From contig OY282386.1 of NCBI GenBank assembly GCA_958295945.1, positions 5,016,204-5,080,203 on the forward strand: a DNA stretch of 64,000 bases, written 5' to 3'. Source of the DNA: Candidatus Poribacteria bacterium. GTDB lineage: Bacteria > Poribacteria > WGA-4E > WGA-3G. Position numbers and translations under genes: made by a program. Numbering within the stretch: position 1 is the stretch's first letter; every line of letters starts with the position of its first letter. Positions 1-64,000 of this stretch are shown here, piece after piece. The notes beneath the pieces are model-generated. The model made no database searches and was not told the origin of the DNA. It was given only the letters and a program-made list of their open reading frames with translations.

Positions 1-1202
1 TCTGGATGATTGATGCTTATACAATCACGCATCGCTATCCGTATTCGGTCTCAATGCAAGAATTCATTCAACGTAGAAGACAAGCAGGCTCTGTTACGCA
101 ACGTGATGGGAAACCTTGGGGAAACTATATACGAAATTCTGTTAAGGTTGTTGTTGATGCATACCACGGTTCGGTTGATTTTTACTTGATTGATCAGTTA
201 CAAGATCCGATCGTTGAATGTTATCGCAAAATATTCCCTAACCTTTTCAAGTCGTTTGACGATATGCCTGCAGACTTACAATCCCATATACGTTATCCCA
301 CAACGATGTTCCTCATCCAATCCCGCGTCTATCAAGATTACCACATGAAAGACCCAATTACATTCTATGCAGGCGAAGACCAATGGGAAATTGGCACGGA
401 AATGTATGACAATACGGACGCACAAACCCAACCGGTAACTACGCAGCAGCCTACCAGTCCACTTACGCCTCAAGTTAGAGTTGAGAGAAAATTGCCAAGT
501 AATGTCCAACCTGTTGAGCCATACTATGTCATTCTCAAACTCCCTGGTGAAGAGAAGTCGGAGTTTATGTTGATGCTCCCATACACACCACGAAACAAAC
601 CGAATCTCATTGCATGGCTCGGTGCAAGATGTGATTTACCACAATATGGGCAACTGCTTGTCTATAGATTTCCTAAACAAGCATTGGTTCCCGGTCCGAT
701 GCAGGCTGAAATCTTTATTAGTCAACAACCAGAGATTTCACAGCAGATTAGTCTATGGAACACTCAAGGCACACGAGTTCTCCGCGGCAACTTATTGATC
801 TTGCCGATGAATAACTCGCTCTTATATGTTGAGCCGATCTATATTCAATCAGATGATGAGGATACAGCAATACCAGAACTACGTCGTGTGGTTGTAGGTT
901 ATAAGAAAATAGAAGACGACAATCCGCAAATCGTTTGGGGTGAAACACTTGATGATGCACTCAGAGAGATGTTCCTGAATAGAATCGGTTCACAAAACGA
1001 ACCTTCTACTGATGATGTAACATTAGACACAGCAGATGATCCACAAGTGTCAACATCAGTGCGCGGCATGATTCAACAGGCGAACAGTTATTTCAACAGT
1101 GCCCAGCAGGCATTACTTAGTGGCAATTGGGCAGAATATGGACGCAATCAACAACTCTTAGAGCAGGTCTTGGAACAACTTGAAAAGAGTGCTCAAGAAT
1201 AA
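1..1202 (+). CDS. UPF0182 family membrane protein, C-terminal part (5' end outside window)
   Basis: The reading frame is open from the left edge (a Trp codon precedes the first Met), so the start lies outside the window. The visible ~399 codons match the C-terminal half of UPF0182/COG1615 proteins, which are usually about 900 residues with N-terminal membrane segments. Recognisable family blocks are DAYT..YPYS at the start, LPGEEKSEFMLMLPYTP in the middle, then QISLWNTQGTRVLRGNLL and SLLYVEPIY. No membrane segment is present in this part, consistent with a large extracytoplasmic domain. The last ~60 residues form a helix rich in Gln and Glu. The molecular role of the family is unknown. No obvious functional link to the following Uma2 gene, which begins 60 bases later. 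Confidence 0.85.
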   Translation, partial: WMIDAYTITHRYPYSVSMQEFIQRRRQAGSVTQRDGKPWGNYIRNSVKVVVDAYHGSVDFYLIDQLQDPIVECYRKIFPNLFKSFDDMPADLQSHIRYPTTMFLIQSRVYQDYHMKDPITFYAGEDQWEIGTEMYDNTDAQTQPVTTQQPTSPLTPQVRVERKLPSNVQPVEPYYVILKLPGEEKSEFMLMLPYTPRNKPNLIAWLGARCDLPQYGQLLVYRFPKQALVPGPMQAEIFISQQPEISQQISLWNTQGTRVLRGNLLILPMNNSLLYVEPIYIQSDDEDTAIPELRRVVVGYKKIEDDNPQIVWGETLDDALREMFLNRIGSQNEPSTDDVTLDTADDPQVSTSVRGMIQQANSYFNSAQQALLSGNWAEYGRNQQLLEQVLEQLEKSAQE

Positions 1203-1262
1203 TCAACTTATGGTAGTTTCTTGATATACTAAATTTCATAAACGATACTGGGAGATAACACG

Positions 1263-1928
1263 ATGCAGAAAAAAATACACGCTGCGCCGACAATAGTCTA
1301 TCCGGAATCAGATGGAGAACCTATGGCTGAAACCGATCAGCACCGGAAGTTAATGATGGATTTCATTCTAATGCTTGAAGGCCATTACAAATACGATAAA
1401 GATGTTTACGTATCGGGAAACATACTGATGTATTACGTTGAAGGTAACCCTAAAAAATGTCTGTCCCCTGATGTTTTCGTTACATTCGGTGTAGAAAAGA
1501 AACTAAGACGCACATTCTTGATATGGGAAGAAGCAAATACACCTGATTTTGTATTAGAAGTAGCAAGTCCAAAAACTGTATCAAAGGATATTGGAGAGAA
1601 GAAAGAACTTTATGCATCTGTCTTGTCGGTGAAAGAGTATTATATATACGATCCGTTGGGACAAATAATACCGAGTTTTGTTGGATATAGGCTAATTGAC
1701 GGTGAATATCAAGAAATTGCTGCAGTGAATGATCGTCTTCCTTCAGAAACTTTAGGATTGGAGTTAGGGGAATATAAAGGCATGTTACGGCTATATGATC
1801 CTAACCGTTCAGAATGGTTGCAACCACCACAAGAACGCGTAGATGCTGCTGAAGAACGTGCCGAAATTGCTGAGAAAAAGCTTGCTCATGCTTTAGCGGA
1901 GATTGAAAGACTACGCGCACAAACTTAA
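1263..1928 (+). CDS. Uma2 family (DUF820) PD-(D/E)XK nuclease-like protein
   Basis: A 221-residue protein of the Uma2/DUF820 family, a restriction-endonuclease-like fold abundant in cyanobacteria and Poribacteria. The core is visible as SPDVFVTF (acidic metal ligand), then PDFVLEVASPKT (second ligand strand) and a following helix DIGEKKELYASV. The C-terminal ~35 residues (from about residue 187) are a Glu/Ala-rich predicted coiled coil, frequent in this family. Start chosen at the ATG preceded by GGGAGAT. Biological substrate unknown; such genes are often scattered in many copies and behave like accessory genes. Confidence 0.85.
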   Translation: MQKKIHAAPTIVYPESDGEPMAETDQHRKLMMDFILMLEGHYKYDKDVYVSGNILMYYVEGNPKKCLSPDVFVTFGVEKKLRRTFLIWEEANTPDFVLEVASPKTVSKDIGEKKELYASVLSVKEYYIYDPLGQIIPSFVGYRLIDGEYQEIAAVNDRLPSETLGLELGEYKGMLRLYDPNRSEWLQPPQERVDAAEERAEIAEKKLAHALAEIERLRAQT

Positions 1929-1989
1929 AATGAACTTATACCCCATATAGTTTAGAGAACACCGACATTTCAAGAAGGAGGTGAAACAG

Positions 1990-2235
1990 ATGTCACTTGA
2001 TTGGAAACCACGTCACAGAGATATGGTAATCGGAGGAATTCCTTGGCTTGCAAGAATATCCGATAAAGCAAACGCAAAACTTCAAGGCATCATCGGAGAA
2101 TATATATATCCGTGACCACAGGACAAAATGTTCCTGGAGGAACATAATATTTCAGCTGAAGATTTTGTTGAGATGGTAGAAAACAATCCGTCAGATGATG
2201 AAATGATTGCTGCAATGAATAAGTTAAGCAGCTAA
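1990..2235 (+). CDS. DUF5069-like small protein with in-frame TGA, candidate selenoprotein
   Basis: The gene has a strong ribosome binding site (AAGGAGGTG) and an ATG at 1990. It reads 41 codons to a TGA at 2113-2115, then continues in the same frame for 39 more sense codons to TAA at 2233. Residues 1-41 (DWKPRHRDM, IGGIPWLARISDKA, GEYIYP) resemble the DUF5069 family as I recall it. In that family a Cys-Pro pair follows the GEY segment; here TGA takes the Cys place and the next codon is Pro. The sequence after the TGA (SAEDFVEMVENNPSDDEMIAAM) also looks like the rest of the family domain. A perfect hairpin lies 12 bases after the TGA. I infer selenocysteine at position 42 of an 81-residue protein. 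The alternative is a Cys-to-stop point mutation making a pseudogene. Function of the family is unknown. Confidence 0.7.
2128..2145 (+). promoter_or_regulatory. SECIS-like hairpin downstream of the in-frame TGA
   Basis: ATGTTCC, a four-base loop TGGA, then GGAACAT form a perfect 7-bp stem. The loop begins 19 bases after the TGA at 2113-2115. Bacterial SECIS elements are known to lie just downstream of the UGA inside the coding region, with a small apical loop carrying a G in its first two positions; this loop has G at position 2. No experiment or covariance model has been applied. Confidence 0.6.
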
Positions 2236-2266
2236 ATGTCATTTTTGAGTCACGGCAGTTTCTCGT

Positions 2267-2295
2267 TATCCGGTGGGTAATACGCCTACCGGATA
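2267..2295 (+). terminator. Hairpin after the DUF5069-like gene, possible terminator
   Basis: TATCCGGT and ACCGGATA pair, and the stem extends by one G-T and two G-C pairs around a 7-base loop. It lies 32 bases past the stop of the upstream gene and before pheA. There is no T-run after it, so an intrinsic terminator is only possible; it could equally be one of the short palindromic repeats common in this genome. Confidence 0.35.
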
Positions 2296-2361
2296 CCCTA
2301 TACATCAATAAATGTAATTTACCCCATATAATGCACTACATCTCATAATGGAGATAGTTAC

Positions 2362-3426
2362 TTGGACTTGAAAGAATTACGCGAAGAAATAAACAATATA
2401 GACGAACAACTTTTACGATTACTTCAAGAACGCGCAGAGGTATCAAAGAAGGTAGGTTCCTTCAAAGCCAATATAGGTGGAGTCGTTCATGTCCCACATC
2501 GTGAAAATGAAATACTCAATCGTCTAAGAGAGTTAAATCATGGAATATATCCTGTAGAAGCGATAGAAAAGATTTGGTCAGAGATCTTTTTTGCTTCACG
2601 TTCAGTGCAACATCCGAATCGCGTTGCGTTCCTTGGTCCGTCTGGTAGTTTCGGACACATGGCAAGCCTTTCCTTTTTTGGTAGACATTCGGTAATGATT
2701 CCTATTACACCCCAAACCGATATTTTTACAGAAGTGGAAACTGAGCGCGCTGATTTTGGTGTCGTTGCAATTCAGAACTCTGTTTTCGGGACTGTACGTG
2801 ATGTGTTGGAACGTTTTCAACATACCTCTCTAAAAATTTGTGCTGAATTATACCAACCCATCAGACATCATCTCATCTCAAAGTCACCGCTTAATGAGAT
2901 CAAACGGATCTACTCTCATAGTCAACCATTCGCTCAATGCAGAATATGGATCAATCAAAACATGAAATCTATAGAACAGGTCGAAGTGGTAAGTACATCT
3001 GATGCTGCTATGCGGGCAGCAGAAGAACCAAGCACTGCGGCTATAGCAAGTAAGTTAGCTAGCGAGATATACGATGTACCCGTAATTGTTGATTCCATCA
3101 TGGATGAACCGGATAATGCCACTCGGTTTCTTGTCATCGGCAATCAACTAATAGGTAGCACAGGGAACGACTGCACGTCTATCTTTTTTGCAATCAGAGA
3201 CCGAGTCGGAGCGTTGTATGAAATTTTAGGTGTGTTAATGAAGCATGACCTTAGTCTTTGTTATATAGAATCACTTCCATCACGTAGTAGCCCTTGGGAA
3301 TACATCTTTTTTGCTGATATCGAAGGACATCTTGACGATGACAACGTCCATTCCGTGTTTGCCAATCTTGATGACTTATGTAGAGACGTAAAGATACTTG
3401 GTTCCTATCCACGCGGTGCGAAATAA
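2362..3426 (+). CDS. pheA: Bifunctional chorismate mutase / prephenate dehydratase (P-protein)
   Basis: Converts chorismate to prephenate and then to phenylpyruvate in phenylalanine synthesis. Residues 1-80 are a type II chorismate mutase helix bundle (LREEINNIDEQLLRLLQERA, then VPHRENEIL). Residues 87-262 are the prephenate dehydratase domain: VAFLGPSGSFGHMA, GVVAIQNSVFGTV, and the catalytic-type TRF at 254-256. Residues 272-350 are an ACT regulatory domain, where the Phe-binding ESRP motif appears as ESLPSR (303-308), a mild deviation. The 354-residue length is normal. The start is a TTG at 2362 with GGAGAT upstream; no ATG fits in frame. A block TACCCCATATAAT lies at 2319-2332, and a near copy lies upstream of the preceding gene. 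Confidence 0.93.
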   Translation: MDLKELREEINNIDEQLLRLLQERAEVSKKVGSFKANIGGVVHVPHRENEILNRLRELNHGIYPVEAIEKIWSEIFFASRSVQHPNRVAFLGPSGSFGHMASLSFFGRHSVMIPITPQTDIFTEVETERADFGVVAIQNSVFGTVRDVLERFQHTSLKICAELYQPIRHHLISKSPLNEIKRIYSHSQPFAQCRIWINQNMKSIEQVEVVSTSDAAMRAAEEPSTAAIASKLASEIYDVPVIVDSIMDEPDNATRFLVIGNQLIGSTGNDCTSIFFAIRDRVGALYEILGVLMKHDLSLCYIESLPSRSSPWEYIFFADIEGHLDDDNVHSVFANLDDLCRDVKILGSYPRGAK

Positions 3427-3447
3427 AGTCAAGACATCGCTCAAATA

Positions 3448-3550
3448 TATGGTGAAGTATAAAAATATATCTACACTTTCTATCTACGGTAGGCGAGGTT
3501 TCCTAACCTCGCCTAAGGAATGTGTCCAAGGACTTCAATAATTTACCATA
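3448..3550. mobile_element. 103-bp MITE with IS630-like ends (copy A)
   Basis: The element begins TATGGTGAAG and ends TTTACCATA, so the ends are inverted and bounded by TA. A central palindrome GGCGAGGTTTCCTAACCTCGCC-type stem lies at 3492-3513. An inverted copy at 17085-17187 has the same 103-bp length and differs at only two positions by my reading. It carries no coding capacity. Confidence 0.85.
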
Positions 3551-3590
3551 GTTTTGCTACTGAATAATTCCATATCTCAAATAGAGAACA

Positions 3591-4739
3591 ATGGCAAATA
3601 CACTAACCGAAAGAATTCAACACCGGGCACAAGAACTCGGTTTTGAACTTGTCGGTATTACTCCTGCAGAACAGAGCCAGACTATCCAACGCTACCGGAA
3701 ATGGATAGATAACGGATATGCAGGTGAAATGGGTTACCTTAAAAGGCACTTGCCGCTCAAGGAAGATACCCGACAACTTCTCCAAGAAGCCAAATCTGTC
3801 ATCAGTCTTGCGATGAACTATTACACAAAGGACCCACCTAACAATCTTGTAAACGATCCATCACGAGGGCAAATATCACGATATGCATGGGGAGATGACT
3901 ACCACGATATAATTCGAGAGCGGCTTCTTGAACTTGCTGAATATATTAGAAACACTGCTGAAACTGAAGTCAAGAGTCGTGTCTTTGTTGATTCTGGTCC
4001 CGTTCTGGAACGGGAATTTGCACAAAAAGCTAAACTCGGATGGATAGGTAAGAACACAAACTTGATAAACTGGCGTTCAGGATCATGGTATTTCCTGGCT
4101 GAAGTTCTTGTCAACCTTGAATTAGAATATGATACAAACGAACCACTTCGGGGAAGTTGCGGCACTTGTACGTTATGTATTGAAGCGTGTCCTACAGATG
4201 CAATAGTTGAACCGAATTGGCTGGATTCAAGACTATGTATCTCCTATTTGACTATTGAATTGAGAGATAGTATTCCAGTGGAACTTCGTCCACAAATGGG
4301 TAACTTGATTTTTGGATGTGACATCTGTCAAGAGGTGTGTCCATGGAATAGCAAGGCAAACCCAACAACAGAACAAGCATTTCATCCACGTGATGGCAAT
4401 CTTGCCCCTGAATTGCTGTCCCTTGTGAACATGACGCAAACTGAGTTCAGTAGTAGGTACAAAGATAGTCCAATCAAACGAGCAAAACGTAGAGGATTTT
4501 TACGAAATGTTCTCATCGCAATTGGCAATTGGGGTTCTCAAACTGGAGTACCTGCACTCAAAGAGGCATTGCATGACGATGAACCGTTGATTCGTGGACA
4601 TGCTGCGTGGGCATTAGGACAAATCGGTGGAAAAAAAGCAAAACTGGCTCTGGAAAATCAGTTAACCTGTGAAGTTGATCCGGCGGTCAAATCGGAAATA
4701 CAGGATGCTTTGCAAATTATTGGTCGGACGAAGGATTAG
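3591..4739 (+). CDS. queG: Epoxyqueuosine reductase QueG with C-terminal HEAT repeats
   Basis: Catalyses the last step of queuosine synthesis, reduction of epoxyqueuosine in tRNA, using cobalamin and two [4Fe-4S] clusters. The cluster ligands are visible: C190, C193, C196 and C200 (GSCGTCTLCIEACP), and C243, C246 and C250 (GCDICQEVCP), with C216 between them. The catalytic Asp is probably D134 in VFVDSGPVLER. Residues ~310-380 form PBS-lyase/HEAT-type repeats (LIRGHAAWALGQIGG), as in other QueG proteins. Length 382 is normal. It is monocistronic; its 3' end overlaps by about 20 bases the end of a convergent truncated RDD gene. Confidence 0.95.
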   Translation: MANTLTERIQHRAQELGFELVGITPAEQSQTIQRYRKWIDNGYAGEMGYLKRHLPLKEDTRQLLQEAKSVISLAMNYYTKDPPNNLVNDPSRGQISRYAWGDDYHDIIRERLLELAEYIRNTAETEVKSRVFVDSGPVLEREFAQKAKLGWIGKNTNLINWRSGSWYFLAEVLVNLELEYDTNEPLRGSCGTCTLCIEACPTDAIVEPNWLDSRLCISYLTIELRDSIPVELRPQMGNLIFGCDICQEVCPWNSKANPTTEQAFHPRDGNLAPELLSLVNMTQTEFSSRYKDSPIKRAKRRGFLRNVLIAIGNWGSQTGVPALKEALHDDEPLIRGHAAWALGQIGGKKAKLALENQLTCEVDPAVKSEIQDALQIIGRTKD

Positions 4740-5245
4740 TGTCTGTTATATCAGATGTCTTCAAAGTATACAATTCCACCAAAAATTTATCATAGTTTGT
4801 AGCACCTTCACCCTCCATCTTTTCTGCAATCGGTCTGCCAATAGTCCTGGCAAGTTCTAAACGGCGTATTGGAGATAACTCAGGACGACGAAGGTATTCT
4901 TTTATCGTATCAAATTCAGAGTCTGTTACCAACAGGGGTTGTATCCAATCTGAATATAAATGTTCATCAGATGAAATGTTGATAGGTGAGATAGATTGAT
5001 TTAGCTCAACTTTTGTTTTGCGATTAGTTTTCACAACAAGTGTTCCTGCTGCCAAATCACCCAGTCGTTGCCAATTTCCGTTGATCAACATGACTAACAG
5101 ACCTGTCCCATAGCAGAACGGCAGAAAATCAACAAGTCTCACAAGGTTTCTGATTGCTGAGTCGCCAAAACTAATAGGATATCCACCTTCCTTAATAACA
5201 CGTAAACCCAGAGCAAGTTTACCGGGAGATTGTCCATTGGTAAGG
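4717..5245 (-). pseudogene. Truncated duplicate of the RDD membrane protein gene
   Basis: From about 4760 to 5245 this is nearly identical at nucleotide level to the 3' part of the complete RDD gene at 8168-8959. The copy lacks the start and the first transmembrane region. Homology begins abruptly at TNGQSPGKLALGL and is preceded by unrelated codons that overlap the end of the neighbouring secreted-protein gene. It also lacks one Arg codon (LRRPE against LRRRPE in the full copy) and ends in a different C-terminal tail (SDITDTNPSSDQ). A long open frame survives, so the duplication is probably recent. I infer it is non-functional. Confidence 0.8.
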
Positions 5246-5294
5246 CAGATACCCAAAAAATGGATACCTACCTGTAAAGGGTTAGTAGAGTTGA

Positions 5295-7127
5295 TTATTG
5301 TGCAGCCGTGACCGTGATCTTTATCCACTCACTGTTTGCCGATCCCGTGGAGTTTGTAGCCGTAAATCTGAAATATCTGCTCTCCACCCTTCTGACCGTC
5401 CCACTAATCACACCATTGCGATATCTTAATCCAGCGGGGATCACACCGCCATTCCTTGATAAAGTCGGACTGCCAGTGACATAACTGCTCAAATCTAAAT
5501 AAAAACTATCACCGACGGTAAGGTTGTAAGGATCCGGTATATCACTCCAAACAGGGGCTACCACTGTTGGCGGAGGAGGATACACATGCGTATGTGACTG
5601 ACACGCATAGAAATTCGTCACCGTACAGTATTGTCCATGACTATCCGTCTCTGAACAACTCGCTTGTAATGAATGATCACCTGATTGCCAATCCTCATGA
5701 ACACCACACACATGGTAGGTTGTAGGAGCAGGGGTCGGAGCGGACGTAGGTGGTGTGCCCCCACTACTACTACTCACCGATACCGTGTACGAGGCCTCAT
5801 CCGTGCCAGACGAATCTGTCACAACAGCCGTTATCACATAATCACCCGTCACGCCACTCGGAAAAGTGTAGTTCATACTCGCTGTCGTACTGCTCCCATC
5901 CCCATAGTCCGTCTCAATCAACGTGCCACGCCCCGAATCGCTCGGGGAAGAGACATACCAATCCACCGAACTATACGCAGATGACGCAATTAAATCCGAT
6001 GTATGACTATTACCCGGGACCGCATTAAAATATAAACCCAAAGGACTTATGATCAATCCTCCTTTACTGCTGTGCTTGGTGTTCAACCACCACCCCTTAT
6101 GAGCAAATTTAGGATTAGTGCAGTTTCTATACGGCTCGTTACACAGATCACCATTCTTCTTATTTTTCTTACAGGTACGGGGTTTATGCCTATTCTGATC
6201 ATCATCACTACACGAATAAAAACCTTTGTTGCAGCCAGCAGGCGGGGCCGGAGACGCTGGACAGATTAACAGATGCTCTGCAGGTGTTTGGAACATTAAA
6301 CCACAATCACCACCGCATTTATACTTATTCGGCAGATCATCCAACTCCCAGAAGCTCTCAAAATCTTCAAAAAGACTAAACGACTTTGAAGACGGATGAG
6401 AGGTGCGCTTCAGATCACCAACGTGATACCAGAACTTAAGCATGTTTGAGGTGTCGACGACGTTATATGCATTCTTGTCTTTTACGGTTGTTTGGATAGT
6501 AGCAAGAGGTGTCGCTTGGACATTGTTGTAATTGCCTGACGTGCTATGATTCACTACACGCGCCAAGCCACCATCATGATTTTGCATCTTCTCCACATAG
6601 ATATTATACTTAGACTCGTAGGCTGCAAAGGCTTTTTTGTTCTCAGCTATTATTTCGTTCAGGGCACCGACAGCAAGACTGAGTGCCGACAGATACTCAT
6701 CACGTTTCGCTGTATCCGAACTCAAAGCCGTACCAGCTTTCACCGCATTGACTACACCCAAAATGGTAGGCAGTGACTCTATAACATTCTGTGTATCGGT
6801 CTTATTCTCATCGTTATTTGTAGCCCGAATCAGTTCTGCGATGAGTGTCGCTGCCGCCGTATTTGCTAAGCTCCAAGCGTTGTCTTTGATGGAAGCTTCG
6901 TTGTCACCCCACTCACTTAAGAGGTCATCTATAACCGACATTGCCTGGTCATAGTTTTTCTTCCATTTAGCCTTTTGTTTTAGTGCGTTATCGCGGTCTT
7001 CCTCCGCTTCATCAAGTGCATTTTCCTCCGCTTTTGTGCCGTTGTGCGCCGCTGCAAAAGGCAGCCCTACGAAAAACGACACCATACAAAACATCATCAC
7101 ACATAACGTTAACTTTCTCATAAACAT
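5295..7127 (-). CDS. Secreted modular protein with coiled coil, Cys-rich region and Ig-like domains
   Basis: A 610-residue exported protein. The N-terminus is a signal peptide (basic MRK, hydrophobic core, cleavage near AAA-H). Residues ~30-75 are charged and probably coiled coil. Residues ~270-345 hold Cys clusters (CGGDCG, CNKGFYSCSDDD, CKKNKKNGDLC, RNCTNP). Residues ~365-455 look like a PKD/Ig-type domain (GLYFNAVPG, STTASMNYTFPSGVTGDYVITAVV). A Pro/Thr linker and a second Cys/His-rich piece (YHVCGVHEDW, YCTVTNFYACQSHTH) follow. The last ~85 residues resemble a putative Ig (He_PIG) domain (PVWSDIPDPYNLTVGDSFY). A strong AAGGAGGA precedes the start. It is 16 bases downstream of the 245-residue anchored protein, so probably co-transcribed. 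Specific function unknown; a cell-surface role is likely. Confidence 0.7.
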   Translation of the reverse strand: MFMRKLTLCVMMFCMVSFFVGLPFAAAHNGTKAEENALDEAEEDRDNALKQKAKWKKNYDQAMSVIDDLLSEWGDNEASIKDNAWSLANTAAATLIAELIRATNNDENKTDTQNVIESLPTILGVVNAVKAGTALSSDTAKRDEYLSALSLAVGALNEIIAENKKAFAAYESKYNIYVEKMQNHDGGLARVVNHSTSGNYNNVQATPLATIQTTVKDKNAYNVVDTSNMLKFWYHVGDLKRTSHPSSKSFSLFEDFESFWELDDLPNKYKCGGDCGLMFQTPAEHLLICPASPAPPAGCNKGFYSCSDDDQNRHKPRTCKKNKKNGDLCNEPYRNCTNPKFAHKGWWLNTKHSSKGGLIISPLGLYFNAVPGNSHTSDLIASSAYSSVDWYVSSPSDSGRGTLIETDYGDGSSTTASMNYTFPSGVTGDYVITAVVTDSSGTDEASYTVSVSSSSGGTPPTSAPTPAPTTYHVCGVHEDWQSGDHSLQASCSETDSHGQYCTVTNFYACQSHTHVYPPPPTVVAPVWSDIPDPYNLTVGDSFYLDLSSYVTGSPTLSRNGGVIPAGLRYRNGVISGTVRRVESRYFRFTATNSTGSANSEWIKITVTAAQ

Positions 7128-7143
7128 GAAAGTGTCCTCCTTA

Positions 7144-7881
7144 TTAATAATCCCACATACCTAAACTTTTCAATAGGTCTCTCGTTTTAGCATCCCCAAA
7201 GTATTCTGATGGATGGCCGCCTATGTTGCCGTGGCTGTCACTAACACTAACCGTATCACTCAACGAGGGCCATGTGAGTTTCATTAAATCCATCTGTCGC
7301 GCACCATACGGATATGACATAATAATAGGATACATACGATCGTATATAGCGCGAGCCTCATCGAATGCCTTTGCTTCCTTTTCATATTCAGGGGTTTCTA
7401 ATTTCTCTCCGTAGTTCTGAATATAGTATTTCCGCAGATATTGCACCCTTGCGAATTCTTGTGCTTCTGTGTCATCGGGGGGGAAGGGTGGTATCCATTC
7501 GGCACTCCAGTGCCCGCGTTCTTCTGTCTGCTTACGTAGAGCTTCCACTGGATTTGTTTTTAACAATTCCTCGTGGAATGTTAAGGGGCCCTTGTATTGC
7601 AATACTGGTGCAGGGTCAACTACTGGTACTTGTTGAACAGGGGCATCGTCCGCTGTCTGTGCGACTTGTATTTCGTGCCAGTGGTCACCATGCCATTCCC
7701 ATTTATAACCTTCTTTTGCGGGACGAGGCGGTTTATTCTCTGCGTTATCTGCAATAGGTTCTCCGTCGACTTTGTAGACCGTTATCGGTTCGGTGTCTGT
7801 ATTCCGCATCAACAAGACTACGGACACACCGATCAGTAGGATTATGAGGGTTGTGATCCCCCAAAACATTCTACTTTTCAT
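7144..7881 (-). CDS. N-terminally anchored hypothetical protein
   Basis: A 245-residue protein with one N-terminal membrane segment (WGITTLIILLIGVSVVLLM), so it is probably anchored with a periplasmic body. After the anchor comes a recurring short motif, PAKEGYKWEWHGDHWHEI, which I associate with Poribacteria-type proteins but cannot name as a domain. A low-complexity Gln/Pro/Val linker follows, then an acidic helical C-terminal half (YEKEAKAFDEARAIYDRMYP). GGAGGAATC precedes the ATG. First gene of a likely two-gene unit with the 610-residue secreted protein; both lie between two direct copies of RDD sequence. Confidence 0.65.
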   Translation of the reverse strand: MKSRMFWGITTLIILLIGVSVVLLMRNTDTEPITVYKVDGEPIADNAENKPPRPAKEGYKWEWHGDHWHEIQVAQTADDAPVQQVPVVDPAPVLQYKGPLTFHEELLKTNPVEALRKQTEERGHWSAEWIPPFPPDDTEAQEFARVQYLRKYYIQNYGEKLETPEYEKEAKAFDEARAIYDRMYPIIMSYPYGARQMDLMKLTWPSLSDTVSVSDSHGNIGGHPSEYFGDAKTRDLLKSLGMWDY

Positions 7882-8167
7882 TATAGATTCCTCCTATATA
7901 TAGGAAATGAATTATCCCTTATCTGTTGTGTTTAGCAGACAGGTTTATTTAACATGTTAACGGATATGGAGATGACTTAGTAGTCGTGTCTCCTATTGTG
8001 CTTTATATTATATCATAAAGCAGGTTGATTATGAGACAGACTACAGAAATTGGCAGGTCCGCGAGATATTTTGCAATCCCTGTAGAGGTTGCTGGTCTCT
8101 CTTTACACGTGACTTAATAGTCAGTCCGTGCTATGATAGAAACCAGCTCTGTCAGACCATTCCTCTT
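7882..8167. other. Intergenic region with a short hairpin
   Basis: No coding capacity seen. A perfect 7-bp stem GCTTTAT/ATAAAGC around an 8-base loop lies at 8000-8021. On the minus strand the loop area contains TATAAT, which could be a -10 box for the 245-residue gene, but no convincing -35 box was found. Confidence 0.4.
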
Positions 8168-8959
8168 CTATTCCTCGTGTTTTTCAGGACTAATGTGAAC
8201 ATTTTTAGTTGTATTTGATGTTTTTAATTTATACACCTCTGCTAAAAATTTATCATAGTTTATAGCACCTTCACCACCCATCTTTTCTGCAATCGGTCTG
8301 CCAATAGTCCTGGCAAGTTCTAAACGACGTATTGGAGATAACTCAGGACGACGACGAAGATATTCTTTTATTGTATCAAATTCAGTGTCTGTTACCAGCA
8401 GTGGTTGTATCCAATCTGAATATAAATGTTCATCAGATGAAATGTTGATAGGTGAGATAGATTGATTGAGCTCAACTTTTGTTTTGCGATTAGTTTTCAC
8501 AACAAGTGTTCCTGCTGCCAAATCACCCAGTCGTTGCCAATTTCCGTTGATCAACATGACTAACAGACCTGTCCCATAGCAGAACGGCAGAAAATCAACA
8601 AGTCTCACAAGGTTTCTGATTGCTGAGTCGCCAAAACTAATAGGATATCCACCTTCCTTAATAACACGTAACCCCAGAGCAAGTTTACCGGGAGATTGTC
8701 CATTGGTAGTGATTTCAAACACCATAAAGTATCCCCAAAACATAGCAAAGATTAATATCCCCCCGATTGCACCAAGCCAGTTCCCAAGAAATCCGCCAAG
8801 TTCTATTAGAAAGTTGTAATTAACATAAACACCAATGAAGACGATGAGTCCAAGCAACAAAGTATCAAGCAGTGCTGCATAGAAACGCGACCCGATGCCT
8901 GCTTTCTGATAATTTATGCTGATCTGTTCTGGTGTCTCAACTGACAAATAGTCATTCAT
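8168..8959 (-). CDS. RDD family membrane protein (complete copy)
   Basis: RDD proteins are small multi-pass membrane proteins, some linked to ion transport or antiport. The N-terminus reads MNDYLSVETPEQISINYQKAGIGSR-like, with the RDD core GIGSRFYAALLDTLLLGLIV. Further membrane segments follow (GAIGGILIFAMFWGYFMVF), then NGQSPGKLALGLRV and RNLVRLVDFLPFCYGTGL, all typical. The C-terminal ~100 residues are a soluble tail. I chose the start at 8959, nine bases after the stop of the upstream PhyH gene; an ATG at 8977 overlapping that stop is possible. RDD genes often accompany the spoIIM/DUF58/MoxR set, which lies just beyond the insertion at 9878-10702, so this may be a split cluster. Confidence 0.85.
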   Translation of the reverse strand: MNDYLSVETPEQISINYQKAGIGSRFYAALLDTLLLGLIVFIGVYVNYNFLIELGGFLGNWLGAIGGILIFAMFWGYFMVFEITTNGQSPGKLALGLRVIKEGGYPISFGDSAIRNLVRLVDFLPFCYGTGLLVMLINGNWQRLGDLAAGTLVVKTNRKTKVELNQSISPINISSDEHLYSDWIQPLLVTDTEFDTIKEYLRRRPELSPIRRLELARTIGRPIAEKMGGEGAINYDKFLAEVYKLKTSNTTKNVHISPEKHEE

Positions 8960-8967
8960 AGCGTCTA

Positions 8968-9792
8968 TTATTCCCATCGTGCCCAAGCATTTGGCGTGAT
9001 ATATCCCTCGTCGGCATAAGGGTCTTCCCCCGAAACGACAACAACACCACGATAATTCCTCTGTCCTTTCCATCCAAGCCACGATGCAGTTGAACAGTAA
9101 TGACTAACCAGTACGCGCCGATAGGTGTTACTTCTATTCTTCTTTGAACGATGCAACAGATAACCGTTGAAAAAGAGGACGCTTCCGGCTGTCATTTCAA
9201 TTGGTATTTCATCTGAATCGTCAAAACCAGCCGCTTCATGACAACTGTCAAATTCATCGCGTTTATTATGCGGGTGTCTATCAAAAATCACACCTGCACG
9301 ATGGCTATTGGGGAGAACCCATATACACCCGTTCTCAACAGTGGCATCGTCCAATGCAATCCATGCACCAACGAGTGACCGGTCGCGAGTCGGTATCGGG
9401 TGTTCGTCCTGATGCCATGGGTTACCTGTATGTCCTGGTACTTTACCTAACATCATTGACTGCATGCACTTTACACCACCATCCCAAAAGGGAATGTGTG
9501 CACCGACAATCTCATGTAAAATAGCACAGATTTTGGGATGTTCAACATACTTTCTGATGAGAGGACTGAAAGAATGTGGCTCACCGACACACATTATTCT
9601 GTCTAAAATCTCTGTTTCAGTTGCATTTTCTGGCATCGGTGGAATTGCGGTGCATTCATAATCACCCCGGAAGATTTTCAACATTTCCGATTTTAATGCA
9701 TCGCATTCTTGCATTGAAACTACATCTGGAACCATTAGATAACCATCATTGATATACCGTTCTGCCCAACCATTGTGCTTTTGTTGAGACAT
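8968..9792 (-). CDS. Phytanoyl-CoA dioxygenase (PhyH) family protein
   Basis: Fe(II)/2-oxoglutarate-dependent oxygenase of 274 residues. The metal triad is visible as HQD in NPWHQDEHPIPTRDRS and a distal His in GYLLHRSKKNRS, followed by Arg in YRRVLVSHY, probably the 2-oxoglutarate ligand. The N-terminus (YINDGYLMVPDVVS) is the usual PhyH opening. The substrate cannot be predicted; bacterial PhyH proteins act on diverse small molecules. A good AAGGAGT precedes the ATG. It is immediately upstream of, and probably translationally coupled to, the RDD gene. The upstream side abuts the ISKra4-like element. Confidence 0.9.
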   Translation of the reverse strand: MSQQKHNGWAERYINDGYLMVPDVVSMQECDALKSEMLKIFRGDYECTAIPPMPENATETEILDRIMCVGEPHSFSPLIRKYVEHPKICAILHEIVGAHIPFWDGGVKCMQSMMLGKVPGHTGNPWHQDEHPIPTRDRSLVGAWIALDDATVENGCIWVLPNSHRAGVIFDRHPHNKRDEFDSCHEAAGFDDSDEIPIEMTAGSVLFFNGYLLHRSKKNRSNTYRRVLVSHYCSTASWLGWKGQRNYRGVVVVSGEDPYADEGYITPNAWARWE

Positions 9793-9877
9793 TTAGAGTT
9801 ACTCCTTTTTGTCCAATACTGTCCTCTCTAACATGATACCACATCTTGATGTACAAGTCATATCTAAATTAGGAATA

Positions 9878-10702
9878 GGGTGTGTAAAGTTTTTGTCACC
9901 ATAGTCGTCAATTTAGCGTCCTTCCAGTACCGTTAGGTTCGGTTAGGAAACCCCACCTAACCAGGACTATGAGAGTAGTCATTTTTGTGTAGTATCTGAT
10001 GACAAATTCATTGTGTTTATCTTGCAATTTCATGGTCTGTCTTCTTCTTGAAAAGTTACGAAACTGTAAGAAATCTCTTACAACTGTAAGACGGGAAAAT
10101 TGCCTATAGACTCAGTTTCTGTATGGGTTTATAGGACATATTTTGATGACACTAAAATTTGAATTTCGCAAAACTGTAAGATTTTTTTGAGATGCTGAGA
10201 TTTGTCCGTTATTTTTGTATAGAATGTGTGATGAATTGCATGAATATCGTCTTTTATCTTCATAATAGTTTCCATTATTTTGCTCTTATAAATTTCTTAA
10301 AATTGTTATATTATACATAACATTCATGTTAAAATAAATAATAAATATATATTAACACATAAATGGACTTATGTCAAGTTATTTTTTGGCAATGGACATA
10401 TTTTTCATTGTTCAACACACATTTTTTAGACCTGTAAGGACGATATGGTTATAAAGGCTGGTTAGTACAGACATATCGTCCCTAATGAAGATTAGGAAAT
10501 AAATAGGGTAATTTGAGATCAAAGTCCAGAGCACTTACAAAGTGCCAAATCAAGAAATCAAGAAATCAATGGTATGAACGCCTTTTGGCGTTCCCCGGGT
10601 CTCTGTGCCCGCCATTCACTGTTCTGTAATGCAACGGGCGGGCACAGAGACCCGCCCCTACAATTCATGGTGAGAAGTTAGTGACAAAATCTTTACACAC
10701 CC
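9878..10702. mobile_element. 825-bp non-coding element with ISKra4-like inverted ends
   Basis: The left end begins GGGTGTGTAAAGTTTTTGTC and the right end is its inverted counterpart, 21 of 22 bases matching over 9878-9899 and 10681-10702. The same 22-bp end forms the terminus of the ISKra4-type insertion at 63706. No open frame of note lies inside. Internal palindromes are present at 9932-9961 (GTTAGGT/ACCTAAC), 10438-10481 (GGACGATATG/CATATCGTCC), 10576-10593 (GAACGCC/GGCGTTC) and 10596-10654 (18-bp perfect arms CGGGTCTCTGTGCCCGCC). A clear target duplication was not found. I infer a non-autonomous derivative, possibly with other repeats nested in it. Confidence 0.65.
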
Positions 10703-10718
10703 TTAAAATTATACTAAC

Positions 10719-10747
10719 TTGACAATTGCACATCCTAATGTTATTTT
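10719..10747 (+). promoter_or_regulatory. Sigma-70-type promoter upstream of spoIIM-like gene
   Basis: A perfect TTGACA at 10719-10724 is followed, after exactly 17 bases, by TATTTT at 10742-10747. The start codon lies 70 bases further. It begins just outside the right end of the 825-bp element. Confidence 0.5.
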
Positions 10748-10817
10748 ATAAGAAGATATTCAATGCATGTTGTGATTTGTATTTATTGCAAATACCTTGA
10801 TAAACAGGAAAATTTAA

Positions 10818-11759
10818 ATGTCAGTAGAATTTGTTGAGAAAAAACAACAGAGTTGGAATGAGTTAGAGGAATTATTGAATAAGTCTCGTAATGCAAATGC
10901 CCAAGAACTCAATCGTCTTGGATATCTGTATCGTCGTGTAACGTCAGATTTAGCAGTGGCACGACGCGATTTTCCACAGGATCGATGTGTTATATACCTG
11001 AACGAATTAGTATCAAGGGCACATTCCACTGTCTACCAGACTTCACCCTTAAAACGTGGTTCACTTCTTGAATTTCTCCGTTTTGGTTTTCCCACAGTGT
11101 TCCGAGAAAATCTCTATTTTATCGGTGCTGCTTTTCTGATGTTTGCTCTTGCTTATGCGGGTGCTTATGTGAGTGCGTTGAGAACCCCAGAATTCGTTGA
11201 AAGCCTTGTCCCCGAAGGTTACGTGAGTCATATCAAAGAATTAGGACAAAACAAATGGAATTCTACATCTGCCGAAGCAAGAAATTTACTCTCCTCCTAT
11301 GTCATGACGAACAACATTCGCGTGGCTTTCATGGCTTTCGCCGGGGGAATCATGTTTATGGTTGGCAGTGTTTATATCCTTGTGTTTAACGGGTTATTTT
11401 TCGGTGCCATCGCTGGATTGTGTCATGTTCACGGGGCTGCGTTGGCATTGTGGTCCTTTGTTTCACCGCACGGATACATAGAACTGACGACGATATTCAT
11501 TGCTGATGGTGCAGGTATGAAATTGGGATATTCTCTTATTGCGCCAACAACTTTGACGAGAAAACAGACTTTAGTGAATGCCGCAAAAACTGCAATTAAG
11601 TTACTCGGCGGGTGTGTGTTCTTGCTTGTTATTGCGGGTATCATTGAGGGTTTTGTCTCTCCTTCTGACCTACCGAATACTATAAAAATAGGCTTTGGTG
11701 CATTGACAGGGATTTTGTTGTTCACCTACCTTTTTGGTATGAAATCTCCTAATTCATAA
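10818..11759 (+). CDS. Stage II sporulation protein M-like (DUF95/SpoIIM) membrane protein
   Basis: A 313-residue membrane protein. The N-terminal ~85 residues are soluble and helical (WNELEELLNKSRNANAQELNRLG, then LYRRVTSDLAVARRDFP), the usual start of the non-sporulation SpoIIM/DUF95 family (COG1300). About five membrane segments follow, including FIGAAFLMFALAYAGAYV and FAGGIMFMVGSVYILVFNGL, with the family motif FNGLFFGAIAGLCHVHG and HGYIELTTIFIADGAGM. In many bacteria this gene accompanies RDD, DUF58, MoxR and DUF4129 genes; here the others lie beside it on the opposite strand. The role of the group is not settled; links to envelope or cell-wall functions have been proposed. Confidence 0.88.
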   Translation: MSVEFVEKKQQSWNELEELLNKSRNANAQELNRLGYLYRRVTSDLAVARRDFPQDRCVIYLNELVSRAHSTVYQTSPLKRGSLLEFLRFGFPTVFRENLYFIGAAFLMFALAYAGAYVSALRTPEFVESLVPEGYVSHIKELGQNKWNSTSAEARNLLSSYVMTNNIRVAFMAFAGGIMFMVGSVYILVFNGLFFGAIAGLCHVHGAALALWSFVSPHGYIELTTIFIADGAGMKLGYSLIAPTTLTRKQTLVNAAKTAIKLLGGCVFLLVIAGIIEGFVSPSDLPNTIKIGFGALTGILLFTYLFGMKSPNS

Positions 11760-11815
11760 AATAGAAACTCCCAGAAAAGTCGCAATGAATTGCACGACTA
11801 CGATCCGAAATAGTG

Positions 11816-13171
11816 TCATATCTTTGATTTTGCCTTCAGTTCTAAATACTTATTGACAACAGCCATCGTTAGTTGATGTGCGGGAACATCTATTGTAATA
11901 ACACCGCGCCTGCGTAAGATTTCTAATGTCGTCTGCTTCTCTTGCAGCATTCGTTCTGCTATTGCTTTCTGATAAACCGACTTAGAATTTGACGGTTTTT
12001 GTGCTGCTAATTCCACAATCCCTGAATCTGTCAACGTTACACAGATAACAAGATGATGTTTTGAAAATTGCGAGACATAAGTTGCTATGCCTTCTGCTGA
12101 ATCGTTGTCAAGGATATCTGTGAAGAGTATAATAAGTGCCCGTTTGCGTTGTTTTGATGCGAGATAAGAGAATGCTGCTTCAAAGTCAGGTTCAACGGGA
12201 TGTACTGGCAACGCATAAATAGTCTCTAACATTGTAAGGAACTGCTTTTTACCTTGCTTTGGAGCTAAGTATTGGTGGACTGTATCTGCAAATGCAACCA
12301 TACCTATTTTGTCTCCTTTCAATATCGAGACATAAGCAGCCATTAGAGTTGTGTTGATAGCGTAATCTAATTTCAGCATCGCTTTTTGACTAATCGTTTC
12401 TGTATCCGTTGTATCTAATGAATCCAATAGGATTGGAGATGCCATGAGTCGACCAGTATCCAGCATAATTACTATATCTTGACTACGTTCGGTTTCAAAT
12501 TCTGTGACGATTGGTTTTCTGTGCCTTGCAGTAGCATTCCAATCAATACGTCTAAAATCGTCATCAGGTAGGTATTCACGTAATCTTTCCATCTCTGTTC
12601 CTTCACCAAATTGTCGTGAGTTTTTTAATCCCATACGGTGAAGCATTCCACGTTTTACCAATAACTCGTACTGTCTAATAGCATTGAGATTAGGATATAC
12701 TTTCACTTTTGTTTGTGCAGATACTTTGAGCTGACGAACGACAAGACCTATGACACCCAAACACCTAATATGTATATCTCCAAATTGATATATTCCTCTC
12801 CGCATCGGTGTAAGATTGTAAGTTACACTATTCTCCTGCATAGCATTTACTTCCAAGTCATGAATTACTGTGTCATACAGAAATTCAGTAGGAAAATCGT
12901 CTTTAAGCCTTATCTTCAAGCCATGTCGCGATCGGTTGAGGATTTGTAATGTAACTACATTCTCCACACCTAATGAGAATTTTGTATTCATCAATCTATT
13001 AACTTGAATATTAGTAAAGAGGGGGTTTGTGAGATAATCTATGATTGCAACGGTGAACAACAAGAGCAGATATGCTCCACTAACATACAATAGATCTGGT
13101 GAGACAGTATAAAGCAGAATAGGAATAGCTGCAGGGAGTAAATAGAGTAGGAATCGTTTGCTAATATGCAT
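11816..13171 (-). CDS. DUF58 domain-containing protein (VWA-like)
   Basis: A 451-residue protein with two N-terminal membrane segments, then a beta-rich region and the DUF58 core. The family signature is clear: GTEMERLREYLPDDDFRRID, then WNATARHRKPIVTEFE and the VWA-like metal site IVIMLDTGR, where the usual DxSxS motif is degenerate (DTGRL). A VWA-fold continuation follows (GMVAFADTVHQYLAPK, ALIILFTDILDN). DUF58 proteins are the usual partners of MoxR ATPases. Encoded five bases after the moxR-like gene in the same transcript. Confidence 0.9.
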   Translation of the reverse strand: MHISKRFLLYLLPAAIPILLYTVSPDLLYVSGAYLLLLFTVAIIDYLTNPLFTNIQVNRLMNTKFSLGVENVVTLQILNRSRHGLKIRLKDDFPTEFLYDTVIHDLEVNAMQENSVTYNLTPMRRGIYQFGDIHIRCLGVIGLVVRQLKVSAQTKVKVYPNLNAIRQYELLVKRGMLHRMGLKNSRQFGEGTEMERLREYLPDDDFRRIDWNATARHRKPIVTEFETERSQDIVIMLDTGRLMASPILLDSLDTTDTETISQKAMLKLDYAINTTLMAAYVSILKGDKIGMVAFADTVHQYLAPKQGKKQFLTMLETIYALPVHPVEPDFEAAFSYLASKQRKRALIILFTDILDNDSAEGIATYVSQFSKHHLVICVTLTDSGIVELAAQKPSNSKSVYQKAIAERMLQEKQTTLEILRRRGVITIDVPAHQLTMAVVNKYLELKAKSKI

Positions 13172-13176
13172 ATTAT

Positions 13177-14130
13177 CTATCGTGGGATTTCTACTTCGGC
13201 AAGTAGTCTATCGATCACATCGTCTGACGTTAAACCTTCAATTTCAGCCTCTGGTTTCAACAGGATGCGATGACGGTAAACAGGTGGAGCTAGGTATTTT
13301 ACATCATCAGGTATAATATAGTCTCGTCCTTGGATTGCTGCATAAGTTTTACTTGCCAATAAAAGTGCTATTGAGGCGCGAGGACTTCCTCCTAACATTA
13401 GTTCATTTGATCTACGCGAGGCTTCTGCCAGACCAACGATATAGTTAAATATAGTCTCCTCTACGGTGACTGCTTGAATTGACTTTTGACATTCCGTAAG
13501 TTCCTCACTGTTAATAACACTTTCTATACCTACCTCATCCAAGCGAATAGCATTAAATCCTTGATGGTAATTCCTCAAAATTTGTGTTTCTAATTCAGGA
13601 CCAGGATAGTCTACTTTGAGTTTAAACATAAATCTATCCAACTGTGCTTCTGGTAGTGGATATGTTCCCTCATATTCAATGGGATTTTGTGTTGCTAAAA
13701 CAATGAATGGAATTGGCAGTTCATGCCGTACCCCATCAATGCTGACTTGACGTTCTTCCATACATTCCAAGAGTGCAGATTGTGTTTTTGCTGGAGAACG
13801 GTTTATTTCATCTGTAAGTAGGACATTGGTGAACACGGGACCGTGTTTTAGATTAAACTGATTTGTCGTCAAATCGTAAACACTTGTTCCGATAATGTCA
13901 GATGGCATCAGATCAGGCGTGAACTGAACACGACTGAATTGGCCAGAGACTATCATTGACAAAGTCTTTGCGATTAACGTTTTTGCCGTTCCCGGTACAC
14001 CTTCTAATAAAACATGTCCTCCTGCAAATAGACTGACGACTACGAGTTCAAAGATTTCTTCTTGTCCGACAATAATTTTCTGTGCTTCCTGTTTAATTCT
14101 TTCAAAAACTGTTTGTACTGTATTTTCCAT
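13177..14130 (-). CDS. MoxR-family AAA+ ATPase
   Basis: AAA+ ATPase of about 317 residues thought to act as a chaperone for VWA-domain partners. Walker A is [15 protein letters not shown], Walker B is [19 protein letters not shown], and sensor 1 is [22 protein letters not shown]-like with LDRF following. The C-terminal lid has [14 protein letters not shown] and [14 protein letters not shown] place the start at the ATG at 14130 (MENTVQTVF), 28 bases after the upstream stop. An ATG at 14202 would overlap the upstream gene and adds residues atypical of the family. Operon with DUF58, DUF4350 and DUF4129 genes. Confidence 0.93.
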
Positions 14131-14158
14131 AGTTGTCTGATTACCTGTCAATTGTTCT

Positions 14159-15265
14159 TCAAATGTTAGTGTTTGTACAGTATGTATCAACTCTTTTTGC
14201 AAAATCCAAGAGTTGTGATTCTGAGATATTTCCTGATGCTTCTAAGTCACTGATTAGGTTGGCAAGTTCTCCTTGTTCATCATCAACGCCCCGTTGAATC
14301 AATTCATCTAAAAACTCTGATGTTCTTAGATTGGGATTCACTCGCCACCGATTTCCTAAGTCTGCTTTGAATTTGTCTTTAATATGTTTCAGTATATCCA
14401 TACGTGTGTTGCCTTTTTGATATAAGGCTGTCATCGCGTAGACATATTCGGTGCTCAATCTTCTATTGTTCTCTCTTACATTTAAGGGGCGTCCGAACCT
14501 TCTTCCTCTCAATGACATGAAAACGAATAGAATCAGGCAGATATATACTGATGCTAAACCCCATGGTGTTTTGAAAACAAAGTTTACAAATGCACTTGTA
14601 GGTGCAGTGTCTTGTGCGTAGTAGTTACCTTCTGCCAGGCCTATGTGTGCTTTACGAGGGAATGTTGACACAAGATTGTAAAACAGGGCAGCATTCCCAC
14701 TATGTTTCAATCCATTCTCATTAAATAGATGTGCCGAAGTAGTAAAATATACACGACCTTCACCATCTTGCAATGTTGCTACAACTGCTTGATAATTGGA
14801 ACCGTATAGGACCACCATTTCTCGCTTATCAGATTCAATAGCAAAATATGTACGCGGTCTTATTCTGTTAACTTCGTTTAACGGAAAAAACGGTTCTTCT
14901 TGATATCTGTTTGCGTATTCCATTCTATTCGGTAAATTTCGTAGTTTCAATCCATAGGCTGTGACAAGACCTACCATAGTTTTATGGTTTCCACCACTTA
15001 CAATCAAAGTACCACCATTCTTGACAAAATCTTGTATATTCTGAATTTCTTTTTCAGTCGGTATTTTAACAAGTTCCTGTAAGAATAGGACATCGTAATT
15101 CTTGAGACGTGAAGGATATTGTGCAGTTATTTCGGTTACTCTAAACTTTGATTTTCGCAATATTTTTGAGAGAACACTTGTTTGAATTAGTGAATCACAA
15201 GAAAAGTGGGAACATGAGAGTATAATTAAAAAAAAGAGATAAATTGGAACGCGGTGAATTTTCAC
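14159..15265 (-). CDS. DUF4350 domain-containing membrane protein
   Basis: A 368-residue protein with an N-terminal hydrophobic signal containing Cys residues ([13 protein letters not shown]; lipidation is possible but no clean lipobox). A DUF4350/GATase-like region follows ([33 protein letters not shown]). A single C-terminal membrane segment ([16 protein letters not shown]) is followed by a basic loop and a cytoplasmic helical tail ([18 protein letters not shown]), as in the family. DUF4350 genes typically sit between DUF4129 and MoxR genes, as here. Role unknown; probably a subunit of the same envelope-associated assembly. Confidence 0.82.
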
Positions 15266-15271
15266 TGATTG

Positions 15272-15898
15272 TCACCCTTTAACATACACCTTTTGCAATA
15301 GATCACGATAGTTTGCAACGGTTTCAGCATCACAAGGTTTATGTCCATACCAAACCTCATCAAAGACAGTCACTGCAGGACCAAGTGTTTTTTGAAGGTT
15401 GATGTCAACTTGTGATTGGTGTAGATACTCTCGATTAGTCATACTTTTATCATACGGTAAGATACCACGTTCCTGTAGATGTAAAACTGCGGAAAGATAG
15501 AGATAACGGAGTGCTCCTCGGAAGTCATTTGATGCTTCTGCGGTCTCTGCATGAGCAAGTGCAGCTTTCTCAGTTCTCACATCATCTTCAATAATCTCAG
15601 TCTCCATATCACCTACATCGCGAATCAAGTTCATCCGAATCTGTTTGATAAAAAAGATTAAAACTATTCCAATTGCTATTATTCCTAATGGGAACAGTAC
15701 ATACTTTATCTTAAATTTCTGAATTGGTTTTGGGTTAAGCAGTTTATCTAATTCGGTCTGAAATTTCTCATAAGATATTGACGCTTCCGTATTCTTCCTC
15801 TCTAACTCATCACGAAACTGCTGCTCATCTGATGCAGTAGCTAACAGAACGGTCAGACAGAAGAGTATAATGAGACTACTATTTGTTTTCAATGTCAT
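15272..15898 (-). CDS. DUF4129 domain-containing membrane protein
   Basis: A 208-residue protein with an N-terminal signal-like segment (SLIILFCLTVLLATAS), a charged stretch, a central membrane segment (YVLFPLGIIAIGIVLIFFI), and a C-terminal DUF4129 domain (ALRYLYLSAVLHLQERGIL, then SMTNREYLHQ and VWYGHKPC). DUF4129 is also found at the C-terminus of some transglutaminase-like proteins. Its ATG overlaps the stop of the upstream gene by four bases (ATGA), indicating coupling. Confidence 0.85.
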   Translation of the reverse strand: MTLKTNSSLIILFCLTVLLATASDEQQFRDELERKNTEASISYEKFQTELDKLLNPKPIQKFKIKYVLFPLGIIAIGIVLIFFIKQIRMNLIRDVGDMETEIIEDDVRTEKAALAHAETAEASNDFRGALRYLYLSAVLHLQERGILPYDKSMTNREYLHQSQVDINLQKTLGPAVTVFDEVWYGHKPCDAETVANYRDLLQKVYVKG

Positions 15899-16824
15899 GA
15901 TTCTTCGTTATGTTCAGTTGGACTTTGGTCAATATTATCTGTAACTTGCAGTTCCAGATCCAAAGCTTCTTTTCTTATTCGCATATCAAAATAAAGGAGC
16001 GTAGAACCAATTGATGCAATCGGCAGCAGTAGTGAAGTGATAGCCAATGCAAAAAAGGTACGTATAAAATATGTTAACCAACCAATATCTTCAGGGGTTG
16101 GTGCAAAAATGAATAGAATAGTTTGAATAGGAGTAGTATTAGTCGGCAATTGACCTGTACCAGGAATAAGCATGAATATAATGGAAAATGTAGTAGAAAG
16201 AATAGTTGAGATCATATAGTAGATGAGTATAATAGCAAACATAATTCCACATACTCGCCACCAATTTCCTTTTACTAATTCTGAACTACGACGAAATGAC
16301 GCACCTACTGGTTTCTCCTCTACCATAATGGGTAAAGCATATAACCCCCACCTTACAAACAAATAGATTGCAAATGGTATTCCAATGCATGTTATAAATA
16401 AGAGTGTAATAACCAACACATATAGGAGAGAACCACCAATTAACGGAGTATAACGACGCAATGATTGCTGTAAGGCTGCTTCAACAGTTATATCCTTACC
16501 CAAAAACACTTGTGAACTTGCGTATAATATTGCACCTACGACAAACAGCGACAATAACAGCACCAATAACGTCGATGTAATGAGTGTAAAGAATAGACTT
16601 ACCAGATTGTCGTCTACCGTATTCCTTAATACAAGATATATACCGATTTTATCAATCACATAACCGATTACAAAATAGACTAAAGAAATCTTAAAAAAGA
16701 GTTGAAAGTTGTTGCGATATATTGAAAACATCCCGTCAAGGATGTCGGTGAGATTCAACGGTTGTAGAGGTGGCAAGGATTCATTACTTTCAATCTCTGG
16801 CACTAGTGTGTTGTGTTCTTGCAT
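15895..16824 (-). CDS. Multi-pass membrane protein of the DUF4129/MoxR cluster
   Basis: A 309-residue integral membrane protein with about six hydrophobic segments (for example LFFTLITSTLLVLLLSLFVVG and LLYVLVITLLFITCIGIPFA). The N-terminal LQPLNLTDILDGMFSIYRNNF and the central RRSSELVKGNWWRVCGIMF are typical of membrane proteins resembling the glycerophosphodiester phosphodiesterase membrane domain. No catalytic domain is present. First gene of the minus-strand operon, with GGAG before the ATG and a plausible promoter about 40 bases further upstream. Confidence 0.75.
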   Translation of the reverse strand: MQEHNTLVPEIESNESLPPLQPLNLTDILDGMFSIYRNNFQLFFKISLVYFVIGYVIDKIGIYLVLRNTVDDNLVSLFFTLITSTLLVLLLSLFVVGAILYASSQVFLGKDITVEAALQQSLRRYTPLIGGSLLYVLVITLLFITCIGIPFAIYLFVRWGLYALPIMVEEKPVGASFRRSSELVKGNWWRVCGIMFAIILIYYMISTILSTTFSIIFMLIPGTGQLPTNTTPIQTILFIFAPTPEDIGWLTYFIRTFFALAITSLLLPIASIGSTLLYFDMRIRKEALDLELQVTDNIDQSPTEHNEES

Positions 16825-16861
16825 ATTCTCCTCAAGTATGATGTTCTTTAGATGTATGATT

Positions 16862-16890
16862 AGTTTATCTCATTTTGTTTTTTATTTCAA
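16862..16890 (-). promoter_or_regulatory. Putative promoter of the membrane protein/DUF4129/MoxR operon
   Basis: Read on the minus strand: TTGAAA (16885-16890), a 17-base spacer, then TAAACT (16862-16867). The first ATG of the operon lies about 38 bases downstream. Boxes match the sigma-70 consensus only partly. Confidence 0.4.
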
Positions 16891-16906
16891 GACAATGTGA
16901 TGCGCT

Positions 16907-17041
16907 GATTTCCCAGACTTGACACAAAAAGAGCGTGCTGCACACTTCGGTGTTTCAGAGTTTTGTATCGGTTATGGACTCCGAAAACTCGGTATCACGC
17001 GAAAAAAACACGAAGTTATAAACATGTATCATAAAATCTAA
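16907..17041 (+). pseudogene. IS630-family transposase remnant (N-terminal helix-turn-helix)
   Basis: About 44 codons to a TAA, reading DFPDLTQKERAAHFGVSEF and GLRKLGITRKK, the helix-turn-helix start of IS630-type transposases. It has no start codon, and the DDE catalytic region is absent. The sequence just after it (TCTAAAGTTTACTATA) resembles an IS630 terminal repeat and also resembles the end of the MITE at 62306-62424. Confidence 0.75.
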
Positions 17042-17084
17042 AGTTTACTATAAAAAACAATATTGCCAATAACTTCTGCATATT

Positions 17085-17187
17085 TATGGTAAATTATTGA
17101 AGTAATTGGACACATTCCTTAGGCGAGGTTAGGAAACCTCGCCTACCGTAGATAGAAAGTGTAGATATATTTTTATACTTCACCATA
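17085..17187. mobile_element. 103-bp MITE with IS630-like ends (copy B)
   Basis: Inverted copy of the element at 3448-3550, same length, two differences seen near one end. The ends are TATGGTAAATT and ACTTCACCATA, and the interior carries the GGCGAGG palindrome. It lies 43 bases after the IS630 transposase remnant, which may represent the family that mobilises it. Confidence 0.85.
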
Positions 17188-17401
17188 GTTCCTTTCTACG
17201 AGAAAAGTCAACTTTCAAAAAAATCCTTTTCTTTGTATCAAAATTCTGTTAAAATTAGAAAAATCACCTAACAGTTTCCTGTCTCTTAGTAAAATGATTA
17301 ATTGGGAGGATAGTTTAGATCAAAGCAGTAATGATAATTAATATCATTAAATGAATGAATAAGCAAGTTATTTCTTAGTTTATTGGTTTGAATAAAAATC
17401 T

Positions 17402-18217
17402 ATGGAAACCGTTATCACAGTGATTGGACGTGGTCATTCTGGCATGCATGCCATTTCACATACATTGTATGCAAGCGGAGTTTATATGGGAAGTCAACTA
17501 AATCCCTCAGGTGATAAAATACCGCCCCATGCAATGTATGATGCTTGTTGAGTAATGGCAAAATATGTCAAATGGAAAGGTGGGTTATCTTGGAATTTCG
17601 ATCCACTTTTCACAATGCCTATTGACCCCGAGTTTGAACAACTTATCAACACATATCTTGAGGATGTGTTCAGAGACAAATCAGCATACAAAGGGTGGAA
17701 GATTCCAGAGACAACATTAGTATATCCTTGGATATTACGGATGTTTCCTGATATAAAATATATACACTGGATTCGGGATCCGAGAGATTGTATATTGGGA
17801 AGCCATAAGACAGATAATTTACGAGACTTTGGTATTGAGTATGAACATACCGACGATGTCTTCAGAAAGGCGCGCAATATCATGGTACTATCAATACCAG
17901 TTGATGAAGCTACACCAAGACCGAAACATATAATTCAAATCCGTTTTGAGGATTTTGTGTTGAAACAAGAGTTAACACTCAAAAAACTAGAAGAGTTTTT
18001 AGGTTTGCCGTTAGGACGGATAATTGTACGTCCAGAGGCAGTTGAACGTTGGAAACGGGTGGACCAACCTTGTAAATTACCTTTTGATTTTTTACAAGAA
18101 GCAATCGTTGAAAATGGTTATTCACTATCATCCAATGTAGGAGCGAGCTCCGAATCGGGACTTAACCAAGCTATAATCGGGAATCGGAATTCCTGCTTAC
18201 ATATCCAAAATGTATAA
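17402..18217 (+). pseudogene. Sulfotransferase-family gene with in-frame TGA and replaced 3' end
   Basis: One frame runs from ATG at 17402 to 18217, interrupted only by TGA at 17549-17551 (reading DAC-stop-VMAKYVKW). The N-terminal GRGHSG is a sulfotransferase PAPS-binding P-loop. The later YIHWIRDPRDCILGS is the second PAPS-contact motif. In related proteins as I recall them the stop position is Arg, so a CGA to TGA change is the simplest cause. No SECIS-like stem follows, unlike at 2128. The normal C-terminus (about EAIVENGY) is followed by read-through into a repeat, adding roughly 30 foreign residues. I infer a decayed gene; the part from 17558 could still be translated. Confidence 0.75.
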
Positions 18218-18237
18218 TTGGTTCAAAATCTACCATA
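18121..18237. mobile_element. Probable MITE at the end of the sulfotransferase gene
   Basis: The right end reads AATCTACCATA, whose complement TATGGTAGATTTTGAA closely matches the right end of the MITE at 47029-47107. The interior has an imperfect palindrome based on GTAGGAGCGAGCTCCGA (18140 onward). The left end is not clear and the coordinate is approximate. Confidence 0.45.
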
Positions 18238-18260
18238 TATTAAAAAAGTGAGGTACACTT

Positions 18261-19283
18261 ATGCCAAAAGATGGAAAATACCAAGTTGGACTTGTTGGAA
18301 CAGGTGGAATTGCCCGTGCCCATGGAGGTGCATGTCAACATGCACCGAGTGCTGAATTGGCTGCCATCTGTGATGTTTCTGAAGGTGCAATTAAAGGTTT
18401 CGGTGAGCAGTTTGATGTCCCTGAAGAAAATCGTTATACCGATTTGGATGAGATGTTGGAAAAAGAGGATTTGGATATTGCTGTAATATGCACTTGGGGT
18501 GCATTTCATGCTGAAGTTGGAATTCAAATTTCAAAGTCACGTCAAGTGAAAGCAATTCTGTGTGAGAAACCGTTCACATCCACAGCCGCAGAAGCAGAAG
18601 CATTCGTTGGTGCAGCACAAGACAACGGGATCCTCGTTGCAGAAGCGTTTAAGTTTCGACATCATCCCATGCACATAAAGGCGAAGGAGTTAATAGATTC
18701 AGGTGCTATTGGTGAATTTATGACGCTCCGCAGCACCTTTTGTACCGGTGGTGGTGGAGGCAGTGCTGAAGCACGTAAACCTGAAGCAAATTGGCGGTTT
18801 AATAAAGCGAAAGGTGGTGGTAGTATATATGATTTGGCTTGCTACAATATCCACCATGCCCGGTTTATGTTCGGGGCAGAACCGATTCGGGTATCAGGTG
18901 CATCTCAAGCAGGAATGGAAGTTGATGATGCCTCCTATCTACTCTTAGTATTCCCTGATGAAAAAACTGCACAGATTTCTACCGGTTTTAATTGTGCTGG
19001 TGGTCAGTATGCTGAAATGACGGGATTGGGTGGTATGCTTCGCATTGATGCTGCATGGAATAATGGAGGTTCTCCTGTCAAAATTGTTCTACAGAACAGA
19101 GAAGGCCATCAAGTGATAGATATTGATCCTGTTAATCAGTTTGCATTGCAGCTTGAACACATGTGTGAGTGTTTGAAAACCGGACAACCGCACCGCATTT
19201 CACCAGAAAGTTGCATTAATCAGATGCGTGTGATTGACGCAGCATTTGAGGCAATGGCTACCGGTAGAACGGTGGAATTATGA
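18261..19283 (+). CDS. Gfo/Idh/MocA family oxidoreductase
   Basis: NAD(P)-dependent oxidoreductase of 340 residues. The N-terminal Rossmann motif is VGLVGTGGIARAHGGA, followed by AAICDVS. The family EKP motif is ILCEKPFT (about residues 96-103), and the C-terminal alpha/beta domain contains GGGSIYDLACYNIHHARF, giving the catalytic-type DxxxYxxH arrangement. The substrate is probably a sugar, inositol or related polyol, but this cannot be specified. Preceded by AGTGAGG about ten bases from the ATG. No operon partner on either side; both flanks are repeats. Confidence 0.93.
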   Translation: MPKDGKYQVGLVGTGGIARAHGGACQHAPSAELAAICDVSEGAIKGFGEQFDVPEENRYTDLDEMLEKEDLDIAVICTWGAFHAEVGIQISKSRQVKAILCEKPFTSTAAEAEAFVGAAQDNGILVAEAFKFRHHPMHIKAKELIDSGAIGEFMTLRSTFCTGGGGGSAEARKPEANWRFNKAKGGGSIYDLACYNIHHARFMFGAEPIRVSGASQAGMEVDDASYLLLVFPDEKTAQISTGFNCAGGQYAEMTGLGGMLRIDAAWNNGGSPVKIVLQNREGHQVIDIDPVNQFALQLEHMCECLKTGQPHRISPESCINQMRVIDAAFEAMATGRTVEL

Positions 19284-19311
19284 TAACAGTGAGTCAATTT
19301 AAGAAACTTAC

Positions 19312-19376
19312 CATTTGTTAGAGGGGTTTCTAACCACGATTTATCATTTGTTGGAGGGGTTTCCAACCCCGATTTA
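19312..19376. repeat. Two tandem 32-bp palindromic units (third unit at 20165-20196)
   Basis: Units run 19312-19343 and 19345-19376, each CATTTGTT(A/G)GAGGGGTTT followed by (C)TAACCACGATTTA or CCAACCCCGATTTA. Each unit contains a small palindrome such as TTGGAGGGGTTTCCAA. A third, more diverged unit follows the HAD gene at 20165-20196, so the gene is bracketed. Confidence 0.65.
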
Positions 19377-19446
19377 CAGTTTAGGTTTTACAAATCGTGT
19401 CTATACACCCCTCCAACAAGTGGTGATACATATTTATGGAAGTATT

Positions 19447-20145
19447 ATGACGAATATAACAAACACAAAAGTACTAACCTTTGACCTATTTGGTACAATA
19501 TTAGATTTAGGCAGATGTCTAATACCCTTCATCCATGAATCATTAGATGTTCGTGATATTAAGAATATAACTGCTGATGTCTTTTGGGAACAGTGGCGTT
19601 ATAGACAACGGATTGAACAATATCAGGATTCATTATTGATGCTTGGACATAGTGGGTATCTTGAGACGGTGCGTCGCGCACTTCATTGGACACTTAGACG
19701 ATACGGTATTGAAACTACAGATGATACTGTTGATGAGTTTATGCATGGGTGGCAGCATCTATCACCATTCCCGGAGGTGTTACCAGCACTTGAACGATTA
19801 AAATCTCAATACAAGTTAGTTGTATTATCTAACGGAGATCCGGATTTTTTAGATTATCTTGTAATGCAAAGGGTTGTATGGGATTTTGACAATGTAATCT
19901 CAGTCACATCCGTGGGAGCTTTCAAACCACATCCTGCAGTCTATCGTTGTGCGGCAGGTAGATTAGGTCTTGAAGTGGACGATTGCTTGATGGTATCAGC
20001 AAATTCGTTTGATGTCATGGGGGCGCGTTCTTGTGGATATCGTGGTGCATATATCAATAGATATAATCTACCTTATGAGGATACGCATTTTCAACCCGAT
20101 GTGACAGTGAATGATTTTACCGAATTGGCAGATGCTTTACTATAG
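19447..20145 (+). CDS. HAD superfamily hydrolase (haloacid dehalogenase type II-like)
   Basis: A 232-residue HAD-family hydrolase. Motif I is LTFDLFGTILDLG with nucleophile D13, motif II is LVVLSNGD, motif III Lys lies in GAFKPHPAVYRCAA, and motif IV is LMVSANSFDVMGARSCGYRGAYINR. The pattern is closest to haloacid dehalogenase type II enzymes rather than to small-molecule phosphatases, but the substrate is unknown. The start at 19447 (MTNITNTKVLTFDL) is chosen because the frame upstream of it is made of repeat units. Confidence 0.88.
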   Translation: MTNITNTKVLTFDLFGTILDLGRCLIPFIHESLDVRDIKNITADVFWEQWRYRQRIEQYQDSLLMLGHSGYLETVRRALHWTLRRYGIETTDDTVDEFMHGWQHLSPFPEVLPALERLKSQYKLVVLSNGDPDFLDYLVMQRVVWDFDNVISVTSVGAFKPHPAVYRCAAGRLGLEVDDCLMVSANSFDVMGARSCGYRGAYINRYNLPYEDTHFQPDVTVNDFTELADALL

Positions 20146-20263
20146 ATACGAAGTTGCCACCTATCATTTGTTGGATGGGTTTGTAACCACGATTTATTGG
20201 ATGAGAATGTCAACAAGAATATGCAGGGACAAAGTTCTGTTCAACTCAAATCTGCTATTATGC

Positions 20264-20329
20264 TTATTTCAGTATCAACATTTTGCGCGTGGCAGTGAAA
20301 TCACCCGCGGTGAGTGTATAGAAATACAC
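20264..20329 (-). pseudogene. Orphan fragment of a FlgD/por-like secretion tail
   Basis: On the minus strand these bases encode YFYTLTAGDFTATRKMLILK and a stop, the exact last residues of the large secreted proteins at 26960-31183. No upstream body is attached; the fragment lies just past the stop of the hypothetical gene at 20340. Confidence 0.8.
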
Positions 20330-20339
20330 ATCACTTCTA

Positions 20340-21077
20340 TCATTTCTTACTTTTCAATAGGGATCGTAAAGCTTCATTAACACTTGTGTCTGTCGGAAAC
20401 GCATCAGCAATATCTGGTGCAAGCCGGACGGTTCTCGAACTTGACGACATAAAATTCCATATTGCACCGTCAACATCTCGTTCTGACACCTCTAAATGCA
20501 AGGCAACACCTTCTATAAGAAGGACGCACTCGGATTCTGATAATTTTTGGTCTATGGTGTCATTTATGAAATTCATGATATGCACATCAGGTTTTGAGGT
20601 ATCCGCACCAAAAAGCATGCGCAGCCACTGAAAAGTTGCAATCCAAACACCTTTGATATTCAGTTCCTTGTAGCCGTCAGGTTCTACATGAATCGCCCAT
20701 TGCTTAAGCGTTTCTTCTTCAGGAACTGTAGGTGATGCTTCAATAAGACCGCACAGATATTTCACAAGACCATCAATAGCACCTGCCTTTAATTTGTTTT
20801 TCAAATTCACTTCCTCTGTAAGAAACTCAAGGGGTGTTGTGTAAGATGTCATCAAATCTGCTAATTGCCTAACAGACTTTACATCTGGACGGTTTTTCTT
20901 AAAATCTACCAGTCGCGGATATACGGTGGTCCTATAATTGAGACCCTGTGATATAACACTATGAATTACCTTAACCGCAGGCGGGTCATATTCATCACTA
21001 TACTCGCCATCGTATAGATCTGGTGATACAGCTTTCAGCCTTGATGCGACTGCAACTGTATACTCTTTTTTTCCCAT
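20340..21077 (-). CDS. Hypothetical protein (about 245 residues)
   Basis: Soluble, mostly helical protein without a signal peptide or membrane segment. I do not recognise the family. Visible features are a conserved-looking N-terminus (KKEYTVAVASRLKAVSPDLY), SVISQGLNYRTTVYPRLVDF, an HxE-free central part with FGADTSKPDVHIMNFINDTI, and a C-terminal Ser/Arg segment. The FGADT..KPDVHI phrase resembles helix-hairpin-helix-like ends of some DNA-repair or endonuclease proteins, but this is weak. Start chosen at 21077 because GAGGAGAAGAT precedes it; the open frame extends to 21122 and would overlap the end of the upstream LRR gene. Confidence 0.6.
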   Translation of the reverse strand: MGKKEYTVAVASRLKAVSPDLYDGEYSDEYDPPAVKVIHSVISQGLNYRTTVYPRLVDFKKNRPDVKSVRQLADLMTSYTTPLEFLTEEVNLKNKLKAGAIDGLVKYLCGLIEASPTVPEEETLKQWAIHVEPDGYKELNIKGVWIATFQWLRMLFGADTSKPDVHIMNFINDTIDQKLSESECVLLIEGVALHLEVSERDVDGAIWNFMSSSSRTVRLAPDIADAFPTDTSVNEALRSLLKSKK

Positions 21078-21094
21078 AATATCTTCTCCTCGTT

Positions 21095-23707
21095 TTAATC
21101 GGGCTTTTTCACTGTGCCCCACGTCGTGGTGCGTTTTCCACTTGCCGACACAAGTCCTCGCAACCGAACCGTCGCAAGCTGTTCGCGAACACCGGCATGG
21201 GATACGTCTTCTATACGATAATAGTAAACAGTATTGGGTTTAGCTGTTGTATCTGTCCAGGTATACTCCGTGCGTTCTCCTGTCGTGCCAGCACCTTGTA
21301 TGAGTTTCGGATTGACGATCTTGAAATCACCATCCTTTGTTGGACTGCGGTAGATGTAAAATCCTGCGTTGTCTATCTCTGATTCTGTTGTCCAGTTGAT
21401 AACAGCACCGTCAGCAGCGCGCACAACTTTGAAACTGGACAACGTAACAGGGAGTGGTTCGCCATTTTTCTTGTGATAGATTTTTATGTTCGGGTTGCGG
21501 CGTAGAAGCGTGAGAAGTGGCTCTCGATCCTCAATCGGATTACCCCAAGTCCATAGCCCTTTTAGATTCACCAACCCCATCAGTGGATGCACATCACTGA
21601 CACGGTTATCCACAAAACTCAGATTCTTCAACTGGGTTAATTGGGACAACGGACGAATGTTGCTAATTTGATTGTAAGAAAAGTTCAAACGTTCTAATCG
21701 TGTCAACGTAGCAATCGGTCTAATATCCCGGATTTGGCAATCCCATAGACCTAATTCCACTAACTGCGTCAATCGGGATAGCGGTGTAATGTCACTAATC
21801 GGATTGCCAGACATGGTAAGTGCCTGTAATTGTGTCAGGTTCGACAAGGGGGTAATATCACTGATCTGGTTATCTCTTATATCTAATTCGAATAACCCTG
21901 TCAATCGGGACAGTGGTGTGATGTCTGTGATCATAGGACTTGGAAGTTGCAACTTTCCAAGTTGCGTCATATCTTTGAGTGCCGTAATATCGTCTATCAG
22001 GTTATTGCCATCAATATATAACTGCCATAATCGGACTAACCCCTTGAGTGGGGAAATATCACGGATCTGGTTGTGCTGAAGCCCTAAAAATTCTAAATTA
22101 ATTAGGTTTTTGAGGGGTGTAACATCACGTATCTGATTAAAACCGAGTTCTAAATCCCGCAACTGTGTCAAGTTTGCCAGTGGCGTAATATCTTGGAGGA
22201 CGTGATTTCCAATGAGAAGTAACTGTTTGAGCTGCGTTAAGTTTGCCAATGGTGTAATGTCGCTGATTTCATTATAACCGCGTGCTGGTCTGATATCCTC
22301 ACTAATAGGGTCGATCTCGAGATGACCACTGCTAAGTTCTAACGCAGTGAGCTTCCTCAAGTTTGCCAAGGATGTAATATCACGGATATAATTTCCAGCG
22401 AGAATTAACACTTCAAGCTGCGTCAAGTTTGCCAGTGGCGTAATATCTCGGATCTGATTTCCACCCATTCTTAAGTCTGTGAGTTGCGTCAACTTGGACA
22501 CCTGTGTGAGGTCTTGAATTTGATTACCCGTAAGGTCTAAAGATTTCATTCTCACTGCATGTTCAAGTCCTGTGAGATCTGTTATCCCAAGGTTGACAGC
22601 CGTTAGAGATGGGAGTCTTGCCATATCAAATGTGGTGATCCGTTGTGCAGGTAGCATCGTCAATGCTTCCCGTATCGCTGAAGCTAAGTTTGGATCGGGT
22701 ATAGAGGCGGCATCGGTTTCGGGGGTCGGCACTGTTGAGTCAACTTCAAAGAATCTTCTTGTATAGTTGCCCTCTTTGTCTATCACTTGAATCATGACAT
22801 AATCCAAAATTCGCGTTGTGGCAAATTCAGCAATCCCGCTCACGCCGTTTAACGCTTGACAATCTACGAACTCTGGTTCACTGCTATCATTCAACGCCGC
22901 GCTTTTGGATGCAATAAGTTGTGCTTGATGAAGTCCATCCGGGTCATTTAATTCAAAACGGAGCCTGAATGCATGGGGCGGTTTCACATCATACAGGGCT
23001 GATAACGGAGCTATGCTTGTATTTAAATTTCGAGTGATGACTTCGTCTGAATTGAAATAAGGATGAACACGCAACCATTGGGCATTACATAAAGACAATT
23101 GCTTTGAAGACAAATCCTCGCGAACTTCTCCATAAGACATAATATCAGCAGAATTGAAAAAGTAGTGCTGTAATCCAAATGCATGTCCAAGTTCGTGTGG
23201 GATAAGCGCAACATTATTACGACAATCACCTGATGCGGGGACTAAAACATGACCACCATTTCTATTGTCTCCACCAATACCACACACAGCCCCGTCAAAA
23301 ACACCACTGCTGATTTCAACGGCGATGACATAGATATTGTTGGCGAAGTCAAGTTGTCCATCCAGTTCGTCAATGATTCTATCAAATGAGTCGGTCTGAT
23401 AAAATGCGTCATTGTATATCCCATCTATATGATGCACAATCGCATTGCCGTTTGTGTCCGTTTCAAATCTAAAAGTCTTTCTACCAAAACCGTGTTGTGC
23501 CATTTCATCAGCGAAGAACTTCTGTGTCATTTTTATGGAAGCATCAAATGTCGTGTCAATGTCGGGTTGTCCCTCGCGATCATTGGGTAGGAAGTAGATA
23601 AGTTTCACTACAGGTCTCGATGTCGCGTCCTGCGCAAAAGTATCCGACACAAACAAAAACGTTACAATCGTGAATAATATAAAAATAAAACAGTACGTCC
23701 TTTTCAC
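21095..23707 (-). CDS. Secreted zinc metalloprotease-like protein with leucine-rich repeats
   Basis: Exported protein of about 870 residues. I choose a GTG start at 23707 (VKRTYCFIFILFTIV) because AAGGAG lies nine bases upstream; an ATG at 23737 is the alternative. After the signal peptide comes a metzincin-like domain with HELGHAFGLQH (residues 171-181) and a Met-turn-like ADIMSYG. Residues ~350-740 hold about 18 internalin-like 22-residue repeats (consensus LTQLEVLILAGNYIRDITSLAN). The C-terminal ~110 residues are a fibronectin-III-like module (NWTTESEIDNAGFYIYRSP). It ends in GKRTTTWGTVKKPD rather than the PNPFNPETW tail of its neighbours. Probably a surface protease or adhesin; target unknown. 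Confidence 0.85.
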   Translation of the reverse strand: MKRTYCFIFILFTIVTFLFVSDTFAQDATSRPVVKLIYFLPNDREGQPDIDTTFDASIKMTQKFFADEMAQHGFGRKTFRFETDTNGNAIVHHIDGIYNDAFYQTDSFDRIIDELDGQLDFANNIYVIAVEISSGVFDGAVCGIGGDNRNGGHVLVPASGDCRNNVALIPHELGHAFGLQHYFFNSADIMSYGEVREDLSSKQLSLCNAQWLRVHPYFNSDEVITRNLNTSIAPLSALYDVKPPHAFRLRFELNDPDGLHQAQLIASKSAALNDSSEPEFVDCQALNGVSGIAEFATTRILDYVMIQVIDKEGNYTRRFFEVDSTVPTPETDAASIPDPNLASAIREALTMLPAQRITTFDMARLPSLTAVNLGITDLTGLEHAVRMKSLDLTGNQIQDLTQVSKLTQLTDLRMGGNQIRDITPLANLTQLEVLILAGNYIRDITSLANLRKLTALELSSGHLEIDPISEDIRPARGYNEISDITPLANLTQLKQLLLIGNHVLQDITPLANLTQLRDLELGFNQIRDVTPLKNLINLEFLGLQHNQIRDISPLKGLVRLWQLYIDGNNLIDDITALKDMTQLGKLQLPSPMITDITPLSRLTGLFELDIRDNQISDITPLSNLTQLQALTMSGNPISDITPLSRLTQLVELGLWDCQIRDIRPIATLTRLERLNFSYNQISNIRPLSQLTQLKNLSFVDNRVSDVHPLMGLVNLKGLWTWGNPIEDREPLLTLLRRNPNIKIYHKKNGEPLPVTLSSFKVVRAADGAVINWTTESEIDNAGFYIYRSPTKDGDFKIVNPKLIQGAGTTGERTEYTWTDTTAKPNTVYYYRIEDVSHAGVREQLATVRLRGLVSASGKRTTTWGTVKKPD

Positions 23708-23744
23708 AATGAATTGCTCCTTGTTATTATTTTCCATTGTTAGA

Positions 23745-23807
23745 TATTCCCATCTTGAATTCACCATCTTTTGTATGACTGCGGTAGATGTAGAAACTTG
23801 CATTGTC
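23745..23807 (-). pseudogene. Orphan fragment of the fibronectin-like C-terminal module
   Basis: The minus strand encodes DNASFYIYRSHTKDGEFKMG, which closely matches DNAGFYIYRSPTKDGDFKIV in the protein encoded just downstream. It is out of frame with that gene's start and has no body, so it is a stranded piece of a second copy. Confidence 0.7.
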
Positions 23808-23865
23808 TACCTGTCTGATTATTGTATCAGAATTCATCGGAAAAAGCAACTTCTAATCAATAGGA

Positions 23866-24015
23866 GGGTGTGTCCATTTTTTGGCACTAACTTCCTGCCC
23901 AATTGTCCTGCGGGGTCTCCGTGCCTCGCTATCTTTCAATTACCAACAACTGCGGGGCACGGAGCCCCCGCAGGACAATGGATGATGAAATGTGTGCCGA
24001 AAACTGGACACACCC
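23866..24015. mobile_element. 150-bp MITE with GGGTGTGTCCA ends
   Basis: Ends GGGTGTGTCCATTTTTTGGC and the inverted GCCGAAAACTGGACACACCC match with few differences. The ends are also related to the GGGTGTGTAAAG ends at 9878 and 63706. Inside is a long palindrome with 23-bp arms (23903-23925 and 23956-23978, one mismatch) beginning TTGTCCTGCGGGG. No coding capacity. The rest of the 23708-24190 gap holds nothing recognisable apart from the fibronectin fragment. Confidence 0.75.
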
Positions 24016-24190
24016 CAGAAGAGTTTTTAATTTGCTAATCGGCTCACATTTTGATATGGTATTACAAATTAATTCAGAATACCCAAGACAAATAAAGAGA
24101 AAGCCAACGTCAAACTCATTTTCTGTTTCATAAGAGTCTCCTGCATAGGTATAGTGCGGGGTTACGTTTCCTTGCAGGACACATCATAAT

Positions 24191-26863
24191 TTACTTGCGT
24201 ATCAACATTTTGCGCGAAGCGGTGAAATTGCCTGCTGTCAAAGTGTAGAAGTAGAGACCACTTGCCACAGGTTCATCGAGATCGTTTTTCCCATCCCAAT
24301 ACACAGCACGGCTTTTATTTTCATAGATACCCGTAGACTTATGTCCTATGACTAATGTTCGAACCAGCTGCCCATCCGCAGTCCATATCGTCAATGTAAC
24401 GTCTGCGGCAGCTGCTAACTGGTAAGGTATCCATGTTTCAGGGTTGAATGGATTTGGATAGTTTGCCAAGAGTGCTGTCTTTTCAGGAAACAATGATACT
24501 AATAGGGTTTTCAAATTCTTAATTCCTTGTCGGAAAGCAAGCGATCCGTCATCTTCCGCTTGTGCTTGCTTTATCCATGTTTGTATTGTAGCAGGTGTTA
24601 GTTCCTTACTATCAATGGCAGCAAGCGGTGACGCAGCAGCGTTATCCGTTGTTTCTCCGATGTGTTGTGCGACAAGGATAATGTCTTGTATATTGATAAC
24701 GCCATCGCTATTTACATCAGTCCGTAGGTTCATAGGTGTCCCTGAAGCTAAATCCTTTGCGACGAGAACAAGGTCTTGAATACTCACCCGACCATCCTGA
24801 TTCACATCCCAGGCGGGATATTCTCCTATAGTAATGGTAATATTAGGAGGGACAGCAGGAATTACGTCATCTGTGATAGAGATGAATTCAAAGTTTTCCA
24901 GTGCCACTTCTGTTTCACCTCTTGCTTTTGCCTTGAATGTCACCGAGAGCAGTGTGCCCGTGCCGCTGGCACCCTTTTCAGATATCCGCACCGAAAGTAG
25001 CCTCGTGATTTTGCCCACTGTGTTATCAATCATACCTGCTTGAAAAAAGGTGCTTTCACCATCTGACTTCAGAAAATCGCTCTCAGTAACTTCAACGGCT
25101 TCAAGCACATTGGGGTCAAACGCAATATCCGCTTGCATTCCTGCTAAATCGGTAATATCATCTGTGTTGAGATAGATTGTGAATGTATCACCAACGATAA
25201 CATCTAAGTCATAACTCGTAAAGGATGCCCTGGTGCTGAGAGTAAACGGCATACGAGCATGTTCATAGATAATATCTTCAAATATGTAATTTCCGTTAAC
25301 ATCCATAATCCGAAATGAAAGTTTATCACCAGTGACAATCTGATGTCTGGGAACATTAATTTCAGCAATATCGTCTTTACCATTCAGTTCATCATCTCCC
25401 AGAACAACGAATCCACCTCGAATTCTAATTATTTTGGAATGATAAAGCCCACTATCACTATGTGCAGAAAACTTGAATTTGATAATATCTTCCGATCCGA
25501 TTGCTTCGGTGCCAAGGAAATCAACAAATTCAGGGATGTCCGTTCGTATATGAATGTCATTAAGATAGTGACTCTTAGAAAGCCATCTCGCTTCGTAATC
25601 TAACATAGGACCGTCATAAGGTCCCATCATAGTGTTGTTGACCTCATTATGAAACAACCCAAAAGCATGACCAATTTCATGTGCTATTATCGGCATATTC
25701 AGATTGTCCCCAGCAATAACCGCATTGCCACCAGCTTGCCAACCAGAGAAAGTCCACCCAACGCCCCATGCCCCGTTGAAAACTGTCCTAAGACCGCCTA
25801 CGATAATAACATGTACGTTATCCATAGATTTTTTATTTGCAGATGTGAACTCGTAAGGGAGTTCTTTTTCTATTTCCTCGTATGTGTTTCCAGAATAGTG
25901 CCACGGATTATGTTTACCCTCCACAGTGTGAATTATAACTTCTTGGTTTTCATTGGACTCAATTCTGAAAGTCTTTGCACCATATCCGTTATATTCCATC
26001 TGATCTTTATAGAATTCTTGGGTTTCTCGCATTAATTGAGTTAGACTTTCTATCGGTGTAGGAGGAGCTCCTATAGGTCTGAAATATATCACGCGCACGC
26101 CGTATACAACACTCACCAAAGGATCTGATCCTTTAACTGATGATGACTCACTTCCCATAACCGTTCTGATTTCGTCCGCATTCAACGGGCGATTATACAA
26201 CTGCACCTCATCAATTTTGCCCTTGAAAAAGTAGTTATGCAATTCTGTCTCATTTGCACCTGCACCTATAAGTAATTCTTCACTTAGATTTGGATGTAAA
26301 ATACCAGAAACCTCCCCTACCAATATACCATTTAGGTACAACTTATGTATTCCATTAGCATAGACAGCGGCAAGATGTTCCCATTTTCCGGTACTAAAAG
26401 GAGGTCCCTTAACGATATTCCAAAAATCTCCTTTACCTGTCCAAAACTGCCAAATATTGCCACTACCGTCAAGCGCGGGGCCAGCATAAAGGATATACCC
26501 TTTTTGTGGGAATTCATAACGAGTAGATACAATAGAACGATACCCTCTGCCATCAGAATCCAAGTTTACCCAAGCACATATAGTGAAACTCTCTGGATTG
26601 AGGTCTTTATGATAGGGAACATTTACCTCGTCTCCAGATTGATCAAACTCAAGTGCTCCACCTAAGTAGCCATCATCAGTCCATTGTGGGTCTCCTCTTA
26701 ACTTTCCATTGTGTCCATTACCACTTGAGTCGCTTGCGGTGTCTCCTTCTTTTTCATCAAATGCCCAATAAGCTACAAGCCCTTCAGTATTCTGTGCTAA
26801 CACCGGTAATGTAAAACCTCCAGTGAGGAATATTAATCCAATTGTTATGATTATAGATTTCAT
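24191..26863 (-). CDS. Secreted LamG / metalloprotease / cohesin / dockerin protein with FlgD-like tail
   Basis: An 890-residue exported protein. Signal peptide 1-23 (cleavage near VLAQ). Residues ~25-235 are a LamG/concanavalin-like jelly roll (GLVAYWAFDE, FTICAWVNLD, GKIDEVQLYNRPLNADEI). Residues ~250-430 form a metzincin-like domain with HEIGHAFGLFH at 395-405 and a Met-turn-like NNTMMGPY. Residues ~565-690 look like a cohesin (GDTFTIYLNTDDITDLAGMQ, IAFDPNVLEAVEV). Residues ~695-750 are a dockerin with paired Ca-binding loops (DVNQDGRVSIQDL, DVNSDGVINIQDI). The last ~90 residues are the FlgD/por-like tail (YPNPFNPETWIPYQLA ... RKMLIRK). Likely a surface-attached protease with self-assembly potential. 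Confidence 0.87.
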   Translation of the reverse strand: MKSIIITIGLIFLTGGFTLPVLAQNTEGLVAYWAFDEKEGDTASDSSGNGHNGKLRGDPQWTDDGYLGGALEFDQSGDEVNVPYHKDLNPESFTICAWVNLDSDGRGYRSIVSTRYEFPQKGYILYAGPALDGSGNIWQFWTGKGDFWNIVKGPPFSTGKWEHLAAVYANGIHKLYLNGILVGEVSGILHPNLSEELLIGAGANETELHNYFFKGKIDEVQLYNRPLNADEIRTVMGSESSSVKGSDPLVSVVYGVRVIYFRPIGAPPTPIESLTQLMRETQEFYKDQMEYNGYGAKTFRIESNENQEVIIHTVEGKHNPWHYSGNTYEEIEKELPYEFTSANKKSMDNVHVIIVGGLRTVFNGAWGVGWTFSGWQAGGNAVIAGDNLNMPIIAHEIGHAFGLFHNEVNNTMMGPYDGPMLDYEARWLSKSHYLNDIHIRTDIPEFVDFLGTEAIGSEDIIKFKFSAHSDSGLYHSKIIRIRGGFVVLGDDELNGKDDIAEINVPRHQIVTGDKLSFRIMDVNGNYIFEDIIYEHARMPFTLSTRASFTSYDLDVIVGDTFTIYLNTDDITDLAGMQADIAFDPNVLEAVEVTESDFLKSDGESTFFQAGMIDNTVGKITRLLSVRISEKGASGTGTLLSVTFKAKARGETEVALENFEFISITDDVIPAVPPNITITIGEYPAWDVNQDGRVSIQDLVLVAKDLASGTPMNLRTDVNSDGVINIQDIILVAQHIGETTDNAAASPLAAIDSKELTPATIQTWIKQAQAEDDGSLAFRQGIKNLKTLLVSLFPEKTALLANYPNPFNPETWIPYQLAAAADVTLTIWTADGQLVRTLVIGHKSTGIYENKSRAVYWDGKNDLDEPVASGLYFYTLTAGNFTASRKMLIRK

Positions 26864-26959
26864 TCAATACCCCTTGTTTATTGCAATTAAAAGTAATACG
26901 AATATCAAAAAAAATTATAGTAAAGCACATAATAATTCATACGCATTAAAGTTCCTTTC

Positions 26960-29900
26960 TTATTTCAGTATCAACATTTTTCGCGTTGCGGTAAAATCGC
27001 CAGCAGTGAGTGTATAGAAATACAAACCACTCGACACAGGTTCACCGAGATCGTTTTTCCCATCCCAGGACACCGCACGGCTTTTATTTTCATAGATACC
27101 CGTAGACTTATGTCCTATGACTAATGTTCGAACCTGCTGCCCATCCGCAGTCCAGATCGTCAATGTAACGTCTGCGGCAGCTGCTAACTGGTAAGGTATC
27201 CATGTTTCTGGGTTGAATGGATTTGGATAGTTTGCCAAGAGCCTACTTTTCTCTGGTATGAAAGTATCCAAGAGTTGTTCAAGTTTTGCAATGGCGTGTT
27301 GCCATGCGGGTGATCCGTCATGTGCTTGTTTGAGTATATCAATAGCGTGTTGCACGTCACTGGCGTTATCATGTCGCTGCATCGCGTGTCCAGGTGCTTG
27401 TGGTGTTGTTTCCTCATCAAGATGTTGCACAACTATGAGCAGGTCATGCTTATCCACAGTTCCATCTCCATTGACATCTACGCGTGGATTTTCAGGGTTC
27501 ACATATCCGAGAGCAGAAGCGACCATATACACATCAAGAACGTTGACAATACCATCTTCATTGACATCATAAGGTGGGTATACTGGCTCTATCTTTTTCA
27601 CACCGACAGATATACCTGTTGGTGTGCTTGTGATAGTCTCTCCTGTGCTTGTGCCAGCGACAAATCCGTGTAGTGTTACCTGTGTTTCTCCCGCATCTTT
27701 GACGGTAAATGTGACGGTGAGCAGTGTGCCCTCTCCATCTACACCGCCTTGTGTGATCCGCGTAGAACTTATCCCGTTGATTCTACCCGCTGTGTTATCA
27801 ATGGTGCCGCGTCTAAAATGCGTTCTGCCTGCATTTTGCTTTAGGAAGATGCCTTCTCTCACACTATTTACCTTTAGGAGTGCTGGATCAAAGTGAATAT
27901 CAGAGTGCCACCCTGCTAAATCAGAGACATCGGTTACCTTCAGATCAATGGTAAAGGTCCTATCCATTTCGAAGTCTGTTGCATCTGTAGTAAGTTCGAA
28001 TCTATTGGTAGGCGGTAACACAGTGTATTGTGTGCCTTTTTCAAACCCGAAGAAACCGCTCCATCCGCCCCCAGTTTCATAGACAGCGACTAACAGCACA
28101 TTTATGCCTTGTTTCAAAGTGACAACAACATTATCTTGATAATCGCTGGCATCTCTATGTACAGCATTCGTGTGAACCAATGTGCCATTGAACCAGACCT
28201 TGACACTATCATCACTTCCCACGAGCATGGTTGTTTGCTGTTCACTTTCGGCATGTAATCGTATAGAACCGTAAGCAACATGGTTATCTACATCACCGGA
28301 TCCCAATCCGGTAGTATTCACAAGGTCATTAATATTATTACCACTTGTTGGTGATATTTTCGCGGGTGTCCACACTTTGGTGCCGACTGCGTTTCCGTTT
28401 ATTGCGCCTTCGGTCGCGATTTGCGTTTCTGTAACGGTGCCCCCGCTTATTTGTGCGAGAAAATCTATTCCAGACCGCACGGCATTTACTGCGTCTCTGC
28501 CATCTGTCGATGCAATCATCCATAACCAGGGTCCTTCTATTTTCGTGCCATCCGTTCTAAGGAACGGAACAACGTTGTTTTCACTTCTAATAGACACACT
28601 CTGGGGTAAACTTTCTAAAGATGAAAAATCAGCGATTGCATTTTCTCTCAGGTCTAAATGCGTCAAGTTTGTTAGGTTTGCCAGTGGCGTTACATCAGAT
28701 ATAATGTTCTGCTCAAGGTTAATACGATTCAATCGTGTGAGTTCTGCCAATGGCGTTAGATCGGAAATTAGGTTAACGGGAAGATGCAGTTCTTTCAAGT
28801 TCTTTAGATTGCGCAGCGGCGATAGATCGGCAATTTGGTTGTCCCGTAACGTGAGGTTTTCCAGTTGTGTGAGTTCGGACAGAGCATTGATGTTTGTAAC
28901 ACCAGCATGATTTATTGCCAAGCGTTTCAATGTTTTAAACTCACGCAAAGCCTCGAGAGTTGTCAATTCTCTGTTGCTGGAACACTCTATCCATTTCAAT
29001 CTGCGTGCGGGTGCGAGGACAGAAAAATCCGAGATACGGGTATCCCAAGCACGGATACCCTCAAGGCTGGGTAATTTAGCGAGTGGCGATAGATCCGTTA
29101 CAGGTGTGTTTTCAATGCCAATGCCTTTGAGGCGCACCAATCCCGTTAGCGGTGACAGATCGGTAATATTGGTTTCCTCAAGACCGAGCCAATCCAGGCT
29201 TTTTAGATTTGCAAGTGGTGATACATCGGTGATGTTGTTCCCGCGTAGTTTGATGTTATTCAGCCTGATGAGATCTGCCAGTGGTGTCAAGTCGGTTATT
29301 GCGTTTCGGCGTAGCTCAATGCGTTGTAGTTTCGTTGCTTTCTCAAGCCCTGTCAAATCGCGTATACCGGCATCATCTGCGAAAAGATGTGTCAATGTTT
29401 CCATTTCAGTGATTGTTATCGTTGAAGCATTCGGTTTGCCGAGTGCAGCAGCAATAGCAGTCAATAGATTGGTGTCTGGGATATAAGCGACATTTCCGAT
29501 GGGTGTATCTCTATCATCTGGTGTCGGGTCTACGGTGCTATCGTCTGAGTTGATAGCGTCGACTATATCAGCAAACTGTGCTGTCCATGCGTCTCTGTTG
29601 AGAGTGCCACCGCCTAAAAGGGATGTCAATCCTAAGTTTTGTAAAGACTGTTTATCCTGGACCTGTTGCACCAACGTCTCTGTTTTTAGTCCTAAAGCAG
29701 CGGCAGCGTTCGCAGCGTTAAGCGGTTGTTCAAACACTTCGTGTGCCCGATGCACCGGTTCAATATCCTCAAATCCTTCACCTGTGGCTTTCAGCAGTGC
29801 CTGCCGATACTTTTCAGTATCTTGTTCAAGGAGTGTATCCATTTTATCTTGCCCGACATAAAGGCGGAGTGCTTGTGTTTTATCATAGTTCGGGTTTTCT

Positions 29901-31183
29901 GTGAGTTCAATGGTTGTTCGCATCACATCATCAAACGTCTTCATCCCTTCTGTATGGCATCCGATACAAGACAATCCATTCCGCACAGCAGGATCGCTTG
30001 CAGCGGGGTTTGAAACAATATCCGTTGGGGCTTTATCAATGCGGTTGCCTTTGTCATCAGAAATGTAGTATGCCTGTAGTCCATTCGGCAGGTTGAAAAC
30101 AATCTCGCCCCCATCGTGTTGGAAAGAGAGCGGGTGTGTTCGGATATTCTGTGCGCCGACACTCCCTGCAAAGTCGTAGCTTTTCCAATACGCACCATAC
30201 GAGGACGTATGGCGTTCTACGACGCGATTGTTTTTCGATACACCCGAATCAACGATCCCTGCCCGCGAGACGCGGATGCCAGGGGATTGCTGTATATTCC
30301 GCTGCACATTTATGCCGAGTTGTTGTTCTAAAGCGAGGTCGGTATCGGGGAGACGCAAAATATCATGGTAAAGAGGCGGGAGCGATGCGGTCGCAAGGAA
30401 CCAATCCGCCTGTATAAACGGCACGTTAGATTGCGTATCTTGTCGCAGCTGTGTAAGTTTTTCAAACCGATCGGCTTCTGTTTCGGCGTTGAACTCTATG
30501 GTGTAAGGATAGTCTTGTTCTATCCGTTCCCACACATCGTCGCGCGTATCCCATTCATCCCATTCATAGTGGCGTAGGTCAATGTAAAGCAGTGTCTGTG
30601 ACAGGTTGATAGCGTGTGGCTTGATAATATCGTGTCCCCACGAAAGACTGTTCACCAGTTTAGAAAGCGCGTTCCGATAGGCTTGTAGGTTTTCAGTGGT
30701 TTCGCCAGCGTTGTAAAGATGCGTCAATGAAAAATAACGCGCATAAGGACGTTCATAAGATTCCAGCGTTGTTAGGTGTGCTTGTATCGTGTCGAGCAGC
30801 GTATCGGTTGTAATGAAGTTGATGTCTTGTTCGACTTCCCAATCGGGTGCCCCTTGTGTGATCCAATCGCGAATTGTCGCAATTGCGTTATCTGATAAAG
30901 CCGGTTGTAAAAGTGGCATCCGTTTTGCTGTATCCGTACTGATAAGCCGTAGGTAGAGTTCGGAAGCACCGGGATTGTTCGGAACAACGCTACCACCCGC
31001 AATGAGTTGATCTCTGTTCTCTATCAGCAGATTTTCTGTAAAAGATCCACCGGTGCCGTGGCAGTTGAGACATTTATTTTCAAGGATTGCATAGGCTTGT
31101 TGTCCGAGTGTGTCTTGTGCCTGTGCTGTGTTTATGCTGAAAATTATAATAGCTAAGAGTACAAGAATAATATGATTTTTCAT
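26960..31183 (-). CDS. Secreted cytochrome c / LRR / cohesin / dockerin protein with FlgD-like tail
   Basis: A 1407-residue exported protein. After the signal peptide (cleavage near AQAQ), residues ~25-115 form a Planctomycete-type cytochrome c domain with CLNCH (C38, C41, H42) and a likely distal Met in RMPLLQP. A second haem motif CIGCH lies near residue 410. Residues ~620-900 are internalin-type LRRs. A ligand-binding-like module follows (EGPWLWMIASTDG, TTMLVGSDDSVKVWFNGTLV). A cohesin-like domain (FTIDLKVTDVSDLAGWHSDI), a dockerin (DVNEDGIVNVLDV, DVNGDGTVDKHDL) and the FlgD-like tail complete it. Haem on the same chain as cohesin and dockerin is unusual. Function unknown; extracellular redox or surface display is inferred. 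Confidence 0.87.
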   Translation of the reverse strand: MKNHIILVLLAIIIFSINTAQAQDTLGQQAYAILENKCLNCHGTGGSFTENLLIENRDQLIAGGSVVPNNPGASELYLRLISTDTAKRMPLLQPALSDNAIATIRDWITQGAPDWEVEQDINFITTDTLLDTIQAHLTTLESYERPYARYFSLTHLYNAGETTENLQAYRNALSKLVNSLSWGHDIIKPHAINLSQTLLYIDLRHYEWDEWDTRDDVWERIEQDYPYTIEFNAETEADRFEKLTQLRQDTQSNVPFIQADWFLATASLPPLYHDILRLPDTDLALEQQLGINVQRNIQQSPGIRVSRAGIVDSGVSKNNRVVERHTSSYGAYWKSYDFAGSVGAQNIRTHPLSFQHDGGEIVFNLPNGLQAYYISDDKGNRIDKAPTDIVSNPAASDPAVRNGLSCIGCHTEGMKTFDDVMRTTIELTENPNYDKTQALRLYVGQDKMDTLLEQDTEKYRQALLKATGEGFEDIEPVHRAHEVFEQPLNAANAAAALGLKTETLVQQVQDKQSLQNLGLTSLLGGGTLNRDAWTAQFADIVDAINSDDSTVDPTPDDRDTPIGNVAYIPDTNLLTAIAAALGKPNASTITITEMETLTHLFADDAGIRDLTGLEKATKLQRIELRRNAITDLTPLADLIRLNNIKLRGNNITDVSPLANLKSLDWLGLEETNITDLSPLTGLVRLKGIGIENTPVTDLSPLAKLPSLEGIRAWDTRISDFSVLAPARRLKWIECSSNRELTTLEALREFKTLKRLAINHAGVTNINALSELTQLENLTLRDNQIADLSPLRNLKNLKELHLPVNLISDLTPLAELTRLNRINLEQNIISDVTPLANLTNLTHLDLRENAIADFSSLESLPQSVSIRSENNVVPFLRTDGTKIEGPWLWMIASTDGRDAVNAVRSGIDFLAQISGGTVTETQIATEGAINGNAVGTKVWTPAKISPTSGNNINDLVNTTGLGSGDVDNHVAYGSIRLHAESEQQTTMLVGSDDSVKVWFNGTLVHTNAVHRDASDYQDNVVVTLKQGINVLLVAVYETGGGWSGFFGFEKGTQYTVLPPTNRFELTTDATDFEMDRTFTIDLKVTDVSDLAGWHSDIHFDPALLKVNSVREGIFLKQNAGRTHFRRGTIDNTAGRINGISSTRITQGGVDGEGTLLTVTFTVKDAGETQVTLHGFVAGTSTGETITSTPTGISVGVKKIEPVYPPYDVNEDGIVNVLDVYMVASALGYVNPENPRVDVNGDGTVDKHDLLIVVQHLDEETTPQAPGHAMQRHDNASDVQHAIDILKQAHDGSPAWQHAIAKLEQLLDTFIPEKSRLLANYPNPFNPETWIPYQLAAAADVTLTIWTADGQQVRTLVIGHKSTGIYENKSRAVSWDGKNDLGEPVSSGLYFYTLTAGDFTATRKMLILK

Positions 31184-31194
31184 GAGGTATCTCC

Positions 31195-31241
31195 TTATTT
31201 TTTGATTAGCATTTTACGGGTTGCTGTGAAGTCGTCCGCCG
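31195..31241 (-). pseudogene. Orphan tail fragment
   Basis: The minus strand reads EMTADDFTATRKMLIKK and a stop, the end of a FlgD-like tail. It abuts the stop codon of the following TPR gene and has no body. Confidence 0.65.
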
Positions 31242-31706
31242 TCATTTCAGATGTAGAAGATTAGTTAACGTTCCCTTTAGTACCACAATTTCGGCGTGCA
31301 GGCTTGGTAAAGAGGTAAAGTCATCGGCTTTGTCTAAATCTTTGATCGCGAAGTCATATTGTTTACGTTCTATCTTGAGTCTCGCGCGAGCAATATAGAG
31401 TTCGGCATTTTCTGGGTCATTGTGGATAGCTAAGTCGTATGCTGCGTTTGCAGCGACAAGATTTCCTTCCAAAGCATAGTTAGCCGCCATATATTGATAA
31501 TAAGTTTGCTTAAACTCAAAGGCTACTGGTAAGTCCTCCCTAAACATTTTTTCGTATTCCTCTGTTGCTGTGAGAGGCGATTTATACAACAAGCGTCCAA
31601 ACAAGCCGATTGCGAAAAAAATCACGAGGAGAGAACCTACTGTGATAATAAAACCTTTTCTTACGTGAAAAGAAAAAAGTTCATAGCGTTTCTCCTTGCT
31701 TATCAA
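31242..31706 (-). CDS. Membrane-anchored TPR-like protein
   Basis: A 154-residue protein with one N-terminal membrane segment (FIITVGSLLVIFFAIGLFG) and a C-terminal pair of tetratricopeptide-type helices (YALEGNLVAANAAYDLAIHND, NAELYIARARLKIERKQYDFAI). TPRs usually mediate protein contacts; partner unknown. Its start overlaps the stop of the upstream gene (ATGA, 31703-31706), so the two are translationally coupled. Confidence 0.75.
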   Translation of the reverse strand: MISKEKRYELFSFHVRKGFIITVGSLLVIFFAIGLFGRLLYKSPLTATEEYEKMFREDLPVAFEFKQTYYQYMAANYALEGNLVAANAAYDLAIHNDPENAELYIARARLKIERKQYDFAIKDLDKADDFTSLPSLHAEIVVLKGTLTNLLHLK

Positions 31707-32194
31707 TCAACAGCAATCGTTTTGGATTTCAGTCCACCATTGCTAAGTTTGATTGATGCCTTATCACCAATTTGAAAAGCAATCTGTTTTCCTTTAGGCT
31801 TTCTCATTTCAATCAATTGGACATCATTCTCTACACTCAATGTTATCCCCTTTTCTCTCAATACATCAACGCTTTTATCAAGAGTATCTATATCAATGAG
31901 AGGAAGCAAATCTTCAAGAGGAGGTCTATCTAAAATCTCTATGTGTTTCGGTGTTATAGTTGCCACATTTCCTTCTGGATTATAATCACCAACCCAGATA
32001 TGCCCAGGTGTTAGTTCAATTCCATGTTTAGTATTATCTGGATCACCTATCGTAATACTTTCACTGACAATTAACTTTTTCACACGTGCAACTTCATCCT
32101 CAGCGTTTAGGTTGTTCAAGGTTCCGATAAAATATCCGAAAGACGCGATGACAGCACCAAGTGCCATATATGCTAATTTCTGTTTTAAATTCAT
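31703..32194 (-). CDS. Membrane-anchored hypothetical protein
   Basis: A 163-residue protein with a single N-terminal membrane segment (LAYMALGAVIASFGYFIGTL) and a beta-rich soluble part (ESITIGDPDNTKHGIELTPG, WVGDYNPEGNVATITPKHI). I do not recognise a named domain. Coupled to the TPR gene downstream; together they look like a small envelope module. GGAGATAAC precedes the ATG. Confidence 0.65.
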   Translation of the reverse strand: MNLKQKLAYMALGAVIASFGYFIGTLNNLNAEDEVARVKKLIVSESITIGDPDNTKHGIELTPGHIWVGDYNPEGNVATITPKHIEILDRPPLEDLLPLIDIDTLDKSVDVLREKGITLSVENDVQLIEMRKPKGKQIAFQIGDKASIKLSNGGLKSKTIAVD

Positions 32195-32260
32195 AGTTAT
32201 CTCCTTTTATTAGTGTTATTTGTACGGGGATTTATATCTCCCCGCAGGACGCTTCATAAT

Positions 32261-32432
32261 TTACTTGCGTATCAACATTTTGCGCGTGGCACTGAAATCG
32301 CCAGCTGTGAGCGTATAGAAATACAAACCGCTTGCCACAGGTTCACCAACTTCGTTTTTGCCATCCCAATACGCTGCACGTCCACGACTATTGTAGTAGC
32401 CAGCGGATTGAAAACCGAGCGAGAGTGTACGA
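32261..32432 (-). pseudogene. Orphan FlgD/por-like tail, about 57 codons
   Basis: On the minus strand this reads FRTLSLGFQSAGYYN, then AAYWDGKNEVGEPVASGLYF and YTLTAGDFSATRKMLIRK with a stop. It is the last two thirds of the tail domain without the PNPFNPETW part or any protein body. The 3' flank (CATAATTTACTTGCG) matches that of the gene ending at 24191, so the repeated unit extends past the stop codon. The remainder of 32433-32548 shows nothing recognisable. Confidence 0.8.
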
Positions 32433-32548
32433 AATCAATGTACCGAAAGACCTAACGTGAGTTTGATAATTAACAGGACAGGCGCAAATTGAACAGAGAA
32501 CGGGCATATTTGCTGAAAAAATCATTATTTTAGTGTTTTTAACCCCCT

Positions 32549-32571
32549 AAGTCCCCTTATCAGGGGGACTT
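32549..32571. terminator. GC-rich hairpin between gene groups
   Basis: AAGTCCCC and GGGGACTT form a perfect 8-bp stem with a 7-base loop. It lies past the stop of the minus-strand substrate-binding protein gene. There is no proper T-run on either strand directly after the stem, so terminator function is uncertain. Confidence 0.3.
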
Positions 32572-32688
32572 TAAGAGGAAATGTGGAAATCCTAACTATT
32601 TATCAAACTCGCGTGAAAGACTTAAATTGCCTTGTATCAAACGACGCAATCCTTTTTTTGATAAATGAGTAGCAAGCATTTTACTTCC

Positions 32689-33756
32689 TTACTGTGCCCT
32701 CGCATTCCACATCTGGGCACGTGCCATAAAGATATTGCTGTCATGTGACCATTCCGCGTAGCCGATATTTCCAGAATCGGTAAGATAACCAATCCACCAA
32801 TTAAGATAAGAGATCAATTCCGCATCATTGAGTGATAGCGTAAACCCGCCATATTCGACTTGCACATCCAAGGCAGACACAACAAATTGTCCATCGGATG
32901 CTATGGCACCATCTTGGTTACCGATTGCACCTCTTGCGATCGCGTCAATCCTACCATCGGCAAGTGCCTCAAGCAACGCCAATTCTCCAATATCCGTACC
33001 AAGATAGATCACCTGTGGCATTTCTTCCGCGGGTGGGTAGATATGTGTTCTACCTCCTAAATTCGGAGAGGTATCGGCAGCGGTAATTTTGTAACCCTCT
33101 GTTCCATCGGCGACAAGCGTCCCATGCAGTGTTTCAATGCGGGTACCTAAGGCGAGGATGCCATTAGCATCAACAATCTCTGTAATTTCAAGTAAACGTG
33201 CTTCACCTGTGGTGCCAGCAAGTACTCCCACGCGCACATTATGCGTTAGGTCGGTGTAGTGTGAGAGGCGTTGCCTATCTTCGGCACGAACCAGAAGCGA
33301 TTGGCGAAACTTGATATGTCCTGCAGTAAAAGCAACAAGTGGTGTACCAGTTGCGTCCTGTGTCCGAGAATTAAGGATTGTGATACCGCCTCCGATAATA
33401 TCATATTCTGGTTCAGCAGCCTTGAGCCAGATACCTGGCCATTCTCTGATTGCCTTTTGAGAAAAAGACAAACCAGTGTCTGTTATAGCTTCAACTGCTC
33501 TCAAAAGGTCTGCTTCATAACCGAGATGTGTGTCGAACCTATCCGAAGTCGGATCCGGATCGGCACTGTAACTAACAGGTGCGAAATAGGCATAAAAGCC
33601 GACATAAAGAACACGAGGTTCTTTATCCCATATCGGCGGACAAGAATCATGAACTGAACGAAAAGGGGTAGGTACGTCAATAACGTCATTGACTATCTTC
33701 TCACAACCCGTCAACAGGAGGAAAAACACTATATAGGGTATAAATAATATTCTCAT
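32689..33756 (-). CDS. Solute-binding lipoprotein (SBP_bac_3-like)
   Basis: A lipoprotein of about 355 residues with signal peptide and lipobox LLTGC. The body matches an amino-acid-type extracytoplasmic binding protein: LGYEADLLRAVEAI near the start, LVRAEDRQRLSH, VRVGVLAGTTGEARLLEI and ALADGRIDAIARGAIG. I chose the ATG at 33756 because AAGGAAAAA precedes it; the open frame extends to 33801. No permease or ATPase genes are adjacent, so it may be an orphan binding protein or a sensor component. Confidence 0.75.
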   Translation of the reverse strand: MRILFIPYIVFFLLLTGCEKIVNDVIDVPTPFRSVHDSCPPIWDKEPRVLYVGFYAYFAPVSYSADPDPTSDRFDTHLGYEADLLRAVEAITDTGLSFSQKAIREWPGIWLKAAEPEYDIIGGGITILNSRTQDATGTPLVAFTAGHIKFRQSLLVRAEDRQRLSHYTDLTHNVRVGVLAGTTGEARLLEITEIVDANGILALGTRIETLHGTLVADGTEGYKITAADTSPNLGGRTHIYPPAEEMPQVIYLGTDIGELALLEALADGRIDAIARGAIGNQDGAIASDGQFVVSALDVQVEYGGFTLSLNDAELISYLNWWIGYLTDSGNIGYAEWSHDSNIFMARAQMWNARAQ

Positions 33757-33861
33757 TGGATTTTTCCTTTCTTGATTAAGTTCTTTCATAGTACCGATCA
33801 AAAACTCATAATCCGATGACCACTCTCGCTCCTCATAGGTGTGAGAGCGGTCCGGTTGCTT

Positions 33862-36018
33862 TTACTTCCGTATCAACATTTTGCGCGTGGCAGAAAAATC
33901 GCCTGCGGTCAGCGTATAGAAATACAAACCACTCGCCACAGACTCACCGAGATCGTTATTTCCATCCCAATACGCAGCACGGCTTTTATTTTCATAAATA
34001 CCGACAGGTTTTTGTCCTAATGCTAACTGCCGAACCTGCTGACCATCCGCAGTCCAGATCGTCAATGTAACGTCTGCGGCAGCTGCTAACTGGTAAGGTA
34101 TCCATGTTTCTGGGTTGAATGGATTTGGGTAGTTCGCGAGCAGTGCTGTGTGCTGCGGAGTTAGGGTTTTCAAGAGCTGTTGAAGATTCGCTATGCCTTG
34201 TCGGAACACAAGCGATCCGTCATCTTCAGTCTGTGCCGTTTTTATCCAAAACGATAGTTTTGTTGGCGATAGACCTTTGTGTGTGAGCAACTCAGGGGCA
34301 GCGGGTATGCCCGTTATTTCGCCCATGTGTCCAGCGACAAGAACGATGTCCGTTATGTTCACCCTTCCATCACCATTGACATCGGAGCGTGCATTGACAG
34401 GCGGAGATTTACCGTAGTCTTGTCCCACCAGTATCAAATCTAAAATAGTGATGTGCCCATCTTCATTGACATCATAAGCCGGTATCCTATCGCGTGAAAT
34501 CGGTTTGTTCACTGTGTATTCTGTTCCAACGTCAAATCCAAAGGATGCATGGAATTGATTGACATGGTTCGGATGGTTGTCAAGCCCGACTAACAACACA
34601 TTCGTTCCCGCTTTGAGCGTAACAGGAATATAAACATGGTATCCTTCTTGCCAATGTCCACTGTTTTTCTGGTAAACAACGTCACCATTGAGGTAGAGAC
34701 GAATCCCATCTCGGTGGCCAACGAACATGCGTGTCTGTTGTTCAATAGGTGATTCTATCGTCGCAGAGCCGTAGACAATCCCGTTGTTCCCTACGCCTTG
34801 ACGTTTTAGCATCTCACCGATATTCTTCCCCGTAGGTGCAATCGTATCTGCTACCCAAACACTATTACCAACGCGTTTGTCTTCCGATGCCCCCACGGTC
34901 GCGACTTTCTGCTCTGTGCCGCGCCCATCACTTGCAACAGATAACGCATCTCCATCGGTGATACGATCGCCAGGGACAAGCACCCAGAGCCACGGTCCGA
35001 CGATCTTCGTGCCACCACTCGGAAATGCAGGATTGGTGTGCCACACAATCACAGTCCCATCAAATAATCCCTCTATAGCGGATACATCTGAAACAGCATT
35101 ATGGGTAAATGCCAACCATTTCAAACGCTGTAAGTCAGCAAGCACCGATACATCTGATATATCATTTTCACTCAGATTCAGTCGTGTCAAGTTTGTGAGG
35201 CTTGCTAACGAAGATATGTCTGTGATGTCGTTACCCACCAGATATATCTCTGTGAGCGTTGTCATCTCTGCTAACGCAGAAATATCTGATATTTCACCAC
35301 CGCAAATATCAAGCACGCGCAGTTTGGGTAAGTCTTTCAATGGGGCAAGGTCTAATATCGGTGTGCCCCAGGAGTGAATACTTCGCAAGCTCATTAACCC
35401 TGAAAGTGGCGTGAGGTCTGCAGGTGGATTGCCACTCATATTTATCCATTCAAGTTTTTTTAGATCCTTGAGCGGCGTGAGATCCGTTATCAGGTTGTTT
35501 CCTATACTTATGCCTCCCAAATTGTGTAAGCCTGCAACCGGGGATAGATCTTCTATAATGTTACCACCACCCAACCGTAAATCATGCAAAGTGAGTAATT
35601 CCGTTAGCGGGGATAAATCCGATATTGCGTTATCTTCAAGAAATAGCCACTTCAAGTTAGGCAAACTTGATAAAGGTGACAGATCAGACAGTATTCCATT
35701 GTGATTAAGCTCTAACCGATATAACTTAGTCAATCCCGAAAGGGGTGAGAGATCGGTTATTGTATTACGATTGAGATGCAGTTCCCGCAGACGGCTTGCA
35801 GTTTCAAGCCCCGTTAGATCAGAGATACCTCTGTCATTGGCTCGCAATATTTTCAACGATCCCATCTCCAATGTGGTTATGGGAACATCCGCTGCTTTGC
35901 CAAGTGTTTCGGCGATGGCTGCGCGAAGGTTCTCGTCTGGAATGTCTACGATCTGCGCTGATAATGACGGAATAGAAAATAACATAATCACAAGAACGAT
36001 CCATACATACTTCATCAA
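33862..36018 (-). CDS. Secreted LRR / dockerin protein with FlgD-like tail
   Basis: A 718-residue exported protein. The signal peptide ends near LSAQ. Residues ~25-320 are internalin-type LRRs (LTGLETASRLRELHLNRNTI repeats). Residues ~335-505 form the same ligand-binding-like module as in the 1407-residue protein (IVGPWLWVLVPG, TRMFVGHRDGIRLYLNGDVV). A dockerin follows (DVNEDGHITILDL, DVNGDGRVNITDI) at about 515-575. The last ~90 residues are the FlgD-like tail, nearly identical in nucleotides to those at 24191 and 26960. Unlike its neighbours it has no cohesin. Confidence 0.87.
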   Translation of the reverse strand: MMKYVWIVLVIMLFSIPSLSAQIVDIPDENLRAAIAETLGKAADVPITTLEMGSLKILRANDRGISDLTGLETASRLRELHLNRNTITDLSPLSGLTKLYRLELNHNGILSDLSPLSSLPNLKWLFLEDNAISDLSPLTELLTLHDLRLGGGNIIEDLSPVAGLHNLGGISIGNNLITDLTPLKDLKKLEWINMSGNPPADLTPLSGLMSLRSIHSWGTPILDLAPLKDLPKLRVLDICGGEISDISALAEMTTLTEIYLVGNDITDISSLASLTNLTRLNLSENDISDVSVLADLQRLKWLAFTHNAVSDVSAIEGLFDGTVIVWHTNPAFPSGGTKIVGPWLWVLVPGDRITDGDALSVASDGRGTEQKVATVGASEDKRVGNSVWVADTIAPTGKNIGEMLKRQGVGNNGIVYGSATIESPIEQQTRMFVGHRDGIRLYLNGDVVYQKNSGHWQEGYHVYIPVTLKAGTNVLLVGLDNHPNHVNQFHASFGFDVGTEYTVNKPISRDRIPAYDVNEDGHITILDLILVGQDYGKSPPVNARSDVNGDGRVNITDIVLVAGHMGEITGIPAAPELLTHKGLSPTKLSFWIKTAQTEDDGSLVFRQGIANLQQLLKTLTPQHTALLANYPNPFNPETWIPYQLAAAADVTLTIWTADGQQVRQLALGQKPVGIYENKSRAAYWDGNNDLGESVASGLYFYTLTAGDFSATRKMLIRK

Positions 36019-36040
36019 ATCTCTCCTTTGTAGATACGAT

Positions 36041-38929
36041 TTACTTCAGAATCAACATTTTACGGGTTGCAGTATACTTTCCAGCAGTAAATGTATAATA
36101 ATAGACTCCGCTTGAAACGAGTTCACCTATGTGGTTTGTTCCATCCCAATACGCTGCATTATCCTTGTGTTGATAATGTCCAGCAGATTGATTACCAATT
36201 TCTAATGTGCGTATCAAATGTCCATTAGTAGCATAGATATGAATTGCCACAGCTGCGGATTCAGACAGTTGGTATGGAATCCAAGTTTCAGGATTGAATG
36301 GATTCGGGAAGTTTGGTAACAGGATAGTTTTTTCCGGTGTTAATGCTACAAGCAGTTGTTCCAATACTATAATACCGCGTTGGAAGGTAGGATCTGTCAA
36401 TGTTAATTGTTTTGCATCATCAAGCCATTTTAGGACTTCTGATCTTGTTACCGAATTTTCAACACCGTGTAACCATTTTGTGGGTGCTGCAGGATAAGAA
36501 CTTGCCATTGCTGCAGCAACTATGGTAAGATCCACAATATTTACGATACCGTCGCCGTTAACATCTGCCAGATTATCTCCCTCCTGTGAAAAGTTTGATG
36601 CAACTAAAGTCAAATCTTGAATGTTCACAACGCCATCACCATTTAGGTCACCTTGTTGCCGCATAGGTTCAGTTATCTGTGCCACACCAACCCTAGCATA
36701 ATGGACGTTCCCTGAGAAGTCGGTCAATCTAACCTTAGAAACAGTTATTGTGGACGGCTTTAGGGATAGCACTTCAAATGTAAGACTCGCCAATGTGCCT
36801 GCACCAAAACTTTGTCCACTAAGAGATGTTGCAGCAATTGTGACTGTATTGTCTTGAACTATAGGTGAGACAGAATAGGCTCCTGTAGGAAGGAAATCTG
36901 AATTTGAACTACTGACATAACGGATTGCGGATTCATCATACCTTATGGTTGCTTGATATCCAAAAACACTTCCTGCATCTTCTATATTGAGATTGAATGT
37001 TAAGAGTCCACCGATCGCTGGGGATTGTACGGGAGTTGGAGAAAGACGGACAGTAGGATATGATGTTAAGGGTGGCGTATAATTCCATACAAGTACTGTG
37101 CCATCAGAACTTGCACTTGCAAGCGTGTTTCCACTTGGGTTAAATGCAACACTTAATATACCACTTGTATGTCCAGTTAAAGTCTGTAGGAGTTGACCAG
37201 ATACAGTATCCCATAGGCGAACAGTACTGTCGTTACTGCCACTTGCAAGAATATCCCCACTACTATTAAATGCTACACTCCAGACTAAATCTGTATGTTC
37301 AGTAAATCTCTCCAATTCTACACCAAAAGTAGTATCCCATAGTCGTACAGTACCATCATCACTACCACTTGCCAGGATATTTCCATTGGGACTAAATGCT
37401 ACACTTCTGACATAATCCGTATGTCCAATAAACGTCTGTAAAAGTTCACCAGTAACTGCATCCCATAATCGTATTGTTTCATCGGCACTGCCACTTGCAA
37501 TCATTTTACCATCGGGACTAAATGCGACGCTAAGTATTGAGCCATCCTGTTCATCAAGTGTCATGATGTTACCACCAAGGACAGCATCCCATAGCCGTAT
37601 TGTCCCATCTGCACTACCACTCACTAATGTGAATCCATCTGGACTATATGCTACACTCCAGACCCAGTCTGTATGTCCTTCATAAGTTCTCTGATGTTCA
37701 CCAGTGGAGCTATCCCATAACCGTATTGTGCCGTCATCACTACCACTTGCGATTGTGCTACCATCAGGACTATATACAACACTCCAAATCCAATCCTCAT
37801 GACCTAACAACATCTGATTATGTTGACCAGTATTTGCATTCCACAAGTTAATAGTCTTATCCGATCCACTACTTGCAATTGTGTTCCCATCAGGACTAAA
37901 TGCTGTGTCTAAGATATATCCTGTATATCCAGTAAGTGTTTGGCGTATTCCACCAAATGTTGCATCCCATAAACGGACAGTGCCATCTGCTCCACCACTT
38001 GCAATCGTTCCACCAGTGGAATTGAATGCAACACTCAGTACAACTTGAGTATGACCAATAAGGACTTGTTGTGCTTGGCCAGAAACGGAATCCCACAAAA
38101 GTACAGATCCATCAGCACTACTACTGGCAATTGTATTGCCATTGGGACTATATGCAACATCATATACATAACTTTCATGTCCGATTAATGTCTGCTTTAA
38201 TACACCAAACGCAGTATACCACAACCGGATTGTTCCATCACGACTTGCACTTGCAAGGGTTGCTTCAGTTGGACTGAACGCGACGTTATAAATAGAATCT
38301 TCATGATCATTAAGAACATGTTCCTGTTCTCCTGTGGCAACATCCCATATCCGGATGGATGTATCCAAACTACCACTTGCAAGCGTTGTGCCTGCTGCAC
38401 TGAACGTGACACTGGTAACTGAATCAAAATGTCCAGATAGTGTTCTTTGATATTCGCGTGTTGAATAATTCCAAAGACGGACAGTTCCGTCACTACTGCC
38501 ACTTGCAAGAGTCTGACCATCCGAACTAAATGCTACACTTAAGACAGCACCTGTGTGTCCTATAAATGTATGTAGATTGGCACCAGTGGAAACATCCCAT
38601 AACCATATAGAGCCATTGCCATTGCCACTTGCAATTGTTTGACTATCTGAACTAAATGCAACACAATTGACTGTCTCAGTATCTCCTGTAAGTAGTGTTG
38701 TTTCTGTATATGTTTGTGTATCATAGAGCCAAATACCGATGGAACTGACCACTGCCAAATGTGAACCGTCTGGAGAATATTCAACTTCACTCAACCTACC
38801 TTTACCAAGTCGTGCAGTTGCATTCTCAGGTAGATTAAATTGACTTGAAGTTTGAGCAATGACGTTAGTCAGGAATAGTGGTGAAATAGTAAGTAAAATT
38901 AGCAAAGAAGTTATTCTATTTATTTTCAT
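36041..38929 (-). CDS. Secreted 14-repeat WD40 / cohesin / dockerin protein with FlgD-like tail
   Basis: A 962-residue exported protein; signal peptide ends near VIAQ. I count 14 WD-type repeats between residues ~35 and ~620 (pattern SVAFSPDGxTLASGSxDGTI followed by RLWD), enough for two seven-bladed propellers. A cohesin-like domain follows at ~635-770 (FNLNIEDAGSVFGYQATI, FGAGTLASLTFEV), then a dockerin (DLNGDGVVNIQDL, DVNGDGIVNIVDL) and a tail (FPNPFNPETWIPYQLSESAA ... RKMLILK). The tail is clearly more diverged than the other three, so it is older or has escaped conversion. Confidence 0.88.
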   Translation of the reverse strand: MKINRITSLLILLTISPLFLTNVIAQTSSQFNLPENATARLGKGRLSEVEYSPDGSHLAVVSSIGIWLYDTQTYTETTLLTGDTETVNCVAFSSDSQTIASGNGNGSIWLWDVSTGANLHTFIGHTGAVLSVAFSSDGQTLASGSSDGTVRLWNYSTREYQRTLSGHFDSVTSVTFSAAGTTLASGSLDTSIRIWDVATGEQEHVLNDHEDSIYNVAFSPTEATLASASRDGTIRLWYTAFGVLKQTLIGHESYVYDVAYSPNGNTIASSSADGSVLLWDSVSGQAQQVLIGHTQVVLSVAFNSTGGTIASGGADGTVRLWDATFGGIRQTLTGYTGYILDTAFSPDGNTIASSGSDKTINLWNANTGQHNQMLLGHEDWIWSVVYSPDGSTIASGSDDGTIRLWDSSTGEHQRTYEGHTDWVWSVAYSPDGFTLVSGSADGTIRLWDAVLGGNIMTLDEQDGSILSVAFSPDGKMIASGSADETIRLWDAVTGELLQTFIGHTDYVRSVAFSPNGNILASGSDDGTVRLWDTTFGVELERFTEHTDLVWSVAFNSSGDILASGSNDSTVRLWDTVSGQLLQTLTGHTSGILSVAFNPSGNTLASASSDGTVLVWNYTPPLTSYPTVRLSPTPVQSPAIGGLLTFNLNIEDAGSVFGYQATIRYDESAIRYVSSSNSDFLPTGAYSVSPIVQDNTVTIAATSLSGQSFGAGTLASLTFEVLSLKPSTITVSKVRLTDFSGNVHYARVGVAQITEPMRQQGDLNGDGVVNIQDLTLVASNFSQEGDNLADVNGDGIVNIVDLTIVAAAMASSYPAAPTKWLHGVENSVTRSEVLKWLDDAKQLTLTDPTFQRGIIVLEQLLVALTPEKTILLPNFPNPFNPETWIPYQLSESAAVAIHIYATNGHLIRTLEIGNQSAGHYQHKDNAAYWDGTNHIGELVSSGVYYYTFTAGKYTATRKMLILK

Positions 38930-39093
38930 TATGGAGGATTTCCTTTTCTGTATTATTCCAAATAGAGTTGGGGTTTAGCATTCGATAATGTCCTTTCGGA
39001 AGTATTGTGTAATTAGAAGGTCATTCAATGACGTGAAGGACTCTATTGTTTGAAGCATAATCGTCTGAAGATTGATATTCATAAGACGTTGTG

Positions 39094-41601
39094 TCACGAC
39101 CAAACATAGATTTCGTCTTCATCAGCAGAATAACCGATAAATACTGCCAAAACAATTCTGGCGCGTGTTCCTTGAACAGCAGGAACTTCGTGGATACATC
39201 GTGTATTGAAAAAGTAGAGATCCCCCTGTTTCAAATCAACTTGACAGTTTTCTATTCTATTCTCAGCAGCATATTGGTCGAACGTTTCTTCAGCAATGTA
39301 AGGTTGAACATCTTCTGACCATAAACAACGGTGTAATATGGCTTGAGTTCCCTTCCCATTTGTATCTGCATTTTGAACGCATAGGACACCTGCAAATTGA
39401 TGTTCAAATCGATAGACAGCATAATCGGTTCGCTGCTCACGGTATTTTACACTGTCAATATGTGGTTTGTAGCTATGTGTTTCATAGTGTACACGAAAGA
39501 TGGCAGGCCCGTATAGTGAACCGTCTGGTTCACGTGCAACCTTTGTCTCCTTTCCTGGAGAAAGTGCTGCAAGTGATTCATAAATCAGGTTGACCGGATT
39601 GTCAAATCCATCAAACAGGTGATTAAAAAGGTGGTGTGTGGCTTTCGCGTGTGCCAAAAAACCTTCTTTGTCGTTTCCTCGATTTCCAAGGCTTGTTCCA
39701 ATATCAATACGCGTCCGTTTGTCTGCTGAGTTCATATCAGCTTCATCTCGCATCAATCCCATATTGGTAAAGCGATTTATGAGACCTTCACATTGTTCTG
39801 GTGAATAGGCATTACGAAGGATAATAGCAGGAATCTCTGCTTGAGAAAGGGAATATATTGGGTCTTTATAGTTCTTACAAACTGTTTTAAGATCGGGCTC
39901 AGCAGGCAGCCAGTTTGTTTCAGATTTCATACTCGTCTCCAAATTTTGTGTTTCCTGACTTAAATACGAGAATTGCTGTTCAGAAAGATGTTGGGAAGGC
40001 GGCTTTTGTAGAACTGGAATTACATAACTCCGAATGGTCAAGTCATCAATGGTGTCAGTTTCAACTAAGGGTCTTGGGTTCTCACGATGGTCAAATACTA
40101 CATAGTAACCTTGCGTAGTATTTTCCAATTTCATATATTCTGCAAGTTGCTGTTTTCCTAATTCATAACGTCGTTCACTTCGCCATACCTTTGTTTCAAT
40201 GATATATTGCTCACCGTAATGAAAGACGACAATGTCTGCTCGACCTCTCCCTGTCTGAACTTCTAAACGAATTGATGCACCTACTGTCTGAACAAACTGG
40301 TCTAAATACGCTGAAAGCAAATATTGTCCAACAAATTCTTGTGGTGTATCTGGAACTTGTAGTATTTTATATCCAACACGCGCAATGAAATTCTTGAAAT
40401 TGTCCATCAAGGCATCCATCTGTATCTTCCCAGAAGATGCCAAATATCCAGCAAAATCTATTGGACCGTCATCAGAGAAATATTCACTTTCAAGACCATT
40501 TCCTGGTGGTTGAAATGTTTGAATGATACAATACAGATAAATCGGATTTAATATTTCACATAGTCCATCTTCACCTTTTCTTATGACACCGAATGTTACA
40601 AGATCACTAATAGTCTCATTTCGTAAGTTAAATCGTTTTCCATCATCAGAAAATGCTATTTCCATCAACATCGATTCATACTTACGATCCCTACGAATAT
40701 TTGTTGTCAGATGGTCTATGTTTGTGTTTCGTTCTTCAAGGAGAATAGCGTGTGCTTGCAGAAAGTGTGATATTTCAATTGTATCGCTCTTTGGTATATC
40801 AATATCCTCAGTTAGAATCTGAGCAAGTCGATTAACGAGGAAGGGTTGTCCAGCGGTCTGTTTATGAAGTAATTCCAAAACATCTGGAGCAATTAATTGT
40901 CCGACTTCATCCGTATATTGACCGAACAATTCACGTACCTGTTGATGTGAAAAGTTTGGTAACGTGAACTCGTCTTGAATATTAAATGGTGAAATAGAAC
41001 GATCATAGTTCAGTTGTGTAATGCTCTTTACACCGACAATACTAACACTATACGGGGAGCGAACTACTTTATCAGAAAGATAAATCCTTCGGAGTGTATG
41101 CAGAAAGTCGCTCACAACAGTTTGTGGTATTCCATCAAATTCGTCGATTATTATAACAACACGCGGAATTATAGATGCATCTGACTCTTGTATGAGAAAA
41201 TTAGCTAATTGTCTAAGAAAACGACTAAAATCAATATGGTTCGTTAATTGTGTACTTTCAAAATATTCTACAAGTTTAGATGAATGATTAACACTCCGTT
41301 TACTATAGACTGTTTGAATTTCTTCACGAATGTCTTCAAGTATATCCTGATAGAATACTTCGGGTGAACAATTTTTATAAATCTCAAAATTGAGTTGAAT
41401 TGGAAAAAAAGATTCGTCTTCTTCCGAAAGCACCTTGAGTACGTCTTTGAAGAATGTCGTCTTTCCACTTTGACGTGGAGCAAAAAGTACGATGTATCTG
41501 CCTTGTTTCACACGGTCAATGTAATCAGCAAGTTCATCACTACGTGACACTACATAGTGTTCTTGAGAATTAACAGGACCTTGAGTTCCGAATCTTCTCA
41601 T
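39094..41601 (-). CDS. AAA ATPase / PD-(D/E)XK nuclease-like / 2OG-Fe(II) oxygenase-like fusion
   Basis: An 835-residue fusion. Residues 1-360 are an AAA-like ATPase with Walker A APRQSGKTT (42-49 region) and Walker B VVIIIDEFD (148-156). Residues ~380-530 end in a PD-(D/E)XK-type motif: GRGRADIVVF and IIETKVWR (E469, K471). This ATPase plus nuclease arrangement is a common Poribacteria-type gene that normally ends near residue 535. Here it continues into a 278-residue Fe(II)/2-oxoglutarate oxygenase-like domain with H714-x-D716 (PHID), H804 and R813/R815. That domain starts at Met558, whose ATG (39930) has a GGAG six bases upstream, so it may also be made alone. Either a true fusion or a recent stop loss. 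Confidence 0.8.
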   Translation of the reverse strand: MRRFGTQGPVNSQEHYVVSRSDELADYIDRVKQGRYIVLFAPRQSGKTTFFKDVLKVLSEEDESFFPIQLNFEIYKNCSPEVFYQDILEDIREEIQTVYSKRSVNHSSKLVEYFESTQLTNHIDFSRFLRQLANFLIQESDASIIPRVVIIIDEFDGIPQTVVSDFLHTLRRIYLSDKVVRSPYSVSIVGVKSITQLNYDRSISPFNIQDEFTLPNFSHQQVRELFGQYTDEVGQLIAPDVLELLHKQTAGQPFLVNRLAQILTEDIDIPKSDTIEISHFLQAHAILLEERNTNIDHLTTNIRRDRKYESMLMEIAFSDDGKRFNLRNETISDLVTFGVIRKGEDGLCEILNPIYLYCIIQTFQPPGNGLESEYFSDDGPIDFAGYLASSGKIQMDALMDNFKNFIARVGYKILQVPDTPQEFVGQYLLSAYLDQFVQTVGASIRLEVQTGRGRADIVVFHYGEQYIIETKVWRSERRYELGKQQLAEYMKLENTTQGYYVVFDHRENPRPLVETDTIDDLTIRSYVIPVLQKPPSQHLSEQQFSYLSQETQNLETSMKSETNWLPAEPDLKTVCKNYKDPIYSLSQAEIPAIILRNAYSPEQCEGLINRFTNMGLMRDEADMNSADKRTRIDIGTSLGNRGNDKEGFLAHAKATHHLFNHLFDGFDNPVNLIYESLAALSPGKETKVAREPDGSLYGPAIFRVHYETHSYKPHIDSVKYREQRTDYAVYRFEHQFAGVLCVQNADTNGKGTQAILHRCLWSEDVQPYIAEETFDQYAAENRIENCQVDLKQGDLYFFNTRCIHEVPAVQGTRARIVLAVFIGYSADEDEIYVWS

Positions 41602-41628
41602 CGTCTATACCTTATGGTTATCAAATAC

Positions 41629-42453
41629 TTAAAATTTCGGATTGAAGAGATAATCATCCAATTTCTCTTTTACAAATTCTGCATTATGATCAAGTTCACT
41701 GTTCTCAAATGCCTTTTCACATCCAGTTTGATACTTCAAACGTCTCCCTGAGCGCATCCAACGGATTCGGTGAATCATTGCAATCATGTGGCGCGGTTTG
41801 TCAGATAGGTTTGGCACACCTCTATGCCAAAGACGCATATCACGTATTAATGCACTCCCTTTTTTCGCATTCCCTCGTATTGGTGGAACGGTTTCACGAC
41901 GTTCAGTTTCATGGTCATCATCAATATGTCTGCCACTCACATCCAAATGTGAACCAGGCCACAGTTCAACACTACCATTCTCCTCTGATGTATCTTGTGG
42001 TGATATATTAACAACTACCTCTGCCGTTGGATGAGCAATTTCCTGATTCTGCCATAAATGATCACTATCTCTATGTAACGGTTGTATACCACTTCCTGGA
42101 CAGTTCGTGTTCCCATTATAAAAGTTGTTGTAGACTCCCTCTCCAAGCAATTCTTTTGTCACTTGTATAACATAGGGATTTGCAACAATATCACTAAAAA
42201 TATAAGGAGCAAACGGTGGAGGTCCCTGCTGTAGATGCCCCTTAAGCATTCCGGCACCACCCCATTTTCCAGCTTTAATCAACTTTTGCGAATCGGCATC
42301 CATGCGTTCCTTCAGAATATCCAGATGTTCATGTTTAATGATGTTCTCCAGAACAACATACCCATCAATAAGGATCGCTTCAACGGCTTGTTTGACATGT
42401 TTCTCAGAGAGTTTACCCGCAGATAATTCTTTTGGTTTAACTGTTATGAGCAT
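41629..42453 (-). CDS. Phytanoyl-CoA dioxygenase (PhyH) family protein
   Basis: About 274 residues. The Fe(II) site is visible as HRDSDHLW (HxD) and the distal His in LWHRGVPNLSDKPRHMIAMI, with an Arg for 2-oxoglutarate nearby. The opening VEAILIDGYVVLENII is typical PhyH. I start at the ATG 42453, which overlaps the end of the aspartate kinase gene by 17 bases and implies coupling; the open frame extends to 42486. The AAA/nuclease/oxygenase gene begins 27 bases downstream, giving a three-gene unit. Substrate unknown, but the link to aspartate kinase hints at an amino-acid-derived compound. Confidence 0.88.
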   Translation of the reverse strand: MLITVKPKELSAGKLSEKHVKQAVEAILIDGYVVLENIIKHEHLDILKERMDADSQKLIKAGKWGGAGMLKGHLQQGPPPFAPYIFSDIVANPYVIQVTKELLGEGVYNNFYNGNTNCPGSGIQPLHRDSDHLWQNQEIAHPTAEVVVNISPQDTSEENGSVELWPGSHLDVSGRHIDDDHETERRETVPPIRGNAKKGSALIRDMRLWHRGVPNLSDKPRHMIAMIHRIRWMRSGRRLKYQTGCEKAFENSELDHNAEFVKEKLDDYLFNPKF

Positions 42454-43801
42454 CAAAAAATTCCTTGTAGAGTGCTTGAACTGCAACTTCCATTTCAGAT
42501 GACTTTACACCGAACATCATACTTACCTCATTTGAACCTTGGTTAATTATCTCTATATTAACATCAGAATCTGCTAAGGCACTTGTTGCCCGTGCAGCTA
42601 CTCCAACAGTATGCTGCATGCCTTCACCAACAACCATAATGAGAGATAAACCTCTTTCAACAGATATATCTTCTGGTGCCAGTGTTTGCCGTATTTTTTC
42701 TACAACTCTTTTCTCTTTGTCTGCAGGTAGGTTATCTTCACGAATAATAACTGACATGTTGTCTATTCCAGATGGCACATGTTCAAATGAAATGTCTTCA
42801 CCTTCCAAAATTTGCAATAAACGTCTACCGAATCCTATTTGACGGTTCATGAGATATTTGCTGAGATATACACAACAGACATTGCTCATCGCTGCGATAC
42901 CAACAACAGGAGTTTTCCTTGAGTTACATTCAGGTACAATCAGTGTTCCAGCAGCCTCAGGATTGTTCGTATTACGGATGTGGACTGGCACCATGGCACG
43001 ATACACAGGTTCAAGGGCTTCATCGTGAAACACAGAGAATCCTGCATAAGATAACTCACGCATTTCACGGTAGGTAAGTTCTGAAATTGCGACAGGATCT
43101 GATACAATAGATGGATTTGCTGCGAATACAGAGTCAACATCTGTGAAGTTCTCATATACTTCTGCCCGAACAGCACTGGCGAGAATCGCACCAGTTATGT
43201 CAGAACCACCACGAGAGAAAGTAACAATATGTCCGTCATTAGAATATCCGAAAAATCCTGGAAAAATGCTTATTCCCGGACGTTCATTTAACGTACGTAA
43301 ACGGTTATATGCTTCTGGAAGAACATGTGCATTGCCCGGTTCATCTGAAAGGAGTAGTCCTGCATCTTTCGGATTTACATATTGGGCTTCTACTCCACGT
43401 GACTGCAACACCTCTGCAATCAAACGTGCACAATTATCTTCGCCTCCCGCCTTCATAGTATCCATATAAAGATCCGCATCATCTGTGCTGCCTTCAAGTC
43501 TATCTGTAAAGTCGTGTGCAATAGATTCAACAATCTCCGCGGGAAGTTCCAAATCAGTAGCAATATTACGGTATCTTTCAATAGCCTCCGCACATTCGGA
43601 TGCACCGATTTTTCCCATCAATCGCTGAGATGCAGCTGCAATAAGCAGGTCGGTTACTTTGATGTCATTGTCATGTCGTTTTCCGGGTGCAGATACAACG
43701 ACTATCCTGCGTGAGGGGTCATCGGTGATGATGTCGCAGACTTGACGAACCTGCTCTCCTGTGGCGAGAGAACTCCCGCCAAACTTTGATACTTTTAACA
43801 A
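42437..43801 (-). CDS. lysC: Aspartate kinase
   Basis: Phosphorylates aspartate, the first step to lysine, threonine and methionine. The N-terminus VSKFGGSSLATGEQV is the family kinase signature; GFFGYSNDGHIVTFSRGGSD is the ATP/aspartate site, and YTFTDVDSVFAANP-type text follows (ENFTDVDSVFAA). Two ACT-type segments lie at the C-terminus (SLIMVVGEGMQHTVGVAAR). Length 454 is normal for monofunctional enzymes. The start is a TTG at 43801 with GGAGGAT upstream. Other aspartate-pathway genes are not adjacent. Confidence 0.93.
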   Translation of the reverse strand: MLKVSKFGGSSLATGEQVRQVCDIITDDPSRRIVVVSAPGKRHDNDIKVTDLLIAAASQRLMGKIGASECAEAIERYRNIATDLELPAEIVESIAHDFTDRLEGSTDDADLYMDTMKAGGEDNCARLIAEVLQSRGVEAQYVNPKDAGLLLSDEPGNAHVLPEAYNRLRTLNERPGISIFPGFFGYSNDGHIVTFSRGGSDITGAILASAVRAEVYENFTDVDSVFAANPSIVSDPVAISELTYREMRELSYAGFSVFHDEALEPVYRAMVPVHIRNTNNPEAAGTLIVPECNSRKTPVVGIAAMSNVCCVYLSKYLMNRQIGFGRRLLQILEGEDISFEHVPSGIDNMSVIIREDNLPADKEKRVVEKIRQTLAPEDISVERGLSLIMVVGEGMQHTVGVAARATSALADSDVNIEIINQGSNEVSMMFGVKSSEMEVAVQALYKEFFDAHNS

Positions 43802-44018
43802 TCCAAATCCTCCGTAAATAAAATATGATATTAACTACAATTATACCATATTATCTCCTAATTAGAAAAGTTTTCATACCATTCCATTTCTGAAAATAAG
43901 ATTTCACAAGGAAAACAAACCGCTCGTAGTCGCGAAATCATTGCCCCTCTTACATTCTGCACCGAAGTGTGAATCCATAATCCTATAATAATGTGAGTTT
44001 GATAAGATACCCTAAACT

Positions 44019-44113
44019 GGTAGGTTCGGTTTCCAAACCGAAAAGGATTTGTCTCAAACACTTCATAGAGGTCTTAGCATAGGATCCGGTTCGGTTAGGA
44101 AACCGCACCTACC
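44019..44113. repeat. 95-bp repeat with 16-bp inverted ends
   Basis: Ends GGTAGGTTCGGTTTCC (44019-44034) and GGAAACCGCACCTACC (44098-44113) are inverted with one mismatch. The same GGTTCGGTTAGGAAACC phrase occurs at 9932-9961. The rest of the 43802-44220 gap shows no gene. Confidence 0.6.
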
Positions 44114-44129
44114 TGCTTGGGTTGATCAC

Positions 44130-44189
44130 TAAGTTGACACCTTTAGGTGCCGATTTAGACAACTCAACTATAGACGGGGTGTCAACTAA
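44130..44189. repeat. 60-bp unit with 12-bp inverted ends
   Basis: Ends TAAGTTGACACC and GGTGTCAACTAA are inverted with 11 of 12 matching. It lies immediately beside the 95-bp repeat. Too short to code. Confidence 0.5.
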
Positions 44190-44220
44190 ATCTGAGGATT
44201 CACCACACGTAGAATATAAA

Positions 44221-45288
44221 TTAACGCTTCCGGGTCTGTCCTTCAAATGGAGTCCGAAGATCATACTTGCCTTCTTCAAGAACTTGAAGTGTTCCATCAT
44301 CAACCATCAACTCCAGCGGTAATTCTTTTGTTTCAAGCGGCATATTGACTACATTCTTAATCCGCAATGATTCATAAATTGCCATCATAATTTCAATGGT
44401 ATAACGTGCTTGTTCACCTCTACCTCGATGTGTGGGAATTTTGCCCTCTATCCATTCAATTAGTTCTTGGAATTGATTTTTGGGTTCTGGTTGAGGCGTA
44501 ATTGTCTGCCACCCTTTCGCATCGTTGTTTTGGAGAAGCACTGTACCGTTATCACCGCTACGAATTTGTCCCTCTGTACCGGCAACTATCGGCATTGATA
44601 CACCAGGATCCGGTAAGTCACCCTCATAAATGGCACGTGCACCACCTTCAAAACACACTAATCCCATACATAAATCTTCACATATCGTCCTGCGTTCCCA
44701 TCGATCTGTAGTGCGAGATGTTGTTCCAATTACCCACAAAGTCTCGGGATCAGACAACATAAAACGCCATCCGTCTATCGCATGTGTGCCAGTATTCAAC
44801 AAACCCGCGTGTGCCTTAGCACGATGGTGAAGCGTGGTCGGTTGTCCTATTGCACCAGATGCTATAAGTCGTTGAATTTCTATGCTGACTGCACTGTATC
44901 TTCTTTGGTGACCAATGACAAGTTTTACATCGTTCTCTTCACATGCCTTTAGCATTTCGTCTGCTTGACCAAGTGAAGCAGCCATTGGTTTTTCTCCCAT
45001 GATACCCTTCACACCAGCTTTCGCAGCTGCAACTGTGGCTTCTGAACGTGGCCCCTGCCAAGTCGTTATGCTGACGATATCCAGATCCTCTTTTGCTAAC
45101 ATTTCATCAACATCGGTGTAAGTAGCTGACAGACCGAATTCGTCTGCTAACTTCTTCGCAGATTCTTCATAGATATCCATCGCCGCTACAAGTTCAACAT
45201 TCTCTTGTTTTTGCCATGAACGAGAATGAGACCTACCCATTCCTCCACAACCGATAACTCCTATCCGATATTTCTGATTCATTGCCAT
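44221..45288 (-). CDS. Gfo/Idh/MocA family oxidoreductase
   Basis: NAD(P)-dependent oxidoreductase of about 355 residues. The Rossmann start is IGVIGCGGMGRSHSRSW, with ELVAAMDI after it. The EKP motif is IMGEKPMA, and HHRAKAHAGLLNTGTHAIDG gives the family His/Asp region. Start chosen at 45288 (MAMNQKYRIG) because AAGGAG lies nine bases upstream; the open frame continues to 45444, overlapping the start of the divergent DUF2064 gene. Substrate probably a sugar or polyol; it is only distantly like the other copy at 18261. Confidence 0.92.
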   Translation of the reverse strand: MAMNQKYRIGVIGCGGMGRSHSRSWQKQENVELVAAMDIYEESAKKLADEFGLSATYTDVDEMLAKEDLDIVSITTWQGPRSEATVAAAKAGVKGIMGEKPMAASLGQADEMLKACEENDVKLVIGHQRRYSAVSIEIQRLIASGAIGQPTTLHHRAKAHAGLLNTGTHAIDGWRFMLSDPETLWVIGTTSRTTDRWERRTICEDLCMGLVCFEGGARAIYEGDLPDPGVSMPIVAGTEGQIRSGDNGTVLLQNNDAKGWQTITPQPEPKNQFQELIEWIEGKIPTHRGRGEQARYTIEIMMAIYESLRIKNVVNMPLETKELPLELMVDDGTLQVLEEGKYDLRTPFEGQTRKR

Positions 45289-45424
45289 ATTCTTATTCTC
45301 CTTAGATTCAGTCAAAAAATCTAACACAATAATTTTGCATAATTTATCAATTTCTACGGAATGCGTCAACATGTTTTCACTACAGATTTCTATATTGACG
45401 GAACCACTGTTATCTGATAAATTG

Positions 45425-46171
45425 ATGGCAACAGAACATAACACAACGAGTAATAATGAAATGAATACGTGTCTGATAGTTTTCGTAAAAAACCCTATTC
45501 CTAATCAGGTGAAAACTCGTCTGCTGCCAATCTTAAATGCAGAGCAAGCAGCAGCATTATATTGTGCATTTCTCACAGATTGGTGTGATGCTCTAAGCAC
45601 AATATCCGATGTTGACTTGATAATTGCTAATACACCACCAGAGAGTCAATCAGAATTAGAGAAATTGATTGGGAAACATGTGACTTACATTCCACAGAAA
45701 GGAATAGATCTCGGAGAAAGACTCAGCAATGCAACGAAGTGGGGTGCAGAAAACGGATATAAAAAGATAATTATCGTTGGATCCGACAGTCCAACACTAC
45801 CAAAATCATTTATTTCTGATGCTGTCGTAAGTCTTGACACCCGTGATTTTGTCATCGGTCCAAGTCTTGATGGTGGTTATTATCTGATCGGTTTCACAAC
45901 GAATATTTTATCCGAAGCAATCCCTTCTGTCTTTGAGGGAATTGCATGGAGCACAGCAAATGTCCTGAAACAGACTTTAGATCGTATTAAATCTATCAAT
46001 TCTACTCTCAAATTACTTCCACCTTGGTATGATGTAGATACTCCTGAAGATTTAGCATTATTAAACACACACCTTCATGCAATACGACTTGCTGAAGGAT
46101 CAACTCAAGCAGAAAGAACTGAAAGACTTCTCTCAGATTTGATAAAGGAGAATTCATTATGGGAAAATTAG
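45425..46171 (+). CDS. DUF2064 / TIGR04282-type glycosyltransferase-like protein
   Basis: About 248 residues of GT-A-like nucleotidyl/glycosyltransferase fold. The family opening is CLIVFVKNPIPNQVKTRL, then IIVGSDSPTLPKSFI and VIGPSLDGGYYLIGF, ending with PWYDVDTPEDLALL. These match the DUF2064 family seen in radical-SAM-linked loci in other bacteria, although no radical-SAM gene is nearby. Start uncertain: 45425 (MATEHN) or 45461 (MNTCLIVF) both lack a good ribosome site. The 3' end overlaps the SDR gene by 13 bases. Confidence 0.85.
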   Translation: MATEHNTTSNNEMNTCLIVFVKNPIPNQVKTRLLPILNAEQAAALYCAFLTDWCDALSTISDVDLIIANTPPESQSELEKLIGKHVTYIPQKGIDLGERLSNATKWGAENGYKKIIIVGSDSPTLPKSFISDAVVSLDTRDFVIGPSLDGGYYLIGFTTNILSEAIPSVFEGIAWSTANVLKQTLDRIKSINSTLKLLPPWYDVDTPEDLALLNTHLHAIRLAEGSTQAERTERLLSDLIKENSLWEN

Positions 46172-46890
46172 ATGGAAAAGTCGCTATTGTAACAGGTGGT
46201 AACAGAGGTATTGGTAAAGCCATTGCAAAGGGTCTTGCATCCGAAGGTGCAAGTCTAACGCTCGCTGCAAGAGATGCAGAACTACTCACACAAACTGCTG
46301 GTGAACTTCGCGAAAATGGAACAAAGGTCCTTGCCGTACCGACTGATGTTACACAAGAGGAACAAATAAAATCTCTATTTGAAAAAGCAATGGCAGAATA
46401 TGACCGCTTAGATATTCTTGTCAATAATGCAGGAGCTTTTGATGGGGGCCCGATAGACGAACTCTCAACTGAAGCATGGGACAAAGTCATTGACGTTAAC
46501 TTGCGTGCTCCTTTTCTATGTTCCCGAGAGGCGATGCGGATAATGAAGGCACAAGGTGATGGGGGACGAATTATCAATGTTGGCAGTATCTCCGCACACC
46601 GTGTCCGTCCAAATAGTGCACCTTATAGTTCAAGCAAGTTTGGAATATGGGGTTTGACGCAGGTAACTGCTTTGGAGGGGAGACCACATGGAATTACTGC
46701 AAGTTGTCTACAACCTGGCAACACTTTCGTTGAAAGAATACAGAACCGTCCGGAACCCCCATCTGAACCGATGATGAACGTTGACGACCTCGCACAGGCA
46801 GCTGTGCTAATGGCAACACTCCCACCGAATATGAATATGTTGGAAGCAACGGTGCTACCTGTTGAGCAGCTCTACGTCGGACGTGGTTAA
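46159..46890 (+). CDS. Short-chain dehydrogenase/reductase (SDR)
   Basis: Classical SDR of 243 residues. NAD(P)-binding motif VTGGNRGIGKAIAKGL (TGxxxGIG), then DRLDILVNNAG, catalytic Ser in NVGSISAHR and YxxxK in YSSSKFGIWG (Y..SSK). Substrate not predictable. AAGGAG precedes the ATG, which lies inside the last codons of the DUF2064 gene, so the pair is coupled. Confidence 0.92.
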   Translation: MGKLDGKVAIVTGGNRGIGKAIAKGLASEGASLTLAARDAELLTQTAGELRENGTKVLAVPTDVTQEEQIKSLFEKAMAEYDRLDILVNNAGAFDGGPIDELSTEAWDKVIDVNLRAPFLCSREAMRIMKAQGDGGRIINVGSISAHRVRPNSAPYSSSKFGIWGLTQVTALEGRPHGITASCLQPGNTFVERIQNRPEPPSEPMMNVDDLAQAAVLMATLPPNMNMLEATVLPVEQLYVGRG

Positions 46891-46919
46891 TCTGAGATAT
46901 GGTCAAGTAAAATTTTATA

Positions 46920-47009
46920 CTATAAACGTAAACCTAACATCCCACTGAGGCAGATATAGGCTTCTTCAGAATAACGTGCAAGGTTTTCTGGGTCTACAAC
47001 CTCCAATTC
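46920..47009 (-). pseudogene. C-terminal gene remnant, 29 codons
   Basis: The minus strand reads ELEVVDPENLARYSEEAY then ICLSGMLGLRL and a stop, clearly protein-like, with a stop codon just upstream and no start. The parent gene is not identified. It lies between the SDR gene and a MITE. Confidence 0.55.
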
Positions 47010-47028
47010 TTATGTTATTATGGTAAAG

Positions 47029-47107
47029 TTGGAAATTAATGAGACATTTTCCGTAGGAGTGAACTCCTACATATTCAGAGGTATAATTAATTCAAAAATC
47101 TATCATA
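47029..47107. mobile_element. 79-bp MITE with IS630-like ends
   Basis: Starts TATGGTAAAGTTGGAAATTA and ends with the inverted form ...AAAAATCTATCATA. The centre is the palindrome GTAGGAGTGAACTCCTAC. The first ~35 bases align with those of the MITEs at 17085 and 62306, but the central palindrome is different. Confidence 0.75.
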
Positions 47108-47130
47108 AATAACACTACATCACATTTCAA

Positions 47131-47160
47131 TTGACAATTTATTCAGTAATACGTTACAAT
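47131..47160 (+). promoter_or_regulatory. Sigma-70-type promoter
   Basis: TTGACA (47131-47136), an 18-base spacer and TACAAT (47155-47160). The lipoprotein gene starts about 57 bases downstream. It lies just outside the MITE. Confidence 0.55.
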
Positions 47161-47216
47161 TCCTTACTTGCAGATTTGAATCTAAATTGACTATCAAATA
47201 AGGAAGGACAGCACTC

Positions 47217-47702
47217 ATGAATAACACTCACACTATTTTCTCTGCATTTGTAGTTGTTGCAATAACCGTGCTATTTGGTTGTACAGATATGACAGAACAG
47301 AGAACTGACGATGGTTTGGAGGAATCAGGTGCTGAACTTACATTGGACGAAACCTATGATAAGGTTAGAAAGGGTGCGCGGCTTATTATGAATTACGATT
47401 CCCAAAGTAACACCTTCAAGGGTTCCGTTGAAAACACGACTGACGAACTTTTGAAGCAGGTTAGGGTTGAAGTCCACTTGTCAAATGGAAAAGAACTCGG
47501 ACCAACTCCCGCATTTGACCTCAAACCCGGAGAGAAAAGAGATGTCGCATTTGTCGTAACTAGCAAAGATTTTGATAGATGGACAGCACATCCTGAGGTC
47601 GGTGAAAGTGAACATGCCGAAGAAGGAGAACATGGCGAAAATGACTCTGAACATGGTGGAGAACACGACCGTGAAAGTGAGGAAAAAGGAGAACATGACT
47701 AA
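47217..47702 (+). CDS. Small lipoprotein with His/Glu-rich C-terminus
   Basis: A 161-residue lipoprotein with lipobox VLFGC. Residues ~50-120 are a beta-sandwich resembling FxLYD-type domains (NTFKGSVENTTDELLKQVRV, FDLKPGEKRDVAFVV). The last ~35 residues are a run of Glu, His, Gly and Asp (for example GESEHAEEGEHGENDSEHGG), which could bind metal ions; this is inferred from composition only. GGAAGGA precedes the ATG. It overlaps the next gene by eight bases. Confidence 0.72.
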   Translation: MNNTHTIFSAFVVVAITVLFGCTDMTEQRTDDGLEESGAELTLDETYDKVRKGARLIMNYDSQSNTFKGSVENTTDELLKQVRVEVHLSNGKELGPTPAFDLKPGEKRDVAFVVTSKDFDRWTAHPEVGESEHAEEGEHGENDSEHGGEHDRESEEKGEHD

Positions 47703-48333
47703 CAAAATTTTAATTCCTATCAATCTATTTGTCCTAATGTTGCTGTTTGGATTCTTAACATTCGTTTATGCAGAGAATCCACCAGAAAATATACTGCAAA
47801 ACGGTGATTTTGACAATCAACTTGACCAGTGGCATCATTGGACACACGCAAGTGCTAATGCAATCTTCCAAACAGAGGGTAGAAAAGCAGAACCTATTAT
47901 CGGGGATAATGCAGCGTATATAAATATTGCCAAGGCAGGAGAGAATGTTGGTCATATACAACTCTATCAGCAACCATTTTTCTTGAAAAAAGACACTATC
48001 TATACCTACGGTTTGTGGGCAAAAAGTGAAGAGCCGAGAAATGCTACCATGCGTATTATCCATCAAGGTGCTCCGTGGAATATATACATATCACAGGTAA
48101 TCAGTCTCACAGAAATATGGAAGGAATATTTTATCACTTTCACTATGCCTGAAGATGACGTAAATTCACGTGCGGGTATCATCATGGGAACTGATAGAAA
48201 TGATGTTTGGGTTGACCACGTCCGTCTATATAAGGGACAGTTTGTACAGGATATTGAAGGTGTAGAACCGCATGCTGTTGAGCCCGTCAACAAATTAGTA
48301 ACTACATGGGCAAATCTAAAATACAAAGAATAA
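47695..48333 (+). CDS. Secreted carbohydrate-binding-like protein
   Basis: A 212-residue exported protein with signal peptide (cleavage near YAEN). The body resembles a CenC-type galactose-binding/CBM fold (NILQNGDFDNQLDQWHHWTH, IQLYQQPFFLKKDTIYTYGL, WVDHVRLYKG). It ends in NKLVTTWANLKYKE, similar to the last residues of the LRR protease at 21095 (GKRTTTWGTVKKPD). Start chosen at 47695, preceded by AAAGGAG and coupled to the lipoprotein gene; the open frame begins earlier but would overlap it fully. Confidence 0.75.
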   Translation: MTNKILIPINLFVLMLLFGFLTFVYAENPPENILQNGDFDNQLDQWHHWTHASANAIFQTEGRKAEPIIGDNAAYINIAKAGENVGHIQLYQQPFFLKKDTIYTYGLWAKSEEPRNATMRIIHQGAPWNIYISQVISLTEIWKEYFITFTMPEDDVNSRAGIIMGTDRNDVWVDHVRLYKGQFVQDIEGVEPHAVEPVNKLVTTWANLKYKE

Positions 48334-48370
48334 TTAGAATAATGCTACAATTTCTATAATCCAATTACCA

Positions 48371-48910
48371 ATGTCAAAACTACATAAGGGTATAACACCC
48401 AAGTTAAGAGAATTTATTGAACAACAGAAGATATTTTTTGTCGCAACTGCTACTGCAGACAGTAGAATCAATCTCTCACCCAAAGGGATGGATTCTTTGC
48501 GCGTTGTAAACGCAAATCGTGTTGTGTGGTTAAACGTGACTGGTAGTGGCAATGAAACAGCGGCACATGTTCAAGAAAATCCGCGGATGACACTGATGTT
48601 TACTGCATTTGAGGATAACCCGATGATACTACGTTTGTATGGTAATGCACAGGCTATCCACAATGACGATCAAGATTGGCAATTTCTATACCCATTATTT
48701 CCACAGATTCCCGGTGCGAGACAAATATTTGATCTAAACATAGATCTTGTTCAAACTTCGTGTGGTTTTGCTGTACCACTTTATGATTATGTTGGCGAGA
48801 GAGAACAGTTAAACACTTGGGCATCAAAGAAAGGCAAGGATGGCATAAAGGAATATTGGAAAGAAAAGAACAAAATCAGCCTTAATGGAAAACCCACTCA
48901 CTTTGCTTAA
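48371..48910 (+). CDS. Pyridoxamine 5'-phosphate oxidase family (PPOX-like) protein
   Basis: A 179-residue FMN-binding split-barrel protein. Typical strands are FIEQQKIFFVATATADSRIN, LSPKGMDSLRVV, VVWLNVTGSGNETAAH, RMTLMFTAFEDNPMILRLYG and QTSCGFAVPLYDYVG. This pattern matches general PPOX-class flavoproteins rather than PdxH itself, so the substrate is open. It overlaps the N-terminal extension of the next frame but not the start chosen there. Confidence 0.85.
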   Translation: MSKLHKGITPKLREFIEQQKIFFVATATADSRINLSPKGMDSLRVVNANRVVWLNVTGSGNETAAHVQENPRMTLMFTAFEDNPMILRLYGNAQAIHNDDQDWQFLYPLFPQIPGARQIFDLNIDLVQTSCGFAVPLYDYVGEREQLNTWASKKGKDGIKEYWKEKNKISLNGKPTHFA

Positions 48911-48971
48911 CAGTTACAACTACAACAATCTGGTTTACAAAAAATATCAGCAAACGCCCAACAAACACAAA

Positions 48972-51575
48972 ATGAAATCATACCTTATTACAATCATCCT
49001 CCTTTCTATAACACTACTACCTGTAGTCCAAGCTCTTCCACCAGATTCAGAACTACAAAGTGCTATTCAGACCGTACGAAGTATGAAGACACTCAAGCCA
49101 AGATATGTACCTGATGATATTATGGAATGTGCAACCGATAGTTTTGTAACCGTAGCAAAAAACTGGCACAACCTTCCACTAAAATATCGCGATGAACTGA
49201 AACCTGTTTTTTTACGTCCCGGTCTTCCCGGGAGTTTCTTTGGTGATATTGAATTGTCGGAACAATTCAACACGCCACACTTCAAGTTGCACTATACCCG
49301 CATTGGACCCCATGCACCACCACTTGAAGACTTTCACCCACGAAACGGTGTACCCGATTATATTGACCTATGTGCGGACGCTATGGAACGTGCATATCAT
49401 GTCCAAATTGACTTGATGAATTTCAAAAAACCTTACATAGATTATTGGGCAGCCCAGAACGGTGGAAACCACAAAATGGATGTGTATCTCTTTACCTTCC
49501 CTGCTCTCGGAATCACAACTGCTGACTGGTTTGAAGGTCGCGTGTTATCTACAGCACTAACAATCGCACCATATTTCATGATCAACTCCCGTATCTACGA
49601 TTATGTTGGAAAATTGGAGGGTATCCGATATCTTGAAACAACCTGTGCACATGAATTCCTGCACGGCATTCAGTTCGCATACAACGCCTACATGCCCACA
49701 TGGTTCATGGAAGCATCCGCAACGTGGATTGAAGTGATGACCTACGATGGTGGAATTATTGATGATGGAGATAATATCCCTGACCCCGATGAACCAAACG
49801 AAACAAATTCCTATAACTATTATATACATCAACTTCGTCGCTGGTTTAACATTCCAGACATTTCGCTTGAAAGCCGCATCGGTGACCACGAATACGGTTC
49901 AGTTATTTGGTCTCTTTATATGGCAGAAAGGTTTGGTTACGATACCATTCGTCAACTCTTTGCAAACGCTACAGATGGCAGCTATCGGGAATTCGGTAAT
50001 TTCTATGATGTCTTTACGGACAACGGCACTACACTCGCTGAAGCGTTCAAGACCTTCACTGTATGGAATTATTTTACATACAACCGTGCCTATACTGGCA
50101 CAGAAATAACAGGATATAGGAATGCAGAACGGTTTCCACCTGTTGCAATTCATCCAAATGATGTACACAACACCTACCCGGTTCGTATAGATTTTGATTC
50201 AGAATCTATGCCCGAACATTTTTCATCAAGATATTTTGTCTTTCGTCCATCAGGCGTTATTCCTGAATTCGCTATCAAAATAGATGGTGCAGACCTTGCT
50301 CCGATTGATATGAGTCAGTTGACAATTAGTGACCGTAATAGAATAGATAGCGAACTTAGGAGACATACTAATTTAGGTTTGCGCGGGTGGGCTGCCAAAT
50401 TTATCGTCAGAAAAAGTAACGGGACAACTGAGATTAAAGAGGCATTCACCTTCCAAAAATCCCAAGAAGCACAGATGACATTCAAAGATTTCGGTGGCGA
50501 TATCAAGGAGATTACACTCATTCTTATCAATATGCATCCCGATGTTGAACAGGTGGTTGTTCCGGGTGGAACATTCGGTGGTTCAGTCAGTTGTATGGCA
50601 GGTGTTCCACCGAAAGGTCAAATCTCTAACGCTGAAGTTAGACAAGGGGGTAGAGGTCCAATTATATCCTGGTCAGTTGACAACACAACCGACATTCAGC
50701 AAGTTGTCATTGTCAGGAAACGTTATGAGATTATTACTGAAACGGATACGCCACAACCTTTTCAATCAGACGATGAAGTGCGGGCTGCTGTTGATAGCAA
50801 CGGTGATGGTATAGCCGAAAATGACATCAGTATTGTAGGAAGAGTCAACATTTCGCAAATGCAGTTTGAAGATACAACAGTTTTCCAAGATATTGATCTT
50901 GACTTTACTGAACCGAACGATGTTCATTACTACTATGCAGTAATTCCTGTGGACACAATAGGTATTATGGGAACACCAAGTATTGTTCCCAACAGCATTA
51001 CACCTGCTGTGGATATTACAAACGAAGCCCCATCATTTTTCATCAAAACACAACCAGTTAGGACTGGTGAATGGCAGGTTGAAGTACAAAGCTCACACCC
51101 GTTGCAAAGTGCACCACAATTGACGATAGAGAGTCCAAAGAGAGACAATTCTTTTATTAATTTAACACAAGTGACACCAAGAAAATGGCATGGAACACAT
51201 CATACAAACGGATTCCCCCAAACTGGCATTTACCTATATCACATTAGTGGTATAACGTCTGATGGTATAACAGGTAATCAAATATGGCAGGGTAAAATCT
51301 TCAACTATATAGCAAACAACACAAATCGCAACGTAATGGTAACTCCTAATCCAATACATGCTGGTGTCGGAGACCAACATGTCACTTTTTTGCCAAACGG
51401 ACTCACTATTGAAATTTACGATGTCACTGGTAACAGGATTAAGGTAATTGAAGATGCATCTAACTGGGATTGCACAAACCAAAACGGTGAAAAGGTCTGT
51501 GCAGGACTATACTTTTACCGTGCTACCGACGGCAACGGTTTCCTATCTACCGGAAAGTTCTCTGTGGTGAAATAA
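48972..51575 (+). CDS. Secreted HExxH metalloprotease-like protein with por-like tail
   Basis: About 867 residues, exported (signal MKSYLITIILLSITLLPVVQA-like, cleavage after VQA). Residues ~90-330 contain HFKLHYTR, NGVPDYIDLCADAMERAYHV and the zinc motif HEFLHGIQFAYN with WFMEASATWIEV two turns later, a pattern like MXAN_6640-type putative metalloproteases. The C-terminal half has fibronectin-like modules (ISNAEVRQGGRGPIISWSV). It ends in a por/FlgD-type tail (VTPNPIHAG ... AGLYFYRATDG ... TGKFSVVK), a different sequence class from the PNPFNPETW tails. Start at 48972 chosen for the signal peptide; the frame opens at 48885. The downstream lipoprotein overlaps its stop. Confidence 0.85.
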   Translation: MKSYLITIILLSITLLPVVQALPPDSELQSAIQTVRSMKTLKPRYVPDDIMECATDSFVTVAKNWHNLPLKYRDELKPVFLRPGLPGSFFGDIELSEQFNTPHFKLHYTRIGPHAPPLEDFHPRNGVPDYIDLCADAMERAYHVQIDLMNFKKPYIDYWAAQNGGNHKMDVYLFTFPALGITTADWFEGRVLSTALTIAPYFMINSRIYDYVGKLEGIRYLETTCAHEFLHGIQFAYNAYMPTWFMEASATWIEVMTYDGGIIDDGDNIPDPDEPNETNSYNYYIHQLRRWFNIPDISLESRIGDHEYGSVIWSLYMAERFGYDTIRQLFANATDGSYREFGNFYDVFTDNGTTLAEAFKTFTVWNYFTYNRAYTGTEITGYRNAERFPPVAIHPNDVHNTYPVRIDFDSESMPEHFSSRYFVFRPSGVIPEFAIKIDGADLAPIDMSQLTISDRNRIDSELRRHTNLGLRGWAAKFIVRKSNGTTEIKEAFTFQKSQEAQMTFKDFGGDIKEITLILINMHPDVEQVVVPGGTFGGSVSCMAGVPPKGQISNAEVRQGGRGPIISWSVDNTTDIQQVVIVRKRYEIITETDTPQPFQSDDEVRAAVDSNGDGIAENDISIVGRVNISQMQFEDTTVFQDIDLDFTEPNDVHYYYAVIPVDTIGIMGTPSIVPNSITPAVDITNEAPSFFIKTQPVRTGEWQVEVQSSHPLQSAPQLTIESPKRDNSFINLTQVTPRKWHGTHHTNGFPQTGIYLYHISGITSDGITGNQIWQGKIFNYIANNTNRNVMVTPNPIHAGVGDQHVTFLPNGLTIEIYDVTGNRIKVIEDASNWDCTNQNGEKVCAGLYFYRATDGNGFLSTGKFSVVK

Positions 51576-52411
51576 TGATGTATTCTTTGTTGAAAACCTA
51601 TTGTTTTATGTCCTTCATCTTACTAATGTTTATTGTAGGATGCAGCGAAGAAGGATTGATAGACCCACACGGTGAAAATAAACTAATACCACCTAATACA
51701 TCAGGAACGCTACAAGCCATAGATTTTCCTACCGACACAGGTTCGGCATGGACATACATAAATACCAACACTGAGAAGGAATTTACCGTTCGTGTTAGAG
51801 GGACGCGGGATATTAGTGGTACAACACACCGTCAACTCACTATCAGCACAATTACTCCTGTTGAACCAGATGAAGTCAATCTTGTGACAGTAGACCACTT
51901 GGCTGCAAATGCATTCTATTTCCGAACTGACACCGATTTTTTTTCTGAATTCCCATTTCCAATAATCGCAACATACTTCAACAAAACACCACAAGGAATC
52001 GTAGAATCTGCTTTTGATATATTTCTACCTATTCAAAATCCGGTGTTTCACCAAAAGCATTTTCCTGAACGGCTTTTATGGGATTTTCCCTTGGAGGTTG
52101 GCAAGGAATGGACGGTGTTTGATAAAACCGCTGGGAATCCAGTATCAGCTACTCGATTTGTTACGGAGAAGGATGTTGTTGTTACCGTTCCTGCTGGCAC
52201 TTACAGCACTTATGTTGTCTACGAGGAAGTGATTTACGGCGACATCGAAGCACCGACAATTCGTCTGATTAGTCCTCCTGCTGTATATTGGGTTGCACCT
52301 GCAGTAGGTGTCGTGCAATATAGGTTCAGTCGCTATCGTGCTACGGAAACATTTCAAACGGAGACATATCAACTCAAAAGTGTTCACCTTCCCGGTCCCT
52401 TTACAGACTGA
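51575..52411 (+). CDS. Lipoprotein, hypothetical
   Basis: A 278-residue lipoprotein with lipobox FIVGC. The body is beta-rich (GSAWTYINTNTEKEFTVRVR, WDFPLEVGKEWTVFDK, VPAGTYSTYVVYEEV), resembling beta-barrel-like lipoproteins that share the LxxGxxW pattern, but I cannot assign a function. Its ATG overlaps the stop of the protease gene (TAATG), indicating coupling and a possible joint role at the outer surface. Confidence 0.72.
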   Translation: MMYSLLKTYCFMSFILLMFIVGCSEEGLIDPHGENKLIPPNTSGTLQAIDFPTDTGSAWTYINTNTEKEFTVRVRGTRDISGTTHRQLTISTITPVEPDEVNLVTVDHLAANAFYFRTDTDFFSEFPFPIIATYFNKTPQGIVESAFDIFLPIQNPVFHQKHFPERLLWDFPLEVGKEWTVFDKTAGNPVSATRFVTEKDVVVTVPAGTYSTYVVYEEVIYGDIEAPTIRLISPPAVYWVAPAVGVVQYRFSRYRATETFQTETYQLKSVHLPGPFTD

Positions 52412-52418
52412 CACAGAT

Positions 52419-53639
52419 ATGAAAACACTTGCCCATCGGAATATCCCTATTACTATAATCGGTGGTGGAATCCACGGTTCTTCAATTGCACTAAGACTGC
52501 TTCGCGATATACCGAACGCAGCACAACATATTGTGATTATAGACCGACACGCTTTCCTACTGACTCAATGGAGACACAAAACGGAACGTCAAGGCATGAC
52601 ATATCTCCGATCACCTGCAGTTCATCACATTTCCACAAATCCGTTAGGCATCGTTGAATATGCAGAAAGGCATAACAGAACGAATGAATTAGCTCCTCCA
52701 TATTTTCAACCTTCAACCGAACTCTTTTGGGATTACTGTGATGATACACTATCAGAGATAAGAAAACATCCTATATTCTATCAATTTGATGTGGAGAAGT
52801 TGCGATGGGACAAAGGAGCAGGTAAGTATCCTTTCCGCCTAATATCAAAGGGAAATATTGGATTTCGAAGCAGTTGTGTTATTCTGGCAATCGGTTCTGA
52901 CGATTGTCCCTACATTCCACCAGAGTTTGCTGAGTGGAAACGTAGATATCCTGACAAAATTGTTCATGCATCTCAATTCTCTGTGGACTGTGAATTCGGT
53001 AGAAAAGAGGGTGAGAAGATTGTAATTGTGGGAGGAGGTCTGACTGCAGGAACTCTGGCAAAAAGTCTAAGTCAACTCAGACACAGCGTAGTTTTGGTTG
53101 CCCGGAAACAGTTGAAGACAGAACAGTTTGATTTTCCACCTATCTGGTTAGGTCCCAAAGCACTTTCGGAATTTACTAATGAACCTGATTTTCAACGGCG
53201 GTTTCAGATTATCCAAGAAAATAGAGGAGAAGGCAGCATTACTCCTGATATAATGGAGTCACTCAGGAATGCTACAAATGTTGATTTCTATCCTGAGACT
53301 TTCATTCGCAATATCTACAAAACAGATAGTGATAATTTACATGTTCAAACAACTCGTGAACTTATCCCAAATGTATCTCGTATAGTCCTTGCAACAGGGT
53401 ATAGATTTAACCTACGACGTTACAACTTTATGAGAACTTTGCTGAAGCAGTATCCAATAGACCTAATCTGTGGACTACCTAAACTGGACAACGATTTACA
53501 GTTCTATCCGATTGAAAACCTATTTGGTACTGGTACCGTTGCTCAACTACAAATTGGTCCTGCATCAGGTAACATCGCAGGTGCGAGTCTGGCTTATGAA
53601 CGTTTTTGTGATAAACTACTCGCGAAATTGCCAAAGTAA
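52419..53639 (+). CDS. FAD/NAD(P)-binding oxidoreductase (lysine/ornithine monooxygenase-like)
   Basis: About 406 residues. Two dinucleotide motifs are visible: ITIIGGGIHGSSIALRLL near the N-terminus and IVIVGGGLTAGTLAKSL at about residue 206. ERQGMTYLRSPAVHHI and the later IVLATGYRFNLRR (ATG motif) fit the FAD-dependent N-hydroxylase/FAD-NAD(P)-binding group. The substrate is unknown. Start at 52419 chosen, eight bases after the lipoprotein stop; the open frame begins at 52308 inside that gene. Confidence 0.83.
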   Translation: MKTLAHRNIPITIIGGGIHGSSIALRLLRDIPNAAQHIVIIDRHAFLLTQWRHKTERQGMTYLRSPAVHHISTNPLGIVEYAERHNRTNELAPPYFQPSTELFWDYCDDTLSEIRKHPIFYQFDVEKLRWDKGAGKYPFRLISKGNIGFRSSCVILAIGSDDCPYIPPEFAEWKRRYPDKIVHASQFSVDCEFGRKEGEKIVIVGGGLTAGTLAKSLSQLRHSVVLVARKQLKTEQFDFPPIWLGPKALSEFTNEPDFQRRFQIIQENRGEGSITPDIMESLRNATNVDFYPETFIRNIYKTDSDNLHVQTTRELIPNVSRIVLATGYRFNLRRYNFMRTLLKQYPIDLICGLPKLDNDLQFYPIENLFGTGTVAQLQIGPASGNIAGASLAYERFCDKLLAKLPK

Positions 53640-53703
53640 TTCACGTGTACATAAAATGGAGCGGTTTCAAAACCGATCCTATCAAAGAGAAGCAACATAG
53701 AAA

Positions 53704-54579
53704 TTACCCTGTGATAGCATACGCAACAACATTCATCCCTTGCTCAAATGCCCAAGTTCGTTGCTCCATTCCACCTGGATCACATGGTCTTCCCTCCCAA
53801 GCACAATTCATATCATTGGGGCAGAAGTAGACCATTACCCTATCTTCATCCATGATTGCCTGATCATATTCATAACCCCGAATTAGTTTATCTCCACCAA
53901 GATATTCGTTATGGTCGTAGAGTGTGTGATAGATTGAATGGCTGATGTCAAGCCGTTCAAACTTCTTTTCAGGATATATCCGTCTCATCATAATTTGGAT
54001 CTGGGGCCAAAAGTTTGCATATCGGATGTCACAATCTTCAACGTGGAGAAAACCCCCGCGTTCAAAGTATTCTCTCATCTTGCGTATATGTGTATCAGTG
54101 AGTCTCATCTGTGTGCGTCTGCCGTGACCTGTCATAAACATAAAAGGATAAGAATATAACCAGTCATCTTCAATGTCTACATATTGTGGGTGTCTACGCA
54201 AATTTACATTGATGGAAGTATTTTCTTCAAGGACCTGTGAGAACTTAAGATCAGATTTCCACCGATAATGATTTACGATATTCGTCCACCAATCACCACC
54301 AGGATATTTTAGACGGACGAAGGTGAACTTTTCACCTGTTGGATCCATTCCCGGATGATTATGTTCAATTATATCCCGAGTGCCGTATCTTGTAGAATAG
54401 TGAATATCCCGAGTAGCATCGTAAGGGATATATTCACCGAACTGTGACTGTGCATCAGCAGAGTTGAGTAATCCACCCGCAGCGACAGCAGAGGTAGCAA
54501 GTCCAATGGAACTCTTGATAAATGCACGACGCGAAAATGTGCGGATTGTTTTGTCTGTTTGATTTCGGTCAATTGACAT
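53704..54579 (-). CDS. DUF4159 domain protein with Tat signal
   Basis: A 291-residue protein exported folded via Tat: twin-arginine motif FSRRAFIKSS at ~15-24 and a hydrophobic stretch ending near SADA. The DUF4159 core is visible as FTFVRLKYPGGDWWTNIV, then YPFMFMTGHG, MREYFERGGFLHVEDCDIR and RIYPEKKFERLDISHSIY. DUF4159 is GATase-like in fold; role unknown. Members commonly sit next to VWA and MoxR-type genes; here a VWA gene lies two genes upstream. AGGAGGACA precedes the ATG. Confidence 0.88.
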   Translation of the reverse strand: MSIDRNQTDKTIRTFSRRAFIKSSIGLATSAVAAGGLLNSADAQSQFGEYIPYDATRDIHYSTRYGTRDIIEHNHPGMDPTGEKFTFVRLKYPGGDWWTNIVNHYRWKSDLKFSQVLEENTSINVNLRRHPQYVDIEDDWLYSYPFMFMTGHGRRTQMRLTDTHIRKMREYFERGGFLHVEDCDIRYANFWPQIQIMMRRIYPEKKFERLDISHSIYHTLYDHNEYLGGDKLIRGYEYDQAIMDEDRVMVYFCPNDMNCAWEGRPCDPGGMEQRTWAFEQGMNVVAYAITG

Positions 54580-54606
54580 GGCCTTGTCCTCCTAAAAATA
54601 TGTATG

Positions 54607-56214
54607 TTAATAAGGTTTACCCAACAATTCAAATGTAACGCTTTGTGCTGCACCACCTTGCATCTTCGTAGAAGTACGAGTACTTGCAATGGCACGAATT
54701 CTATGGTTTTTGATACCAGCATCTTTTAGTGCTTTGGCTGCTGCTTCTGCACGTTGTGTTGCAAGAAGTTTATTTGCAGTTGGGTCTCCCTCTTTGCGCG
54801 TGTGCCCAACAACTCTAAGATAATACTGTGGAAACGATTTCAGTTTTGTTGCAATATCTGTCAATGCGCGTTTGCTACCGGGTAGAATACGGGCATTACC
54901 ACGACCGAATTGAATCGGTTCAATTTTCATTGCAGCAACTGGTGCAAGTGTGGTCCAATTGTCATCTGATAGTGGATTCAATGCAACTTCTTCACGCACT
55001 TTTTCTTCAGCAACATTTGGTGTGTCAACAAGAATACCCTCTAAGCCACCTGCACCATTAGTGTTCAGCACACCCGGATGGAAGTCATCGGTGCGGAGTG
55101 AACGTAATATACCTTCAAAGAAAAGATTACCATAATTCCCTGAGAATGGGTCTGACGCAATAGATTTTGTTTTGACCAAGACTTGTATTATCTTTCCAAT
55201 CATCGTCTCAAGTTTCTCAGAATCTTTCGCTTTATTCCCAGAGATAATGCCAAAATGTGCGTAATTCTCAACAGTGTTTCGCCATTCTATTCCTTTTACT
55301 AACTGACTCGCTTCATTGCTGTTGAGTTTATCACCATATTGTTTTGCATCAGATTCAATCAAGGATAATAAGCCTTCTGATTGATTTGAATAGTCGTAGT
55401 TCGCACGGAGATACGCCTGTACTATATGTGTGACAAGTTCGCGTTGTGTGTCTAAAAACTCACGTTGAACGACTAATACATCAACGATATACCCTTTCAA
55501 TTTAGAACTATCTAAGAGCAGATGCACACCGTCAATTGCAAGTGCTTTGGTAACATAAGGCTCCCATAAAACATAGGCAGCAGGTTGACCTGGATCAGCA
55601 GACTTAAGTTTTTTATACACATCTTCTGCGCCGTTTGCATCGGATGCCCAAGATGTAGGCAGACTTGGAAGACTCATCGTATTAATCATAATCCGAGCGA
55701 GTGTTTCACTTGGCGAATCTGGTGTCAACACGATACGTGCCTTTGGATTGCTTAAGTTCGGTATGCTGGGTACGCCCCGCTTGTGTGCAACGATTGCATC
55801 AGCTCCTTTTGATTCATCTATGACGAGAACAATTGAACCGGGAAATTCACCGATAACACTACCCGCTTTAAGATATGCATCAATGGTAAAGACAGCCATT
55901 TGGACTTTACCACTTTTCAGATCGCGTGCTCTACGGACATAATCGGCTTTATCATCTACAAAGGTGAGTTTAATCGCCTGACGACCAAGCAGATTCTTCA
56001 CAGCATCAGATCGAAGTATAGCATAACCGGGAAAGGAGTCGTGTGCAACTTTAATCTCATGGTCATATTTCTGTGTGCCTGTGTTCTCAACAAGTTTCTC
56101 TCGTCTACTCCCAAGACGGGGTTCAACAACAAACTTGTAGACAAGTCCTAAAATACCGATGATAATCAGCCAACTTGCCACCATAACCATTCTGCTTTTT
56201 GTTTTGGCTTCCAT
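54607..56214 (-). CDS. Anchored substrate-binding (NMT1-like) / OmpA fusion protein
   Basis: A 535-residue protein with an N-terminal membrane anchor (MVMVASWLIIIGILGLVYKF). Residues ~50-340 form a periplasmic binding-protein-2 fold of the nitrate/sulfonate type (HEIKVAHDSFPGYAILRSDA, KVQMAVFTIDAYLKAGS, AYVLWEPYVTKAL). Residues ~425-530 are OmpA-like (LRVVGHTRKEGDPTANKLLA, TQRAEAAAKALKDAG), expected to bind peptidoglycan. Binding-protein and OmpA domains on one chain are uncommon. Transcribed with the VWA and second fusion genes. Confidence 0.83.
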   Translation of the reverse strand: MEAKTKSRMVMVASWLIIIGILGLVYKFVVEPRLGSRREKLVENTGTQKYDHEIKVAHDSFPGYAILRSDAVKNLLGRQAIKLTFVDDKADYVRRARDLKSGKVQMAVFTIDAYLKAGSVIGEFPGSIVLVIDESKGADAIVAHKRGVPSIPNLSNPKARIVLTPDSPSETLARIMINTMSLPSLPTSWASDANGAEDVYKKLKSADPGQPAAYVLWEPYVTKALAIDGVHLLLDSSKLKGYIVDVLVVQREFLDTQRELVTHIVQAYLRANYDYSNQSEGLLSLIESDAKQYGDKLNSNEASQLVKGIEWRNTVENYAHFGIISGNKAKDSEKLETMIGKIIQVLVKTKSIASDPFSGNYGNLFFEGILRSLRTDDFHPGVLNTNGAGGLEGILVDTPNVAEEKVREEVALNPLSDDNWTTLAPVAAMKIEPIQFGRGNARILPGSKRALTDIATKLKSFPQYYLRVVGHTRKEGDPTANKLLATQRAEAAAKALKDAGIKNHRIRAIASTRTSTKMQGGAAQSVTFELLGKPY

Positions 56215-56256
56215 GTCTATATTCCTTATCGCATTCTAAGTTGTAATGATCGCCTG

Positions 56257-57183
56257 CTATTTTCCCATACGTCGAAAAATTATAAATCCACCAATAGCGA
56301 CTATAAGACCTATTAGAATCCAGAAATTGTAATTACCACCGCTTTGTTGGTCAGGTTGCTGTATCGGTTGTTGAGGTGTTTGTGTTGACGGTTTTTGCTG
56401 ATCCGTTGGTGTTTTTCTTACATTAGTCGTAGCGATTGCAGTATTACTTGGTGGCATTGTAATCCGTTGAATAAGGTCCATAGCAATTTTTTCTGAGAGA
56501 GGTGCGATGTCTTCATAAGCATCTTCTCCATCAAGGTCCGTACCAGTTCCCCCCGTTTCGGCAAGGATCTCCGTTACTGCTGCAACGAGTTCACCCGGGT
56601 TGTCTGCTCTACGATAACTATCAGCATCTTTTGCCAATAGATGATCGGTCTGCATATCAACACCTATCACATCAACACGAATCTGTCTGTCCAGAATTTC
56701 GGGTGTATATTGGGCAACTTTTTCCTCGTCTTGTGCCCTACCGTCTGTAACAATCAACAACCGATAATTTCCATAGTTATACTGTTTTTCTCTCTGTTCA
56801 AGCAGTCTGTTCGTCCCGATACGCATGTATTTTCCCAGTGGAGTGCCGCCACCTGGTTGTGGTAATTCAATCGCCGCTAACAGTTGCTCAGTATTCTTCG
56901 GTCCAAGTGGATATACCCAATCATTCTGGACGTTACTTCCGCTGAAGACAAGCAAACCGATATGGGTATTTTCTGGAACTTTAGATAGGACTTCCTTAAG
57001 TGCTTCTTTAGCAGCGTCCATCTTTGACTTTGATTGATCTGCACGAAACTTCTCATTCATTGAACCGGATGCATCAAGAATAATGATAATATTGTCGGTA
57101 TGAAGGTCAGATTCCCCATTACCTATCTGAACTATAGTGAATACCGAGAGACCAATAAGACACGATACGATGAAATGTTTCAC
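56257..57183 (-). CDS. VWA domain protein with C-terminal membrane anchor
   Basis: A 308-residue protein with a signal peptide (cleavage near GNGES), a von Willebrand A domain with intact MIDAS (IIIILDASGSMNEKF, then GGTPLGKYM and LLIVTDGRAQDE), a Gln/Thr/Pro-rich linker and one C-terminal membrane segment (FWILIGLIVAIGGFIIFRRM). It is oriented with the VWA domain outside. VWA domains bind protein ligands; the adjacent binding-protein/OmpA fusions are candidate partners. Confidence 0.88.
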   Translation of the reverse strand: MKHFIVSCLIGLSVFTIVQIGNGESDLHTDNIIIILDASGSMNEKFRADQSKSKMDAAKEALKEVLSKVPENTHIGLLVFSGSNVQNDWVYPLGPKNTEQLLAAIELPQPGGGTPLGKYMRIGTNRLLEQREKQYNYGNYRLLIVTDGRAQDEEKVAQYTPEILDRQIRVDVIGVDMQTDHLLAKDADSYRRADNPGELVAAVTEILAETGGTGTDLDGEDAYEDIAPLSEKIAMDLIQRITMPPSNTAIATTNVRKTPTDQQKPSTQTPQQPIQQPDQQSGGNYNFWILIGLIVAIGGFIIFRRMGK

Positions 57184-57205
57184 AATCGGCTCCTATATGA
57201 AAGGA

Positions 57206-59095
57206 CTAAAAGTCGAAATCGGATACGGCGACTGCTTCTGCTGACACTTTGATAAGTGCGAATTCAACACGTCTGTTTTCTGCAGCCTCTGCGGGACTTG
57301 TCGGTTTGGCAATAACAGGTTCTTTAATTCCTACACCAACAGGAACAATTTGATCTGTATCAATTCGTGCATTTTTACTACGTGCATAATCAATGATAGA
57401 TTGTTTCACCGCTTCTCCACGTTGTTCGGAAAGTTTGAGAGCAGCTCGCATAACTTGGAATGGATTTTCAACATCACTACTATCGTCAAATTTTCGTTGA
57501 TCGATGAGACGGATCAATTCAGTAGTATTTTCAAGACTAAAGGGTTTACCGTTCAAGAAATATTTATAACTGCCACGCGTTCCTGTCCGTTTCAGAAATC
57601 CTTTGGACAAACCGGTTCTTACCAGAATGCTCAAAGTTCTTGATGGGTCGCTGTGTCCTTTGATTGCAATTGCAGCATTTCCATATTTTGAAGCCAATTC
57701 AACAACTCTGTCAAATTCAGCACTATACCGAGATGCGCTAAATGTGTCCTGATTCGCATCAAATTGGATAGTAAAGGAGATTAATGTTTTTTCATCCAGA
57801 ACAGCATCCTCATTGAATGATTCAATCTCTGCCCGAACAGTTTCTTTCTTAAAGCGCGTCTTCTTTAGTTGTGTCGGAGCATCAACAGTTGTCGCAAGCA
57901 GACTCTTGAAAGCATTGGAATTGAAATTTAGGTCTGATGGCAGTAAGGCATGTTTCTGACTTGCAAAACCCCAGTTAACTGCCATATCCAATCCTGCTTT
58001 ATTGAATCCTTCGAATCCCGAGATAGTATTGCTTGGATCGTTGAAAAATGCAACATTACCGGGTTGACCAACAAATGTGCAATCAGCGATTAATCCATGT
58101 GCATCCTCTTCAAGTGTTGGTAACACATCTTTTCCATAGACATTCTGCATCATTATAAGTAGTTTGTTGTATTGTGTAGAACCACTTCTTTCATAAGCTT
58201 TCTTAAGTGAAATGACCTCTTCTGCCCCTTTCAGATAACCTGCAAAGAATCTTTCAATAAAAGGTTTATATTTATCATAGAAATCCTTCCGACATGCGTA
58301 GACATCTGCGATTGAACGCGATAGAGTAGCAGTACTAACAACAACGCGTGCTCTTTTTACAGTGCCTTCTGCACCTGTGCCGGTATTCTCAGGTCCCCCT
58401 GTTAGTCCAATCATATCTGGGGTAATAACAAAACAACCTGCGATAGAAGCATCATTTCGGAATTTTTCTGCCGGACCTTTTGCTCCAGTTAATTCTTCTA
58501 CCCAGACTAACTGAACATTGGATTTAGAGAGACGTGCAGTTTTCAACATATCATAAAGCATCCCAACATGAGGTCCACCCTTCTGAATAGCAATCTTTTT
58601 CCCGTTAAGATCCGATATTTTGCGGATATTTGACCGTCCGACAAAATGGTCACCTGCCGACCATGTTAGTTGTCCAAACACGACAGGTTTTGTGTTGGGA
58701 TCACGGCCAATGACTTCGCTTGCTTGCGCGATCATTCTAAACGTGCCCCGTAGTATCGGTGTCTTCCCAGAGAGATAGTCACGAACTTGTTGCTGAAAAT
58801 TATCGCCAGGAACCAGTTCTAGGTTGAGTCCTTGTTTCTCCATGATTGTGCCGGGTTTCGTTTTCAATCCTCCATTTGCATGGAATAGTGCAGCTTCACC
58901 ACCCCATGTAATATAAGGCACGACTAAAGGAGAAATTGAAGTAACTTCACGTGCGGTAACTTGACCAACTGCATCAGCAAAACGTTCCTGCGCGTTTGCT
59001 GAAAACATAAAGCAAAGAAGCATCAGACAAATTAGATTATATTTCAAGAATTGGTGTAATACTTTGCTGCTACAGAATATTGGATGCTTTTTCAT
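57206..59095 (-). CDS. Exported substrate-binding / OmpA fusion protein
   Basis: A 629-residue exported protein (signal LICLMLLCFMFSANAQ). Residues ~35-390 form a binding-protein fold (VPYITWGGEAALFHANGGL, DLNGKKIAIQKGGPHVGML, FRNDASIAGCFVITPDM). The C-terminal ~200 residues are OmpA-like (FTIQFDANQDTFSASRY, AIAIKGHSDPSR, then LSEQRGEAVKQSI and AENRRVEFALIKV). The OmpA domain carries an insertion of about 60 residues between the GHSDP strand and the LSEQRGE helix. Same layout as the protein at 54607 but with little sequence similarity. Confidence 0.85.
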   Translation of the reverse strand: MKKHPIFCSSKVLHQFLKYNLICLMLLCFMFSANAQERFADAVGQVTAREVTSISPLVVPYITWGGEAALFHANGGLKTKPGTIMEKQGLNLELVPGDNFQQQVRDYLSGKTPILRGTFRMIAQASEVIGRDPNTKPVVFGQLTWSAGDHFVGRSNIRKISDLNGKKIAIQKGGPHVGMLYDMLKTARLSKSNVQLVWVEELTGAKGPAEKFRNDASIAGCFVITPDMIGLTGGPENTGTGAEGTVKRARVVVSTATLSRSIADVYACRKDFYDKYKPFIERFFAGYLKGAEEVISLKKAYERSGSTQYNKLLIMMQNVYGKDVLPTLEEDAHGLIADCTFVGQPGNVAFFNDPSNTISGFEGFNKAGLDMAVNWGFASQKHALLPSDLNFNSNAFKSLLATTVDAPTQLKKTRFKKETVRAEIESFNEDAVLDEKTLISFTIQFDANQDTFSASRYSAEFDRVVELASKYGNAAIAIKGHSDPSRTLSILVRTGLSKGFLKRTGTRGSYKYFLNGKPFSLENTTELIRLIDQRKFDDSSDVENPFQVMRAALKLSEQRGEAVKQSIIDYARSKNARIDTDQIVPVGVGIKEPVIAKPTSPAEAAENRRVEFALIKVSAEAVAVSDFDF

Positions 59096-59213
59096 GTCTC
59101 TTTCCTCTTTTTGAGTTACACATTTTTATATTTGTTCACGTCAATGGTATTCTAACATATAAATTAGATTATTACCACAAAATTAATATAAAATAAAATG
59201 GTTGGAAAATCAC

Positions 59214-60752
59214 CTAACGTGAATGTTCAGGTTTACTTGGGAATATTAAGATTGCATCTGAAACAGGACGACCCTGGAACTTTGGCAAAGGACGAATACG
59301 ACGGTTACCACGAGCAGACATCGTTCTCCTATCTATTGCCGTCTTTTCTTCAACAGGTTTGTTTGGAGTATCAGGTTCTGTCTTTTTAGCATCTGTCTTT
59401 TTAGCATCTGTCTTTTTAGCATCTGTCTTTTTAGCATCTGTCTTTTTAGCATCCGTTGTTTCTTTGGCTATGACATCTACTTGTTTGTCTGGTTTCTTTA
59501 CTATTTCTTTTTTGTCTGTTTGTTTTTCTGTATTATCAGGTTTCTGCTTATCCTCTGAGTCTGGACGGGGAGGTGGTTTACGTTTTACACTTACTACTTT
59601 ATCTCTTATAATCATCATGGACGAAGAACCGCCATCTAAATTGACAGCATCGGTTGCACCCCATTTCTGAAATAGGTTTGCAAGTTTATGTAACATGACA
59701 CCACGCCGCACTTTCGGATCAGCACCAGTGATTGTAACAAAAAGTAATGTGCCATCTACCTTTTTACCAACTGCAGTGCGGGGATGCCAGAAACTGTGAA
59801 ATGATGGACCAAAACCTTCTTGTTGATAGATTTCAGATGTAGATTTACTTCCATTCTTCAGTAACAGAGGACCTCCACCGATTATATGTGAAAGACTTTC
59901 CCACAGATGGCTATCTCCCACACTTTCAGGTATTACTTTCTCTTGGATTTCAACCTTTGCATCAATAGCAATATGCTCAAGTAGTAATTTACGTTTCCTG
60001 CCATTTGAAGATAAGACATATCCATCACTTGGAATTCGGGAACTTCCCTGCCTATCATATATGTCAACTATTCTGTCATTTCTTACAACCACTTCAAGAC
60101 CATCAGGATTCGTCAATGTGTTGGCGTGAAAGCCGGGACGATACAGCACCAATTCGTTCTTTATCCGCACACGATTGATTCCATCAATTTCCAAACTTAC
60201 ACTATTTGAGAAGACTATCTCATGTTGAAGTAGAATACGGTCAAAATAAGTCTCAATCTTCCCATTGACAGTTCTGAAACCGACAACCCCGCGCCCTTGT
60301 TCTGGTTCACTTACCCATTCACCATCAATTTTTAATGCACCGACAGATTCACCTTGATAAGTTCCTGCCATCTCATAAAAACCACCATTAATAGCAATTG
60401 GTGCTTTTTTACGTTGTGCAATTGACTGCAAATGCTCTGAACCAATTCCTGCACCAAGGGCACGATATAGACGGATGTCTACGGCATCAGGTTTCACTGA
60501 AAGAATGTTTGTCAGAACTCCATCGTCCAATATCTGACGATGAACAATCCCTGGAAACACCTGCTCTGTTTCATCGCTAAAGACAGGATCGGTATAAGAT
60601 TTTACATAGGCGGGTACTTTTTTTAGTGGTACAACTTTGCCTACCCAAACACCTATTCCGAAAAAAATCAGAAAACCGATTGTCGTCCATGTGCGTGGAT
60701 AGCGTTTGATGAATCGGACAAATCTTCGTCCTAAATAGATAATATCAAACAT
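59214..60752 (-). CDS. Phosphodiester glycosidase (NAGPA)-like anchored protein
   Basis: A 512-residue protein with an N-terminal membrane anchor (TTIGFLIFFGIGVWVGKVV). Residues ~60-390 match the NAGPA/exopolysaccharide-type phosphodiester glycosidase family: KKAPIAINGGFYEMAG, ALKIDGEWV, SHIIGGGPLLLKNG, RTAVGKKVDGTLLFV and DAVNLDGGSSSMMI. The C-terminal ~110 residues are Lys/Asp/Pro-rich and disordered, with five tandem KKTDA repeats. Likely acts on a polysaccharide or envelope glycan; substrate unknown. Last member of the cluster on its upstream side. Confidence 0.85.
   Translation of the reverse strand: MFDIIYLGRRFVRFIKRYPRTWTTIGFLIFFGIGVWVGKVVPLKKVPAYVKSYTDPVFSDETEQVFPGIVHRQILDDGVLTNILSVKPDAVDIRLYRALGAGIGSEHLQSIAQRKKAPIAINGGFYEMAGTYQGESVGALKIDGEWVSEPEQGRGVVGFRTVNGKIETYFDRILLQHEIVFSNSVSLEIDGINRVRIKNELVLYRPGFHANTLTNPDGLEVVVRNDRIVDIYDRQGSSRIPSDGYVLSSNGRKRKLLLEHIAIDAKVEIQEKVIPESVGDSHLWESLSHIIGGGPLLLKNGSKSTSEIYQQEGFGPSFHSFWHPRTAVGKKVDGTLLFVTITGADPKVRRGVMLHKLANLFQKWGATDAVNLDGGSSSMMIIRDKVVSVKRKPPPRPDSEDKQKPDNTEKQTDKKEIVKKPDKQVDVIAKETTDAKKTDAKKTDAKKTDAKKTDAKKTEPDTPNKPVEEKTAIDRRTMSARGNRRIRPLPKFQGRPVSDAILIFPSKPEHSR
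59377..59451. repeat. Five tandem 15-bp repeats coding KKTDA
   Basis: TCTGTCTTTTTAGCA occurs five times in perfect tandem inside the phosphodiester glycosidase-like gene, coding repeated Lys-Lys-Thr-Asp-Ala on the minus strand. Copy number is likely to vary. Confidence 0.9.
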
Positions 60753-60822
60753 CTTTGTCTGATAAGAACATTCGTTGTTCCCATTTTAGTTGCATTAATC
60801 CGGGTGTGCCGACAAATGATCT

Positions 60823-62229
60823 TTAGGATAGGTTTGCTATACGGTTCTTCCATTCATCACATGTGGCATGAGTTCGTCTCACTGCTGCACCGATATAATT
60901 CGTTGGTGCACTGAGTGCTTCACTTTGCGGTTTTGTCAACTTGTCAAGAAACGGTCGAAAGGTCTCATCCTCCCATAATAGTGTGGTTAGACTTTTTCCT
61001 GTTTGATGAACTTGTGCTATCAGTTTTCGTGTGTGGTCATAAGCATCTGGAAACCCGTAATATGCCATGAGCAAATAGATCGGTTCTGCGATTGTGTCCT
61101 CTGCACTCATATCAAGGTTGCGTTGCATGTTCTCTGCCTTAACGTCCATTTCATCTAATGCCCGTCGTAGTCTATAAATTGAATAGTCAAAAGCAGTGAG
61201 TAACTCAGTCAAAAATCGGCTTGAAGCGGAATTGGTCAGATCACGTTGGTGTTCCAAAATGCTGTCCATAAAAACGGTTTGCATCCGCGGAACGAACGCC
61301 TTCCACAGACTCTTTACATTTTCATAAGCCTCTGGATTGATTTTATGCGGCATTGTGGATGAGCCGACAAGTTGTGAATTATATTTTCTACCTACCTCAG
61401 CAATTTCTGTCCGATAGAGGTGGCGCATATCATCTGCGAAATTTGCAATGACAGTATAGGCTGCTGTTACATGATACGCTACATCGGAGATAAACTCCGG
61501 TTCAACACACTGCGTCGATGTATGTGTATCGGATGGTTTAAGACCAAGCAATGCAAGAAAATCTGCTTCAATCTGTTCAGGATTCTCGTGAATTAATGAC
61601 AATCCATTGAAGGCTCCTACAGCCCCAGAAAATTGCCCGCGTAGATTTTTACCTGCTTCATGTATCTTTTCAATCCGAGTACCAAGACGACTGATGTAGA
61701 GTGCTAAGGCATATCCGAAGGTTGTGGGTTCTGCATGTTGTCCGTGCGTCCTACCGATTTGTGGTGTTTCTGCATGTTCGCGCGCTAAGGTAATTAACTG
61801 CTTTTCCAGTTCAATCATATCTGGAACAATGACGTTCTCAATCAGTGCTTTAAATCGCAATGCGGTTGCTGTATCCAAGATGTCCGCAGATGTTGCGAAT
61901 AGGTGTACATAAGGACGTGCTTCAGGACTTATTTTATTCCGAATTACATTGACAAGTGAACGAATGTTATGTCGGATCCTCTTCTGTTCCTCGTAGACCG
62001 CTTCCGCTGTTACCTGTTCTACTGCTTGTTCAACTTCATCTGCTATTTCTGTAGAGCAGACATCGTAGTTTGCAAGTGTGCGAGTCAAGGCTGCTTCTAC
62101 CTTTGCCTGATAGGTGACATATCCTGCCTCAGAGACATAAGGCAAAAGGCGTTGCATAAATTTATCATCACCGCCATAGTATCTAAAATCTAACGGACTG
62201 ACGGCTTCATATAGCTGCATAGAATACAT
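60823..62229 (-). CDS. purB: Adenylosuccinate lyase
   Basis: Cleaves adenylosuccinate and SAICAR in purine synthesis. The 468-residue protein shows YEAVSPLDFRYYGG at the start, RTHGQHAEPTTFGYALA (His-containing active-site block), and GSSTMPHKINPEAYENV, the fumarase/aspartase superfamily signature with the catalytic Ser loop. Start at 62229 follows GGAG by only two bases; the ATG at 62220 has better spacing, so the first three residues are uncertain. Not in an operon with other purine genes here. Confidence 0.93.
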   Translation of the reverse strand: MYSMQLYEAVSPLDFRYYGGDDKFMQRLLPYVSEAGYVTYQAKVEAALTRTLANYDVCSTEIADEVEQAVEQVTAEAVYEEQKRIRHNIRSLVNVIRNKISPEARPYVHLFATSADILDTATALRFKALIENVIVPDMIELEKQLITLAREHAETPQIGRTHGQHAEPTTFGYALALYISRLGTRIEKIHEAGKNLRGQFSGAVGAFNGLSLIHENPEQIEADFLALLGLKPSDTHTSTQCVEPEFISDVAYHVTAAYTVIANFADDMRHLYRTEIAEVGRKYNSQLVGSSTMPHKINPEAYENVKSLWKAFVPRMQTVFMDSILEHQRDLTNSASSRFLTELLTAFDYSIYRLRRALDEMDVKAENMQRNLDMSAEDTIAEPIYLLMAYYGFPDAYDHTRKLIAQVHQTGKSLTTLLWEDETFRPFLDKLTKPQSEALSAPTNYIGAAVRRTHATCDEWKNRIANLS

Positions 62230-62305
62230 TTCTCCATTTTTTTGTCTAATTGTATACTATGCTAATATGAATGTAAAGTGTTTTTGTTGGTAAGAAAGGG
62301 TTATT

Positions 62306-62424
62306 TATAGTGGAATGGACAATTAATAGGACACGTCTCAGAGGGCGAGGGAACCTCGCCCCTACGGGACTTGTGGTACTTGCAAGTGCATTGAAATGTC
62401 TTCTTAATTCTAAACTTTACTATA
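62306..62424. mobile_element. 119-bp MITE with IS630-like ends
   Basis: Starts TATAGTGGAATGGACAATTA and ends with the inverted form ...TAAACTTTACTATA, sharing AATTAA and GACAC/GACAT blocks at equal spacing. The centre is the palindrome GGGCGAGGGAACCTCGCCC. The outer sequence aligns with the MITEs at 17085 and 47029. Confidence 0.7.
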
Positions 62425-62489
62425 GTATTCGGATTTTCTTGTGTCTTTTTCACAAATGCTAAATGCCCCAAGACGTTAGGAAACAGCAC

Positions 62490-63727
62490 CTATGCTATGG
62501 AATAAACACCGCGTTTTACTCTGACAATTTCGCCTTTATCTATGAGGCGTTTGAGTTCGTTTTTCACTGCTTCAGGATTTCCTTGAATTGCACTGATAAA
62601 ATCAGCAGTCTTTTTGTTTCCATTCTCAAGAAGATTTAGAATTTGTATTCGGTAAGGGACACGTAGAGGTGCACCACCCCTTAGCTTTTGTAAAATACGG
62701 TTTGCCTGTCTTGAGGAACATCCATAAACTTCTTCAACTTTATCTCTACTGGATTTGGCTGTAAGACTGTCTCTCTCTTTTTCAAAGTCTTTTCGTTTCG
62801 CAACCACTTCCGGCAATTTGTCAAGTCCACCAGCAATTACGAAATCTTCCCAATCAAAATGGACGGTTCAGTTCTATCTGATATTCCAGATAAATATATG
62901 CCAGTGAGTAATACAACTGTCTTACCTTTCGATCTGTTGAATGTATTACAGTTAAGCATCGGTCTTAGTAGAACATCTATGTTTTGTAAACGCTCATCCG
63001 TATATAGACAGAGAGCTTTATCCTTTTCATAATTAAGCGGTGCATCATCGTTGCCGTATATTATCTGTCCCTGTCGCCATATAGTACCCTGTGGTGGTTC
63101 AGGAGCTCCGACAATCCAAATCACTTGTACTTTTTCAAGAATAGAGTCCAAATTATCCATATTATCAGAAAACTTTATTAAATGGACATTGTCTCTCTTG
63201 ACGATTTCAGATAGTTGTTTGATCCCTGCGACATAGGTGATAACTGCATGAGCAACATTCTCATCTTTTTCAATTTCACCTATAATACCCTTGTAAAAAT
63301 TTATACCTATTTTACTTATGCCAATTACATCCCAGTTCCTGTCATAATCTAAAATCATTTCTCGTGGATAGATTCCTGTCTGAATTTGAAAGATTTTGTT
63401 TTCTTTGTGCCACGAAGGTAGTTCTAAATGTGCTACTTTAACCTCCTCATCAGGAAATGCTCGATTCAGATGTTGTTCGTAGAGTGTTGTAGATTTAATG
63501 AAGAGTTGCTTAACATTTGGATGTAAAATTGGTGGAATCCAGAACTTAAGCACTTTCTTGTCCCATCTCACGCGTGCATCCTCATCTCGTGTGTAATGCT
63601 CAAAGAACCTTTTGAGTTGATGCCAAACTGTCCAATTGGAATTAGTGCATACAGTCTGAATATTCTGAATGTCAGTCACATTTTCAATTTTGAATATACA
63701 CAATTGGGTGTGTAAAGTTTTTGTCAC
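62490..63727 (-). pseudogene. Frameshifted and IS-truncated gene with C-terminal winged-helix region
   Basis: Two open frames are parts of one gene. The first (to 62837) ends ...SGISDRTEPS then ILIGKIS. In another frame the sequence continues HFDWEDFVIAGGLDKLPEVV into the second frame (62816-62490). The shift lies at about 62855-62865. The C-terminal part has two helix-turn-helix-like pieces (VYGCSSRQANRILQKL, RIQILNLLENGNKKTADFIS) and ends RVKRGVYSIA. The apparent start is a GTG inside the IS terminal repeat, so the true N-terminus was removed by the insertion at 63706. I do not recognise the family; a DNA-binding replication-type protein is possible. Confidence 0.7.
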
Positions 63728-64000
63728 TAAAACATCCTGCGGTTATTGTGTCTGGATACCAGTCCTTTTCCCAAGTTTTGTTCTTTATCGGACATCTCAA
63801 CTGAAGGATAGCATTAAGCCCTTCATCTGTCCATCTCATAGATGCGCGTCTACACCTTTGTGCCACAACATGTTGGCAGGCACTCTCAATCACGCTACTG
63901 GTAATCTGATACCCTTTTTCTCTAAATGTTTTGGACTGCGGACGCTTGGCATGTTTTTGAAAATAGTCTGTTTCTCTTTCAAAGTTTTTTCTCTCTTCAG
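63684..64000 (-). mobile_element. ISKra4-family insertion sequence, terminal part with transposase C-terminus
   Basis: The IS end is GGGTGTGTAAAGTTTTTGTC from 63706. The minus-strand frame is open from the right window edge and reads NFERETDYFQKHAKRP, then FREKGYQITSSVIESACQHV and CRRASMRWTDEGLNAILQLR, the C-terminal signature of ISKra4 transposases (ESACxHVV, MRW). The frame has no stop inside the IS; it runs through the terminal repeat and ends in flanking DNA at 63684. The rest of the element lies outside the window. Confidence 0.82.

What the first reader, a model, noticed from the sequence alone, without database searches (positions are those of the whole stretch)
1990..2235. Candidate selenoprotein of a DUF5069-like family, with a SECIS-like hairpin
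The frame has a strong ribosome binding site and good coding sequence on both sides of a TGA at 2113-2115. The TGA stands where I recall a conserved Cys before Pro in this family (GEYIYP-x-P). Twelve bases later there is a perfect 7-bp stem with a TGGA loop, at the distance and with the loop G expected of bacterial SECIS elements. I know of no described selenoprotein in this family, and the family itself has no known function.
Basis: partly seen in the sequence, partly recalled or inferred. Interest (0 to 1): 0.92.

Follow-up and report, generated by a model that had tools for sequence, protein, structure and literature searches.

The report
New selenoprotein family in candidate-phylum bacteria
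A small bacterial gene that looks broken by a stop codon almost certainly uses that codon to insert the rare selenium-containing amino acid selenocysteine, which adds a family of unknown function to the known selenium proteins and points to its active site.

Summary
Confirmed and strengthened. The frame 1990-2235 encodes an 81-residue DUF5069 (PF16798) protein with one in-frame TGA. The genome, a single 5.34-Mb Poribacteria contig, has the full selenocysteine (Sec) apparatus: tRNA-Sec beside selB, selA, and a TGA-containing selD. Among 118 distinct relatives from two phyla (Poribacteria, Latescibacterota) the column is TGA in 105, Cys (TGC/TGT) in 13, never anything else. In all 105 TGA genes the hairpin loop is TGGA, the core codons (almost) never vary, and outer stem pairs change in a compensatory way. 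Twelve of 13 Cys genes lack an intact hairpin; the other keeps the stem, lost the loop Gs, and no selB was found in its genome. Eight TGA genes also end at TGA, so UGA is still a stop. DUF5069 is absent from a May 2026 inventory of 119 prokaryotic selenoprotein families, and no NCBIfam model matches. The predicted fold is helical, matches only 3omd, and is not thioredoxin-like; Sec sits just before a helix. In one Latescibacterota group the next gene, 1-3 bases downstream, is ferredoxin-reductase-like. A one-Sec redox role is my best, unproven, guess.

The parts
1976..1984 (+). Shine-Dalgarno sequence AGGAGGTGA, 5 nt before the start codon
   Evidence: Read directly; a similar AGGAGGTGA precedes the gene in many Poribacteria relatives.
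1990..2235 (+). Coding sequence of the 81-residue DUF5069-type selenoprotein (TAA stop at 2233-2235)
   Evidence: PF16798 51 bits over residues 7-78; 118 distinct relatives; purifying selection on both sides of the TGA.
2113..2115 (+). Sec UGA codon (residue 42)
   Evidence: TGA in 105, TGC in 10, TGT in 3 of 118 distinct genes.
2116..2127 (+). 12-nt spacer between UGA and hairpin
   Evidence: Same length in all TGA genes examined but L163, which has 3 nt more.
2128..2145 (+). SECIS hairpin: stem 2128-2134/2139-2145, loop TGGA 2135-2138
   Evidence: Loop invariant in 105 genes, core codons invariant, covariation of outer pairs.

Best explanation
The gene encodes a selenoprotein. UGA 2113-2115 is decoded as selenocysteine by tRNA-Sec carried by SelB, which is held at the codon by the hairpin at 2128-2145 acting as a bacterial SECIS element; translation then runs to TAA 2233-2235. 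Supported by comparative genomics: the Sec/Cys column, the hairpin with its covariation, and the machinery. Inferred: what the protein does. I think it most likely (about 0.45) uses Sec 42, just before helix 43-51 of a small helical domain, as a lone redox-active selenol (one-Sec type, since 83 of 104 Sec proteins have no other Cys), recharged by an outside reductant.
For: Frame and PF16798 match. TGA 105 / Cys 13 / other 0 in 118 distinct genes of Poribacteria and Latescibacterota. Codons 48-51 carry no synonymous variation in 103 genes, while the 19 other conserved degenerate columns average 1.46 bits. Compensatory changes in three stem pairs, 25 double-change cells against 10.1 in shuffles. 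L163 has a codon inserted between UGA and hairpin and a wholly re-paired stem GTATTCC/GGAATAC. The hairpin fits the published bacterial SECIS model for stem, small loop, loop G and spacing (19 nt from UGA to loop; PMC13188914). Cys genes lose the constraint; L176 keeps the stem but has loop TACA, and no selB was found in its genome. tRNA-Sec 78 bits, selB 362, selA 612, selD 361 bits in the own genome. selB found in 68 of 72 TGA-bearing Poribacteria genomes and 35 of 36 Latescibacterota ones, against 3 of 21 Latescibacterota genomes with neither form (my count). In Latescibacterota TGA genes the ATG of an NAD-binding reductase gene lies 1 base past the true stop. UGA remains a stop elsewhere.
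Against: No experiment. The window's own hairpin is weak (-6.9 kcal/mol; the published model asks for -7.5 or lower) and competes with another fold. selB also occurs in most genomes with the Cys form, so the form does not track the machinery strictly. The redox role rests on Sec/Cys exchange, the place before a helix and an operon seen in only one Latescibacterota group.
Confidence: 0.95

Rival explanations
1. Pseudogene, nonsense mutation or sequencing error: the TGA is an accident and the gene is dead or misread.
For: A single genome read alone could show this.
Against: The same codon is TGA in 105 distinct genes from two phyla, some in single-contig genomes. The part after the TGA is under purifying selection (median dN/dS 0.17) and varies by codon position like the part before it.
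Confidence: 0.01
2. UGA is a normal stop and the product is a 41-residue peptide, or UGA is read through as an ordinary amino acid (Trp, Cys) by suppression or a changed code.
For: UGA does end other genes here, and no protein data exist.
Against: Sequence after the UGA is conserved as protein. The column exchanges with Cys only, never Trp. Eight TGA genes end at a second TGA, and 5 of 27 long ORFs in the window end in TGA, so there is no general reassignment. The hairpin constraint and selB, selA, selC, selD are not needed for suppression.
Confidence: 0.03
3. Selenoprotein, but not a redox enzyme: Sec 42 is a ligand for a metal, or a carrier of selenide or persulfide, in a binding protein.
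For: One lone Sec/Cys, no conserved resolving Cys, a small helical domain without the thioredoxin fold.
Against: An NAD-binding, ferredoxin-reductase-like gene is tightly linked in one Latescibacterota group, which fits electron transfer better. Most known selenoproteins are redox proteins (PMC13188914).
Confidence: 0.3

Closest known systems
DUF5069 (PF16798) and 3omd_A from Leptospirillum rubarum
   Same: Same fold (VIA Z 12.6, rmsd 1.4 over 79 residues, 34% identity) and, in 3omd, Cys at the Sec column.
   Different: 3omd is 145 residues long with Cys; the Sec clade is about 80-90 residues, matches only the N-terminal part of the family profile and uses Sec.
Bacterial selenoproteins listed in PMC13188914 (119 families or subfamilies)
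   Same: In-frame UGA at a Cys position, SECIS-like hairpin with loop G, selA/B/C/D in the genome.
   Different: PF16798 is not in the list; many listed families have a thioredoxin-like fold or a UxxC/CxxU motif, and this one has a helical fold and a YPU motif with no partner Cys.
Cys homologues with remnant SECIS (FdhA, HesB-like; PMC1794560)
   Same: L176 keeps the stem after a Cys codon (PMC1794560).
   Different: Here the loop Gs are lost and no selB was found in the genome.

Membership tests
Bacterial selenoprotein | In-frame UGA at a position that is Cys in homologues | tested here: met
   TGA 105, TGC 10, TGT 3, other 0.
Bacterial selenoprotein | Relatives in other organisms with UGA at the same column | tested here: met
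   72 Poribacteria and 36 Latescibacterota genomes (my count).
Bacterial selenoprotein | selA, selB, selC and selD in the genome | tested here: met
Bacterial selenoprotein | Selenocysteine in the protein | not testable with these tools
   Needs mass spectrometry or selenium labelling.
Bacterial SECIS element (model in PMC13188914) | 4-16 bp stem, 3-9 nt loop, G in the first two loop bases, 16-37 nt from UGA | tested here: met
   7 bp, loop TGGA, 19 nt; loop conserved in 105 genes.
Bacterial SECIS element (model in PMC13188914) | Minimum free energy -7.5 kcal/mol or lower | tested here: inconclusive
   Window hairpin alone -6.9; relatives -6.5 to -9.4; the stretch used by the published model is not given.
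Bacterial SECIS element | Binds SelB and directs Sec insertion | not testable with these tools
   Needs a reporter or binding assay.
DUF5069 (PF16798) | Profile score over the curated cut-off | tested here: met
   51.2 bits, cut-off 27.
DUF5069 (PF16798) | Full-length domain (133 positions) | tested here: not met
   Matches positions 4-75 only; the clade is a short form.
DUF5069 (PF16798) | Same fold as the solved member 3omd | tested here: met
   AlphaFold model (pLDDT 89.6) aligns to 3omd over 79 of 81 residues, rmsd 1.4.

The most novel reading that the evidence does not exclude
A new selenoenzyme class: a minimal, helical, non-thioredoxin redox domain with a single catalytic selenol, fed by a dedicated ferredoxin-reductase-like flavoenzyme in Latescibacterota and kept in nearly all Poribacteria. 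It could be one reason why sponge symbionts keep the selenocysteine machinery.
Probability: 0.3. Interest if true: 0.8.

Novelty: new member of a known kind. Interest (0 to 1): 0.66.

Why it matters
It adds a family not in the 2026 inventory of prokaryotic selenoproteins, in two little-studied phyla, where automatic annotation would probably cut the gene to 41 codons or miss it. Natural Sec/Cys exchange marks residue 42 as the chemically important one in a family with no known function and one unexplained crystal structure (3omd). SelA and SelB have been reported to co-occur in most sponge-symbiont bins of various phyla while missing from most related references (PMC5649159); this near-universal Poribacteria gene is one concrete candidate for what the machinery is kept for.

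Tried and rejected
Hairpin significance from the window alone: rejected as proof (15% of synonymous recodings do as well; fold z-score -0.8). Rfam search of 1900-2400: only chance matches. The idea that Cys forms appear because the machinery was lost: not general, since selB was found in 5 of 6 Poribacteria and 6 of 7 Latescibacterota genomes with the Cys form. Conserved Cys across all of DUF5069: rejected. Poribacteria gene neighbours (UPF0182, pheA, queG) give no functional lead. Searches for earlier reports: DUF5069 in no paper of the library; selenoprotein plus Poribacteria in none; selenoprotein plus Latescibacter gave two papers that I did not read. Deng et al. 2026 (groundwater MAG selenoproteins, cited in PMC13188914) was not read, so a listing there is not excluded. 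Foldseek beyond 3omd: nothing meaningful. Three other window TGAs with a hairpin and open flanks came out of a scan and were not pursued.

Full report
What is there. The frame 1990-2235 has a good Shine-Dalgarno sequence, an in-frame TGA at 2113-2115 and a TAA at 2233-2235. Reading through the TGA gives an 81-residue protein that matches DUF5069 (PF16798) at 51 bits, cut-off 27, over residues 7-78. A scan of the window's assembly (one contig of 5.34 Mb) with the family finds this gene as a match with one TGA, plus one protein with three DUF5069 domains and one further copy. The nearest named relatives are Candidatus Poribacteria.

The selenocysteine apparatus. The own genome has a tRNA-Sec (78 bits; ARAGORN anticodon tca) directly beside selB (362 bits), selA (612 bits) and a selD that itself carries one TGA (361 bits). 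selB is found in 76 of 85 genomes of the phylum and in 55 of 56 of the good ones.

The TGA column. A scan of public genomes returned 62 relatives, 60 of them Poribacteria, all with TGA at the same column, although the query carried Cys there. Profile searches of 85 Poribacteria-phylum genomes and of 64 genomes of the phylum of L075 (Latescibacterota) gave copies with one TGA and copies with none. Of 118 distinct genes examined, 105 have TGA, 10 TGC and 3 TGT at the column; nothing else occurs. The Cys copies lie in one Poribacteria-phylum family (G006-G011) and in seven Latescibacterota genomes. A tree of the proteins with the column masked needs at least three Sec/Cys changes, though many forks are unresolved with so few columns and a single change is not excluded by starred branches. 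The solved structure of the family, 3omd, also has Cys there. By my count, selB was found in 68 of 72 TGA-bearing Poribacteria genomes (the four without are 73-83% complete) and in 35 of 36 TGA-bearing Latescibacterota genomes, but in only 3 of 21 Latescibacterota genomes with neither form (Fisher P about 1e-10; relatedness is not corrected for).

The hairpin. In the window a 7-bp stem with loop TGGA starts 12 nt after the TGA, with 19 nt between TGA and loop. This meets the published bacterial SECIS model for stem, loop, loop G and spacing (PMC13188914). Taken alone it is weak evidence: 15% of synonymous recodings of the same protein give a stem as long in some allowed register, and its energy is -6.9 kcal/mol; in the 48 nt from the TGA another fold is preferred. 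The comparative evidence is strong. The loop is TGGA in all 105 TGA genes. The codons TTC CTG GAG GAA for Phe48-Leu49-Glu50-Glu51 show no synonymous variation in 103 genes (three genes differ at residue 51 and one of them at 50, by amino-acid change), whereas the other 19 conserved degenerate columns average 1.46 bits of codon entropy. The three outer pairs change on both sides (G-C, C-G and A-U at the third pair), with a covariation score of 0.324 against at most 0.101 in slid registers and 0 of 500 shuffles as high. L163 has an extra codon between UGA and hairpin and a wholly re-paired stem, GTATTCC-TGGA-GGAATAC. In Cys genes the constraint is gone. The one Cys gene that keeps a 7-bp stem, L176, has loop TACA instead of TGGA and comes from a genome in which no selB was found, which looks like a recent Sec-to-Cys change with a decaying SECIS. 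Cys homologues with remnant SECIS structures are a known phenomenon (PMC1794560).

UGA is otherwise a stop. Five of 27 long ORFs in the window end in TGA, and eight of the TGA genes themselves end at a second TGA. So neither a code change nor general suppression explains the data. Both parts of the protein are under purifying selection (median dN/dS 0.04 before and 0.17 after the TGA).

Neighbourhood. In Poribacteria the order UPF0182 - this gene - pheA - queG is widely kept (upstream gene in 57, pheA in 51, queG in 43 of 62 loci, some cut by contig ends); the Uma2 gene at 1263-1928 is found in only one other locus. I see no functional link in these neighbours. In 16 Latescibacterota loci, Sec and Cys forms alike, the next gene on the same strand encodes a ferredoxin-reductase-like protein with an NAD-binding domain. 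Where its start could be read it begins 1-3 bases after the stop codon of this gene. This close coupling suggests, without proving it, that ribosomes pass the UGA and that the two proteins work together.

Structure and likely mechanism. The predicted structure (pLDDT 89.6) has four helices; residue 42 lies just before helix 43-51. The only meaningful match is 3omd (VIA Z 12.6, rmsd 1.4, 79 residues). The fold is not thioredoxin-like. Of 104 Sec proteins 83 have no other Cys, so if the Sec is redox active it must work as a single selenol with an outside partner. I put a one-Sec redox enzyme at about 0.45, a metal, persulfide or selenide carrier at about 0.3, and something else for the rest.

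Novelty. DUF5069/PF16798 does not occur in the text of a May 2026 review whose table lists 119 prokaryotic selenoprotein families or subfamilies. No NCBIfam model matches the protein, and the review cites NCBIfam models for several selenoprotein families of unknown function. No paper in the library mentions DUF5069. Most subscription journals, preprints and one recent groundwater-MAG selenoprotein survey could not be read. Supported by comparative genomics: a selenoprotein gene in a family not previously listed there. Not shown: selenium in the protein, and what it does.

Noticed in passing
L176 (G145), gene on - strand at 1480-1734: Cys form (TGT) with a fossil SECIS: 7-bp stem kept, loop TGGA changed to TACA, and no selB found in that genome.
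   Followed up: partly
G000:C1:2693703-2694950 (L001): The same genome encodes a 427-aa protein made of three tandem DUF5069 domains, none with Cys at the Sec column; many genomes of the phylum show similar multi-domain copies.
   Followed up: partly
L177, L180, L182-L186, L188-L193, L195, L203, L209: A ferredoxin-reductase-like gene (PF00175 in the two scanned) follows the DUF5069 gene directly, for both Sec and Cys forms; where readable its start is 1-3 bases past the stop.
   Followed up: partly
window 1263-1928: A Uma2 (PF05685) gene sits between UPF0182 and the selenoprotein gene here and in L014 only, in an otherwise conserved gene order; possibly a recent insertion.
   Followed up: partly
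G053:C50:153489-158679: A second, partial selB-like match (profile positions 1-269) lies about 2.5 kb from the full selB in this Poribacteria genome.
   Followed up: no
window 13748 (+), 27311 (+), 10112 (-): Other TGAs with open frames on both sides and a downstream hairpin of 8-9 bp; probably chance, not tested by homology.
   Followed up: no

Follow-up and report, generated by a model that had tools for sequence, protein, structure and literature searches.

In the genome of Candidatus Poribacteria, a sponge-associated bacterium, only three genes of the locus belong together as a unit: two that encode fusions of a binding protein with an OmpA-like domain (SBP1/OmpA and SBP2/OmpA), and one that encodes a VWA protein. 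With a probability of roughly one half, this triad makes up the outer half of an envelope complex, in which PspA and an AAA ATPase would be among the partners on the inner side, and the paired fusions would serve, within the family of the genome, as a sensor or an anchor. The locus lies in a window of 64,000 nucleotides (contig OY282386.1, positions 5,016,204 to 5,080,203). An envelope sensing or assembly system, as suggested in a preliminary description of this DNA, is still the best reading, and the core is strongly conserved; the five-gene membership and the epithet "undescribed" that came with the suggestion did not hold.

Proteins of the triad

The five open reading frames originally assigned to the locus are real, all lie on the minus strand, and the VWA gene does occupy a position between the two fusions. 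SBP1/OmpA (57206..59095, minus strand) consists of a weak hydrophobic stretch at the N-terminus, an exported binding domain of the NMT1/SsuA type, and an OmpA-like domain with an insert; SBP2/OmpA (54607..56214, minus strand) carries an N-terminal TM anchor at residues 6-34, a binding domain and an OmpA-like domain. The proposed order of a binding-protein fold followed by an OmpA-like domain is supported in both by Pfam matches (NMT1, 2e-6, and a weak OmpA match in SBP1; OmpA, 6e-12, and a weak NMT1_2 match in SBP2), and a TIGR03427 match (1.6e-7) relates the binding domain of SBP2 to the "putative urea" family of ABC SBPs. The VWA protein (56257..57183, minus strand; Pfam VWA, 4e-14) displays an N-terminal hydrophobic stretch that resembles an export signal, and a TM segment at residues 283-307 that agrees with the C-terminal anchoring first proposed. 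Its MIDAS motif is intact (DASGS...TPLG...TDG), and the DxSGS and TDG elements are present in all 13 VWA proteins examined. Scanning for promoters and terminators gave no useful signal, with 36 promoter-like sites where 23.7 were expected (sd 4.7) and 8 terminator-like sites where 6.5 were expected.

The two fusions had been considered unrelated-looking, a view that is ruled out by an alignment running collinearly through both domains (hhalign 96.3% over 440 columns, 98.8% with enlarged alignments), for which shuffled or reversed controls reached at most 0.5%; judged by their sequences, SBP1/OmpA and SBP2/OmpA are paralogues.

Both OmpA domains match peptidoglycan-binding structures (5wtp for SBP2, 1.7e-19; 3td3 for SBP1, 1.5e-6), which would suit a purely mechanical tether, in which the OmpA domains and VWA fasten the inner membrane to peptidoglycan and the SBP folds are ligand-free structural relics. 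The tether is also favored by the retention in SBP1, in 13 of 13 sequences, of the Asp that OmpA domains able to bind peptidoglycan carry in their GH[STA]D motif. The diaminopimelate site of such domains comprises a conserved Asp and a conserved Arg, and the Arg is kept in 7/7 sequences of alignment A2. The Asp, however, is kept in one and lost from eight of the nine SBP2 sequences with a motif match (13 examined), being replaced by Arg in the window protein, and because of this absence peptidoglycan binding by SBP2 appears doubtful. Also at odds with relic SBP folds is the conservation of SBP1, which is high within the family (82-92%) for the protein as a whole, SBP domain included, and the tether is thus rather improbable.

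Module membership

The triad is present in 26 of the 58 genomes of the phylum, and its conservation extends far beyond a single strain, so that one of the refuting outcomes named in the preliminary description did not occur. SBP1 is followed by VWA in 33 of 34 genome_contigs loci, the remaining one ending at SBP1, and SBP2 is located after VWA in 32 of the 34. The family of the window genome (f1) comprises 42 genomes, of which 25 are triad-positive and 17 triad-negative.

The preliminary description also placed in the cluster a DUF4159 protein (53704..54579, minus strand; Pfam DUF4159, 1.5e-34), whose supposed Tat export is in line with a twin-arginine motif spotted by eye, and a phosphodiester glycosidase-like NAGPA protein (59214..60752, minus strand; Pfam NAGPA, 1e-29). 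That these two and the triad work as one five-gene unit could be argued from their shared strand, from the gaps of only 22-118 bases between them in the window genome, and from the occurrence of all five genes in 25/25 triad-positive family genomes. Nevertheless, DUF4159 also occurs in 14 and NAGPA in 13 of the 17 triad-negative genomes, nine of the ten triad-negative loci fetched have NAGPA directly followed by DUF4159 and a flavoprotein gene, with no triad, and the side of the triad occupied by DUF4159 varies with genus. Both genes thus belong to the backbone and are adjacent even where the triad is missing; the five-gene unit is largely refuted and retains very little probability. The possibility that the triad is a prophage remnant was likewise rejected, as triad-negative genomes retain the genes that flank it (purB, NAGPA, DUF4159 and the flavoprotein gene).

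Unlinked partners of the triad

The genes that do co-vary with the triad are not DUF4159 and NAGPA, but those of a two-TM helical protein (CC-TM) and of a 602-residue protein (U602), both of which adjoin genes for PspA/ESCRT-III-like proteins and an AAA ATPase. Across the 42 genomes of the family, U602 was detected in 25/25 triad-positive and 0/17 triad-negative genomes, and CC-TM in 24/25 and 0/17, respectively. On a tree of the AAA gene the triad trait changes state seven times within the family, and all six supported independent pairs are concordant (sign test p 0.031, for six pairs on a quick single-gene tree). PspA2 and AAA are found in nearly all family genomes, triad-positive or triad-negative alike, and can therefore do without the triad. 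PspA is grouped, in the window genome, with CC-TM, U602 and AAA at a distance from the triad, CC-TM and U602 being located near 1.74 Mb and the triad at 5.07 Mb, and the two halves are unlinked in the genus too. Both points weigh against the envelope complex.

CC-TM possesses two TM stretches, is predicted to be all-helical, and comes directly after SBP2 in g2 and L056. With enlarged alignments it matches the protein that occupies the same slot in a TelA version of the operon (hhalign 93.5%; shuffles 0.1%), while a two-sequence alignment with the Vibrio protein yielded only 16%; similarity between CC-TM and PspA was undetectable (hhalign 1.1%). Its structure model (pLDDT 54) was too poor for use, and an apparent fusion of CC-TM in G045 (an 880-residue frame) was dropped, since L052 has a 270-residue frame at the corresponding place. 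U602 has no known Pfam family and no usable match among PDB sequences, nor did its AlphaFold2 model (pLDDT 70, pTM 0.66) give a usable match among PDB folds, the best being a Foldseek hit with E 0.53 and VIA with Z 8.2 across 60 helical residues. The AAA protein contains a single Walker A (residue 370) and a single Walker B, both in its C-terminal half, to which the N-terminal half shows a weak match (hhalign 20%, with no more than 1.0% in any of five shuffles).

Relatives and the ABC importer

The absence of an ABC permease and ATPase among the five window genes had been read as evidence against simple uptake. The absence holds here and in the family of the window, where a permease orthologue was found in 0/42 genomes (best matches 19-24% identity), and the reading may stand for this lineage only. 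Neither can be extended to the relatives, in which a permease, named in the preliminary description as a refuting finding, does lie beside or near the triad: in G023, in two Vibrio plasmids, in five distinct IMG/VR contigs (L145, L147, L149, L151 and L152; L148 resembles L147) and in a 595-kb phage. Because these operons hold a complete ABC importer, a derived loss is the simplest account of the permease-less state.

The same relatives link the triad to its partners. In L056, the triad, CC-TM, PspA (Pfam 7.6e-9) and AAA (Pfam 1.2e-11) are contiguous; L147, L149 and L152 display the order SBP1-VWA-SBP2-CC-TM-PspA-SBP-permease-ATPase, with AAA further along, and LR756511.1 follows the L147 type, including PspA, permease and ATPase, without AAA in the stretch fetched. 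Together with G023, these are the cases in which PspA lies near the triad or CC-TM. The 595-kb phage holds the PspA version of the gene set, and SBP/OmpA, permease and ATPase genes occur in phage G, Lak phages and a 735-kb phage. In a second version, TelA takes the place of PspA (the Vibrio plasmids and one IMG/VR contig); TelA (PF05816) occurs in none of the 42 family genomes, exceeds the cut-off in one of the 58 phylum genomes (G001), on a contig with no SBP/OmpA, and had no match in the phage collection. The window SBP1, SBP2 and VWA match their Vibrio homologues at 27-34%, and the Poribacteria SBP1 copies form a separate clade.

These arrangements call for consideration of high-affinity uptake, in which SBPs held on peptidoglycan would pass a taurine-, urea- or nitrate-like solute to an ABC permease encoded elsewhere in the genome. 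The UCA/TauC-type permease and ATPase that adjoin the triad or its relatives in Vibrio plasmids, G023, IMG/VR contigs and phages would fit this, as would the retention by SBP2 of 23 of the 64 columns invariant among four ABC SBPs of that family. Yet family genomes offer only the generic permease matches cited above, and VWA, CC-TM and PspA/TelA are not known as components of ordinary importers; uptake is unlikely.

The distribution of the cassette could also evoke a mobile anti-phage or superinfection-exclusion device: it is patchy, its state changes repeatedly inside one family, a clean empty site exists at nine loci, copies occur in LR756511.1, and SBP/OmpA-ABC relatives are present in phage G, Lak and 735-kb phages; moreover, membrane and surface proteins of huge phages may alter susceptibility to other phages, as noted by Al-Shayeb 2020 (PMC7162821). 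On the other hand, no effector, nuclease or toxin domains were seen, the cassette is confined to one chromosomal locus, and the Poribacteria SBP1 copies stand apart as a clade, all of which makes such a device quite improbable.

Comparison with known systems

The designation "undescribed" was too strong, in that operons with PspA, AAA, ABC ATPase, permease and PBPB-OmpA have been briefly described by Ravi et al. 2024 (PMC11237479), where the ABC ATPase and permease "may occur", the AAA+ protein comprises two AAA domains, of which the N-terminal is inactive, and a Snf7/ESCRT-III homologue carries a TM. The binding-protein/OmpA fusion of those operons is found in the window proteins; the ABC permease/ATPase is likewise present, here in relatives. 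Further likely resemblances are the PspA homologue and an AAA ATPase in which a single Walker site is intact and the first half may be degenerate. Unlike those operons, the present set has a VWA flanked by two SBP/OmpA paralogues and, in the family of the window, no importer, two split loci and a co-varying U602. A text search of the main article (PMC11237479) returned no mention of von Willebrand, TelA or Poribacteria, and the VWA pairing, the TelA version, the permease-less form and the phage copies were not found in it, supplements aside. It was the only report of the PspA/AAA/ABC/PBPB-OmpA linkage found in a literature search that covered few subscription journals.

The TelA ("toxic anion resistance") sets of Vibrio plasmids pSEA2 and pIFO15642 likewise follow the order SBP1-VWA-SBP2-CC-TM-like, with a UCA-type SBP, permease and ATPase besides, so that a triad followed by a two-TM helical protein is shared by homology, although CC-TM is unlinked in the window genome. 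They differ in having TelA in place of PspA/AAA and in a VWA that, by eye, is lipoprotein-like rather than TM-anchored. FtsZl1/VWA/OmpA neighborhoods, as outlined by Makarova and Koonin 2010 (PMC2875224), also combine VWA with OmpA-domain proteins, with a predicted role in membrane remodeling, but have at their center an FtsZ-like protein together with a GTPase, neither of which was noticed, without a specific search, beside the triad. The superfamily of TauABC/SsuABC/UCA-type ABC importers (TIGR03427, PF09084, PF13379) includes the window SBP domains, which differ in being fused to OmpA and, in the family, in belonging to a triad with neither permease nor ATPase. In phage G (gp243, gp245, gp249, gp250), Lak and the 735-kb phage, SBP/OmpA fusions similarly accompany a UCA-type permease and ATPase, while VWA, CC-TM and PspA were not adjacent to the huge-phage SBP/OmpA genes in the stretches read, LR756511.1 excepted.

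Possible mechanism and implications

PspA proteins are bacterial relatives of ESCRT-III, and how external signals reach them outside classical PspBC-type systems is poorly known. In the envelope complex favored here, SBP1/OmpA, VWA and SBP2/OmpA would form the periplasmic half, with SBP2 (through its N-terminal TM) and VWA (through its C-terminal TM) held in the inner membrane, SBP1 exported, and peptidoglycan within reach of the OmpA domains. A ligand or the state of the wall would be the input, and CC-TM, with its two TM stretches and helical domain, could relay the assembly state inward across the inner membrane and act, inside the cell, on the PspA polymer and its AAA ATPase, U602 being a putative lineage-specific adaptor on the inner side. 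Given the TauABC/UCA-type ABC importer of the relatives, the original task of the SBP domains was probably to bind the solute of that importer; in the Poribacteria family the importer would have been lost, leaving the SBP/OmpA pair to adjust membrane maintenance in the role of sensor or anchor. What the sequences establish is gene content, conservation, coupled inheritance, PspA and TelA as alternative partners, and the absence of the permease; the physical complex, its input, the direction of signaling, and loss of the importer rather than gain are inferred from these. Such a co-inherited, sensor-like periplasmic module with a defined transmembrane partner provides a testable route for signals to PspA.

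More tentatively, bacteria, plasmids and huge phages might share a modular envelope machine, in which paired, wall-reaching binding proteins and VWA would act through a two-TM helical subunit on interchangeable PspA/AAA or TelA effectors, with the ABC importer optional; the family would then possess an importer-less remodeling switch that senses ligand or wall, and in huge phages the machine could feed or stabilize the envelope of the infected cell. The gene set of the 595-kb phage and the SBP/OmpA-ABC core of phage G, Lak and 735-kb phages suggest that large phages manage host envelope or solute traffic during infection. Finally, the labels "phosphate/nitrate/urea ABC transporter substrate-binding" attached to SBP/OmpA fusions may mask another role.

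The window genes and the relationship of their binding proteins

Five minus-strand open reading frames (ORFs) lie where the preliminary description had placed them, and each of its assignments is backed by Pfam, with weak matches for two domains, the binding-protein (SBP) fold in SBP2 and the OmpA region in SBP1: NAGPA (60752-59214), SBP1/OmpA (59095-57206), VWA (57183-56257), SBP2/OmpA (56214-54607) and DUF4159 (54579-53704). The central three are referred to here as the triad. NCBIfam brings SBP1 to the SsuA family and SBP2 to TIGR03427, 'putative urea' ABC binding proteins, in both cases with scores far under the curated cut-off. Hydropathy predicts an N-terminal transmembrane (TM) anchor in SBP2 and, as had been proposed, a C-terminal one in VWA, whose metal site is intact (DASGS, TPLG, TDG), with DxSGS and TDG retained in all 13 homologues examined. 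That the triad is purely a tether appears quite unlikely. Near the C-terminus of NAGPA (window 59214-60752) are low-complexity lysine/threonine/aspartate repeats of KKTDA units, shortened or missing in homologues of g2, a genus of the window's Poribacteria family (f1); a short ORF at 62490-62816, immediately upstream of purB, has a weak Pfam match of the AbiEi-antitoxin type.

Judging from profile comparison, SBP1/OmpA and SBP2/OmpA are paralogues, and the earlier impression that they look unrelated is overturned: they are collinear across both domains (96.3%, 440 columns, versus at most 0.5% when either profile is reversed or, in five replicates, column-shuffled), the separate SBP and OmpA domains give 73% and 95%, and the full-length value rises to 98.8% with phage and plasmid homologues added (shuffles at most 3.2%). 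At one locus (L054:13819-14316) a partial extra SBP2 copy of 165 aa, 72% identical, lies immediately 3' of SBP2, and on a 359-kb contig (L145:7818-9571) SBP1 consists of two overlapping ORFs, through a frameshift or a true split.

Co-inheritance of the triad and its partners

Relatives in the genome-contig collection come without exception from Candidatus Poribacteria. VWA follows SBP1 in 33 of 34 loci, the remaining one ending at SBP1, and SBP2 is next in 32; these loci overlap with the phylum genomes and cannot be counted as a separate sample. Of the proposed five-gene cluster this order stands, but its two outer members do not belong: close DUF4159 relatives (at least 59%) and NAGPA (E <=1e-40) occur in 45 and 38 of 58 phylum genomes, including 14 and 13 of the 17 triad-negative f1 genomes. 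Where the locus was examined, in ten of these 17, NAGPA, DUF4159 and a convergent flavoprotein gene are consecutive in nine, the tenth (G041) having the latter two at a contig end with NAGPA missing; fragments of the triad, of CC-TM (a two-TM helical protein) and of U602 (a 602-aa protein) were found in none of the ten (E up to 1e-3). The triad is thus a clean cassette next to these genes, placed between NAGPA and DUF4159 in genus g1 and downstream of DUF4159 in g2.

The 58 phylum genomes were searched with nine proteins and one family. SBP1 is present in 26 (25 of the 42 in f1, and G023), as is SBP2 over most of its length (28% identity in G023), further matches to the SBP2 query being to the OmpA domain alone. 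CC-TM occurs in 24 genomes, every one a triad-positive f1 member; the only such member missing it is G002, in which the contig with U602 and AAA breaks off at 4.4 kb. U602, for which family and fold comparison gave no known family and no usable match, occurs in 25 genomes, which are precisely the triad-positive ones of f1; all 17 f1 genomes lacking the triad lack U602 too. In g2 the order SBP1-VWA-SBP2-CC-TM-U602 is found in one piece (L033), and in the 5.34-Mb single-contig genome holding the window (G000) the triad lies at 5.07 Mb, CC-TM, two PspA-like genes, U602 and an AAA ATPase forming a separate run at ~1.736-1.743 Mb. Absence is not merely a draft-genome artefact, because the single-contig genomes G019 and G037 are without the set and the single-contig G000, G045 and G047 have it. 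On a quick AAA tree of the 42 f1 genomes and G005, triad state changes seven times, and in 6/6 independent pairs on supported branches both U602 and CC-TM track the triad (two-sided p 0.031), giving modest support to co-inheritance beyond shared ancestry. The genome search gave an 880-aa open frame for CC-TM in G045:C1:321017-321781; the same place in L052 has 270 aa.

PspA, AAA and a possible mechanism

A close AAA homologue is kept in 42/42 f1 genomes and the ESCRT-III-like PspA2 in 41/42, triad present or not; these therefore represent a core, to which the triad module is accessory. In locus L056, triad, CC-TM, PspA (PF04012, 7.6e-9) and AAA (PF00004, 1.2e-11) are contiguous. A single Walker A/B pair lies in the C-terminal half of AAA, and the weak likeness of the two halves (20%, control at most 1%) would fit the pair of AAA domains, the N-terminal one inactive, that Ravi et al. 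describe. That work (PMC11237479) places PspA and TM-Snf7 together with AAA, an ABC ATPase, a permease and a PBPB-OmpA protein, proposing membrane remodelling tied to solute transport; term searches found no von Willebrand, TelA or Poribacteria there, and no transporter or OmpA in PMC6784885. The literature covered also takes in PMC2875224, PMC7162821, PMC9239133 and PMC11188069. In genus g1 (G009, G011, G012, G050, G051; also L062:10678-11433), two to five consecutive PspA-like matches, several with internal stops, look like a decaying array of PspA copies.

Alongside the observed gene content, co-inheritance and importer absence, the best-supported account, to which we give a probability of about one half, is a predicted assembly of two wall-reaching binding proteins and VWA, whose state CC-TM may relay to PspA and AAA; a physical complex, a ligand and this signal direction are what we infer.

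Relatives with a fuller gene set

The alternative that the triad is an uptake system draws on gene sets in which it accompanies an ABC-type importer. In G023, PspA, SBP2, an ABC SBP, permease, ATPase, a CC-TM-like gene (assigned from position and architecture, without a significant match) and AAA are followed some kilobases further by SBP1 and VWA. Six Vibrio plasmids carry SBP1 and SBP2 homologues (29-32%), the two examined having the order ATPase-SBP1-VWA-SBP2-257 aa-TelA-SBP-permease; PMC12791056 cites a 4-fold higher nisin susceptibility on telA disruption in Listeria. Scans of IMG/VR, the collection on which the viral status of these contigs rests, gave eight loci: L147 (which resembles L148), L149 and L152 read SBP1-VWA-SBP2-CC-TM-PspA-SBP-permease-ATPase with AAA downstream, L151 has TelA in place of PspA/AAA, L145 combines the triad with ABC genes and an ORF weakly resembling TelA, and also has matches to phage RNA ligase and endolysin, and two further loci, L146 and L150, are incomplete. 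The same-slot protein of the TelA version is a homologue of CC-TM (93.5%, shuffles 0.1%), which points to a single conserved core paired with PspA/AAA in one version and with TelA in the other, f1 being without the importer: its permease has no orthologue in the 42 f1 genomes, and uptake by the triad seems unlikely next to the wall-reaching assembly. The sole TelA above cut-off among the phylum genomes, in G001 (L089, G001:C151, 13 kb), adjoins a UCA-type SBP, permease and ATPase, SBP/OmpA and VWA being absent there; the same three lie upstream of a large carboxylase-like ORF in L090 (G055:C93), a contig of GC-rich look that may be contamination.

The 595-kb phage record LR756511.1 encodes SBP1 (46% to the window protein), VWA, SBP2 (38%), CC-TM, PspA (40%), SBP, permease and ATPase, with PHROGs matches for 6/10 ORFs scanned nearby (best 3.5e-100). 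Its SBP1 as query gave 18 records, among which 15 are Prevotella Lak phages. In phage G, two SBP/OmpA genes accompany a permease and an ATPase; two Lak stretches and a 735-kb phage stretch have SBP/OmpA, permease and ATPase, and neither VWA nor PspA was found in these three. Across the five huge phages (L153-L157: phage G, LR756511.1, Lak-A2, LR756501.1, Lak-B5) the SBP/OmpA fusions accompany a UCA/TauC-type ABC permease and ATPase, with VWA, CC-TM and PspA additionally in LR756511.1. A defence role for the triad is very improbable. In trees, SBP1 of Poribacteria groups as a separate clade, next to phage and IMG/VR copies of the PspA type; G023 SBP2 is set apart on a long branch.
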